Below, one piece after another: positions 1-64,000 of a stretch of 64,000 bases of DNA. Position 1 is the first letter of the stretch; every line of letters starts with the position of its first letter. The stretch covers positions 3,472,001 to 3,536,000 of the forward strand of contig OY783207.1 of NCBI GenBank assembly GCA_963678705.1, given 5' to 3'. The translations under genes and the position numbers were made by a program. The notes under the pieces are model-generated. The model was not told the origin of the DNA, ran no database searches, and worked only from the letters and a program-made list of their open reading frames with translations. The DNA is from Panorpa germanica (lineage: Eukaryota; Arthropoda; Insecta; Mecoptera; Panorpidae).

Positions 1-2573
1 TTGTAGAACCGTCCTCAAAATATAAGTTAAAAGGATGCCTTTGTAGGCATAAATCTACGCACTTTAATTATTAAAATCTTGCTTTATAGCTGATAAAAAC
101 ATATAAAATATTGTAATTATATTAAGGGCACTTATATTAACAACATATTTAAATTTTACTGGTGACTACTTTAAATTCAAATTTAACTTTTAATTACCAA
201 AAACGTTTAGCCCATCTTCTGGCAGCAGTAATTGAAACCCTAAATGTTGAAAAGAGAGGACATAAAACTATAATAATATTATGTTAATTTCATCGCGCAT
301 AAATTCGCAAACTACATAAATTTTATTAAAGATAAACTAGATAAGTTATACACCGCGATTTGGGATGACACCTATTAAACTATAGTTGAACTAACTTTAA
401 TTATACAAGTACAAACATACTGATTATAATCTTATATGTAAATTTTAGATATGCTAATCATTTAAGATAATCTTGTGTATCAGTATTTTTATCAACTAAT
501 TATTGATTATTAATATTTTTGAAAATACAGGCATTGAAGTTATGACAAATTTATTGAAATATTAATGCTAACAAATCAATAAATTTGAACATAGTCCAAA
601 TATATTTGCAGGAAGTTGTTTTACACTTAGGAAACAGCAACCTTGGTAATTATTTAATACATGACGCGATGTTCACCTCACTTTAAGTTGATTTATTAAC
701 AATTAAGAGAATATCCACGTGTTTAGTTTATAAACTATAACTAGGTGAATATAAATATGTAATAAACAAACAAATCGAACACTGTACGTACCTTAATATA
801 ATACGGTGATACTACTTAATTATTTATAAGTATAAAACACCATGACCCAGTTAATATGTTATATTTTATAAATAGTTTTTAAATGAATTAATATCACTGG
901 AATGTATTATTTATTAAAAGATTGCATGTAACAGCACTATCACATATGTATAATTTAATTAAATGCTAATATTGATAATATATTTTTATCATACTTTTAA
1001 GTAATATGATTTATAATTTATACCATAGTTGAATTTAAATTAATTTATCTAATATTATGACAATGTCTTATTAAATAATCTGATTTTAAGTTTGACATTT
1101 AATGATCGATCATTAGAAACAATACCATCATCTGTCATTCAATTACACCATTGCCAACATGTGCAATGAAAACATACGAAGTGAAATACAAGTTTGCAAC
1201 TAAGCAGCATTTTTAAAAATGTCAAATACATGTGCTAGCTTAAAACAAAAATACATATTATAAAATATAATAAACACAAAACCAAATGCAAATTATAAAA
1301 ATATAGAACTGATATAATGAAAATAATTTTATCTAATAGAAATGTTTTATTTACCATTAGAGCCGAATCCCAAAGAAAAATATAAATGTTTTTTAAGTTT
1401 TAAAATTTTGGAAGGTATTCTTTTAATAATATTTGATCGTTTAATGATATAATTACTTTATAAAACAAAACAACACTATTATCTATATCAGATTCGAAAG
1501 ATATCACCGAAATATTTCCCAGAAAACATTTAGTGCCGCTTGCTGAACTCATTGTTATTGCAAAAAGTAATGGCGTTTTCTATTCAAGAAAAAATATTGC
1601 TCTCGTTCAAAATTCACGTATTTCTCGTAGACACTAGATTGTTCTAAATCTAAGAATAAAACATAGGTAGTATAGGAATAAAAAATTATTTGAAGTATAT
1701 TAAAAGCAATTTTCTTTTTGAAATATAAATAACATTTAATTTACCCAAATCAACTTGTTTTTAAAATTAGTGAAATAAAATTTAAAACTAAGTTTTGTAA
1801 ATATAAAGTTTTTATTAGAAAATAAATGAATTGTATATCAATTTCATATTTGAAGACTGCACTCGTAAAATTGTTTAGTTATTAAAAATGTATAAATTGA
1901 TATAATATGTAACATACGGGTGCTTATTTTCTATGAATTTCATACAAATACTATTTTTAATTATTTGTTGAAAACATGATCGATTAGTTTTCCTTTTTTT
2001 TTTTTGCAAAATTGGCCTAAAGTATTTATATAATTTCATTTACCAAAATTTGTTTTTTATTGTAATGTATGTACCTGCACTAGGACCAATAAATTTGCTG
2101 CAAAACCAATCAATATCACTCACCAAAATTAAATTAAAAATTAGAAATCCCACGTACCCTAAGAGATGTCAGAAAATAATAATTAAATTAAGTTACAATT
2201 AAAAAAACTCAGTCTTTAGCCTAAACTTATTTAAACTAGTAATTATTCCAATAACTTTTTTTACGACTTTAAAATAAAATTTTGTTTAAAATTATAAAAA
2301 AAATGCAAATTTTGGTGATTCATGTTTTCTAAATTTCACAATATGAACTAAATATGTGTACACCTCTCTGCAGATTCAAATACATAAGTTCAAGTTATGT
2401 ATATTCGCACAGATAGAACTATCTGTGAAACATTTAATACATATATGTTCATCCACAAACATTTTCAATATTATTTACATTCTTCCAAAGGCCCCATTGT
2501 TTTTAAATTATGTAAAGAATTCTCATTGGTTCAATAGCAATTGAGATTAATAGTCCATTTTTAACATTTATGC
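1..2573. other. Non-coding AT-rich intergenic DNA
   Basis: No open frame with coding character is visible on either strand. The stretch lies downstream of the minus-strand phosphatase gene. Around 1541-1571 a short segment (gctgaactcattgttattgc and following) resembles the arms of the inverted repeat at 29834-29933, so it is probably a fragment of the same dispersed repeat. The rest is simple AT-rich sequence in which I see nothing specific. Confidence 0.7.
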
Positions 2574-2579
2574 TTTATT
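2574..2579 (-). terminator. Poly(A) signal of the PP2C gene
   Basis: AATAAA on the minus strand about 18 nt past the TGA stop at 2597-2599. If used, the 3' UTR is very short. No cleavage evidence is available from sequence alone. Confidence 0.5.
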
Positions 2580-2596
2580 GTTGGTAGAAAACTTTT

Positions 2597-5500
2597 TCAC
2601 TGTGTTGAAGTATCGACACTGCTGCTGCTTTCTTCTGTTTTTGCTTTCTTAACTTGTTCTTCGTTTGTGGGTGATTCCGATGCTGCTCTCTTTTTTGTTT
2701 GACTTTCTGATGTAGATATTGATTCGATTGAATTTGAACTCTGAGAATTTTTTAATACCACAATGACCGCCGTCATATTGTCACATCCTGTTCCATCTCC
2801 CATTGTGTGAGGGGCAAGACAATGATCGAACATCTATAAGAAACAAATTCTATATTAAATCACTATTTTTGGATTAGTATTCGATTTTTCATATTGATAA
2901 AATACCTCTTCGCAAATTAGTGATAATTTTTCACGACCTTCTTGGATTCTAGGTCTAACAAAATCTATAACATCCTGACTAGTCATAAAATTCCAAATCC
3001 CATCACAAGCCAAGACTATAAATTCATCCTCATTGTTCAGCTCCAGCTTTTTGATATCTGGTACAGGGCTTATCATTTGTTCCTCGACACCTAATTCTTT
3101 ATTCTGAAACATTCATGTTTAAAATTAAAGTTACATCAGTATAGCTACACTCCATAAGAAATGTAAAGGCTACTTACTTGCTTGTATGCATGATCACCAA
3201 TGGCTCTAGATAAGTTTAAGCCACCGTTTACTCTCCCATCAAGAGTAACTCTTCCGCCAGCTTTCAAGATGCGCTTCATTTCTGGTTCATCTTCTGGTTT
3301 ATGATCAAAACTCATCTCAACTGCCTTTCCAGCACGACAAACGACACATCTGAAGTAAGAGATTATTTACATTTTAAAGGAATAAAAGTTATACATATTA
3401 AAAAAAAATACGGGTACATACCGCGAATCGCCCGCATTTGCCACATAGAGATCTTTGTTGTGTAGCAATGCAACAACTGCAGTACATCCACTGTCTGAGC
3501 CCGGCTCTTCAGTCATCTGTGCCATAAATTCATTATCTTCTGGCTGTAAATCTTCTTGATCTTCAGCATCATCTTCATCTTCGTCCTCATCTTCCTCTTC
3601 AGTTGAGTCTTCTCCATCATCTTCTTCAGCATCTACTTCCAGTTCTTCGTCTTCTGATGAATTTATAGCTTCTTTAGCTGCAAGAAGACAAATATGTTAT
3701 ACGAAATTATAAAATTTAATAACTAAACCAACATCAATTTATTCCACCTTCAAAGGTTTCATCATTGTCCTCAGAATCGCTGTCATCTCCTGTAGCCAGT
3801 AAAAGCTTTTCAGCATAATTTTTAATTGTTTTCACAATAGATGAAGTGTCGACTGAACTTGAAATTTGAGTTACTTTTGCTTTTGCTAAAATAAATTTGT
3901 AATAGTTCTTTTAAATATTGCATGTGGTTTATCAGGTAATAGATGTATTTTTTCATATTTATTTCTTACCTTTCCCTTTGCCTTTTGAAACACTTTCAGT
4001 TATTTCACCATTTTCAAGACCAGAAGAACTAGATACGTTTTCATTTTTGGAGCTATCTCCTGAAACATACATTTTCATAAGGTTTACAAAATTTAAATAT
4101 TATATCTTAATCAGTATCCTAAGAAGCTTAGATTAATAAACTTTGCTAACCTTCTGCTTCGATATTATCAGAACCAGACACTTCCCCATTCATTTCCTTA
4201 ACTGGTGATGCAACTTCGACTTTTGTGTCGGTGCTACTTTCAGGAATATCGCTCTCCATTTTCTCTCCGACTTCTTTTACATTTTCTGAGCTATCTGGCA
4301 TATCTGGTTTAACATCCGTACTCATCTCGGAGTCCCCATTGCTGGTGCTGCTAGCTGGAACATCTTCGTTATTTTCACTCGAAGATGCCGGTTCGGATTT
4401 TTGTGGATCCTGAGTGCTTGAACTGCTCACGGCAGTATCATCACTGTCGTCCTCAATATCAGGTTTAGTAGAGCAGTCTAAACGCAAAACAAAAGGTTTT
4501 AATATATATATACGTATGTATTGATATTTCTTTAGCAATAACAATAAATACCCGCGCTTGAGCTAGAAGCACCATCAGATTGACTAGCACCAAGTGTTCT
4601 TCGACCTCTTAGATATGGAGAGACAGGTTTAGAAGAACTCTCACCTGCTTTTAGTCTATTAAGAGCTGGATTGCGAGCTACCTCACTTTTTAATTTAGCT
4701 AAAGGGGAAATGCATTTATATTTTTGCAAAACTTCATCAAGTGGCATATCAGCCTCCTGGTATAAGTTGGCCATATCCTCCTCGCTGGAGTCATCTTTAG
4801 AACAATGAACATAAAGTTAATAAACTTATAAGGTTTACTTATAAGAAATCATCATTTGGTATAAAGCGACTGCGCGTAATATTTAAGATGCAAATAACTA
4901 ATTACGTAATATTTACCCCCATAAACTCCATTACCCTTATCACCAGCCAAATTTTTTAGCTCCTCAATTACAGGTCTCGTAGCAACTGAAGCATCAATGC
5001 CAAGAAAGGTGTCTTTTAGTGCTTGTTCAATTTCCCCATTTTTATAATTATCAGATTCTTTAAGGAATTTTGGTAGCTCTTTGGCGCAATATAAAGCAAC
5101 CTCAGATCCTCCATGGCCATCATACACAGCAAAAAGGGAAGCACTGGTGTCAAAGTCTAGTATACAATTGTGAGCATCCTAAAATTGTTCTGTACGTTAT
5201 TATTTTGCATAAATACCAAACAAAAAAGAAAAAACGAACATAAACAAATGGAACTCTTTTCCACTTGAACCATCTATTGGTGTATGTTTATGTCTGTTAT
5301 TCATAAAAACATTATGATCCCATAATAAAACGAAAAAGAAATTTAATTAAAATATTATTACTAAACCTATAATTAAAATTTTAAGATTGCAGAGTTAAAT
5401 TATGGGAAAAAATGTTAACAACCGACTCTAGCCCGCTAATAATACAGATGTGCTGCAGATACTATTAGTTTTAAGTTAAGATAGGCGTATTGTACAAAAA

Positions 5501-5849
5501 TACAGACAGTAATAATATATTAAAAATTAGAATATTTAATTAAAAATGTCAAATGTCTAAAAATTCTTTTAACGTAGATGATATAAAAAATAGCGCCAAT
5601 GATCATTACGAGTATTTCATTTAATTTACTTTCGGTATCATAAAACTTACAGAACTAAATAACAATGTTTGTAAATATAATATTTTTTTTAAGGATATAG
5701 TAAGAATTTATTATGTACATCAGTAAAATTAAGCATACCTCTTGGCTAACCCGCCAGCCCTGCATGGAACTGGCACCACAAGATAATAAGTCGCTAGCGT
5801 CATCACTAGATATTTTTTCTGTAATTGGTTCTGATAAATAGGCACCCAT
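2597..5849 (-). CDS. PPM1G: Protein phosphatase 1G (PP2C family, PPM1G-type)
   Basis: A metal-dependent Ser/Thr phosphatase; in animals PPM1G is nuclear and acts on splicing and transcription factors and histones. Ten exons fit GT-AG rules and phase: 5849-5739, 5178-4917, 4794-4552, 4477-4151, 4059-3970, 3885-3748, 3677-3422, 3349-3178, 3103-2906, 2833-2597, giving 677 residues. The start [12 protein letters not shown] matches the family's conserved N-terminus. Visible catalytic motifs are VYDGHGGSE (metal site), [36 protein letters not shown] and [10 protein letters not shown]. As in PPM1G, a long acidic Ser/Glu/Asp insert splits the catalytic domain; it is encoded mainly by exons 3-7. Exons 3-6 are all phase 1-1 and multiples of three, so they can be skipped without frameshift. 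The tail is basic and acidic ([15 protein letters not shown]), nuclear-signal-like. Family assignment is firm; the exact insert boundaries are hand-made. Confidence 0.93.
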
Positions 5850-6451
5850 TTTTTATGCTTAACTAATATTACACTTAAATAGTAAAAACTTATAACAAAC
5901 ACGTTTTAAAAGAAAGCGGTTAGCATGCAAAAATATTCGCATCCCTAGCCGCCATTCACAAGTTCACACAACTTATACATGGCATTCATTTCAATTCATT
6001 TATGAGCATTTATACTGGCCTATAATTTATATTAGCAGATGGCGCTCAGTGCAGTCTTAGCAAAATCCCCGGCAAAAATCTCGTTTAAAAAAATTTAACT
6101 ATTTTAAAAATGTGCATATAAGATTTTATTTAAATAAAATGATAAATTTTCTATAATTGATTTAATTACCAAAATATTGTGACTCAAACAATTGAACAGT
6201 TTTGTTGAACCATAACGAATTTTAACAATTGATTTAACGAGGTTGATGAAACGTCTAGCATCGCAAATAGGCTGACGTTTAATAGAATTAAAAAAGACAA
6301 TAACAAAGATATGTACATTTCATAAAAAATTATATTTCATAATATATTAGATCATAATATTTTATAGAAAAGAGCTAATCACAATTCAAACAAAAAAATA
6401 ATTTTTATTCATTATTAGGGTAAAATAAAATTAGTACTATAGAAATTGCCT
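5850..6451. other. Intergenic region between PPM1G promoter and TAF5L 3' end
   Basis: About 600 bp containing the PPM1G upstream region (5850-6060, where short 5' UTR and promoter must lie) and AT-rich filler. No ORF or clear TATA box is recognisable. Confidence 0.5.
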
Positions 6452-6457
6452 TTTATT
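6452..6457 (-). terminator. Poly(A) signal of the TAF5L-like gene
   Basis: AATAAA on the minus strand about 25 nt beyond the TAA stop at 6482-6484. Another candidate lies near 6403. Confidence 0.45.
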
Positions 6458-6481
6458 TCAAAGTCAATTTTAATCTCAACT

Positions 6482-9400
6482 TTAATCACACACAGAACGT
6501 GACGGTAAGCCGAAAATATTACCAATGCATAGATTTTTCGTTTGTACAAAATCGATATTCATTATTCTTCGGAAACTTTTGTGACAGGGACTTCCGACCG
6601 ACCACTTATTGCCCCTAAAAAAGAAATAGATGTAAACATATGTAAAGAGACATTTTTAATGTAAGAGATGCAATCATTCTTACCCTTCACAAATCCATAA
6701 TTTAACCTCTCCATTCTTAGTACCAGAAAGTAATCGATTCTGGTTTGAAGGATCCCAAGCTAAGCTTACAATATGATCCGTATGTCCCGGTAGAAGATGC
6801 AATCTTTTGCACATTGCAATATCCCATATTTGAATGTGCGTGTCTTCACCTATTGAAAAAAACCACCAATACTTTATGAAAAGTTTTGAAACTTAATAAA
6901 AGCAAATAGGATACATACCTGCTGCCGCTAATAACTTTCCATCTGGACTAAATTCAATTGTTGAAATGGATCCACCTTTTCCATTAAATAATCTAATAGC
7001 GCTTCCATCGAAAATAGAAAATATTCTTACAGTGGTATCTTTTGATCCAGTTGCTACATAACGTTCATTGGAGTGAAACCTAATGCACTACAAGATTAAA
7101 AACATATTCAAGTTACCTTTAAAATTCATGGTTTTTTTTTTATAAATATATTTACAATATGTAAATTCCATACAAAATGCTCTAATTTTAAACTTACTTC
7201 GATATCAGATATATGGCCAGCAAAGGTTCTTATAGGATTGGTACGATCACATGCCCATAGCCGAGCAGTGCAGTCCTGCGAGCCACTGGCAAAATAGTAG
7301 TCATTTGGAGATATATCAACACACCATACGGGATTATGATGAGCACTGCAGGTAAATAATGAGCGGATGACTTTCTAGATTCACAGATCTTTTCAAGGCA
7401 GTTTATGGTGTTGAAGCCTCTTATATGTGGGCTACACCGCTGCCTAATAAATATTTACCAGTGATAATATTTGCATATTATCAATCATAAGACAAATCCT
7501 CTAAACACAAATTCATGTATTATTTAACGTAATATTTTCTACCGTTACGTATTATTATTTACCAAAGTTTAACATAATGGGCTTGTGTCCTCATTTTTTA
7601 GTGGTCAATTTTTCAATTGATGATTTGAAATTGATGTTAATAAATGTGTATTGGTGTGTCTATTTTATTAAATATCTAAATATTAGACGGAGATATAGCA
7701 ATTAAAAGTTTGAATTGTAGTTTTAGCGCTAGAAATGGTCGACCATATTTGTATGACGTGAAATGCATTTTAACGTCAGTTATTTGTTGAGTAGGTCAGT
7801 GCTGTGGTAATGTTTTGTAGCTGTTGGTATTCAAATAATCAAGTTAAGTCAAAGTTTAATTTAACCCTGCTAAGGCAGACATAATATTTAAATTTTATTA
7901 TTCCTTGAAATAGCTGTAAATAATATTTGATATTTTGATATATAAATACATATAGCAGAGATTTATGAGCTGTAAGGTGGGTAACCTTACACAAGGATTG
8001 TGATGTCACATGCATTTGGAATGTGTACAACATTGAATCCAATTGAATCCCTTTAATATTTAAAAAGACAAAATGACTTTTTTAATTGTTAATATCTCCT
8101 AACATATAAGGAGTTATTAAAAAATAATTGAACATTTGAGGTTCTAGTAATCCACTTTATCAATATATAGTACACTTTTATAGAAATTAAGACATAGGAC
8201 ACAAGCCCATTCTGTAACATTATCATTAAATAAATAAAAGACATTAAAAATCTTTTACTAATATATTAATTATATTACCATTTATATTCACTTAATAATT
8301 TTTATTGTACTTTTCTTACAGTGCAACATTATGTTTTATAACTTTAGAAATGTTACGTAACAGGTAAACTTTGTTATGTTAAATAAATCTTAAATATATG
8401 TAGCTGTGTTTAGCGGACAAGCGTATAGACAATAATGTTTCTGTAAACTAATGAAACTTACCTGTATGTAGCTACTTCGCAACCAGTACTAATATTCCAT
8501 AGTTTCACCGTCGTATCCCTAGATGCTGATAGCAGATGAGGATCTGTTCTTGTAAAACGCAAACTAGTTATTTCGCCTTGGTGACCCATTAATGATTGAT
8601 CGTTATTTCTAATCCTAATATAAAGAAAATGTAAGTAATAGAGTATACGAATTGTTTAAAAGGCTATTCCAAATATACCATGAATAACCAAGTTCGTCCT
8701 TTTCACGTAGGGCCCCGAGATCCAAATCCATTTGATTTTCTTCAGAGTGATTGCATAGCAAAATATCAGAATTAGTAAAACCAAAAGCTTTTGTAGAAGT
8801 CATTTTATCCAAAGCTGCACATGTAACTCTGAAATAATTAGTATCTTATAATATAATATAATACTGCTATATTTTATAATGAATAATACTATAAGAAATT
8901 GGGGGACATACAAAAGAGACTATGGATGTTCGACAGATTGATATCCAGTATGATGATGTATGGAACAGAGATATGGGGGTGCAAGGAGCAAGAGAAGTTG
9001 GAAAGAATACAGGAGAGATATATTAAATGGATAGTAGGGCTGGACAGGTGCACGTCAGGATACATGATCATGGAGGAGCTAAAAAGGGACAATATATATA
9101 TATATATATTTAAGGATTAAAATGTATTGTACTAAGACAGAAGAATGTAATGCCGAAAAGTAAAACATTAAATAAATAAATAATAATGCTATAAGAAGTT
9201 GACGTACTTCTCTGCATTCAATAGATTAGTTATTGCCCATGTTTCCATATTTTTCATTTGATGAGCAGTCTCTCTCATTTCTTGCAATTCATCATTTACT
9301 GCAATATTAGAACTTAAACCATTCGATTCTTTACTAGTGGAAGATGAAGGATCTAGTGTCCTTTCTTCACAAGTAGGTAGTGAAGATTCTTTTGGTAAGA

Positions 9401-10851
9401 TGCTTGGAACGTGATCTTCTCCAACAACTTGAAGTTCTGTGAACATATTTAAAAATAAGTGAATGCTGCTTCAGCGTTTATAAACATTTAATTACATACT
9501 ATTTGTAAAATATTTTCCAATACCTGGATTATCTGTTTCGCTTTCTTCCACATTTGTCGTACTATTTTTTAAAGGCACTGTCAGAGGTATGAAATCATAT
9601 TTAAACCATCTATTAAGTACATGTACAATGAGCACATGTGCATGTTTGTATAAATATTGAGTGAGAAATATGGAAGCCTGGTTAGATATTAAAACTTTTT
9701 GTTTCATAGACCTGTATTTAACAATTTCAAACAAAATATTATTCATTTAAACATAAGGGTTCTAAAATACTCTTTAATAAAAAATAGGTACATACCTAAA
9801 TAACATTAATATCGGTCTTGAATGAGTATCTATTTCTTGTCTACATTCCATTAATTCCAAAACTAATTCACCAAGCCATTCTTGAAAAGTATGATTATCA
9901 AATGTTTTTATTAATGAAATATTTTCATGTATTTTAAAGAAATTTTTGGGAAATTCGATATCAATGACCCCACTATCCAATATTGCGTTGAAATGTTTTT
10001 TTAAGAAAATTATAGCATATTTTCTACTAGCTCCATTCAAAAGCTCTATGTATAAATGTGCTAGTAGAATAGGTGTAATGAATAATAGTTCTCGTTTCAC
10101 GGGACCGTCCTTCAAGTTAGTAATTGATTGTATTAATCTGCAAAACAAATTTTTATTGATAAATTGAAGAAATGTTTATTTTAAAATATATATGTTGATA
10201 AACTGAAATTATTTAATAAAACAATTACTGTTATTACTTGGTTAACTGTTTATCTACTTGTATTAAAGTGCTTGTATCGATATTTGAGGGTGAAAATTTT
10301 ACAGCATTAAGATTCCTTACTGCTGCCCCCATAGTTGCTAACTGTTTGGCCTCGTTAGCGTCAACGCATAATCTTCTCAGAAGCTGAACGTTGCCATTAC
10401 TGCTCGCCTAAAAAATTAAAGATTCTTAAACACAAAGGACATGGAACAATATTTTTTCAATATAAAAATAAAACAGATTAAAGAATTTGCTGGAAATCAG
10501 AAACTGTAGGTGATGTAACATATTATCTTAAATTATAGATCGCAAGGTGTAAATTTGTGAACACTATTTCTTTAATATAAAAAGAGTACGCAATATAATT
10601 TTAGACACGTTACCATTACAATTTACAATTATTTTTACTGCAGAAAATACCTTGATTTTAAAGTTACGTCGCTTCAAATAAGTGGCTACCGCCGCCTTGA
10701 CTCTTTCGCTCTTCTGTAGGTTAAAGTCTTCAACTACAGCATTCGGTTTATTAGATTCTGTTTTAATTTTGGATTGACATTCTATTGCTTCCTCTGAAGA
10801 ATTATGAATGTCTTCTTCCATTGGCGTTTCTTCTTTTATAACAACTTCCAT
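6482..10851 (-). CDS. TAF5L: TAF5-like WD40 protein (SAGA/PCAF complex subunit)
   Basis: A structural subunit of the SAGA histone acetyltransferase complex; the fly counterpart is wda. Eleven exons hold phase: 10851-10651, 10407-10238, 10137-9796, 9711-9524, 9436-9208, 8828-8679, 8614-8462, 7345-7198, 7087-6919, 6849-6684, 6614-6482, giving 682 residues. The N-terminus has a LisH-like stretch (KAAVATYLKRRNF) as in TAF5L. Exons 3-4 form the TAF5 N-terminal domain (LLAHLYIELLNG, FQEWLGELVLELMEC). Exons 7-10 carry WD40 blades: LMGHQGEITSLRF, SASRDTTVKLW, PVWCVDISPNDYYFASGSQD, FHSNERYVATGSKDTTVRIF, IEFSPDGKLLAAA, LPGHTDHIVSLAWDPS. The last exon ends in a strand resembling the TAF5L C-terminus (MNIDFVQTKNLCIG). 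TAF5L rather than TAF5 is chosen from the sequence style. I start at MEVVIKEE; an in-frame upstream ATG at 10908 adds a hydrophobic stretch and is less likely. The ~1.1 kb seventh intron contains a MITE. Confidence 0.88.
7577..8210 (-). mobile_element. GGGCTTGTGTCC-family MITE, copy 1
   Basis: Full-length copy of a ~0.6 kb element with ends ATGGGCTTGTGTCCT and AGGACACAAGCCCAT. It sits in the seventh TAF5L intron and runs opposite to copies 3-5. No transposase. The ends are always flanked by AT, so either AT is the duplication or the repeat starts with it. The 67-aa ORF on its minus strand is incidental. Confidence 0.8.
8900..9181 (+). mobile_element. Truncated, internally deleted non-LTR retrotransposon
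   Basis: A plus-strand frame reads GDIQKRLWMFDRLISSMMMY, then GTEIWG and LERIQERYIKWIVGLDR, the region after the reverse transcriptase domain in Jockey/R1-type elements common in Hymenoptera. It ends in an AATAAATAAATAA tail. Near-identical 19-bp direct repeats (aataatRctataagaaRtt) at 8881-8899 and 9182-9200 are its target-site duplication. It lies in an intron of TAF5L, eight bases from the end of exon 5. Confidence 0.8.
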
Positions 10852-11985
10852 TTTCAACAGTTTCAGAAACGATAACAAGAAACAGGAGATAAGATGTAAA
10901 TGGACCAAATAACAAATTAGACCAGCCCCTTATTATACCTGAAAATTCATGTCAGTCATATTTAATTAGCTAATTTAATAATCACAAATGGTTTAAAACA
11001 TTTTGACACAACCAAAAATGCTATTTTTACCTGGTATTGTACTATTAAATAACAAGAGCAACGTGCTACAGTTTTCTGGTTTATACTATGTAATTAATGC
11101 AATTTTCATTTGAGCGAAATTTTAGCGTTTGAAATTAATTAAACATCTTAATTATTTATTTTAATTATGACATATTAGCAGAATTAAAAATTATGGTATT
11201 TATTTAAAAAAAACTGCATTTTTGTGTCTTTACAGTGATTTTCAGATGGTATAACCACAACAAAATCACAATTTGATATTCCTTTTACCAATTTATTTTA
11301 AAAAATAGACATTATTAAAGTTGAAATTTGCAATTTGAGCGTATTTGAGGTTATAACACTAGAAGTAACACAGATGACAGATGTTTTTTTTTGGCTTAAT
11401 GCAAGATTCTCACCAAATAAGGCAGAGAGGAAAGGTTTGAAAATATAATATTTAAATAATAAATAAATTATTGGCGGTTTATTTCAATTTGTTTTATACA
11501 AAATATTTATTATTTATAACATTTTTAATTAGAAATTATATTCGCGACACTGTGCATCACTAACTTTTTCAATAGAGGTGTATTGAATGAAGATTCAATT
11601 TTAATGTTTAATCTCATCGTTTTTCACCTCCAAACTAAGAATGAAATATTAGAAGACCCGTACCGAATAACAAGACAGTTTAAGACAGTTTTTTCTTATG
11701 TGTATGACCGCTCTCGAGAGCAACTTAACTAATGTAGAGCCCCATCAAATTCATCTTGTGGCTCATACGAAGCTTCGAAAATTTAAAAATACCGCGCGAT
11801 GCAAATGTCAAAAAATATAAATATAAACATAGGTGGCACTAAAGTGTGAAAATGTAGTAAAAAACAAAACAACACAAAATTTAGTCAAATTTTAAAATTT
11901 TTAGTATTTTTAACGAAAATTTAATGTTCTGATCTTATTTACAATATTATGTGACTTAAGCAAGTGTACAAATCTAAACTTTATA
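10852..11985. promoter_or_regulatory. Shared upstream region of divergent TAF5L and ABC loci
   Basis: The TAF5L start codon (minus) and the first ATG of the disordered/ABC locus (plus) face away from each other 1.1 kb apart. No coding frame lies between. The sequence is AT-rich with no TATA box or CpG-rich core that I can point to. A bidirectional promoter role is inferred from layout only. Confidence 0.45.
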
Positions 11986-14900
11986 ATGAAACGAAGAGAT
12001 ACTATTGACTACCAAAATGATTCGGACGATGATGAACAAAGATCGCGTAAGTTCCAACAAAACTACACAAGATCTATCTATTTTAAACCTCAGGCACGGA
12101 AATGCCTGCAGTTAGGGAGCCGGAAATCGTCCCCTCCATGCTCTTTCATTATTCACTCCGTTTAGTTGTATGGATTGAGTATAATGTCAACAAAAACATA
12201 ACGTTTTGTATTTAATATCGGGGCATACTTTTTCCTAAGCCCGGCTGTAGAGTTAAATTGGGAGCGATGACACAGTTGAATGGGAATCGTTTGTTTTAGG
12301 AACAATAAAAAGCAAATACATTTGCACTTTTGTAAATAACTTTTTTATATTTAAAAGAAATACAACCCCATAGATTTTCTAACAAAAATAACTTAGTTTA
12401 AAAGAATATATTTTGCGTATTTTTAAAAAGGCATATGCAGTTTTGTTTCTTAAAAAAACACAATGTGAAGTTGAATATTTCATTCAAACGGATATATTGA
12501 ATATACTTGCTTGTACAGACTTCGACAAAAGTTTTTGACAAAGACCTCAGAACATTAGAAAGAATCATAAGTTTGTCTTAACTTTGTATGATTTGAATTG
12601 TAGTTTCCAATATTACGATAGCCACCAAAATTAATAATTAATAGTTGTAAAAGAATGCAAGAAAACACACTTAGATTAAATATTACTAGGCTTTACTTAA
12701 AATATTATAAAGAATGTAAAATAACATCCTTGTTTTGTGATTGTGGGGTAATAGTAGTTTTGTGATTGAGAGGGCTCCTTTGCTATTGTTTAATCCATTA
12801 TTAAGGGTAGATAAAAAAAAGCAAAATAGATTATAAATCGTTGTATATTAGGTAAAATTGTTTTCATAAAAAGTAACTTTTGTTATGTTAGATAAAGTTT
12901 GTATTTAGCGGGCGTAATAATTTATGCCGCGTTAGAATTAGGAACTCGTGTTATAAAAGGGTCTACTGTATGCTATAATTTTATGTATGTGTACTATAAT
13001 ATTAACACAATCTGTAAATATTTAGGTAATCGAAAAGCCAGCGCACCATGCCCCTTAGATTACTGCGATGAAGCAAAAGGTATAGTTTGTAAATGATAAG
13101 GCAATATTTCTATAAAAGTGTACTATATATTGATAAAGTGGGTTACTAGAACCTCAAATGTTCAATTATTTTTTAATAACTCCTAATATCTTAGGAGATA
13201 TTACCAATTAAAAAAGTTATTTTGTGTCTTTAATTTTTAAAGTGACATCACAACCGCTAGTTGCTATCTCTTTTATACAACAGAGCGTAAAAGAGATATA
13301 TTCTTGACAGAACTCTATGTATTTATGTATCAAAATATCAAATATTATTTACAGCTATTACAAGGAACAATAAAATTTCAATATTATGTCTGCAGTAACA
13401 GGGTTAAATAAAATAAAAACTTATTATTCGTTGACTTGACTTGAATATTTCGACTACCAACAGCTACTAAACATTACCACAGCACTGACCTACTCAACAA
13501 ATAACTGACGTATACAATGCATTTCACGTCATATAAACATGGCCGACCATTTCTAGCACTAGAACTACAATTCAAATTTTTAATTGCTAAATCTCCGTCA
13601 ACATTTAGATATTTAATAAAATAGACACGCCAATACACATTTATTAACATCAATTTCAATCAACAATTGAAAAATCAACCACTAAAAAATGAGGACACAA
13701 GCCCATTAAACAAAAAACTAAATAAAACTTACACATAACATCATAGACATATTGTAGATACTTTTACAATCACAAAATATATCTTTCAGCAAAAGATGCT
13801 GTGCATTTTCAAGGAGTGGTTACCAGACCTGAAGATCCCAATGCTCCAAGACCGCATAGTGCTGGAGGAAGGCTAACCGACCCAGTCGTCGATATATCAA
13901 CGACACGGCTGCCCAGCATGAGAAACAGGTCCACCAGTCTGATAGCACATAGTGCCATACATATGCTAACACTTGAAAATAAAGATAGATCAACAGTGAC
14001 TGTACAATCCCAAAATTTAAACCGTCATATGTCCGGTACTGAGTTTGTATCATTCGGCCAAACTGCAGGTATTGTAACAGCTCCACCTGGCGAAATTTCT
14101 CATAAAAGACAACAGAGTTCCACAGTGGATTTTAAACCAATATCAGTTTCTGGTCGTAGTACACATTTCCAATCCTTCGGAGTTAAACATGGACAAGATA
14201 TTGACGCAAGTCAGAATCAATTACCGGGGATTTCAAATACCGCACAACTGAATCAAGGACGGTTGAGCTCATCAAAGACACCAGCAGTCTTTCAGACTAG
14301 TAGAGTACCTAGTCCGTTTACTTGGCTTCTACAACCATCAAAATCTGGTAGGCCGAGTGTTAACGAATCCGACACAGCGCCTGTCAACTCCTCTCGCACT
14401 TTTATAAACTCTGCTACAACGCAAACAAAGTTGAGGACCAAGAAGAAAACTGCTTATGAAATTAAACCTGATCGTGCAGTGAAACCTGTGATTCAACTTA
14501 CTGGAGTTTCAAGCGTTGTTGCCTCAGTCGATTCCGCTCCTACCGGTCCGGAATCAGTCTGGGTAATCCCTGTAAATGCTCCAGCAGGTCTTTTGGAAAT
14601 TGTAACTACTGCTATGGGCGCCCCAAATGTTATAACCAACGACGCTGCAACATCTGAACAAAGTGAAATAGTAATTAGTGTTCCAGTCTCAGTAGTTACA
14701 AGCGCGAATGCTGTAAGAGGTAATAGTGTTCCGGGTCCCGCTCAACCTATGGATGTGGTTTATCAAGAAGGTGTTGGTCTTGTGAAAGCTGAGTTGGCTC
14801 CAAATGAGTTGCAACCAGCTGCAAATACTAAGTTATATAAAGTAAGGCCACAGGACCTTCATCCGAGTGAAATAATCAACATGCCCGAAGCTGGGGTAAT

Positions 14901-17662
14901 TAGTATTCATCCAAAAGCAACTATTGTTCCTCAAACCAGTACAACAAGCGCTGCAAATAGAGCTAATGTGTTACCAGGAAAAGAAAGTTTTAGTGTTCGT
15001 CCTAGTCAAGCTATGAGCCCTCAACCTGGTGTAGAGATACGTCAGTCAAAGACTCCAATAAGCGCGTGCTCACTTAGTTCCACTGCTCCTAACGTCACAT
15101 TCAACCAACCATCTGAAAGTATAAGTGGGACAGGATGCGATTTATTCAGTCAGAAACCAAGTGAAACATTAACTCTTGAAATATTAGAGAATGTAACATA
15201 CCCAGGAGTCGGCCAATTGAGCACCCAACCTGGCAGTGCGGTAGGTTCTAATGCAACAATAGCTTCAACAGTGAAACCAGCGAGGAATCTGTCAGGTGCA
15301 ACTGCAACTCCACTAGTGCAACCTCCTGCAACTACTGGACAAGTAAGCAATCAACAACCGAGCGGATTTCTAAGTCCTCATAAGGAAGGAGACCCAAACA
15401 TTCCCATTGCCGCAGAAATAACGCAGCAACCAAACGGAGTAATAAATGTTAAAATATTACAAGCTCAAAGTGCTGCAAGTGGCGGCCAAGCAAGCAATTT
15501 ACCACCTGGACAAATAAACCTAGAAATAGTGGAAACTACATTAGAACCGGGTAGTTCTGAACCGACAGGTGCAATATCGCGTCACACTGTTCCAGTTGTT
15601 GCTGAAATGGTTAAATCATCAACTGGAGCAATAACTATTCTACTGAAAGAAGTTCCAGATGGTGCAAGTAATGGTCAAGCGGCTGGAACCAGCCAACCAG
15701 TTGCACCAAAAGCTCCAGTGAGTAAAGGCGTAGTAGTAGTTACTCCTGAAATGGGTCTTGCAGAAATCATCTCACAAGTTGCGTTGAATATGGGTACAGC
15801 AGCAGCAGCAGATACTGCAGCAGTTGTAGCAAAAACGGGAGCAACTGATATGAGAAACCCCCATGTAGAAGGAGATCACAAATTACCAGGAAGCGGGGAA
15901 GTACGTGATTTGCAATCGCTCTCCGCTCCTGTCAGCGGTGAGCAAAGCATTCACCATCTGAGTAAGACAGTCGATGGAAGAAATGTTTATCGAATTGGGG
16001 AAGTCCAGTCTGAGCCGATAAGTGGTCCAGCAATGCCTGTCACAAGTGAGGGTATTCCTCCCTATCCTCAGGGTTCTCAATCTTTTACACCTAATATTAA
16101 CTTAACTCCTACTGTTATTGATGGGAGTATGAAAGCGGGAGGAGCAATTGGTTCCCTATCACCAGAAGAACAATCCCTTGCAAGCAGTGGCCAGGAGAAC
16201 AATGCACGCAGTGAAGCACACCAGAATGCATCTGGACGAACTCATGGAAAACGCACTGGGCTCGCCCAAGTGGTTTCAACTGTGTTGCTCGCAATGGGGA
16301 TAGGAACAACTGCCGCTGCTGCAGCAGCTGCAGCAGGAAAAGGTGCCGTGTCTACAGTTCCAAGTGGAGGAGGTGCTCCTGCTATGCCAGCTGCTATGTC
16401 TACAACAGGAAGTGGTAGAGTAGTGCCTAGTCGCGGTGTTTCAGGTACTCCTTCTGTAGCAAGTGGTGCAATTACTCCTCGTAGTGCAGGTAACATTAGT
16501 GCACAGCCAAGCATTTTTAGTGGAACTCGTGCAGCAGGTGGTGGTGGAATTGATCCTGGGTTTAGTGCACATAGCATAACGGCGGTGAGTCTACCAGCTA
16601 GTGAACATGCTACGACTAATGTTCCAAGACAACAAGGAGTCGCAGTAAATCCTTTAATAATACAACCAGTTGCCTCGTCGATCGGCACTGGCTATCGAAC
16701 CACAATGAGACCTGCTACTTCAAGTGGAACGCCAAACGCAGCTGCGGAAGGGTCTGCATTGAACGATCCTGAAGATAATGTCGAACAAGTCGAACGTCAA
16801 ATTGGAAATACTGAAGATGTTGAATATAAAAGCAGCATCGCTGATGTTCTCAATATTGTTTCGGCAGGATTGGCGAATATGATGACCACCAGTAGCTTTG
16901 CACCAACACGTAAATATATTTCTTTCTATTGCTATACCATAAACTACATTATACATACATTTATAAAACTTATAGAAGAACAGACTGCAGTCGTTAGTCC
17001 AGACATGCAGGACACTGGAGGTAAAATATCTTATATATTACATATTGGTTAAAAACAAATCTTTATATTTAATTATCGTATGAAAACTAATTATTTTTAG
17101 CCATGCCGGAACAGAGATTTGCAAGCGTAGCTCCAGGTTGGTAAAATTAAATTACAATAGCCCTACACACAAAATTCGAGTACGAATCCGATTCTACTCC
17201 ACCTCTTCTTCCGCATGTACTAGAATCGGACCTGAACAAAATAACTCTTTTATTTATAAGATAATATATTTATTTTAATGCTATTTTCACTAATGCTTAT
17301 TTTTTCTTTTTATTTAGTTAAAAAGTCTTTCTTTGCAAAACTTGTCTCCAAGGTGAAAGGTAAACCAAAGTGATAAGTATTTTTATTATGATAATTAATA
17401 TTTGATGAACGTAATAAAGATTTATTGTATAACGAATGATCCCGCTTTCTTTCTTTCTTTAAAAATAAGCACCCATCAAACTGTAAGGACAAAATACATT
17501 TCGTTAAACCTTTTTAAAGTCTGTAAAACATAGAAACTTAATATTGTTAAGTAAAGCGATAAATATAGATATAACTAATAAGACATATGGAAAAACTGTT
17601 CTGATACCAAATAAAAAACATTTCAGGTGCCAATACTAAAATGGAAGTTCAAGCAAGTACAA
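11986..17662 (+). CDS. Low-complexity Ala/Ser/Pro/Val-rich region, probable N-terminus of the ABC protein
   Basis: Seven exons, every junction in phase 1: 11986-12046, 13026-13079, 13790-16909, 16976-17020, 17101-17136, 17318-17359, 17627-17662 (about 1131 codons). The start is MKRRDTIDYQNDSDDDEQR at 11986, followed by RNRKASAPCPLDYCDEAK. The 3.1 kb exon is nearly free of aromatic and Cys residues and rich in S, T, P, A, G and V, with an eight-Ala run near 16315. It looks disordered; I recognise no domain and no signal peptide or membrane segment. Two kinds of weak internal repeat are visible (see findings). The last exon leaves one base (A) that fits the acceptor at 19155, so the chain continues in frame into the ABC transporter; this fusion is inferred. 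The alternative is a separate gene ending in intron 17663-19154, but I see no stop exon there. The GTG at 13801 is not a start. Confidence 0.65.
13109..13706 (+). mobile_element. GGGCTTGTGTCC-family MITE, copy 2 (left end missing)
   Basis: Matches the family from tttctataaaagtgtactat through the right end GAGGACACAAGCCCAT. The first ~25 bases including the left terminal repeat are absent. It lies in the intron just before the 3.1 kb disordered exon, about 30 bp after a short upstream exon. Confidence 0.75.
15395..15690 (+). repeat. Internal protein repeat in the disordered exon
   Basis: Two ~33-residue segments align: IPIAAEITQQPNGVINVKIL with a tail ASGGQASN, and VPVVAEMVKSSTGAITILLK with a tail ASNGQAAG. 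They are separated by about 30 residues. This is the clearest duplicated unit in an otherwise low-complexity chain and suggests growth by internal duplication. Confidence 0.6.
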
Positions 17663-19154
17663 GTAAGATATTTATACATATAATATAATATACCTTTGTT
17701 AAGATTATAGTTCTTGAATGTACAAAGGGGGTACACAACAAGCGCACATGGTTATACACTCCACTGTGTGCAGTAAGTTTTAGTTGATTTTCCATCCACT
17801 CCTAGAGGTTTGCGATGCCAACCTTAATTGGCCATAAATTTGCGAAATTTGCATAAATATGGAAGGCGGAATTTTAGGTATGTACTAAGGGGAGAGCATT
17901 CCAAACTAATATGGATCACGTATTCGGCCAGGAAGGGGAAGGAAGTGTAGTAGTGAACCGAATACTGTTCACCGTTGGCATGAGCGGTGCAATGTCCACG
18001 GATTTACCGTCATTCGCATAGCAGCACAGCCATAATCTAAACTGTAATTGGTCATCAATCTGGTGTGTTCAACATGGCATGGTCGTTGATAAAGTGCAGA
18101 AAACTGTTATCATCGATTATGAGAAACTCGAAAATATATACCAAGTGTAAATGTTGACTAAAACAATACATAAGTCAGTGTCTGCGTTGTTTTATTGTTT
18201 AGGTTTTCTGTGTTTGATAAATTGATTATGTATTATTTATTATACTAATTGTGTGCCTTTCGGCTTTACAATCTACATTATTATATTTCTTAATGCATTT
18301 CATATAAATTCAAAGTTAAAACTAAACTTAAACTATTCTAGACTATTCCTACTTCGAATAGTACTTTCTGTTTCTTCTTTTCTTGAACCTCTCTCTTCAT
18401 GTCCCCTACTCCTCCTTTATTCACACCGTTTCCTGCTTCTCCTTCCTTATTGCCTGTATCTTCATCTATCACCTCTTGCCTTCCTTGTCTCCTCGACAAA
18501 CCCTCTATTATCTTTTCACTATCCTTCCTGCCTTCTCTCTTCGTTTTCACTTCTCCGCTTATGTCTATTACAGGCATAAACGCCCTATCTTTACTATTTC
18601 CTCTTGACTCTCTTACTTTACTATTTCTTCTTGACTCTCTTCCTTTACTATTTTATTATTGTGTCTATCTCCGTCATCCACCTCTTGTCCTTATCTCCTT
18701 TCCGCAAATCCTTTGATAAATTGATTATGTACAAACAATCAATAGGCAATATAGTAGGATATCGTCGGTGATAAGTCTCAGCACCGGAAATAGGCTGACA
18801 TTAACTAAATGAAATAACACAAAAGTTTACAAAAATTATTCTGAGTGTAATTTCCCAGTAAACAATTTGGTGAAGTGTCCCGTTTCTATCACTATTTCAC
18901 TTCAATTATAGTTCGCATCAACTTTATCTTCATTTGTATTACACAAGATGGAGTAATTTCGCCATTTAAGCCGAGCTGTCAACTGAACTGTAAATGAACT
19001 CTTTCATGACAAAAAAGCCATGCGCATCTTCAATATGATGGCGAAGTGACTCCAAAATGTTTACTGGGTTTAAACTAAGTATAGAAATAACAGTTATAAT
19101 AAAACTAATGCTTATAAAAGTAATTGTAATAGATGTAATTTATGTTTTGTAAAG
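17663..19154 (+). other. Intron linking disordered exons to ABC exons
   Basis: About 1.5 kb bounded by a good donor (ACAA/GTAAGA) and a modest acceptor (TTTTGTAAAG/AT). Apart from the retrotransposon at 18213-18731 it holds no gene. 17700-18050 and 18740-19050 are more GC-balanced than the surroundings and look like old repeats, but I cannot classify them. An independent promoter for the ABC part could sit here, with the ATG at 19142 as start. Confidence 0.45.
18213..18731 (-). mobile_element. 5'-truncated non-LTR retrotransposon with perfect 20-bp duplication
   Basis: The 20-base sequence tttgataaattgattatgta occurs at both 18213-18232 and 18712-18731. Between them, read on the minus strand, is purine-rich coding-like DNA followed by a 3' end with gtaaagccgaaaggcacac and an AATAAATAA tail. 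The same 3' end occurs in the element at 50156-50586. It lies in the intron between the disordered exons and the ABC exons. Plus-strand ORFs here are antisense shadows. Confidence 0.85.
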
Positions 19155-22100
19155 ATCCAGAAGATATGAGTACAAATCCTCGTCAACCAGTGTTCATAAA
19201 AAATCTAAAAGGTAGCACTAATCCTTCGGGATCTATTTACAAAATTGCTGACTATGGTAACAGGCCGCCCATTGTTGAAATTATAACTGGATTTAAGCAT
19301 TATCGGAGGTGCTGTTATACCAAGCAAGTCCTGTCCAACTTCAATATGGTGGTCCCCGTTGGACACTTGTAAGCAAATCGTAAAGTTGAAGTAGAAATTA
19401 TGGATTAGGAACCCATTAAAATGGAAGCCGAGTACTTATTTAAATTGGCGTTTGGTTTTAGATATGGATTAATTGGACCTAAAAAATGCGGGAAAACTAC
19501 CGTGATTAAAGTTGTTGTTCGTCGACACAAATTGACCTTTGGCACTCTAAGATTATTTGGAACTACAGCTATAATTGAGGATAACTGTAAAATGGGTTAC
19601 ATGACACAACAATTGGGAATTGATGAAACTTTTACGATGATAGAATTATTAAAATATTATGGACAACTTCTGAAACTAAATTCATTTTACGTCAATGAAG
19701 TAAAGCATATTTTTCTAATAACCTGCCTATGTTATTGAAATTTATTTATCAGAAATTATAAATTTCAGAGAATTCAAGTTTTAGCTAGCCTTTTGGAAAT
19801 TCCCAGGGAAAATATTAGAATTGAGAAAATGAATGAGAACAATAAAAGGAAGATAAGTTTTGCATTAGCCGTGTTGCATGAGCCGGAGTTATTGATATTA
19901 GATGAACCAACGGCGGGGGCTGATCCCGTGGTAAGGTAATGACTAAGGTAATGTACTTTACGTTTAATTTACGTAACGTTTATATCTAAATGTGGTTAAT
20001 CATGTCCAGGCATTTGATATGGCAGCATCTTTTGTTGGTGACAGCAAATCAAAACATGACGGTTCTTCTAACGTCCCACGATTTGGAAGAAGGAGTTGAT
20101 TGTGATTCAGTCGGCCTGATGCGAAATGGAAGGACCTTAATTCAAGGCCCACCCAACAAAGTTTTAGAAACATTAGGGTCTCATCAACTAACTGGGGCGT
20201 TTTATATTTTAGGGGCTCAAGCAGGGGAATCCGAGGCACGTTTAATGTAATCTTTACAATAAACACTTGTTATTATATATATTTATTTGACTTTAATAAT
20301 TTTTCCGTTAGTTAGACAAATCAAATTCAAATACAGCTAAAAAGATCGTTGCAGCTAATGAAATGGCCACGCAACGATTAGTGGAGGATTCTCCTTCGAA
20401 AGGATTCAACGTGGATACAAGGGAATTTAGATTTGTCGGTCCTGCGCAAGGATTCTCGGATGAAACGAGAAGGCAACAGTATGTATGCATTTGCAATGGG
20501 CTTGTGTCCTATGTCTTAATTTCTATAAAAGTGTACTATATATTGATAAAGTTTGCTACCATAACCTCAAATGTCCAATTATTTGTTAATAACTCCTTAT
20601 ATCTTAGGAGATATTAACAATTAATGCTATCTCTTTTATACAACAGAACGAAAAAGAGATATATTCTTGACAGAATTCTGACAAGTTTACAGGTTACCAA
20701 CCTTACAGCTCATAAATCTCTGCTATATGTATTTATATATCAAAATATCAAATATTATTTACAGCTATTTCAAGGAACAATAAAATTTCTATATTATGTT
20801 TGCTGTAACAGGGTTAAATAAAATAAAAACTTATTATTCTTTGACTTGACTTGATTATTTCGACTACCAACAGCTACAAAACATTATCACAGCACAACAA
20901 ATAACTGACGTATAAAATGCATTTCACGTCATACAAATATGGCCGACCATTTCTAGCGCTAAAACTACATTTCAAATTTGTAATTGCTATATCTCCGTCA
21001 ACATTTAGATATTTAATAAAATAGACACGCCAGTACACATTTATTAACATCAATTTCAATCAACATTTGAAAAATCGATCACTAAAAAATGAGGACACAA
21101 GCCCATTTGGTAATAAAACCAAACAACAAAGACAAAAAACAGAGACAAATTAGCAATGGACAAATGTGTCTCCAAATCAGTTATTCTGGTAAACGCTGGT
21201 AAAAAAAGAAATATTTTACACAATGATGATTTAGGATTCCATCTTGAAAACCTGTTGTTTTTTTTGGCTTATGTGAGTGTTCTACTTTAATTAATTTCAG
21301 AAAAACTGGCGTAAAACGTTTTGTATCGCTATGGGTCCCAAATTCCACTCCAAGTTGTCGTCGCCTTACCTACTTATGCTGCCGATGCTACACAAGATTA
21401 TTTCGCCGGTGTTGGTTTTGGTTGCTCTTGCTTCTTCTGCCACTAATTTACATCGTTCTGTTTGGAATGGCGATAGGAAGTATGCCGTATTCTTTGAGTC
21501 TTGGTATAGGTACGTCACTCCATTTATAAATAGGTTGCATGCAAGCTGCAAATGAAGCCAGACGTATTCTGCATCTCAGTTCTGTCCACGTAATATCATA
21601 CAAGCTGTAAATAGGGTCATTTCTCTGAAGTTTAGCATTGAGAAAGCAAGTTTTTTCATTGAGAAAATGTCAAGTGATGAAGAAGATGTGATTATAGCAT
21701 ACGCTTTTATTAGAAGACGACGAATCAGACGCAGAATGTATTGGCTTCATCCATACATCGAAAAGAACATTAACTGCAGATTGTTTGTTGCTGCATGAGA
21801 GGATAATTCAGTATTTCAATCAGTATCCCGAATGAGTATTGTTCAATAATATGAACAAAATTTACGTCTGCATCGTGCAGTACGCTAGAGCTATAACCTT
21901 AGACCATATTTATAGCCTATGTTTTCTATAGGTTAAAAGTGTGTCCAAAATGTGTGCGAGAGAGAAAGCTATATGTTCTCTATGCGCATGCGTCGAAAGT
22001 GACAGCTGTTTAGATATAATAAATATGAATATTCTATTAAGATATAATAAATATTAAATATGTAAAGAAATTATATTTCTTTCGTTGGTACAAAGCTCGT

Positions 22101-25100
22101 GTGTCGGTAAAACAGTGACCGTTCAGTGAAAACATATACTCATGAACGCCATAGATGTTGTGTAGCGATAACGGCCAACACAGTTGATATTTGAAGTGGA
22201 CAGAACTCACGTTTTTAGTTATATTTATATATAATACAGTTTAGTTAGCGTATGAAGTGACGCTACGTGGACAGCAGGCCTAACTATGTAATTTGCCATA
22301 AAAGGGTCACTTTTTGCTTAAAAAATACTTAAACAAAAGAAAACTTGAAACTATTTTTTTGCCAGATATATTGTCACTTATATTGTCAATGTTTTCCATA
22401 GTGTTATTTTTAAAAAAGGTATATGTTTATTGTCTTCTACCAATCTGAACCACCATTTAGTAGGGGCCTCTGAATCGGGCTCAAATTGTCTTAACGTATG
22501 TCTAAATCCCATAATGATAAAGTGATATGTCTTACAGTAAATGAACAAACAAAGCACTGTGACGTCGCACGATTTCAAAGCAAATTCAGTTGTAGCATGC
22601 TGATTGGTCTAGATAATGTGACTGTGAAACAAATAGCATACGATGTAAGTATCAAATTGAATCTAAGAAAAACGTAGGCTGTTTTTTGAAGTGACAAGCA
22701 CAGTATTCAATTTATGTTTACTGTTGTTGGTATCACATGAGTTTTATAAGTACCAGTCTGTACCGGACATACATATAATATAACATGCATTCCATATAAG
22801 ACCAGGTCTTAAAATCCAACGATCACTTTGTTTAGACCTAACCTTAAAACTGCAAATTAAATACCCTTCTTTAATACTTGTTTCCACTTCTTCACGTTTT
22901 ACTATTTATGAATTAAAACTATAAATAACTTGGTGCTTCTACTTCCGCTATTTATAGATTTAAAAACTAGTCCCGTTATTTTTATCAGGGTTGCATTAGA
23001 GTCATTTGGTTTTATTTTATACAACATTCTTACTACTAAAATGATGAACCCAAATACATCCTTTGTTTTTCTGTCGTCCTTCAAGGTCGTTGCGTTTCCG
23101 CTGCACGACTTGTTATTTATGACTTCACGCGACGTGTGTTTTTATATGTGGGTCAGAAAGTTTAAGGATTATTAAATGCGATACTTACTGACACAATTTT
23201 TATGAATGATTTTGAATATGTCCATTTTAATTTTAAATAGAATTGCATGGGGTTACAAAACTCGTGAACCTTCTTTCGAAACGTTTTTTCAAACTCATAA
23301 GATTACCATCTACAGTAAAAAAGGACAGTTAATATTTTCCTTAATTTTTCCTTCTTAAATAGACAGTGCCGGAAGGATTAGAAGCATTAAATATTGGAAT
23401 CCTGGACGGATTACTTGTTTTCACTTACAACGAGAGAATGATATCTTCGTTCGTGTCAACAGATGTTTCACAAGTCAGATGTCGGTAATAGATGATCATC
23501 ATTAACAAAGTTGCGATGATTTCAAAGTCTGCTGATTAGTTTTAATGTAAAATATATTTTCTAGGCCATACGTTGCGTTACTTTTAAAGAAAAATTCTTT
23601 TATGGTTCAGCAAATACTGAAAGAACAAGTGGGAGAAGCTTTTTCAAGAGTATCGGTTTATGGAACCTATGACGGAATGGATTCCGTGCGGGTAGTTGTC
23701 TTGCCTTTCATTTATTACAAATAGTTTTCTTTAATTAAGTTTTTTAGGTGAAACTTCTTTAGTAAAAAACAATATTTTAGTATTCTGGCATAAAGTTTTT
23801 TTTACAACAAACATATAGCGCCATCTGTTAGGGAGTAGCTTGTATTGTTAAGGATTCTATCAACAGATGGCGTATCAATTTCATAGCGCCTAGATAGTAT
23901 GCAACCTAAGTTACGCCAGCTTATTATTAACAAAGAGTTTAATAGTTTTTAACGAAAGTTTAGAAGGCTAACTAACACACGTTATTTTATTTGGCCATTT
24001 TTCAGATTGTACCATACGGCAAAAGTACTGGAGAGTGCATTACGGAACAGCATGTTATGTTGGGGGCCATCATTGGAATGATTTTCTGCATTGGAGCATT
24101 GTTGGGGGGCTGGACTATGGCTCAGAAGCATTATTTGCAGATTGTAGATAGACTTTTATTAACTGGTATTAAAAATTGATTTACTATTGTACAGGTTCAC
24201 AACCGATTTACTATTCAGCACTATTTGCTTTTAGGAATAACGTTGCCTGAAATTTATATAACTCACTTGACAGTGTGGATCACTATCATCATGATACAGA
24301 CCTTCATAATGTTGATGATCATTTTCGCACTCACTGAACTTCCTTTCACTAATGAAGAAATGTCCGCCATGTTTAAAAGTTATGGGATAACAGTGCCTAC
24401 AGCATTCTGTGGCATTGCTTTCGGTGAGTATCGAATGTCAGAAAAGATTCAAATATGTGTTACGAAAAAGAATATTTTCATTTAAAAGAGCTAACTTTTT
24501 AGAAAATTATAAATGTAATTACAAGTTTCTTTTGCGCCAAGTTGTATGCAACTTAAATAACACTGTTTGAATATTCAAATTTCATGGACATTTTTTTAAA
24601 AATTATTTCTTGATTCTTTGAAATATTTTGATGCAGTTATGTTCGTTATGCTCTAAATTAGAGAACTGCGTCATTACATTTTAAATAACTAACCGTATCT
24701 GGATTTTATGCGACCTTTTTTGAATTCATGGACATTTTTATTCTAAAATTTTTTTTCGATTCTTTGAAATATTTTGATGCAGTTATGTTTGTTATGTCCC
24801 AAATTAGAGAACTGCGTCATTACATTTTAAATAACTAAGCGTATCTGGATTTTATGCGACTTTTTTAAAATTCATGGACTTTTTTGTTCTAAAATTTTTT
24901 TTCGATTCTTTGAAATAGTTTGATGCAGTTATGTTCGTTAGGCTTTAAAATAAAGAACTGCTTCATTATATTTTAAATAACTAAGCGTATCTGGATTTTA
25001 TGCGACTTTTTTAAAATTCATGGACTTTTTTTTCTAAAATTTTTTTTCGATTCTTTGAATTATTTTGATGCAGTTATGTTCGTTATGCTCTAAATGAGGG

Positions 25101-28100
25101 AACTGCTTCATTACATTTTAAATAACTAAGCGTATCTGGATTTTATGCGACCTTATTTAAATTCATGGACTTTTTTTTTCTAAAATTTTTTTTCGATTCT
25201 TTTGAAATATTTTGATGCAGTTATGCTCGTTAGGCTTTAAATAAGGGAACTGTTTCATTATATTTTAAATAACTAAGCGTATCTGGATTTTATGCGACCT
25301 TTTTTAAATTCATGGACTTTTTTTTCTAAATTTTCTTTTCGATTCCTTGAATTATTTTGATGCAGTTACGTTCGTTATGCTCTAAATAAGGGAACTGCTT
25401 CATTACATTTTAAATAACTAAGCGTATCTGGATTTTATGCGACCTTTTTTAAATTCATGGACTTTTTTTTCTAAAATTTTTTTTTGATTCTTTGAAATTT
25501 TTTGATGCAGTTATGTTCGTTATGCTCTAAATTAAGGAACTGCTTCATTACATTTTAAATAACTAAGCGTATCTGGATTTTTTGCGACCTTTTTTAAATT
25601 CATGGACTTTTTTTTTCTAAAATTTTTTTTCGATTCTTTTGAAATATTTTGATGCAGTTATGTTCGTTAGGCTTTAAAATAAAGAACTGCTTCATTACAT
25701 TTTAAATAAATAAGCGTATCTGGATTTTATGCGACTTTTTTTAAATTCATGGACTTTTTTTCCTAAAACTAAAATATTTATATTTTTGAAAAATGATTTA
25801 TGTTTCCCAACGTAGTTTTTTATGCTGATTCCAAAATTGAAATCCATTTTTAATTATCTGTTATAGTTTTCGAGAAATCTGCGTGTAAAATTGTTGACTA
25901 TTTTTTACTTTTAAAATGCTCATATCTCGTAAACCAAAAGACTTACATAAAAATGAATTCCAGATTTGAAATCAGCATTTAAAACTACATTAAAAACCAT
26001 TAAAAAATCAACAATTTTTTTTCTTCAATTTTTAAGAAAAGTAAGAAGACTATAGTCTTCTTACTTTTCTCAGAAAACACTTTTTTTATTTTGGCTCATG
26101 ATACATGTTCTCTAACGTAGTTTTAAATGCTGATTTCAAATCTGGAATTCATTTTTATGTAAGTCTTTTGGTTTACGAGATATGAGCATTTTAAATTCAA
26201 AAATAATGAAAAACTTTACACGCAGATTATTCGAAAACCATAAGAGATAATTAAAAATGGTTTTCAATTTTGGAATCAGCATAAAAAACTACGTTAGAAA
26301 ACATGTATCATGCGCCAAAATAAAAAAAGTGTTTTTTGAGAAAAGTAAGAAGACTATATATAGCCTTCTTACTTTTCTTAAAAATTGAAGAAAAAAAATT
26401 GTTGATTTTTTAATGGGTTTTAATGTAGTTTTGAATGCTGATTTCAAATCTGAAATTCATTTTTATGTAAGTCCTTTGGTTTACGAGATATGAGCATTTT
26501 AAAGTAAAAAATAGTCAAAAATTTTACACACAGATTACTCGAAAACTATAACAGATAATTGAAAATGGATTTCAATTTTGGAATCAGCATAAAAAACTAC
26601 GTTAGAAAACATAAATCATTTTTCAAAAATATAAATATTTTAGTTTTAGGAAAAAAAGTCCATGAATTTAAAAAAGGTCGGATAAAATCCAGATACGCTT
26701 AGTTATTTAAAATGTAATGAAGCAGTTCTTTATTTTAAAGCCTAACGAACATAACTGCATCAAAATATTTCAAAGAATCGAAAAAGAATTTTAGAAAAAA
26801 AAAGTCCATGAATTTAAAAAAGGTCACATAAAATCCAGATACGCTTAGTTATTGAAAATATAATGAAGCAGTTCCCTTATTTAGAGCCTAACGAACATAA
26901 CTGCATCAAAATATTTCAAGGAATCAAAAAAAAATTTTAGAAAAAAAAGTCCATGAATTTAAAAAAGGTCACATAAAATCCAGATACGCTTAGTTATTAA
27001 AAATATAATGAAGCAGTTCCATAATTTAGAGCATAACGAACATAACTGCATCAAAATATTTCAAAGAATCGAAAAAAAAATTTAGAAAAAAAGAGTCCAT
27101 GAATTTAAAAAAGGTCGTATAAAATCCAGATACGCTTAGTTATTTAAAATGTAATGAAGCAGTTCCCTTATTTAGAGCATAACGAACATAACTGCATCAA
27201 AATATTTCAAAGAATCGAAAAAAAAATTTAGAAAAAAAAAGTCCATGAATTTAAAAAAGGTCGCATAAAATCCAGATACGCTTAGTTATTTAAAATATAA
27301 TGAAGCAGTTCCTTAATTTAGAGCCTAACGAACATAACTGCATCAAAATATTTCAAGGAATCAAAAAAAAATTTTAGAAAAAAAAGTCCATGAATTTAAA
27401 AAAGGTCACATAAAATCCAGATACGCTTAGTTATTGAAAATATAATGAAGCAGTTCCATAATTTAGAGCATAACGAACATAACTGCATCAAAATATTTCA
27501 AAGAATCGAAAAAAAAATTTAGAAAAAAAAAGTCCATGAATTTAAAAAAGGTCGCATAAAATCCAGATACGCTTAGTTATTTAAAAAGTAATGAAGCAGT
27601 TCTCTAATTTAGAGCATAACGAACATAACTGCACCAAAATATTTCAAAAAATCGAAAAGAAAATTCAGAAAAAAAGTCCATGAATTTAGAAAAGGTCGCA
27701 TAAAATTCAGACACGCGTAGGTATTTAAAAAGTAATGAAGCAGTTCTTTATTTTAAGGCTTGACGAACATAACTGCATCAAAAAATATCAAGGAAATGTA
27801 AATTTTTTTTTAGAAAAAAATATCCATGAATAAAATAAAAGGTCTTGTAAATCCAGAAAATTGTAGATATTTAAAATTGAATTCAACAGCTTTGTAATTT
27901 AAAGTATAGCGGACATAATCTTATGAAAAAAAGTTCAGATATGGTAATTTTACGTATAGATAAAAATGCCCATGAATTTGTATAAAATACTGAAAAGAAA
28001 AGGTTATTTACTTTAATATAATTTATCGTGTTAATCAGATTGCATATAAATCAGGCGCAATAAAATTGACATGCCATCTACTGGACAAATATTCAACTGA

Positions 28101-29013
28101 TATATATTTTAAGCTATTTTTTAATAGATGTCGCTAGTTTGTAGTTCGAATCTTCGACTCACTAATATTATGCATTTTAATTATAGCTTTTGTTAAGATT
28201 TCCTATGTTTTGCTTTTTACGATATCTAAGATTTACGCCAGAAGATAGACTCCTACGCATTGAGTGCTTACTTATTTATAATGTTATCCTTTCTATATTA
28301 TGTGCGAATGAGTGAAATTCAATCATTACAAAGTTGTACAAGATTAACCGCGATCCTAAGTCCCAATTAGGACCTACAAATTAGTTAATTTAATCCTTTA
28401 ATAACAAAGAACTAAATGTGTATAAAATATCTTTACAGGTATCCTAATATTTAGTATTATTACATATGTACCAGGAACGATTAGAGTCACCGTATATTGT
28501 TTACTGCCCATGATGCTTTTAAGCGGTAAGCTATTTTATAGAATTAATTATTTGGTAAATTGTTTTATCAATTTATATTTTAGGTATATTTTGGCCATTG
28601 GAGAGCATGTATCATATTCTACGACCAATTAGCTGGACACTTCCGACGACACACGCGGTAATAGCGATGGATGGAATTATGATACACTACCTACCTTACA
28701 CATCTATTCAAGTAAGTTTCTTCCAGATCTTTAGAAGCAAGTTATCTTGAAGGCACATTTGCATTTCTCATTAAAACACTCGGCCTCGATACTGTTCTTC
28801 CCTAACGATACATCTTTATATAATACTGTTGCTTTCATTTTGCTATAAAATTAGTTATACGTATATGTATTTAGTAAGTATACCTTTTAAAATCATATAC
28901 ATATAAGATTTCCCTTTTATTTCTTCTAGGTGTGGCCTGGACTTGTTTATCCATTATTTTGTGGAGTGCTTTTCTATTTCATTGCGGTCGGAATGTTAGC
29001 ACTACACAGTTGA
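19155..29013 (+). CDS. ABC half-transporter, ABCH/ABCG-like (NBD then six TM segments)
   Basis: Membrane transporter with one nucleotide-binding domain followed by an ABC2-type membrane domain, closest in style to insect ABCH proteins. Exons: 19155-19368, 19462-19699, 19769-19935, 20010-20239 or 20246, 20316 or 20312-20478, 21301-21509, 23241-23314, 23363-23484, 23565-23691, 24006-24165, 24235-24423, 28439-28525, 28584-28711, 28930-29013 (about 730 codons). NBD motifs: Walker A is GPKKCGKTT (Lys for the second Gly), Q-loop MGYMTQQ, signature region MNENNKRKIS instead of LSGGQ, Walker B LLILDEPT, D-loop GADP, H-loop LLTSHDLEE. Membrane segments include WLLLLLPLIYIVLFGMAIG, GAIIGMIFCIGALLGG, WITIIMIQTFIMLMIIFAL, CGIAFGILIFSIITYV, LLPMMLLSGIFWPLESM and the C-terminal FYFIAVGMLALHS. 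All junctions keep phase except 20246/20312, where only a weak donor at 20240 or a frameshift explains the join. Introns hold a MITE, a Harbinger-like fragment and a huge palindrome. Family is sure; substrate and activity are not. Confidence 0.85.
20496..21106 (+). mobile_element. GGGCTTGTGTCC-family MITE, copy 3
   Basis: Complete copy with both terminal repeats (ATGGGCTTGTGTCCTATG and GAGGACACAAGCCCAT). It starts only 18 bases after the exon ending at 20478 of the ABC gene, so it fills most of that intron. Confidence 0.8.
21538..21895 (+). mobile_element. Harbinger-like fragment, copy A
   Basis: Shares over 300 bp with copies at 44192-44545 and 60727-61155, starting catgcaagctgcaaatgaag. 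The small frame from 21667 reads [19 protein letters not shown], like the N-terminus of PIF/Harbinger (HARBI1-type) transposases where YWxHP precedes the DDE domain. It is broken by a stop after LFVAA. It lies in an ABC-gene intron 28 bases past the exon ending at 21509. Confidence 0.6.
21896..23240 (+). other. ABC-gene intron sequence without recognised features
   Basis: Remainder of the 1.7 kb intron between exons ending 21509 and starting 23241. The ORFs at 22378-22578 and 22930-23175 have no coding character or fitting splice phase. I see nothing else specific. Confidence 0.4.
23818..23872. repeat. Short inverted repeat (GCGCCATCTGTT)
   Basis: GCGCCATCTGTT and AACAGATGGCG are separated by about 32 bases in an ABC-gene intron, making a potential small stem-loop. 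It may be the remnant of a dispersed element. No function inferred. Confidence 0.5.
26035..26070. repeat. Perfect 36-nt palindrome in the centre of the foldback array
   Basis: agaaaagtaagaagacta is followed directly by its exact reverse complement. A near copy with a short spacer lies at 26338-26379 (gaagactatatatagccttc core). Confidence 0.9.
26338..26379. repeat. Second palindrome in the foldback centre
   Basis: aagtaagaag and cttcttactt flank a short TA-rich core. Together with 26035-26070 it brackets the ~300 bp middle of the giant inverted repeat, which is itself partly self-complementary at its ends. Confidence 0.85.
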
Positions 29014-29062
29014 CATCTACCTCTGTTTCGTCAATTAATTAAAAAATGTGTATAAGTTTTGT

Positions 29063-29068
29063 AATAAA
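29063..29068 (+). terminator. Poly(A) signal of the ABC gene
   Basis: AATAAA 50 nt past the TGA stop at 29011-29013. Confidence 0.55.
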
Positions 29069-29660
29069 CCATGTATTAGTTTTTAAATGATTTGATTTCA
29101 TTTCGATGGTAATTTTAAATGTAGTAAATGGTTTTATCATTGACACATCGCAAAAGGAGAGATATGGATACGTGGATATCAAATTTAGACTAGATAGAAT
29201 AGAATCTGTAGCACACGGAATGTAATTTGCTCTCACTGTAATCCAGGCATACGAATAATTTACATTTTACATAAGTGTTCTTCAATAATTAACAACAAAA
29301 CAATCAAAAATAGTGAAAACATGCATTTTATTCCATGTAACATGTAATACCTACATAACATACATTAGATTTCTTTTTCATAAAAATAAACATTAACATA
29401 CATAAATACATATTAATTACAGTGCATAAAGATTAATCATTGCATTTCAAAATAAATGTTTCATATTTCAAATAACATTATATTTAGTTATGAATTTGAG
29501 GTGGGTATATTACAAGATATATATTTTTATCTGTTTATAATTAATGCCCTAATCAACTAATAAAATCATCTGTTAGTAATTAAACCGAAACCAAATGTTC
29601 ATAACGATTTTCTATTTGTGTTAGTTTATAATATATGTTATAATTTACATGTAGCATTAA

Positions 29661-29808
29661 CCCCTTTAGATCCAAAAACGACTAGTGATCGTATAAGCAG
29701 TTTTACGGACTATATATGTTTGTGCCCCTAATAGAGCAGATATACTCATGATACCAATGTTTTATACGTTTTAACAATATAGTTAACATTAAATTGCAGC
29801 CAAAGGGG
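29661..29808. mobile_element. Small piggyBac-like MITE
   Basis: 148 bp starting CCCCTTTAG right after TTAA and ending CAAAGGGG before TTGA. CCCTTT/AAAGGG ends next to TTAA are typical of piggyBac derivatives; the right duplication would be mutated by one base. The match is short, so this is tentative. Confidence 0.4.
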
Positions 29809-29833
29809 TTGAGATACTATGGGACGGTTGCTG

Positions 29834-29933
29834 AACTCATAGTTGTCGCGAAAGTTAGTCAACATGGCCAGTTATAGATCTGGGTCAAATGAGTTTCTCT
29901 TTATGTTAACTAACTTTTGCGATAACTATGAGT
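29834..29933. repeat. Imperfect 32-bp inverted repeat
   Basis: The arm at 29834-29865 (aactcatagttgtcgcgaaa...) is complementary, with a few mismatches, to 29902-29933. The loop is 36 bases. A related single arm occurs at 1541-1571, so this is a dispersed repeat and not a unique hairpin. Confidence 0.65.
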
Positions 29934-30491
29934 TAAACATCCAGCCTTATATGTAATACGAGTTGAAGTCAAACTTGAACAAAACAATTGTTTATAAAAT
30001 AAAGCAATTTATTAACAATCCGAAACATAAGCACTTTGCATAAAATAAGCAAGACATAGAACACTTTCAATGATTCATATTATTCCACAAAACATTAAAA
30101 GATAAATGACTGTCAACATAAGGTTAATTATAATTTACATGATACCTAAGATAAAGTACGATTTTTCTTGTGAGAGATTTCACAAACTTAACTCTTAACA
30201 TTCTTAAGGTAGATTAATGGTTAATATCTAATGACATTATTAGAATAATAAATGAGTAAAATAGAAAATTACTTAGATACATGAAATTAAAATATGATTA
30301 CTTTAACAAACTTTGGTTTTAAGAATTTGGAGAATTCAATCTAAGTTCTTAAATTCTAACAAAAGACTAAATTATATTACATTTGTGTTATAATAATAAC
30401 TCAATACATAAGAGTCTCTTTCACTTAAATAGTACATAATATAAGTTATATCTATTTTGAATATTTTGTTCAAATGATTGTTCGCTGTGTG

Positions 30492-33400
30492 TTAAAGTTC
30501 AAAACGTTTCTTGCGCTCTGCGACCATCCCTACCAGGGGACAGGGCGAGTGCTGGCGGGTCGTCATCGACACCGATGAAACCAAAGCGGGGGAGCACCTG
30601 ACTGGGTGCCTTAGTCCTGAAACATATGACTAATGTCAATAATCGGTCACAAAACATGACAAACATTAAGATAACTAATTAGCTCACTCTAAAATAAAAG
30701 CGAAAAGCTATAATATATAAAGCTGAGACCAATATTTATTCTAATTAATAATATATATACTATAAACTAAAGTAATAACGAGCTAATATATGAAAGCTAA
30801 TTCTGACTCAGTAATATTTAATTTGTAAAAATTTGAAACAAATTTTCTGATAGTTTTATTTATTTGTTTATTATTCTTAAATTGGATTATCTGATAGTTA
30901 TGATAAATGACTCAGTGCTACCTGTGTACAGGCGCTCTGGGCGCTCCGTGCAGGGTCGTTGACTCCGTTCTGTGCAGCCCGAGTCGCCCCCTCTTGAGCC
31001 CAATTTTCCAACATATCTCTCATGCTGTTAGTGAGACATACAAGTGCGTGTTAGATTATGATCAAATTCCGATAAATGTGAGTGATGTGAAGGCATACGC
31101 ATATAATGTGAAAATATTAAGCTATGTGCATGAGTTTTTTGATTGGTGACTGATAGTTATTTCAATTATCCTATTATTTACAATTTATGGCCAACCTAAC
31201 AAGATATACAGTATTTTACAAAGTTCTGTAGATAGATTTACTAAATAAACATGTCCTAAATGTTATTTTCGGATTTGTTAAAATTGTTGAGACTTTTTTG
31301 TATGTAGCTTATGTGAAATTCATGCAATCATAACGTGTAAGTGATATATCCAATTAACATATTGTTTGAAATTTTACAAATAATATAAAGTTACAACACA
31401 TATTTTGAGTACATACATAATTTAAAAGCCAAGAAAACTTTTATAATTTAAATAATAAGCAAATATACTTCAACATAAATTACTACTTGACCTCTAATAT
31501 AATTACAATTTAATACAGATAAATAAAATGGCCAAAACTCTAAGAGAATAACTTAATTTAAATGTACAACATATAGCGTTAAGTATTTACAAATAATTAC
31601 GTATACCAAGCCAAGCAATATATATTAAAAACTTACATTTTTATCTGCAGTTGTGATACATTCTTCTCGAAGGCGTAATAAGTGCAGGGGCGATAATTCA
31701 TTAGCCTCTGCGACTAAGTGTGCACGCAATTGTTTGTTCCTAAAGTAAATAAAATAGAAATGGTACAATAATTGTTTAGATTAGGAATACCGAACATTTT
31801 TGTGTCTGCAAACCGAACTTTGCAACGTTATCTACCTGGCATCTAGTTGCATGATATGTTGTTGGGCTTGTGCTAATTGTTTATTTGTCAAACACAACTT
31901 TTCTTCAAGATTTGCAGATTCTACGCACTTTACAGAGTATCTTTCTGATAATGACAGAATTTCTTGTCGAATTTCTTCCAACTCTTCTCTGCAATTCATA
32001 ATAATTATATTAATGTAAGTAATACTATTTCTATCAAGTTGTACAATGAATAATATTTAAAATCTTACTGCTGTTCTCTATGCAGTGCTCCCATATCGTT
32101 GTTAGCTTGTATATGTTTAATGAATTCCTGTTTAAATTTAGTTATCTCTCGTTGTACTTCGCTTTCGTGTGCTTTTCTCATGGCATCCAACGCAGCGAGA
32201 GTTGCTTGTGTTTCTTCAGCGAGAGCTTGCTCTTTGTCATTAAGAAGCTGTTCACATTCTGTTCTGTGTTTCTCTTCTAGTTCAGCAACGATCCTTCGAT
32301 GTGAGCTTTCCATTGCGACAAGTCCTTTCTCGCATAACGCCTGAAATAATACAACAAGTTTAACAATTGCCTAGCTCTGCTAATTTATTTGTAATCGATT
32401 TTAATTCGTCTTACCCTAAGTTGCTCAATTTCTGCTTGATAGCGTTGACGTAGATTTTCTTCTCCATCAACATCTCTTTCTAAACCTGCTCCTATAGTCT
32501 TGTGATACGCAGCTCTCAAATTTTCTAGTTGCTGTGAATACTCGGAATCTAAAGTACCTAGTCGTCTCTCAAGTTTGCGTGCCCTTTCCTTTAGTTCTAA
32601 CTCAGCCTGCTCGTGCTGCTGGGTTAGCGAATGTTTGTCTTGTTCATGTTGGCTCACTAGTCTTCTCAACTGAACGTGTTCACCACGTAACTGCGCTTGT
32701 TCGCGTTCGTAATGATGCGCTAAAGATGCTCGTAGGCTACATAGATCTTGTTCATGCCTTTTGCGTAACATGGCTTGTTCTTCTTCACGCTCCAGACTTA
32801 ATCTAAAATGAAAACAAAAACAGAATTATAATATCTGTGGACGCGGAATAAATTATAAGCGAAAACAAGTGCTCCTACCTCTGTAAAGCTTCCTGCAGTT
32901 GTCGACATTCTTCACACTTCTTTCCTTCCACACAGACCACAAGGTTTTCCAACCTGCATTGCAGATCCTTACATTTTTTATTTACAACTTGCCATTCTGT
33001 GACGCTCTCCAACTTTTCGATTTGATCACAGTAGTCTTTGTTGCTATTTGGATTTATTCTGTGCTGTAATTTTATAACGATATTATGTAAATTTGTTATA
33101 GATTCCGTAATATCTTTTATTGGAATATTTGGTTCCTTTTCGTTCAGGGCTGATGTAACACATTCTTTGATAAACTGTTGATTTAATAATTTGTAATTTG
33201 CTTCTAATTCTATGTTCGATGCCTGATATATATTTAGATCGTCACATAGATTATTAAATACAGTCTCATATTGTAAAAGTTTTTGTACACTGGCACCACT
33301 ATTTAAAAACTTGGAACGGGGTTTGAAGGTTGGTGAAGTCATTATTGATATTCTTGAATCTATTAAAGCTTTATGAGCTATAATGTCTGCTAATTCAGAC

Positions 33401-36400
33401 AGTAACTTTCTACTTTCCGTCATGTTTCTCTCTTGCTCTACATGATGCCTCCATTGTCCAGAGTTTTGTAGCTTCAGTTTAACCAGCGTTTCTTCATAGC
33501 TCTTCGTCAAATGGTTTACCGCTACATCCATTTCATTTCTTAATTTCTCTTCCACCAGATCTGCCCACTGCTCCAGTAATACTTTCTGCGACGCTCCGAA
33601 ATATAATCTGGTTTCCCAATCTGTGGAAAGATTGGTTTCGTATATTTGAGCACATCGCATCATGACATGAGATATTTCTGATTGTATCAATTCTGAATTT
33701 ACTGTTTCTTGGGCCATCTGCCAAGCTTCCTGTATTCTTACATCTGTTATCTTTTTCTTATCATAATTTGTTTCAGAGTCTGCGATATAACTTAATGTTT
33801 CTGCGGCTAGAGAATACGCCAGTTCTTCCACTTTAAGTAGTTTGTATCTTCGCGCTGACACTTCAATGTCCTTTTGTTGGCCCAATAATTCTTCCAGAAG
33901 AGAATCCGGAATTTGACTTGTTTCTGGAATATTATTTGACACGTTTTGGTTTGCGATATCTGTTAGATACGCAGACAACATTAATTTTCTCGTTAAATTA
34001 TTAGCTAATATATTTAATGAAGCGTTGCCTTTTGAACTACGCTTTGCACATTTTCCACTTAACTTAGATTTAAATTCTGCTATAAGTTGACTAGTTTCCA
34101 CTATTTCTGATTTAATTATCTTATCTTTAAATGTTTTGTTATCTTCGCAATTATTCATCGCTTCTTTTATTTGATTTATATACACAGTTTCGTATGCAAC
34201 TTTTTCTGCTAACAGTTCCAACTCTGTGGTTGCATTCAGTTGCGATGAATCTCTTAGACTACGACGTTTCACTAATAATTCGTTCAATTTAACTTTTAAC
34301 TGATTTTCCAGCTTGTTCAACACAGTTTTAATAGGTTCACAACAAGTGCTATCACAATTTACAACACATTTTTCACAACTCTCCTTTAGGATTTTATTCA
34401 CTTCTGATAAACACCTTTCTATGAATCTCATCGCATCTTTTCTATCAGACAGCGGAGAGACAGATCTTCTTGATTTCGAAGATTTAAGGGATAGCAGTTG
34501 TTCTAAACACTGAGACACTTTATTTTTAGAAGTTACAACAACATTCTCTAGGCTTTGTAATCGTTCAATTAAATGTCGTTTAGGATCAGTTTGTTTCGCG
34601 TCAATCACTGGTTCATTTAATAAATTCAGAGAGTCTGTAGAAGTAGCGATGGAATCACACTGCGACGAACACCTGGACTGGGAGGCGGAGTTCACTTTCG
34701 TTTCTAACGCACTGAGTCTGATCAAAACTTGCATTGGCTCTGAGCTTGTTGCACTGTCAAGCGATTTCCTCCGCAGCCGTGCTGACGCTCGTTTTAAAGA
34801 TCTTTCCTCACTCGAAGAATCGCGCTTGACACCCCTTGAGTCCTTTGTTGGTGATTCTCTACTAAGGGAAACACTACTGGCTCTAGAATTGGAATCGTTT
34901 GAAGGAGTAGCACTCTGCAAAGCAGTAATTTTAGTTTCTAATTCTGCTAATTTATCTTCAACTTCTTTACCAATTGCAAATGATTCTTTCCCTTTGAGGG
35001 ATAAAGATCTTCGCTTGTCTCTCGACTCAGACTTCTGTAATTTCTGTTTAAGAGTTCTTGAGTATTTCTCCGACGCTGATAGTTTCTGAGCGAGATCTTG
35101 TATTCGCGCTGCCATTAAAGCTATTTGAGCTTGGTCATTTTCTTCGAAGCGTTTCATTTCACTGCGAAGTGACATATTTGTCAGTTCTAAAGCATCGTAC
35201 AAAGCATGAGACTCCCTAAGTTCTCGCTTCATAGCGCGAATTTCTTGAACAGCTTTCTCAAATCGCCCTCGTAATTCGTCATACTCCTCCACAACTCTTT
35301 CTTTACTCATGGTGAACAAATCAAGATCTAAATCAATGTTCGTTAAATCACTTAATGAATCCATACTTCTTCCTCTTTCCCTCGATATTGTAAGGCTACC
35401 AGCTCGTCCTTCAAGGTCTCTGACTTTCTTATACAACGCATCGTTCTCTTCGATTCCTCGCGCAAGACGCTGGGTTAAGGATTCCACTTCCCGACGCAGA
35501 TCTTGAATTGTGGTGTGGTTTGCAGTTATTTCTCTTGCTAACATTTCACACCTTTGTGTACTTTCCCTTAAATACGATTCCGTGTCTAATAGCTTGTTCT
35601 CCCAGGCGTCCTTATCATGGCGGTACATCTGCCGCATTACATCAATATCTTCAGCTTCGCGAGTTCGTTTATTAAGTTCCTGTTCAGTCTTTTCTAAAGT
35701 AACTAATAATTCTTCCATTCGTTTCTCACTAGCCATTGATTCAGTCTTTATTTGTCGAAGTCTTAGTAACTCTTTTTCAGCATCTCCAAGATCACAAAGC
35801 GCAATTGTTAATTTCTTCTTCAATTCATCTACTTCCATATATTGTGAATCAGGTGTTCCTATGAATTTATCTGATGTTAACAACACTCTGGATTGATCTA
35901 GTTGCTCTCTTAGGGCTTTTACTTCGAGTTCTAACATTTTGACAAGTTGGCTATTCATGGTGGGCTTCAATGTTTCATCTTGTGACTCTGGCAGTTCGTA
36001 ACAAGCCTGCATCAGATCTTCTGTTCGCACGGAGTCCAAGGTGGAACGTCTCGAAGATGGTGGCGATGATCGGGAACGCTTACACACGCGAGTTCTAGAA
36101 TTTGATCGCGATCTTGCCCGATCTTTCACTTTAGACAGTGGTGTTCTAGCCAAGGGAGGAGAAGAAGCTAAGGGTTCGTTCCAGTCAACGCTGTCGCGAC
36201 GTCCGCCTAAATAAAAACAATATTATATCAAATAGAAAGAAATGGTAAAAATTATTTAAAATCTAATATATTACCTTCAGACGCCGTTCTATATTCTTCA
36301 TCAGATGAAAACATCATCGATCGTGGAGTCAGTGGCGTCGTAGGTAATAGAATATCACGTTCTATGGTTGGAGATAATTGATTCAATTGATTAGTACTAA

Positions 36401-39400
36401 GTTCTCGTTCAACTTTTTCTCCCACTACTGATTCAGTATCTGGGGTTGAAGGTGGGTCAATGAGTCCAGCTGCCCGTCGAACTGCAGACATCCAATTCAC
36501 TCGAATTCCTGCTGTTACCGCAGATAAAATAAAGCGGCGATTATCCCAACACTGCGAAGAATATCAGAGTGTTAATACTAATAATACTAAAATAATACTA
36601 ATCACTTTAAGGAGGGGGTAAGGTCAAAACGATAAAAAAAAGCATATTTTCGATAACGTTTTTTGACAGCACAGTTAATATATAATTATTTCTATAATTA
36701 CTACATGATAAAATAACATTTGAAGAATACTTTGTGAAGTTTTCATAAATAAATATCAAGAAATGAGGCATTGACAGCGAATTACCGCCGTCACAAAACC
36801 ATTGCAGTGTAACTCATAACTGGATTTTCTGAAATCGAAAAACCAAAGTGATCGCTGTCGAGTTTTTTTTTCATAGATTTTTCAATTTTTTACAGCACTT
36901 AAAAGTCAAAATACAAAATAGTTTAAAACTTTGTTATTTTAAAATAAGTTAAAATAAATAAATAAAAAAAAAACTCGACAGCATTACCCCGACATTTATG
37001 TAAAGAAAGAGTGTGCAAAATTTCAAAAGAATCGGTCCTCTAAATTTTGAGCTAAAGAGGGCACCGACTCTGAAAAACCTAAGTGTGACAAAAACGCGTT
37101 TAAAAGTTTCAAAGTAAGACCAGAGAAGTGAAGACTTAAAACTATATATTTCCGACAGTTTTACTCCAATCGACTTCAAATTTTCACACAATAAACTTAA
37201 TATGTTGTACAATAACATAAATAAATAAAGAAAAGTACCGTCATTTGGAATCCGTAATTCCTGGCGACCTGAACCTCTGCGATGTTGGACACGCCATTGA
37301 TGTCAATCACTCCATCCATAACTCCCCTGTCTTCTGCTGTAGGGTCTCGATAAAACATTAGGGCGGCCCCACGTAAGACGAACCAATACTTATTCCATTC
37401 CTGGGACGGCGGTCTGCCTTGCTTCATTAACCATCCCTTCTTAATGTTCAATAAATCTTCCGCCGGAAGCTCGACCCGAAGTTCTGCACTTGGGGAATAT
37501 CTTGTTGTGAAATCCAATCCTCCATCAGGATCTCCACGTATCTGTAAAATTTAATAAAATAAAATATTTAATATTAGGATATTATTTCTTTGATGGCAAG
37601 TTCTAAATATTTACTTGTTTGTCCTCCTTTGGCGTAAGCATGTCTTTCGTGCAAGCATCTACTTCGATGTCTGCTTTTCGTTCATTTTCGATGTCAGATT
37701 TTTCGATTTTCGGAGATTTCTTGTAAACGTTGGTTATTCTGCAACGGTTTGTTGCAATAACCTTACTTTTCTTATCAGTAGATGGTATATTCTAAAACAT
37801 ATAGTGATTTAAAAATATGATTATCATCAAGTCGAATAAAACAGCGTAAAAGGAGCAGACAATTTACCTGTGGTCCTTCATCTCGAGTTGGAGTTTCAGC
37901 AATTGCTCTTTTTGACGTGACACTGTTCTGCAGTATACCAGATGATTTATTCGATTTACCAGTTCTCCAGGATCGTGGGCTCGTCAAGGATGCTGCAATG
38001 TCCTTTAGTTTTTCATCACGTTTTGTTTGTTGATCAAATTCATCCAAAAGAATTCGATGAGAAGCTTTCATTCCATCTGAAATAATTTTTTTTGTGTAAT
38101 TATATAGTTGTGTGAAATATAATTGTTGCAAATTATATACCAACTGCAACAGTTAAGATGTTGAAAAGAACGCAAGGTCAGCCACTTACAAAACGAAAAA
38201 TAAGTAGGTTTTACATACGCAAGATGAAATAAAGAGAGCCGCTTATATTACTACTTACAGCTGTCTTGGAGTAACAAATACAGATTTGATATTATAAATG
38301 TGGTAAACAATAATAATTATACATTAGTATCCAATACTAATTTTATGGCGGTAAACATCTACCTACAAGTTTAAAAAGTTCTTAGGCTAAGACCGCACGG
38401 ATATTATTATTAATATTTTTATTATTAGTATTTCCGCGGTAGTCTTTTTCGTAGTGCAGCCTTGGTCTAATAAAGAGGCGTATATTTCAAAATATTACGA
38501 CCTTATAAAAGTAGTTTAAACACGTCTATTACAACAAAGTATCCTACTACGAACAATGCCGGTTTCACACCAGAGAGACAGTTCAATAAAACACGAACAA
38601 AAATCCCAATGCTTACACCAAAGAGACAGTTCTTAAAACATTTTTGTCTTTAAAAACTGCTTTAGTAAACAAAACATATTCTCATCTGGAGTCGGTAAGA
38701 TCAAAGGAAAACACATTTGTTGTTGTTTTTTAGTCTGCTTGGTTTGAACACGCTGTTTTGTTTTTTGTGAACATTTGCGCTTGTCTGTTGTTGTTTATCA
38801 TGTTTATAATTTTTATGAGGCACACAGAAAAACACTAAAAAGAAAACCAATCTGTTCAGTGTGAACAGAACTGTTTTAAAATAAAACAAAACATGTTTTT
38901 GTTTTATTTCTTGTCTGTCTGGTGTGAAACCGGCATAAGACCATTTCATTTGTTAAACACCAGAGTATTTAGGTGTGCGATTGAGTGACCTATGACCTTT
39001 ATCTGACAAGTTATTTAATAGTATCATGACATACATACTATTACAACAAGCAGCGGCAGTCAATAGAATGAAATGCAAAGAGAATAAATTCTCACGATAT
39101 GTGCTAAATAATAATAATAAGTAATACATAGATTATATCAAAACTAATGTTGTGTGAAACTATTACTAAATGTATGCAATTATTACTTTGCAATTTTATT
39201 GCAATATCACAAATTATTAGAATCAGAGAATATTTAAAATGTAAAGATTATATTTTAAGATAAAAATGCATTCATATTATTTATTTATTTTATGTATATG
39301 TAAGATTTCTTTATTATAGAAAAGTTAACCTTTTATATAATTTTTAAAATGTTTTTTTAAATTTTTATTATTACATTATTCATCAATTAGTTGTAATATA

Positions 39401-42400
39401 ATAACTAAGTGTAATATAAAATAATATGTGTTTTGTATATTTGTTTCTTTTTGATTTGTTTATCATTTGAGATATAAGAGATATACCTCTTTTCCAGTAA
39501 TGCAATAAATGGGCTTGTGTCCTATGTCTTAATTTCTATAAAAGTGTACTATATATTGATAAAAATGTTCAATTATTTTTAATAACTCCTTAAATGTTAA
39601 GAGATATTAACAATTAAAAAAGTAATTTTTTCTCTTTAATTATTAAAGTGATTCAACGTTGTACACATTCCAAGTGCATGTGACATCACAATCCTTGTGT
39701 AAGGTTACCAACCTTACAGCTCATAAATCTCTGCTATATGTATTTATATATTAAAATATCAAATATTATTTACAGCTATTTCAAGATTCAATCAAATTTA
39801 AATATTATGTCTGCCTTAGCAGGGTTAAATTAAATAAAAAATTTGACTTGATTATTTGACTACCAACAGCTACAGAACATTACCACAGTACTGACCTACT
39901 CAACAAATAACTGACGTTAAAATGCATTTCACGTCATACAAATATGGCCGACCATTTCTAGCGCTAAAACTACAATTCAAACTTTTAATTGCTATATCTC
40001 CGTCAATATTTAGATATTTAATAAAATAGACACGCCAATACACATTTATTAACATCAATTTCAACCAACAATTGAAAAATCGACCAGTAAAAAATGAGGA
40101 CACAAGCCCATTTATGTTTTTCTGACGTAATAAAACTTTTTTGTAAGATTATTTAATGTTACATATAAAATAAAAATATTAGAATTTGTTTTTTATGTGT
40201 GAAAATGTAATATGATTATGTTAAACTTCGAACAATAATAAAACGTAACGTTACGTAAAAAATATTACGTTAGATTACGTTTTATGTTTACTGAGTTGTT
40301 GTCAACTTGAAGTCTTACCTGTGTCATCTTTGTTTTCTTCTCGGAATGCTTTTGGAGGTCTAGGCGTCCTCTTATCCCGTCTGGACCGCGCTTTATCATC
40401 AGTTTGTATCTTGTCCCTCGTTGGAGGCGATGCGGATGAAACAGGCTGATCAGTATATACTGAAACAAAAATACAATTAAATACAACACAAAAGAATGCC
40501 TTATTGAGCACTCATGGAAGCATGGTTAGAGAAACAGAAATTTTTGTTCCTTTTATCCATAATACGTTACATCGAAGTTTAATAATTAGAATTTGTAAAT
40601 GGGCTAATGTCCTATGTCTTAATTTCTATAAAAGTGTACTATATATTGATAAAGTGGGTTACTAGAACCTCAAATATTCAATTATTTGTTAATAACTCCT
40701 TATATGTTAAGAGATATTAACAATTAAAAAGTCATTTTGTCTCTTTAATTATTAAAGGGATTCATCGTTGTATTCCAAATGCATGTGACCTCACAACCGC
40801 TAGTTGCTATCTCTTTTATACAACAGAGCGTAAAAGAGATATATTCTTAACAGAACTCTTACAAGTTTACAGGTTACCAACCTTACAGCTTATAAATCTC
40901 TGCTATATGTATTTATATATCAAATATTATTTATGTCTGCCGTAACAGGGTTAAATAAAATAGAAATTTATTATTCTTTGAGTTGACTTGATTATTTCGC
41001 TACAAAACATTACCACAGCACTGAGCTAATCAACAAATAACTAACGTATAAAATGCATTTCACGTCATACAAATGGCCGACATCTCTAGTGCTAAAACTA
41101 CAATTCAAATTTTTAATTGCTATATCTCCGCCAACATTTAGATATTTAATAAAAGAGACACGCCAATACACATTTATTAACATCAATTTCAATCAACAAT
41201 TGAAAAATCGACCAATAAAAAATGAGGACACAAGACCATTCACATATTAATTCTCTTATATTAATTTTTTTCCTTACCTTGTCTGACTTCTATAGCTGGA
41301 ACAATACTAGCAATTTCAGATTGTGGGGGTTGTGGTTCCGGTACAGATGCCCGTTTAGGGGATTCTTCTTTCCATGATGATGCTCTTTGTGGCGGTTCTG
41401 AGTGACAGCTGTTATAACGAGGTCTAGTTGCATTAGACGCACCATCTGAAAAAACAAATTGCTACTATAAGTATCTAATCAGAACTTACTCTTAGTAAGT
41501 AAATCAAATAAACACCGATTATTCGAAAATCGTAACAGATAGTTAGAAAATAAATAAATAACGTTATATGTCAAAATAAAAAAAGTTTGGTTTTGTAAAT
41601 TTAACTTCGTCCTATTTCCCATGGTGGCTTTTACCACTGAAGACCTACTGAGCCAGCTTTTATGGTGTCGTAGCACGTCATATATGTGAACTACACTACT
41701 GCCTATTACATTTTAATGCATATGTAAGAACATAATCGAAATAATTTTTGCGCAAAAGTATCATTTACTCCTTTACCTGGAAAAAAGCGAGTTGAATATG
41801 TATGGTATACAATACTTTATTACCTTAAGAACGGATATCATCTAGAACGTATTGTTTTAACGTCGTGTGAATCTCAAGAACAGGGAAAATGGAGACGCCT
41901 TTTTTATGTCAAGCAACGCTCTTGAGATGCCTATCTCTTTAAGACTATTACTACATATTTACAAATGGGCTGGACTGGGCATGCAATAACAAAATGTGAT
42001 ACTCATAAATTGTGCGGTATTCAATAAAATTAAATTTAAATCTAAAATATTACGCATGATTGTAGATGCACCATGGTATATTACAAACGAAAGACTGCAC
42101 CACGATCTTGCCATGCCTATAGTTAGCTAAGAAATTGAAACTCTGACCAACGTAATGAGACAGGATTACCAGCAGTAGACTGAAGAGGAAAAACTCAAAT
42201 CGTGCAAGTTGAACTTTAATGTAACCATAGAGATATAAGAATAGAGTACGCGAAGGGTACGGCCGCGTATAAGAGGAAGCGATAAAGGCAAAGAGAGAGA
42301 GATAAGTGCCGAGTGTCCTATCTCTCTTTCTAGCCGAACTGGTAGCAAGCAAACAGACGCAGTGATCGTCTAGAAAGATGACACTCGGCAGCTATCTCTC

Positions 42401-45400
42401 TCTTGGCTTTTATCGCAGTATTCAGTCTTTTGGGCACTCTATTTTTATACCTCTATGAACGTAACCCTATATCTATATATGATAGGTTTCACTATAAATA
42501 AAAGTTCTATTGACATTGAGATGAACCTGAGCAGGTGATAATTGCAGATTCTGATAGGTGATTACAGTAGCAACAAAATATATATGTGTTCAAAAAAATT
42601 ATTTAAGATGATACGCCTTAATAGCATCCTTGATCCCAGAGTAAAGAAGTCATGATGCTGTAACCTTGAATTTAATTTATGAACTAATTGAAAGGAACAA
42701 ATGTGTAATTGTATTAGGCGGTGTACTTGTATTAAGTAATAAATTACTTAATTATATACCCATAAATGAAATGCAGTGGTGTAGCCAGTAGATTATGTAT
42801 TTTTAATTATTATTTGATATGTAATTAAAAAAAATATTTCATAATTGCAATTATACATACAAATATAATTTAAAGTAAGATCACTGGATCACAAAATTTA
42901 CACCGATCGATTTTTAAATATGTATATGTAAAAAGAAATTATTAGCCACTGGAAAATATCAAACACATATCCTTGAATGCAGGTATAAAAATATTAACAG
43001 AAATATGCAAATTTTTGATTTTTAACACGCTATATGTTTCTAAATAGTTGATATACTAATTAATGATCTATTTATAAACAAAGCTTGAACATTTATCTAA
43101 CTCCTAAAGTTTATATGGTTTAAATAGCTCAATTGTGTGCAAAGTTATTAACATTTTAAAGTCATTTTAGTACATTGTTGCCGTCTATATATAACTATAT
43201 AACCATGAAGTGATGTTTCACCTTAAGTTATAAATATATCGACAGTATATCCATTTTCAGGACTACGTGTACCTGACTTCCGGTTTAAAGAATCAGAAAA
43301 GAGAAAATTTGAAGTATTCTTCAAAATATATCACATCACTCAATGAGCACCGAGGATGACAAATCAAATCAATGGTTTTTAGGTAGTATCAACCTTCACA
43401 CGATATATGTAAAAATTCCATGATATTCTGACCATTCGTTTAAGAGTTACACTGATTTTAGTGATGCTACATTTAAATAATGGAATTTTCAAAATAATGG
43501 AAAAATCTGAATTTCGTGTGTTGATAAATTCAGATGCAGATTCATATTTGACGAAATTGGTATCGGCAGAGTATGTACAATTGTAAACACGTGAAACGAC
43601 TTACTAAGTTACAAAAAATGATAAAACAATCAATATAATACAATAGAATAAAAAGTGTTACTAATTCGCTGAAACTTGATAAAATTACCGGAACTAATAA
43701 GATATTTAAAATTACTTACTTCTTGTTGTAGCACCGGGAGGTACAATCGCCGTCGATGAAGACTGACCACCAGGGAAAGTTGCATTGCGCTTGTGTCTTC
43801 CCTGCAATAAAAACAACAAAAAAAAAACATAATTATTTATTGTTATATTATTTGCTTTAGAATGAGAATTTAATTTTAAATTCAACATTATGTTATTATT
43901 TATTAGTTTCGTGTTATTTCATTTTGTGTTTTGTGTTTTTTGCCGGTACATAAATTGAAATTGTTCTACCAGCTAGAAAGGTCTGTAGAGATCTAGGAAG
44001 TCAGTCTAAGGAATAGAAATAGAAAAAGAATAGTAACCAACTAAAGAAACAGAGTCTTATGTTTACTCTCCTTTGTTCACCTTGCAAATGATTTGAACTT
44101 TTATTGAATTTATCTCGAGTTCGAAAGGGTCAATCTACTTTAAATTTACTTTAGATTAAATAATTCTAGGTTTCGTTTAAGTATGTAAAATGTAACGTCA
44201 TACAAGCTTAATGCAAGCTGCAAATAGGGTCATTTCTCTGAAGTTTACCATTAAGAAAGCACGTTTTTTCATTGGGAAAATGTCAAGTGATGAAGAAGAT
44301 GTGATTATAGCATACGCTTTTATTAGAAGACGACGAATCAGACGTAGAACTTATTGGCTTCATCCATACATCGAACATTAACCGCAGATTGTTTGTTGCT
44401 GCAAGAGAGTTATCAGAGGATGATTCAGTATTTCAATCAGTATACCGAATATGAACAAAATTGACTACCGATCCCGTCGTTTCTAAAAGAATATTACGTC
44501 TATGCGTCGTGCAGTACGCTAGAGCTATGACTTGTTGCTTGCTTTAAATGCAAGCTACAAAAAATCTATTTCATTTTTAATACGGAATTGTTCATATTTT
44601 TTGCAATTCACATATAATTACAGTCATTAATTACAATTATGTTATTAAATAATTAATAGATCTCTAATAATCTCCTTCATTATATTCTAAGTTCATTTTA
44701 ATCTTGTTATCTATGACTCTGTTATGCAACTCAATGGGGGGCGCTCAGGGCCCAAGCACCGGCCGAGGCTAGCAGCTAGGAGCGGCTCACGTAGTTGAAG
44801 CATCTGCTGAACTCTGCCGTAATAAATTACGATGACGTAACCTCAACTATATGTACAACAATGCATGGTAATTGCAAGTTTATTGCATGTTTAACTTAGT
44901 TGTAGTTTTGTTGAACAACACTTGAGAAATGTTGTATGTAAAATGCTTGAATATGTTGGACACGGTTTGTTCAACGGTGCATTCAAATAGTGTTTATGTT
45001 AAGATAAGACTGAAGCAGCATCAGGCTACTTACGCAACCGGTTGCCCTAATCATTTGTTATTATTCTAAATATTCCATGATCAGCCGCTATTTATCAGAT
45101 AATAATCTGGACCATTTTGGTTGTTGGTTAGACACCTGTGGAGTAGGTTTATTATTACAAACGCACACACACACAGAAAAAGGAATCAATGATTCCAATC
45201 GAAACTATTTATTTCATCTTAGGCAACTTATATAATAGATAATCTTCAAATTATTTCAAACACTTTCTAAATATGTATACAATAATAATTTACAATTGTT
45301 ACATAACATAAATGTAACAACATTCCTTAATCTATATAGATCAATGAACGAGTACCATTTATAAAAAATGATAATAATATTCTCGTAATGTCTTAAAGAA

Positions 45401-48400
45401 AGAAAGTAAGGAAGACGATTGAGGAAATGTAACTCCAATAAATATTCTGTGAAGAGCAAGACGTGCTAATCACAAATCATAACATTATAGATGGTTAACT
45501 TCGAAAAACTTTCATCATATTTAAAAGGTATGGAAATTCCAACCGTAAAAGACGACGAAAATAGAAACGTAATATTTAAAAAAGTATGTTGTCTGTTTTT
45601 ACTTCCTGTCGAAATAGTATTAAGTATCATTCCTACTCACAGTTTGAATTTTGTATTTAATTTAAATTGCATAGCATATGAGAATAAGCTGCACCATTTT
45701 TAATTTTACGTTTACGTTTTCTTTGTTTTTTTTGAATCTTACAAGGTCCTATGTTTCTAAATTAAAAATACTAAACTAAAAAAAAAACTATATTATATTA
45801 TAACCTCCGAAATGTGACAATCTGTACAAATGCAGTAGGATTTATTTTTAAAAGAGTTCAATGTCAGTTTGTTAAAACGAAAGAAGCAAAAACAATTTTT
45901 ATTCAATTTTGTCCAACTGTCGAAATGTCAAATTTATATAACCAACGACGTATGCGCACCAACTAAATTAACTAATCTCAAATTAAAACACGAATGTGAC
46001 AAGAAATGCCTATTCTGAAAACCTTAAATTTAGGTTAAAATATTAAAGAAAAACGTAAATTGAATATCAAAACAATGAGTATAATGAGTGGGAATAAGGC
46101 TTAAATGTATGTTTAATAAAGTGTCGTTATACTCTTGAAGTAAATATTACTTTTATTAAATAATAATTAGATTAAATAAATAATTAATATGTTATATATT
46201 TCTTTCTTTCTAAAGTTGACTTAATTTGTTACAGGTCAACCGTCTATAGTATATTTAATTTGTGTTGTCAAGTAGAGCTACAGGTGTAACGAAGCAAATT
46301 GCAAAAGGAGAAGAAAAGTCTCTCGCAAAATGTCAAGAGACCACAAATATAAATCACGGTTTGAGTTATGTAGACGGAAAGTCAGATGCTGCAGACTGCT
46401 GGATGCTGGGTCCTGATACTGTTTGTGAGAGAGAACTTTCTACATCTTTAAATTATTATTAATAATTATATAGTGATATTTACGTTGGTTTGTGAGTTTA
46501 ATAATGGCACTTGTAGGATGATGATATAAGATAGTTTATAAATATTGATTGTAAAATTAAGTGTGTCACGTTATTGATGTATTTAAAGTTAATTACAATG
46601 GTAATTAAACGTAAAAATGAAACTGAGTAGTAAGAAATAGAGTAAAACGACGGTATTAGAATGATCGCGAGGTTGAGGGTAGGGAACGAAGAGACAGAGA
46701 AAACAGTTATTGAATGGAGGAGGCGGATGAGAGAAAAGCTGCAGCACTGGAGAGTTGCGTAGAGGGAATGTGCTATGATAGAGGAAGGGAAGAAGGTGGA
46801 TGGAAGAAATAAGGAGGAGGCGCAGAGAAAAAGAGTAAGAGGAGAATAAGGAACAAAGCAAGGAGGGCAATAGATGACACAAAAAAGAAGATGATCGACG
46901 AAGTACAGATGGCGAAAACGGAAAAAGAAAGAAGAGGTTAAAAGGAAGTAACAAAGGAGAAGAACGAATAACGACCATAGAAAAGGAGAAAGAGGAGAAA
47001 ACGTGACAAAGAGAGAATTATGATTATATTTAACATACAACCAATTAGTAGTTTTTTGGACTGAATAACGCTATTAACAAAACATCTATTAGCAATATTT
47101 TTCTTACCTTTGACCTAGGGAAGACAACTAGTACATCAGCCCACCACCTGGCTTCCTCACGACATGTTCCCTTAACGAAATGAACCCTATCTGGTGCTGT
47201 AATTGCTAAGCTGAATGCATTTCCGGTGACATCTTCAGCGTCTGCAACTTCCAGCACTTTGTTCATGTCGATACTGGCTTGTGGTACGGTATCTGGCTGT
47301 AAAAACGAAAACAAAACTAATTAATAATCAATAATTATTATCTTTGAGTTATTTAGAATGTTGGGAGTATTGCGGAAACTTTATATTATCGGTTGTTATA
47401 AAATTTATAAATTGCATTATTTTGATATTAATTAAAACTGACAGCTGTTACACTTGCATATTATTTCAAATTTTACCTAGTGATTAGAACTGACAGAAGT
47501 ATAATTACGGTATTAAACTGCATTTAGCAGGTTTCGTTGTAAAGAGTAGTGCAATGGGCTGTATTTAGAAATGTAGATTATATACTGGAAGTGGAGGTTC
47601 TGTTGTGCGATTATTTTAATTGTTTGATGATAACTCTTCATTTATTTTACCGTTAGCATGAAATAACATTAACAATGTTTCTTGATAGAAAGAATTGGTT
47701 TTTAATCAAGAGGGCATTAGTGATAATCATAGCAAGATAGTAATTTAAAAAAAGTTGGAACATTCAATGCAGAAGCAATAAGTAATTATAACATGTGCTA
47801 CAAAAATAAACAGACGGTAACCATGTAAAATTACTTTTGAAATTATTTTTGTAACATAAACCACAAAATACATACAATATGGTATCATGTTTTGGTTAGG
47901 TTTTAATATGCGTTTAAGTTATAATTGGTTTCGCACGTACCGGTAATAAGCACGTATGGTATCTTTCACAGAGATGGAAAACCTTTATACGTGTGTATAT
48001 AAAAAAATTTACTTAGAATTTGTTACTTTATTTAGATCTCACCATCACTGACTGAATAAGTTCGCCATCCCTGACATTTTTTGTTAAAATTGTGCATTAC
48101 ACTTGGTGATGCTATCATTATTATGTAGGTATGCGTCATTACGTTGCTTGATGAACTGGACAACAGGGGCAGATAAACCTATAAGGGAATAAATAGGGAA
48201 ATAGATAAGGGCCGAAATATTAACCTAATTTGGATACCGTCACATGAGGGAATTAAGGGAAATGAAAAAGCTGATCAAATGGCCAAGCTAGCTGCTTCCT
48301 GTGATAACTATATTTCATATTTTATAAAATCAGATATGAAAGCAGAATTAGAAAAAAATGAAATGCAAAATTGCCAAGACAAGTGGGATAATTCTGATAA

Positions 48401-51400
48401 AGGTAGAGAATTTTATAAAATACAACCAATACTGAAACGTAAGCCATGGTTTGCCAAACTAAAATGGCCAAGAAGATTAATGACAATGACCTCAAGACTA
48501 AGAATGAATCATACTGGAGCTCCGAAACATCTAGCAAGAAACAAAATCATTCCAAACTCTAAATGCGAATGTGGTGAAGAGGAAGCAGATCCTGACCACA
48601 TTCTGTGGCAATGTAAAAATACAGCAATGGCAAGAAATGGACTCCAAAGGGCGGTGCTACAGACTTCGCAGACGCTTCCTGTTAACACCGCCTTATTAAT
48701 AGATCATCCTTGTTGTCTGGATATAACGTATAAGAAGAAGCAGAACAATATTAGGGGCGATAAAAGGCTACGTGCCTAGGAAGCCCGAGAAACTATATAT
48801 AAAAGAAAAAAACCTATAAGGGTGCCATTTATATTAACTGAAGATGTTTTAATTTAAGATAAGGCAAATAGTATCGGAAATGCCGGATTAAGATTTTAAA
48901 ATCCTGTTTATGGTACTTCTAAAGTATCCTAATTGGGTTTTTGGGAGTAATGGAAATAAATGAATTTTGTTAAACTAGTAAATATTTATTAAATCATATT
49001 TTGAGAGTTGTATGTAGTCGATAGAAAACAATCTTGGTAAAAACGGTTAAATAAAATAAATGTAAAAAATAAACAATATAAAAATATGATTTGTACTTGT
49101 AAGTTAGATAATGTCTGTGGCTGTCACACGACAACAGCTTCTTTTCTTTCACAACAACACGTCATGACTTCAACTCAGCATCTGCATCTGCAGTCTTTTC
49201 AACACTGCAATACTTCATATTGCCACCACACGTTTCGCAATTACATTCATTTACGTCTTTGTACTTCTTATCAGATCTTGAGCAGTTTCTCTCGTTACTC
49301 ACTGAGCCAGTGTTCAACTGTTCAACCTGTCGACTCAAATTCTCTGCAATAATTCGCAGGTTATAATCGTTTCAATGATTTCGTCATATTTGGGCCAAGT
49401 AAAGCTAGTTTTTCTTTGGTATAATGTTTTTTATTTCATTTTTTCTTATTATTATGTACTTCAAGTTTATTTTAATTATTGCACATCGTTTTTAATGGAC
49501 TTATTACGTAACTGCGTTTATATATGTTTCCGGTTGTCGTTGTCTAGCTCACGAGTTAGCTAATTGTGATAGAAAAACAGTGATATGATTTTTTCCGGTG
49601 ACCTCATATATGTATGTGGACAGAGATGTGCATAAATGCTTTTCAAAAGCATTTAAATACAAAATGCAAATAGCTCATTATTTTCCTATTTCAAATAAAA
49701 ATAAAAAATAAATTTCATGTGAGTATTTAAATACAAAATAAGTATTTTAAAAATACTTTTGAGAAAATAGAAAACTCTTTATGTTACTAATATAAATGTT
49801 ATTTTTTTTAATAATTATGAGAATTCTCTTTGATAAAGACACATCTATTATTTTAAATTAGAATTATTAAGTGCAAATACTTTTAGATCATAGATGGTGC
49901 TAATGTTGGTAGGATTTTATTGAAAATATAATATTTGCTGATTAACATTATGAAGTAACAGAAATGAAAAAAGTATTTTGTATTTTCCAAATAGGAATGT
50001 TACACTACTTCTGTTTCCACTTATCATAAACTAAGTTCACAGTAAGTTACTTAAATAAGTGAAGAACAGTACGACCAATTTTTTAAATAGCGTGAGAGTG
50101 GCGCCAAAACTTTACCTTGCATCTACAATAAAATTCTCTCGGAGCGGCCCTGTATTGTATTTATTATATTAATTGTGTGCCTTTCGGCTTTACAATCTAC
50201 AGTATTAATTTTCCTAATACATTTCATTCTTATATAAATTCAAACTCAAAACTAAAATGAAACTATTACTACTACAAAAGCGATCTCTTGATCCTCTCTC
50301 TTCATGTTCCCCATGCCTCTTTCCTTTTCCTCCGTCTCTCACCTCTTGCCATCCATGTCTCCTCTCGACTATCCTTCTTAACATAGCATTTTCGCTTTAT
50401 ATACTCCTACTTCTCTTCTTTTCTCTCCCGTTTTGTCATTTGCCAAAAAATTCGAATCTACCATTGCCCTCACTTTTCTTTCTCCTTACCTCCGTCATCC
50501 ATACCCTTCCCTCTTTCCTTGCAATAACTACTCTAAGCTTAATTCACTTTCCACTTTATCCTGACACCTATACTTAATGCGCGAACCGGCCCTGTATATA
50601 ATAGCCTGTTATCCATATATAAAATCTTTTAAATAACCTTATCAAGGTTAAAAATTTATAAATATTATTTCTACATACGATTATTTAAAAATAAAACTAA
50701 ATCTGTTTAAGGACCACCTCATGAGAACATAAAATAATTCAATAGGTTATTATTTTTTTCTTAAATGTGCAGCAGGGGTTCCTGTCAGAGTTTGATATTT
50801 GTAGATTGTTACTTAGGACATGCATACAACCTGGTTTAAACAAATTCAATTCAATTCGAGAGTCGATGCAATCAAAAAAAAAAAAAAAAATGTAAAAAAA
50901 ATACATATTAGAAATATATATTTAAAACAGGAGGTCTACCCAATTAACCAAAGTTACCTGAATCTTATTGTATATGTATATAATAATATACTATATAGAT
51001 TCGAGTGAGGTTTAATCCGAATTTAAAGGGGTAGTGTACAAAAGGAATAAGTTTTAACGGTGAAGAAGATGATAATGCATCGTCCACACTAGTGTGATAT
51101 TCAACATTCATAAGTTGTGGTTTTTTTGACGTAATTACAACCTTTCTTTTCTTTTCTTCCTTTTAAGTCTTCAAATGAACACTTGGATGTCGAACAGTTG
51201 GAGTACCTCGTCATTCGGGTGGCAGTTCAGTCTGTCATGATGCTTGGAAGCTATATCTAGCTTTTTATACATGAGCGACATTCATATAGATATGTGATAT
51301 CTTATTATATTCAAATGTTTCAACAACCTGTCTGTAAATGCACAATTGTTTGTAGATTAGAACGATGCGTTTGTGTTATAAGATAAGATATATGAAACTG

Positions 51401-54400
51401 AGGCTTCAAAAAAATGAAACAAATAAAATATTCTCTCTCTTTTATAGACCCAAATATTAAAAAATTAATCTGTCATTTACTTACTTAGTTTCGATAAAGT
51501 GTTTCGATGTTAGAACTAAATAAAAGTCTAGCCTAGAGTAAAAGAGTCTTCAAGTTGGACTTCATAAACTAAACCAAAATAAATGCTTCAGCTGGCATAG
51601 ATTTCATTCGACTACGTGTAAATCTACGTTACTGTGAAATTATTAGGCCAGCGATGTCAATAGCGAGTGATTCACTCGGACACATCACTAAGTGAATGTT
51701 AAATATATATAAGTTGTCACGAACTTAGAATAAGTTACATTTTAAGTGACATACTCGTATTACGTCGGTATGGCCGACGCATAAGATGCCTAAAGTTGCA
51801 GCACGAATCTTGACAGCGGCCACCGAAGTTGCATACAATAAAAAGAAAACTACAAAACTACAAACCACAGGCATATTAAGACATTGTTGCTGATAGCCCG
51901 ACATATTAGTACGAGTTTGCAAGCATCTGTCCAATCCAAACCGCATGACATTTTGTTGGTTGAATTCGAAGAGCAAAAACTTCTACTTCATTTAGATATA
52001 CGCACATAGATAATATGCAAAAATGTTGCTTGATGTTTTAGCTGCATAAATAGCGGCTTGTTTTTGTCAAAATAAATATAATTTAGGTTCGTTACACACT
52101 GAGACTACAGATAAATAAGAGATGACGCTTTTTGTGACAAATGCTCCACGTAATATAGTAAAAAAACTATCATTTTTATATCACAATACATCCGTTTTAA
52201 CATAGGTCGGTTAAGGCTTCGTATGTTAAGAATGCTAACCGTCAAAATCTAATAATTTACTACCGCAAGAAGTATTGAGACTTTTTGTACGTATAAAGGA
52301 CATTAATAAATACATTTATTTAAATTTTGAAGATGGTCGCAAGAAAAGTGATCGTCTGTAATGAATGAAAGTCTTATACAAGTGACATTGTTTTTTCCAC
52401 CACCCACCAGTCTGTTGAAGCTACTGCATACGCTTATTTCCTTAATATTTATGTAGCACAATATATTTTGTACAATGATAAGCCCTCAATCAATTTAAAA
52501 AATAACTTCATAAAAATATTACATAGTTTTTTTTAAAGATGTAATTAATAATATATGGGTTTCTATGTAATAAAAATATGTAAATATACATGAGTTATAG
52601 AGATAGTAATTAAACGTATAAAAACAAGATTTGTGTGCAAGAGCAAAAAATACTATCTTATTAATTGCTTTGAGTAAAATAACATAATCGTAGACGTTGG
52701 GTATATCGGTTAACCGGGCATTGATAGAGAAGAACTTTAAAGATCCACGGGAGGAGTCAAGGTTAATTACATATAAATTATTCAAGACATTTTCTATTTA
52801 TCTGAGATTATATTTTTCTTAAAGTTATCGTAAATAAAAATAACAAATATTATTTAATTTAAAATAAAATAAATCATCTAACTTAGGGTGGCGACACAGT
52901 GAAGATGTGACTATCTTTCGAGTCATGGTGTGTACACAGGGTCTTTGAGGGAACAGTTGAGTTTTTTCAGTTTTCTAAGCTTTCAAGAAATCTGAAAAAA
53001 TTCTGGATTACTTCTTGAAGTGTCTACTACATGGTCCAGTTAAAAACCGTTGTTAAGAAAAATTCACAAATAGTGAAAAACGCGGAAAAAACGGAATATT
53101 GTTAAAAAATTCATAACTTTATAACAAACAAATATTAAAAAAAACGGTTGTAGCCTTTTTTATCTTAGATTATAAGCTTTCGGAAGAATGTAGTGTCTTT
53201 GGCGTGGGCTCTAAAAAGTTGAATTATTTGTGCACCTGAAAGTGAGAAATATTTTACCGATTCGGGCATGTCATAATAAACGGAACGGTGATTATTCGGC
53301 ACAAAATAAGTTTTTATTGATGAAAATACAAAAGTCATGAAATAATAATTAATATTAGTTAATAACAATTAGTGTCGAACGGTGTGCAACCGTTGAATTA
53401 TCACCCATCTTCAAAAACTTATTGTAGTAAAAAGATGTCTAAGAAATAATATATTAAATTACATAAAATATTTATTTTAACCATGAAAAAACTGTAAAAC
53501 GAGAAAAAGTGTATTATTAAAATTGGAAAATACTAAAGTCGTTTGTACACTGACGACTTGAGGTGTATACTCGCAGGATTAAGACGGCGTGGTTCTTTAA
53601 TGTGTGCAAACAAGAGGTCTGGAAATTGACGGAATTTTTTTTGTGATGTATGTCCTCAACTCCGATAATGTTTGTGCGGAAATAACGTACACATTTGACT
53701 TGATCGTTTACATTTAAAATCATATGATTTCGTTACTTGGCGCCTCACCAATATTCCGCAATCGATAGTGAAGTTGAAATAGACAACGCACATTGCACTG
53801 TCTCACTCGCACTTGAAATAGCTGGATCTTTTTGAGACACCCTACATAATTAATCAAATATTCAGATATTGTACCTATTCATCATTGTGCTAATATTTCA
53901 ACAATGTGTGTCAAATCGAATGAATAATATTTTTGGAATTGCCCTTCTCCTAATAATCATCAGAACTGCCTCTGACCCGTTACAAATTACTACTACATAG
54001 ATATTTGTACGTGAATATTTGTATAAGCGCTATTGTTAATTATGCAAACAGCCTTTTTGACATATAATTCCATAACCATCATATGGGCTTGTAACAGTAT
54101 TATTTCTATATAAATATCTTACCGTTCTCTATTTACTTATACAGTCAACTATACTATCTAAGAATATTTTTGAGCGCTACATGAGAATGCTTATGAAATA
54201 TTTATTACAATACCAAATACGATCCGAAATCTCTTCAGGCCTAACTGCATTTTACATTAAGTTACTATAGAAACAATATTTAAAGAGTTTTAAATACATA
54301 ATATCAATTTAAACGGTTTTTATTATTTAAGTAAACATCATTTAGAATATATTAATTTTTAAAAACATCATTTTAAATAAACCCAAGTCAACAATTATAC

Positions 54401-57400
54401 ACAATATATCCAATGACGTTTTATTAAAATAGACATTTTTTAAAATAAAAATATGCTTTTAAAGCGTAATAACTTTTTCTCTATTTCACAGAAAATTAAT
54501 ATTTAAAATCAAACGTAAAAATTAATAATTAAATAATGGTTTACTGATTCGAGGAGGATATTAAATATCATTTTAGTAGATTAATTAATCCTTTAACAGA
54601 AATAACTATTAACAAATAGAAATAGAATAAAATAAAACAAATTGTGAATAATTCTTGCTGTCCAGCTCGCAGTACCGCCTAGATGTAATGAGATATATAA
54701 TTATGGTGCTGCGCTGGATGCTGTGTGTCTAATCTACGATGTTTTTGTACAATAATAGGTTATTAATCAGATATCTAGCAAATCGCGGAAGCAGTTGCAC
54801 ATTCCACACACATTTTTTTTTATTTACCACTTTTATTATGTACATTAGCAAGTTCTTGTCTGCCAACAATAAGATAACATGGATGACAGCGCCTCTTCTG
54901 GCTAATACTCGTACTCATCTCTACTGATGATTACTTTTATATAATAAATAGATTCATAATGAATTTTAAATAACCCTGAATTGTTTTATAATTATAGTTA
55001 TTATTTGCTATAAAAAATTCACTTTTATCTTCAATAATTCAATAAAAAATATTATTAATAGTTAATAGGAAAATTATCATTATTACGATATTTTTATTAA
55101 AGAAATCTTAATTAAATCATGTATATATTATATTATATACATATATTATTATAACAAAATTTTAGCAAATTATTTCTGTAAAAGCAATGCTGCATATGGC
55201 AGATCGAGAGGAACATTAAAAAATAAAGGAGATCATACTCTAAAAATGTGTTAAAATCTATTATTAATTTAAAAAAAAATTTAATTGAAATTTGAATTGA
55301 ATTAATATGAATTTGACATTAATTATAATTTCTTAATTATTAAACTATTATATGCATTAAAAAATAATCTTAAAAAGTAATTTATTTTTAATTTCATAGT
55401 ATTCATATTCAATTTCGTATTACCGAGATATAAACTTTTTGGCGTACCTCGTTAAACGTTTGTTTCTAATGTACCGTACACATACGTGCGACTTAAACAT
55501 GCGGCATCCAACATTTGTTGTAAGAAGTTATACAATACGTCCACACTAGTGCGACATGCAACTTAATACGTCGGAAGCTTTACAACTTGCTAAAAAAAAA
55601 TTGTCAAAAAAGTAATCAAACGCAATTATTTAACAAGATCTCTGTTAACTCGTGATTAAAATAAAACCTAGAATTTAAAAAAAAGCATAAGTAAGAATTT
55701 TATTAGTGTCGCAAAGTCGCACTAGTCTGTACATCTGCATATTTAGTACACTCATGTGTAAATAATGTCAACTTATAAATGAAATGATATAAATGTTAGA
55801 TGTCGTATGTTTATGTCGCACCAATCTGTACCAAGCATAACTTTTACCCAACTACAATAGAATCTAGAACATCACAATTGTAGGCGAACCAAGAAGGTTA
55901 CAATTCTACAAGTTTTGTTGGCGGAGTGTTTACAATCGATTTATAATAATAATAATATGTCAGTTGTCAATTTGTCCCCAGGTGTCACTCTCTAAACACA
56001 TATTGTGATAGAGAACGCCTATGAAAAGCCCACGTGCAAAACACCTTAGGCCGCTCTAATTCAATCAAATACCCACACGATTAAGAACACAGTTTTCATC
56101 GCGGGAGTACTTGATGCTTGATGCAATAAATAAATCAAATAAAAAAATAAAAATGAATAATATCAGTTATGAGATCAATAAAATCGATTAGGTTAAAAGT
56201 TCAATACAATTTAGTAGATTCGTATACCAATTGGTTCATCTAAAAATTTCATTTGACTTTGATTTATTTCAGATGAAGAAGTAGAGTATTTAATATATTG
56301 ATTTTATTAAAGATATTTAAGAGATGGAGATGACCTTTATCATTAACCCGTACTTACTTATACGGTCCGCGTTCTAAAAACTGTTTTAATTACAAAATAA
56401 ATTACAGCAAATGGAAAATATTAAAAACATAAAAAACTTAATTAATTCCCTGTCTTAGTTACGAGTAATAGCCTGATGTTTTCATATCGGAGTACCATTC
56501 TTCATTTCTAGTTCATGCTATATATATATATATATATATATATGTTATAATTCTACTAATTAATCGACTTTATAAATAAAAAACGAATTGATAACGTTGC
56601 GAAAATTATACATATAAATGGCGCCACTATTCACAAATCCATCTGATTTTCAGATACTACCAACCTTCGAACGATATGTGTCAAAATTTCATTAGTTCAT
56701 GAACTACAGTTGTTTCAGTGAGGCTACATTTTTAATTTTGAAAACAATACAATACTTTTTAAAAAGAAAACATGTTATTCGGACTCGATATTTTTTCCCT
56801 TTAAAGAACAATGAAATTACGAATTTCAGATTTTTCAATTGTTTTGAAAATTATGAAAGTAGCGTTACTAAAACCACTGCAACTTGTAAATTAATAGCTG
56901 GAATGTCTTTAAATTTTGACACATATCGTTTGAAGGTTGGTACTATCTGAAAATAATATGAATTTTCCAACATATGTCATACTGCGAACTTATTGAGAGA
57001 TGTGATTATTTTTTTTTTAATATTTGTGTTCATCAACTTTTAAAAGTTATTAGCACTTAAATGGGTATTTAAAATAAAAAGATTGAATCAGTTTTGTTGA
57101 TAAAGTCAATAAGATTTTTCAGACTTTCCCTGATTTCAAATATTTCCCAGTACTCTTCAGGCATATTACAGCTCTGTCTGTGCGACGAGTATCTTAAGCA
57201 TCGAAGAATAATATACTTTATCGTTAGTGGGTTATTAGATTATTAATATAAAATGTGATATTGATATGAGGCTATCAAGTCTTCAGATTCGAATCCGAAA
57301 ATAATAAAGTAAACATAAGAAATTGATTTTCGTTATAACGGCTTTCCATAAGACAAGGCTGTTCATAAAATTTAAAGAATTCCTATTCCGTCTAATTTTT

Positions 57401-58059
57401 TTTGTAACTTTAAGGTCCCTTTTCTTAATGATCGAATCGATAATATTAGAAAAAACTGTGAGAATAAATGAACTGCAAAAGACATCGATTCCTTGACAAG
57501 GAAGACGCCATGGGATATCTCTTACAAGGTATCTATAGAGGCAACACTTATATAGATTCTATGAAACTTATAAGATAGGGATAGCTAACCTGTAGTATGC
57601 GTGAACAATTATCTGTATATATGAAAACTCGACTAGATATTTCGATTTTAGAAAACACGCGCATTCGATTGGAACACTGTCTCAAAATTTCAAGTCAATC
57701 GACCGACTACTTTTCGAGTTATGCGATCACAAAAATACGCAGGTTAAATTATAGTACACTTTTATAAAAAAAAGGTCTGCCATCTCTGATAAAGAATGTA
57801 GAGCACCTGATACTTAAAAAATAAACTTTAAGATGTAACTGAACCAGAACCTTACACAACATGTAACAAGATATATAATGTCTATAACAAAAAAAAGAAT
57901 ATCAGAAATATGCTATGTATATATATATATATATTAAACCCGAAAACATGGGGCAAGAACATGGGTACATGAGGTTGCAATGTATCAACTTACGTGCTCG
58001 TCCACAGAGTAACTGAGCTCGCCGTCGTCGTACAGAACAAACCAGCGCCGCTGCCATCT
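30492..58059 (-). CDS. osp: Outspread/MPRIP-type PH and coiled-coil scaffold (5' end incomplete)
   Basis: Relative of Drosophila outspread and vertebrate MPRIP (M-RIP), which tie myosin phosphatase and RhoA signalling to F-actin. Sixteen phase-consistent exons: 58059-57994, 47296-47108, 43801-43720, 41445-41278, 40459-40319, 38076-37868, 37791-37615, 37541-37239, 36551-36275, 36206-32879, 32802-32415, 32340-32069, 31988-31836, 31739-31637, 31024-30922, 30616-30492 (2027 residues). PH1 spans exons 1-2 ([40 protein letters not shown]). PH2 spans exons 8-9 ([42 protein letters not shown]). Between them is a Ser/Pro-rich linker. The 1109-codon exon 10 and exons 11-14 form long coiled coils ([27 protein letters not shown]). 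The last two exons ([12 protein letters not shown] end) fit by phase only. The true N-terminus lies in an exon not seen, perhaps beyond the window. The large 47.3-58.0 kb intron is normal for this gene. Confidence 0.9.
36552..37238 (-). other. Outspread intron between the two halves of PH2
   Basis: About 690 bp of AT-rich intron. 36840-37190 has a texture (ttgagctaaagagggcacc, tccgacagttttactccaat) typical of old dispersed repeats, but I cannot name a family. Confidence 0.35.
38383..38475. mobile_element. Possible short MITE with TTAG...CTAA ends
   Basis: ttaggctaagaccgcac on the left is loosely complementary to gtgcagccttggtctaa on the right, around an AT-rich centre. Short and imperfect, so tentative. 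Confidence 0.35.
38556..38935. mobile_element. MITE with TGCCGGTTTCACACC terminal inverted repeats
   Basis: 380 bp with ends ATGCCGGTTTCACACCAGA and, at the right, CTGGTGTGAAACCGGCAT. The similarity extends inward (gagagacag versus ctgtct). No coding capacity. Lies in an outspread intron. Confidence 0.75.
39509..40111 (+). mobile_element. GGGCTTGTGTCC-family MITE, copy 4
   Basis: Complete copy with both terminal repeats in the same orientation as copies 3 and 5. It lies 208 bp from the outspread exon at 40319-40459. Confidence 0.8.
40599..41239 (+). mobile_element. GGGCTTGTGTCC-family MITE, copy 5
   Basis: Complete but diverged at the ends (GGGCTAATGTCC left; GGACACAAGACC right). It lies 39 bases from the outspread exon at 41278-41445 and, with copy 4, brackets the exon at 40319-40459. 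Confidence 0.8.
42226..42457. mobile_element. MITE with CATAGAGATATAAGAATAGAG ends
   Basis: Left end catagagatataagaatag mirrors the right end ctatttttatacctctatg. Inside, gagataagtgccgagtgtc and gacactcggcagctatctc form a second inverted pair, so the whole 232 bp can fold on itself. Non-coding, in an outspread intron. Confidence 0.65.
43381..43590 (+). mobile_element. Mariner fragment with transposase N-terminus
   Basis: A terminal-repeat-like stretch (gtatcaaccttcacacgata) related to the arms at 56651-56949 is followed by an ATG at 43497 opening [10 protein letters not shown], the known start of mariner transposases. The frame soon diverges and stops at about 43586. No right end is recognised. 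Confidence 0.6.
44192..44545 (+). mobile_element. Harbinger-like fragment, copy B
   Basis: Same family as copies A and C. The ATG near 44280 opens MSSDEEDVI and [18 protein letters not shown]; a short deletion breaks the frame relative to copy C. In the outspread intron upstream (in gene sense) of exon 3. Confidence 0.6.
45491..45583 (+). CDS. Candidate small exon, unknown product, nested in outspread
   Basis: ATG at 45491 opens 31 codons beginning [20 protein letters not shown] and ending in FKK just before a donor-like GTATGT. A good acceptor (tttgttacag) at 46234 would add VNRL and a stop, making a 35-residue peptide. Composition looks coding (Lys/Glu/Asp, no stops) and the strand is opposite to the host gene. 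I do not recognise it, and chance is quite possible. Confidence 0.22.
46650..46990 (+). mobile_element. Purine-rich non-LTR retrotransposon fragment
   Basis: Plus-strand text ([15 protein letters not shown], then Glu/Lys/Arg-rich runs broken by stops) resembles the charged segment of hymenopteran LINE ORFs, as in 18213-18731 and 50156-50586. No 3' tail or target duplication seen. The 180-aa minus-strand ORF here is its antisense shadow. Confidence 0.5.
48176..48940 (+). mobile_element. Non-LTR retrotransposon 3' part: RNase H and zinc-knuckle tail
   Basis: One open frame from 48176 to the TAG at 48777-48779. It begins with the end of an RNase H domain ([20 protein letters not shown], containing the last conserved Asp) and ends with a Cys-His motif ([17 protein letters not shown]) typical of R1/I-type elements. 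The reverse transcriptase is missing, so this is a 5'-truncated copy. The frame is intact over 200 codons, suggesting moderate age. In the 10.7 kb outspread intron. Confidence 0.8.
49162..49343 (-). CDS. Candidate terminal exon, Cys-rich, unknown gene
   Basis: On the minus strand, an acceptor (gaattattgcag) precedes 59 open codons ending at TGA (49162-49164). Notable parts are [40 protein letters not shown] and a tail ending ADADAELKS. It needs an incoming one-base phase, which the neighbouring outspread exons (phase 0) do not offer, so it would be a nested gene or an old repeat. GC content is higher than its surroundings. I do not recognise the protein. Confidence 0.3.
50145..50597 (-). mobile_element. 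5'-truncated non-LTR retrotransposon, related to 18213-18731
   Basis: Shares the 3' end gtaaagccgaaaggcacac and a purine-rich body (minus strand). The 11-base repeat cggccctgtat at 50145-50155 and 50587-50597 is its target duplication. Plus-strand ORF 50257-50577 is a shadow. Confidence 0.75.
50598..56518. other. Long outspread intron sequence, mostly featureless
   Basis: About 6 kb without convincing exons. Fragments around 51080 and 55480-55580 share gtccacactagtg, so they belong to one dispersed repeat. ORFs of 60-88 codons here have no coding composition or splice context. 54300-55480 is extremely AT-rich. Confidence 0.4.
56519..56543. repeat. (TA)n microsatellite
   Basis: About 12 TA units in the outspread intron. 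A shorter (AT)n run occurs at about 57919-57934. Confidence 0.9.
56651..56949 (-). mobile_element. Mariner-derived MITE
   Basis: 39-bp terminal inverted repeats (56651-56689 and 56911-56949) differ at only two positions; they contain taccaaccttc and gatatgtgtcaaaattt. On the minus strand the interior still reads [10 protein letters not shown], the decayed start of a mariner transposase. TA dinucleotides sit at both ends. About 300 bp, non-autonomous. Confidence 0.75.
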
Positions 58060-58217
58060 CTGAAACAAAACATAAAACATTATTCATTTATCTGAAGTGG
58101 ACGTATCGACATACCGTCAATAAAAATAATCACTTTAACCGCAATTTTTCATTAACTTTTAGTGTAAAATATTAAACGTTTCTTGTGCAACGTATTTTAA
58201 ATTAAATACCTACATAC

Positions 58218-58253
58218 TTTCCAGTTTGATTGCAAATTGAATTTGCACAACAT
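58218..58253 (-). CDS. Possible alternative first exon of outspread
   Basis: ATG at 58253 opens 12 codons (MLCKFNLQSNWK) ending at a donor (TGGAAA/GTATGT) in phase 0, which fits the acceptor at 58059. It would place NWK directly before RWQRRW of PH1. That would lack the first strands of the PH domain, so the real N-terminal exon is more likely elsewhere. Confidence 0.2.
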
Positions 58254-58410
58254 GTCGATCTTGTAGACGATTGATTTCAACACCGATATTTTTGACGGTT
58301 ATTTGAAGGAGACTGCGATTCATTATTATTATTTTATGATCTTTTATCTGATCGAAATTTATTAGTAACTGATTTTTTAATGGGATGTAAGGTCATTCTT
58401 TTAAAATGTA

Positions 58411-58799
58411 TTTATTTGTTGATTGAAATTGATGTTAATTTTAATAGCAATTAAAAATTTGAATTGTAGTTTTAGCGCTACAGATGTCGGCCATATTTAT
58501 GATGTAACATGTCTGCACTCTTAAGAGTAGATCAGTTATTTTCTCAATGGATAAGAGTTCTGTGTTGAATATGCTATTTCTTTTACGCTGTGTTGCATAA
58601 AAGAGATAGCAACTTAGCGGACGTGACGCCACATGTTTTGGAATGTTCTATAACGTTCATTCCCTTTACTTTTTTAATTGTTAATATCTCTTAACATATA
58701 AGGAGTTATTATAAAATAAATGGACATTTGAAGTTCTAGTTTATCTATTAAAATTATGTAGTACAGTTTTATAGAAATTAATACATAGGACACAAGCAT
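58411..58799 (-). mobile_element. GGGCTTGTGTCC-family MITE, copy 6 (degraded)
   Basis: Runs from ttgttgattgaaattgatgt to ataggacacaagcat. It lacks the CTCATTTTTTAG end and about 200 bp of the interior. Confidence 0.7.
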
Positions 58800-58904
58800 A
58801 TTGGGTTGTAAACTTATTTTTAGGGGTCCATCTTTTAATTCTTTATTGAAATATTGGTTATTAAATATATACTAAACGTAATAATAATGAAATGTAAATG
58901 GATA

Positions 58905-58990
58905 AAATGTAAATAAAATGAAGTAAGAAGGGCGAAAAAAGGACCGTGGTCCTAAGAAGCCCGTGAAGTATTAATAAAAAAAAAATATAT
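58905..58990 (+). mobile_element. 3' tail of a non-LTR retrotransposon
   Basis: ggaccgtggtcctaagaagc and ccgtgaagtattaat followed by an A-run parallels the end of the element at 48176 (gtgcctaggaagcccgagaa). Only the last ~80 bases are present. Confidence 0.5.
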
Positions 58991-59045
58991 ACGAGTATAT
59001 ATATACTATTATATATACTATATTAACAAATTAAAAAAATGGAAT

Positions 59046-59165
59046 ATTAGCAGCGAAAAATGATATTTTCGTTGTGAAAAATGATCTTTTCGCCGCAAAA
59101 AATGAATTTTGTCGCCGTGAAAAATGATCCTTTCGGCGAAAAATATAATTTTCGCCGCCGAATAT
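59046..59165. repeat. GCGAAAAATGAT-type minisatellite
   Basis: Five or so imperfect units of a ~20-bp motif alternating gcgaaaaatgat and ttttcgccgc. Related units recur at 63735-63785. Confidence 0.65.
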
Positions 59166-60123
59166 TTTTTAAAAATATAATTTTTTTACTTTTTGATGAA
59201 ATAAATACTTAAAATTATTTTTAAGGTGGGTGCCTGAAAATTGCCAACTATATTATTAATTATCTCCGATTCTAAATGGTCAAAAATTCTAAAACTTTGA
59301 GATTTATTAATAATCGTTCTTATTAGCATATAAACAAACATTTTAAAAAACCTATAGATATTAATTTATATTAAATAAAGTATATTACAGACACACCATG
59401 TATACACACTAAGTACATTAAAAATAAAGCTAAAACAGTAGCTGGGAATGGCCCTTAAGTGATGGTAATACAGTAAATGTGGCACAATGACGTACTACAA
59501 ATAAATTTGCATTGAATAATTTGTAGTTTCCATTTCAGGCTTTGTACATTATAAACCTACGCTCTTTTTAGTACCTTCGTACACATTGCGTCTATTACAG
59601 TCTTCACTACAGTCTATTCCATTTAGAACCTCTAGCACCAAAATAAAACTGTTTTTATCCATTGATAATTGTGTGGGAATGTTAAAACGACTAACTGCAA
59701 ATAACAGTTAGATTTTTTGCCATATGTAAATTTCATTGTAAGGCGCTGAACTATAATAACAAATCACTAATATATTAATATCACAACCTCTGTAATTAAT
59801 AATACTAGCACATAATAATTAGTCTCGATCGACTCCTAATACAAGTAAAAACGTCGTGTGTGGGACGGAACTGGACGGGCAATGGGACTGTCCGATTTAA
59901 TTTGTTTATGACAAAAATGTGTTTAAAAGTTTTTTAATTATGGAGCCCGTGTTTAATGAAACACGATTAAGGTGGAGTTTATATGGATTTTTAATTTGAT
60001 GATATTAATTATAAATACCGAAGCAAATTGTTTTTGTTACGCATATTTAAAATTAATTATTTAAGCTGAAATTGTAAGCTTGATTCCGTTAAACACAAGC
60101 TTGAAATTACTTTATAGATTGAG

Positions 60124-60679
60124 AATGGGCTTGTGTCCTCATTTTTTAGTGGTCGATTTTTCAATTGTTGATTGAAATTGATGTTAATAAATGTGTATTG
60201 GCGTGTCTATTTCATTAAATATCTAAATGTTGACGGAGATATAGCAATTAAAAATTTGAATTGTAGTTTTAGCGTTAGAAATGGTCGGCCATATTTTTAT
60301 GACGTGAAATGCATTTTAACGTCAGTTATTTGTTGAGTAGGTCAGTGCTGTGGTAATGTTCTGTAGCTGTTGGTAGTCGAATAATCAAGTCAAATCAAAG
60401 AATAATAAGTTTTTATTTTATTTAATCCTGCTGAGGCAGACATAATATTGAAATTGATTGTTACTTGAAATAGCTGTAAATAATATTTGATATTTTGATA
60501 TATAAATACATATAGCAGAGATTTATGAGCTGTAAGGTTGGTAACCTTACACAAGGATTGTGATGTCACATGCACTTGGAATGTGTACAACGTTGAATCC
60601 CTTGAAGAGAGAATAATTGAAGAGACAAAATGACTTTTTTAATTGTTAACATATACGGAGTTATTAAAAAATAATTGAA
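60124..60679 (-). mobile_element. GGGCTTGTGTCC-family MITE, copy 7 (truncated)
   Basis: Starts with ATGGGCTTGTGTCCTCATTT and follows the family to aataattgaac, then stops about 45 bp short of Harbinger-like copy C. The distal terminal repeat is missing. Confidence 0.75.
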
Positions 60680-60726
60680 CTAATAATTGCAAAAATAAAA
60701 TAGTAATGAAAATGCAATGTAGATTA

Positions 60727-61155
60727 CATGCAAGCTGCAAATGAAGCCAGACGTATTCTATATCTCAGTTCTGTCCACGTAACGTCATACAAGCTGCAAA
60801 TAGGGTAATTTCTCTGAAGTTTACCATTGAGAAAGCACGTTTTGTCATTGGGAAAATGTCAAGTGATGAAGATGTGATTAGAGCATACGCTTTTATTAGA
60901 AGACGACGAATCAGACGTAGAATGTATTGGCTTCATCCATACATCGAAAAGAACATTAACCGCAGATTGTTTGTTGCTGCAAGAGAATTATCAGAGGATG
61001 ATTCAGTATTTCAATCAGTATACCGAATGACTGTTGTTCATAATATGAACAAAATTGGCGTCATTTTTAAAAGAATATTACGTCTATGCGTCGTGCAGTA
61101 CGCTAGAACTAAGACATGTTGCAGCACAGGCTGCATGACGGTTGCTTGCTTTGAT
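60727..61155 (+). mobile_element. Harbinger-like fragment, copy C, with intact 100-codon ORF
   Basis: The longest copy. The ORF at 60856-61158 reads [20 protein letters not shown], then [20 protein letters not shown] and [13 protein letters not shown], resembling the N-terminal part of HARBI1-type transposases. The DDE nuclease domain is absent, so it is non-autonomous. Confidence 0.6.
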
Positions 61156-61159
61156 TGAT

Positions 61160-64000
61160 TACACAAATAAATATTAAAAAATAGGTCACAAACGTTACAA
61201 ATTAAATAACAGGTGACTTCAAGTTACATTCAACCGGGGCTAGCGTTATTTTATTGAAAAGTAAAGACAGTCTTTATCGAATGCATTGAATACCTAGAAA
61301 AAAGCAAAAGCCTGATCTAAACGATCGAAAATTATGTCTATGTTAATAATTTAAAGACAAACTTGACATATAACAATTGTCAATTCACACCTGTTAATAA
61401 AATTACAACACTATATTATTTCTGTATTATGAATTAAAGTAAAGTGTAAATTGTAAAATAAATGTAATCTTGAAATGAAATTAATAACTTCATTCATTAA
61501 TAAAGTGCAGTATAAAGGTCAAGTAGAACCGGTTTATTTCATTTACATATAGCCATGAACTGGGAAGTGTTGGTACTGCTAAAAATAAAACTAAAGATAA
61601 ACATACAATTATATATAAGTATAATACAGTAATTATTTTTAACTGTTAGTTACGAATCTAAACTACTGTGGCGCCCTAATTATTGATAAGGTAAATCGTT
61701 GTACAAGTATAACTCTACCGTATTATTATTCTCTTATCATAAGAAACTTATTTAATTCATATACGCGGCATCTTAGCTGAGCGTACGTTTCATTAAAACT
61801 ATTTTAAGCAGGTACAGGACGTACCGTCAATACTAAAAGTTTATCTCTCGGTAATACGAAATGCAAAATATGAAGTACATGAGGGACGAGCAAATATTGG
61901 AACTGTACCTTTGAAAATGAACTTTTCAATTCCCTATTAAACTGCTTTTTGCTTGTTAAAATGATTTTTTTATGCATATAATAGTTTAATAAATTAAAAA
62001 TTACCTATAATTAATATCAAATTTATATTAATTCAATTTAAATTCAAATTAAATATTTTGAAAAAGTAATAATAAATTTGGCAACGCTGTAAATTTACGT
62101 GTGTTGACGAATTGCGTGATTTGGTTTTTTGACAAATAAATTGTTATATTTTATATAATATTTATTCCGATTTTGAATTTCCCGCTAAAAATTGACATTT
62201 GCAACGTTGCCGGCTTATAACCTACATTTATTGTTTCTTACTGGTAATATTTTCGTATATAGGTATCCTTTTGACAATTTTCTTTTTGCAATAGTTACAG
62301 AAAAGATTATTTTATATACACCTAGTTTTTGAAAGCCGTGTCACCATTTTTTAATAGTTAAAAGTTATATTATGTGGCGAAATTGAGCTAAAAATTATGA
62401 TTTGTATGGAAAATGACTATTTTTAATCATGTATAAAAAGAAAACTATGAATCCTAGGTCTCTAAAATTTTGAGACAGCATGTATTTTAACTATTTGTAT
62501 CGACCCTCCAAATTTCACAACGTTTTCATCATTTACGTTAACGTCCTATACCACCTTAAATTTTTATAATTTTTGAAATATAGAGTTTTTCAACAAGAAC
62601 TTTGTTTTTTTAAAACAAAATAAAACAAGGAATTTAGCAAAATACAATTTTTTTCATTTATTTATTTATTTGCCTTGACTTTTATTCGTCATAGCCACCA
62701 TCAAACATTTTCTATACATATTAAACATTTTATAATTTTATTTTACAAATTTCTAAATATTTAAATAATTCACTAATTAATTTTGAATCATTTAACAAAA
62801 ATTTAGTATTAACAGGAAAAATTTTAATCACATTTAATGTTGTCCATGGATAAAAAGATACTCAAAGGTATTTATGAGTTTCAGGGTTAATTCTCATTCG
62901 TCTCTTGCGGTCTTAACACTTCATAAATCTGTTTTCTTCTTATTATTATATTATAATAATAAAGTTAACTAACCATATATGTAGTTTTATAATAATAATT
63001 AAACATAATTAACAGAATAAAAATGGCAACAGTCTCGCCCTAATTACCATTAAATATTTTATGACTTTGCCTTGTCTGGTTGCCTTAGTTAAGGCTTTGA
63101 TTTTATTATTAACTTTATACAAGTACGGGTATGTCGGTCATTTGATAATTACAAATATCTTTTTTTTTAGTTTTATTATTTGCTATAGTAGAACTAGCAC
63201 TAATATTATAAGTCTGACACGCAATAGCATTACGCAGTTTGCTTATTAGTTGACTGGGTATTTTCTTATATACAACAATTTAGTTTCCGTATAGATAACC
63301 CTAGTTATCACAGCCTCACGTTCTTCAAAACAGGAAAATAAATTCAAAAATGGCGCTGCAGCCTCAGGGTTCAAATACTTGATAACCAGCGATGAACATC
63401 CGCACCAGAAAAAATAAAAACTGAAGTTGATTCATCGTAGTAGATCTCAAAACTATATCAATGGGTCAAGTCAGTTGTTAATCTTGTCGAAGACTTGATT
63501 ACAAGTAACGAGAAGACGGACGTAGCTTGCTATATGCTATGTGCCAACAAGTATCAAGCACCAAACTCGAACTGAAAGCCTTAAATCAGTTCCCGAAGGC
63601 TATTCGTACACCAGAATATCGATACAGTGAGAAATAATCCATCAAGTCGTATCATCTTCATATAAAAACATAAAAACAGCACTGACATATTTAAATAGGT
63701 TGCGTTGGTAGGCCTTACGGGATGGAAATAAAATTTCTTTTCGCGGCGGAAATATCATTTTTTGCGGCGAAAATATTATTTAGTTTATAGAAGTGAGAGA
63801 CACTGCATTCGAAAGAGAAGGCTTCACGATAAACATAAATTCGTTACACATTTGTACAAAGAAGCTATTGTGACACGCCGAAAACATATCACTAGTTCAC
63901 GACTTTAACGCCATGCGCCAATATATATATTATTGAAATTTCTGCTAGGTTCGCTGTTGGCAATTGTTGAATAGCTGGCAGCTAGAGAGTTAGGTACACA
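61160..64000. other. Non-coding DNA at the right edge
   Basis: No convincing exon on either strand, though an upstream outspread exon would be expected on this side. The small ORF at 63061-63249 is hydrophobic chance translation. A minisatellite-like patch (cgcggcggaaatatcatttt) lies at 63735-63785. Confidence 0.5.
63735..63785. repeat. Second patch of the GCGAAAA-type repeat
   Basis: tttcttttcgcggcggaaat and tttgcggcgaaaatattatt repeat the motif of 59046-59165, 4.6 kb away. Confidence 0.55.

What the first reader, a model, noticed from the sequence alone, without database searches (positions are those of the whole stretch)
24575..27985. Kilobase-scale foldback palindrome of 8 + 8 units inside an ABC-gene intron
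Seen: two mirror-image arrays of a 145-147 bp repeat around a 0.9 kb centre that holds further palindromes. Copy number matches exactly on both sides. Known: Drosophila FB elements have long inverted repeats made of tandem subunits, and long intronic hairpins can feed endo-siRNA (hpRNA) pathways. Inference: this may be an undescribed foldback family, or a domesticated hpRNA locus. The monomer is close to nucleosome length, which may be chance.
Basis: partly seen in the sequence, partly recalled or inferred. Interest (0 to 1): 0.82.

Follow-up and report, generated by a model that had tools for sequence, protein, structure and literature searches.

The report
Palindromic repeat arrays carried by Helitrons
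The intron holds one copy of a large family of mirror-image repeat arrays scattered through this genome; some copies moved as passengers of rolling-circle transposons, and neighbouring copies look as if they overwrite each other's insides.

Summary
Observation confirmed. Eight full ~146-bp units (24581-25745) face eight full units (26667-27830, plus a decayed ninth) around an 0.88-kb, itself palindromic centre, filling most of a 4.0-kb GT-AG intron. It is not a single hpRNA locus: a unit 23-mer occurs 2,499 times in the genome (1,271 + 1,228). All 20 fetched copies, and 12 of 12 two-strand clusters among the first 100 listed hits (contig C1), run + units, then - units. Arm lengths elsewhere are usually unequal, so 8 = 8 is probably chance.

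Many copies carry on one outer side a canonical Helitron 3' end (hairpin, 11 nt, CTAG, host T; 20 of 20 loci examined). Three C21 copies are complete read-through Helitrons: they start at host A|TC of a ~2,500-copy Helitron, bypass its own CTAG, and carry the whole palindrome to a second CTAG|T. The window copy lacks that end; its right end (CTAG|T at 28137) is only weakly Helitron-like, its left end undefined. Its centre is 97% identical to a copy 270 kb away while their shared end module is 73%, which suggests local gene conversion. Foldback arms made of tandem repeats are known (Tetris); my paper searches showed none as Helitron cargo.

The parts
24424..28438 (+). host intron (GT..AG) that contains the element
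   Evidence: reading frame stays open on both sides of the splice borders; an ABC_tran match lies upstream at 19409-19738, 22.4 bits, below Pfam's cut-off of 25; that both belong to one gene is inferred
24534..24565 (+). inner part of a B-type end module on the left (GCGCC..ATGCAACTTAAATAACACTG); outer part not recognised, left terminus undefined
   Evidence: motif and alignment comparison with other copies
24581..25745 (+). left arm: eight full units of 144-147 bp
25768..26643 (.). centre, itself palindromic and internally repeated (876 bp)
   Evidence: direct repeat 26113-26327 / 26421-26635, 89%; MFE -526 v mean -141 of 20 mononucleotide shuffles; 871 bp of it used as query
26667..27830 (-). 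right arm: eight full units in reverse orientation, the outermost (27685-27830) 82% to consensus
27831..27970 (-). decayed ninth unit of the right arm
   Evidence: 72% match over 27837-27918; 71% for the family frame ending at 27968
27990..28137 (+). right end module of type B, ending ..ATGTCGCTAG with host T next; weak Helitron-3'-like layout
   Evidence: alignment with L009, L010 (both sides), L015, L020 (both sides) and part of L022; position and weak hairpin, -3.9 kcal/mol

Best explanation
It is one copy of a dispersed, non-coding palindrome family: end module - tandem ~146-bp units - palindromic centre - inverted units - end module. SHOWN: the same inside-out polarity in every two-armed copy examined; canonical Helitron 3' ends that face outward beside many of the arrays; and three copies on contig C21 that are complete Helitron insertions in which a small upstream Helitron read through its own 3' end and took the whole palindrome to the second terminator. 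INFERRED: the family spreads, at least in part, as such read-through cargo, because a palindrome with an outward-facing terminator offers a usable 3' end to a Helitron arriving from the other side. INFERRED: insides (arms and centre) of neighbouring copies are homogenised by gene conversion or other local exchange, arm length drifts by unequal exchange, and the ends age. The window copy is best read as an old insertion without a recognisable A-type end, whose interior was homogenised with the copy 270 kb away.
For: 20 of 20 fetched copies mirrored; 12 of 12 two-strand clusters among the first 100 listed unit hits are + then -. End A: 20 of 20 loci examined stop at CAGCTAG followed by T, with about 13 kinds of flank, arrays adjoining in 20 of 20; hairpin 11 nt from the end; seven of the eight end-A sites on C1 fall in the range covered and all seven lie 430-731 bp from an array, pointing away from it. 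L025, L023, L016: left limit host A|TC[CT]TATATTATAATG, bypassed internal CTAG|T, right limit CTAG|T, flanks different, lengths 6,599, 5,703 and 7,134 bp, no 8-10 bp duplication. That 5' end occurs 2,498 times in the genome, control 0; RepHel genes are plentiful (150 scored matches of 893 candidates). Inside v ends: W and L009 centre 97%, unit consensus 95.2%, shared end module 73%; L014 and L019 unit consensus 99.3% with nearly unrelated flanks. Same-contig copies are more alike (93.7 v 87.9%, 0 of 5000 label shuffles).
Against: The window copy itself has no end A and no TC start, and its left terminus is undefined. Only 8 of the 20 fetched copies have end A in full, 2 in part, 2 only short scraps, 8 none. 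Three further related copies (L017, L024, L026) share less of the left part and do not show the TC start. On C19 several end-A copies share the same flank beyond CTAG, one of them inverted on both sides for at least 1.5 kb, so larger duplications also spread the family. End A was not tied to a particular autonomous Helitron. No empty site was found: the searches did not complete. Only 1 of 19 mirror-register tests passes a strict correction, and the window copy shows none. Similarity falls with distance on C20 but not significantly on C4, where the window lies, or on C21.
Confidence: 0.6

Rival explanations
1. A classical foldback DNA transposon (FB, Tetris, Galileo or MULE type) moved by a cut-and-paste transposase that binds the repeated units; Helitron ends are later additions.
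For: Anatomy is that of Tetris: flanking domain, tandem-repeat domain, inner domain, middle (PMC4079207). Eight of 20 fetched copies show no end A at all.
Against: No 8-10 bp duplication at the three copies with both ends defined; end A stops at CTAG|T in 20 of 20 loci examined. Not tested: target-site duplications at copies without end A, whose ends are undefined; no search for a cut-and-paste transposase was made.
Confidence: 0.2
2. A chromosome-regional satellite that spreads without transposition, by segmental duplication, extrachromosomal circles and gene conversion, the palindrome being remade by inverted duplication.
For: Same-contig copies are more alike; insides are younger than ends in W-L009, L014-L019 and L011-L012 (units 97.2%, end 83.6% over 214 nt); the inverted duplication at C19:4.76 Mb reaches at least 1.5 kb past both ends at 99.3%.
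Against: The three composite Helitrons on C21 have precise limits at both sides and different flanks; end A has precise limits with about 13 kinds of flank.
Confidence: 0.15
3. A domesticated hpRNA locus: the intron is spliced out, folds and feeds siRNA production.
For: The sense strand of 24581-27976 folds to -2100 kcal/mol with 1,116 left-arm to right-arm pairs and helices of up to 92 bp, v -624 for one mononucleotide shuffle; it lies in an intron.
Against: Any foldback element folds; the unit 23-mer occurs 2,499 times in the genome, and nothing singles this copy out. No small-RNA data were available.
Confidence: 0.05

Closest known systems
Tetris foldback transposon of Drosophila virilis (PMC4079207; outline, abstract and 12 passages seen)
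   Same: Non-autonomous palindrome whose arms hold a variable number of AT-rich tandem repeats (220 bp there), an inner domain and a middle; copy number varies between arms and copies.
   Different: Tetris has 8-10 bp target-site duplications; here the three copies with both ends defined have Helitron limits and none. Unit sequence and length differ.
Canonical Helitrons and their read-through capture (Helraiser paper PMC4778049; abstract in a listing and 12 passages seen)
   Same: 5' TC, 3' hairpin 11 nt before CTAG, A|T target, capture of flanking DNA when the first terminator is bypassed.
   Different: The captured cargo is a ~3-4 kb palindrome with tandem-repeat arms; terminators of this kind stand beside many palindromes in the genome.
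Cg_HINE elements of the Pacific oyster (PMC7492417; abstract in a listing and 12 passages seen)
   Same: Rolling-circle non-autonomous elements that carry short satellite-like arrays and disperse them.
   Different: The oyster arrays lie in one orientation relative to their flanks without exception, as the paper says; here they are always mirrored in the copies examined.
Chromosome-specific satellites of Drosophila X and dot chromosomes (PMC4079201; outline and abstract seen)
   Same: Repeats over-represented on, and typical of, particular chromosomes.
   Different: The abstract does not describe palindromes or Helitron ends.

Membership tests
Helitron (C21 copies L025, L023, L016) | 5' TC directly after host A | tested here: met
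   3 of 3 copies
Helitron (C21 copies L025, L023, L016) | 3' CTRR (here CTAG) directly before host T | tested here: met
   3 of 3 copies, and 20 of 20 end-A loci
Helitron (C21 copies L025, L023, L016) | palindrome/hairpin about 11 nt before the 3' end | tested here: met
   9-bp predicted stem, 11 nt before the end (RNA parameters)
Helitron (C21 copies L025, L023, L016) | no target-site duplication; empty site A|T | tested here: inconclusive
   no duplication visible in 3 of 3; empty-site searches not answered
Helitron (window copy) | 5' TC and 3' hairpin + CTRR | tested here: inconclusive
   right end CTAG|T at 28137 with a weak hairpin (-3.9 kcal/mol); no end A; left terminus undefined
Helitron | RepHel gene in the element (autonomous) or in the genome (non-autonomous) | tested here: met
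   in the genome only: 150 scored PF14214 matches, all listed rows over the cut-off; none tied to these elements
Foldback element (FB/Tetris type) | long inverted arms made of tandem subunits, with a middle domain | tested here: met
   window copy and 20 of 20 fetched copies mirrored; centre recognised in 19 of 20
Foldback element (FB/Tetris type) | 8-10 bp target-site duplication | tested here: not met
   absent in the 3 copies with both ends defined; not testable in the window copy, whose left end is undefined
HINE / non-autonomous Helentron | tandem repeats in one orientation between the end modules | tested here: not met
   mirrored in 20 of 20; the oyster paper states one orientation without exception
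HINE / non-autonomous Helentron | subterminal inverted repeats, insertion at TT | not tested
   -
hpRNA locus | 21-22 nt siRNAs from the arms | not testable with these tools
   no small-RNA data

The most novel reading that the evidence does not exclude
The family is a portable, bidirectional Helitron terminator: a palindrome with Helitron-3'-like modules (A or B) facing outward on both sides, so that a Helitron reading in from either flank passes the inverted module, crosses the whole foldback and stops at the far one, carrying it along although the palindrome has no 5' end of its own; once dispersed, the palindromes exchange their insides with neighbours on the same chromosome and so evolve as chromosome-regional satellites that are not contiguous.
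Probability: 0.3. Interest if true: 0.8.

Novelty: new variant of a known kind. Interest (0 to 1): 0.6.

Why it matters
It ties together two classes of mobile DNA that are usually kept apart, foldback palindromes and rolling-circle Helitrons; it gives natural examples of the read-through capture that was shown for a Helitron in cultured cells; and one assembly offers a large set of palindromes, roughly 300 by a rough estimate, for testing how palindromes form, spread and homogenise.

Tried and rejected
Rejected or demoted: single-locus domesticated hpRNA (many relatives); assembly inversion (20 of 20 independent places mirrored); plain tandem satellite without mirror structure; equal 8 + 8 as a sign of function (other copies unequal). 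Rfam at gathering thresholds gave 0 matches and ARAGORN 0 genes in the window.

Led nowhere: the window copy's left terminus and target site; a 5' TC for end module B (conserved bases run past the only candidate A|TC); tying end A to a particular autonomous Helitron (I compared by eye the positions listed and saw none close, but one search lists only 150 of 893 candidates). The organism was not identified. The left limits of L017, L024 and L026 are unexplained.

Selection and weak points: of the 20 fetched copies 9 were chosen because the listing already showed both strands; the other 11 showed one strand in that cut-off listing and all proved mirrored. Six further listed places were asked for and not obtained. 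The end-A pattern itself required the T after CTAG, so its 98 sites say nothing about that T; the 20 of 20 come from a similarity search and do not have this flaw, but they are the best 20 of 40 scored matches (181 candidates). The copy estimate is rough: 2,499 exact 23-mers, present in 176 of 355 sampled full units, about 17 full units a copy in 21 copies, hence about 5,000 units and 300 copies; the sample was picked for similarity to the query. Mirror-register tests: 19 copies tested, L021 and L028 left out for short arms.
Full report
1. Observation. The stretch 24581-27976 holds eight full ~146-bp units on the left, an 876-bp centre and eight full units in reverse on the right, plus a decayed ninth. 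A 28-nt anchor from the unit occurs 15 times in the window, all here, against none in 100 shuffles. Of the bases aligned to its own reverse complement 91.8% are identical; as a single strand it folds to -2100 kcal/mol with 91.6% of bases paired, v -624 for one mononucleotide shuffle. It fills most of a 4,015-bp GT-AG intron whose flanking exons stay in frame. An ABC_tran match below the curated cut-off lies upstream at 19409-19738; that it belongs to the same gene is inferred.

2. It is a family. A search of the window's own assembly (464 Mb, 249 contigs) with one unit gives 234 matches from 40 scored of 1,579 candidates; the centre gives 120 matches from 40 scored of 1,317. An exact 23-mer of the unit occurs 1,271 times forward and 1,228 reverse, the control never. 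I fetched 20 other copies. All 20 have + units, then - units; 19 of 20 have a recognisable centre, L013 having only a 44-bp gap between its arms. A check that does not depend on my choice: the first 100 listed 23-mers (all on contig C1) form 21 clusters, 12 of them with both strands, and 12 of 12 run + then -. Arms are unequal in most copies, so the equal numbers in the window are probably chance.

3. End A. C21 copies share an outer end that stops at ..CTCGTTGTGTTGCAACGGGTCGAACAGCTAG. A search with 130 bases of it gave 40 scored matches of 181 candidates, and I took the 20 best as loci. In 20 of 20 the shared sequence ends at CTAG with T next; the sequence after that is of about 13 kinds (seven C19 ends share one kind, two C15 ends another); in 20 of 20 the array adjoins. 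The predicted hairpin lies 11 nt from the end. This fits the canonical Helitron 3' end as stated in PMC4067079 and PMC4778049 (passages seen). A looser pattern has 98 sites in the genome, its control none. Of the eight on C1, seven lie in the range covered, and all seven are 430-731 bp from an array and point away from it. Among the 20 fetched copies 8 have this end in full length, 2 in part, 2 only short scraps, 8 none; the window copy has none.

4. Composite Helitrons. Three C21 copies (L025, L023, L016) share sequence to the left of the array as far as host A|TC[CT]TATATTATAATG, and, apart from about 11 AT-rich bases between L023 and L016, I found no match beyond; to the right they share sequence up to CTAG|T of end A. 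Between these limits lies another 3' end with CTAG|T, in L025 and L016 ..TTGCGACGGGGGTAAAAGCTAG|T, in L023 with the stretch before it deleted. It belongs with the TC start: that 5' end occurs 2,498 times in the genome, and 3' ends of this general type 3,676 times, controls 0; on C1 such ends pair at about 0.8-1 kb, e.g. 445688 with 446497 and 1113876 with 1114871. The three insertions are 6,599, 5,703 and 7,134 bp long. They are what the read-through model predicts: the first terminator is bypassed and everything up to the next one is carried along (PMC4778049, passages). RepHel genes are plentiful in the genome (150 scored PF14214 matches of 893 candidates). L017, L024 and L026 share less of the left part and do not show this start.

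5. The window copy. Its right end module (type B) is shared with L009, L010 (both sides), L015, L020 (both sides) and partly L022, and reads ..ATGTCGCTAG|T at 28137 with a weak hairpin. Bases after CT vary between copies, so B as a Helitron 3' end is a suggestion only. Its left side keeps only the inner part of such a module. Its nearest relative in the sample, L009, lies 270 kb away: the centres are 97% identical and the unit consensuses 95.2%, but the shared B modules only 73%, within the 66-78% seen between all seven B modules, and the other ends do not match. L014 and L019 on C7, 143 kb apart, have unit consensuses 99.3% alike; unit by unit the inner ones mostly match at 95-99% (one at 90%), the outermost at 79-93%, and in 1.5 kb of flank the only match at E 1e-3 is one of 34 bp. 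L011 and L012 on C20, 85 kb apart: 97.2% v 83.6% over 214 nt of one end. C21 copies by contrast match at 91-100% in both end regions. I infer that insides are exchanged between neighbours while ends are not. Over 21 copies, unit consensuses agree at 93.7% within contigs (36 pairs, 10 of them from the recent C21 group) and 87.9% between contigs (174 pairs); 0 of 5,000 label shuffles reached this. Similarity falls with distance on C20 (rho -0.77, pairs not independent) but not significantly on C4 (-0.19) or C21 (-0.32).

6. How the mirror is kept. In L016 the arms match in mirror register with a shift of two units (97.0 v 90.5%, 0 of 2,000 permutations), in L010 without shift (95.0 v 85.4%, 11 of 2,000); L023 (16) and L027 (32) are weaker and the other 15 of 19 tested copies, the window's included (639), weaker still; only L016 passes a strict correction for 19 tests. 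At C19:4.76 Mb the inverted duplication runs at least 1.5 kb beyond both outward A ends at 99.3%. Arm-to-arm copying or fresh inverted duplication therefore seems to happen at least at times. The outermost full unit is less like its locus consensus than the inner ones in 30 of 41 arms, as expected for arrays homogenised from within.

7. Known or new. Foldback elements whose arms are tandem arrays are known; Tetris is the nearest in anatomy (PMC4079207, outline and passages), with 8-10 bp target-site duplications that are absent in the three copies testable here. Satellite-like arrays carried by rolling-circle elements are known too, but in one orientation (PMC7492417, passages). My nine paper searches, limited to open PubMed Central text, listed no title or abstract on a mirror array as Helitron cargo; I did not read the listed papers in full.

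8. Position in the chromosome. The palindromes may be confined to part of the chromosome; not followed further.

Noticed in passing
contig C1 of the window's genome (outside the window): No exact unit 23-mer lies below 20.55 Mb of C1 and the first 100 then follow up to 27.81 Mb, while at least 100 Helitron 5' ends lie below 11.83 Mb: possible compartments.
   Followed up: partly
C1:11814703-11820611 and similar places (outside the window): Helitron 5' ends spaced 48-56 bp apart in short series on one strand, as if insertions or starts were stacked.
   Followed up: no
C19:4764538-4768001 (L043, L044): End A on both sides, and the inverted duplication continues at least 1.5 kb outward on both sides at 99.3% identity.
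   Followed up: partly
window 39508-41244 and 58444-60652: Dispersed repeats of up to 272 nt at 97% in inverted orientation, beginning AATGGGCTTGTGTCC; the same start occurs in an insert left of the L025 array.
   Followed up: no
window 7575-8211, 13106-13708, 20495-21107: Three copies of another dispersed repeat, also starting AATGGGCTTGTGTCC, 91-97% alike.
   Followed up: no
window 23817-23930 (approximate): A separate B-like module (GCGCCATCTGTTAGGGAGTAGC .. ACAGATGGCG .. GCGCC..ATGCAACC) upstream of the exon, without an array; its hairpin-like ends resemble CTCF motifs (recalled, not tested).
   Followed up: no
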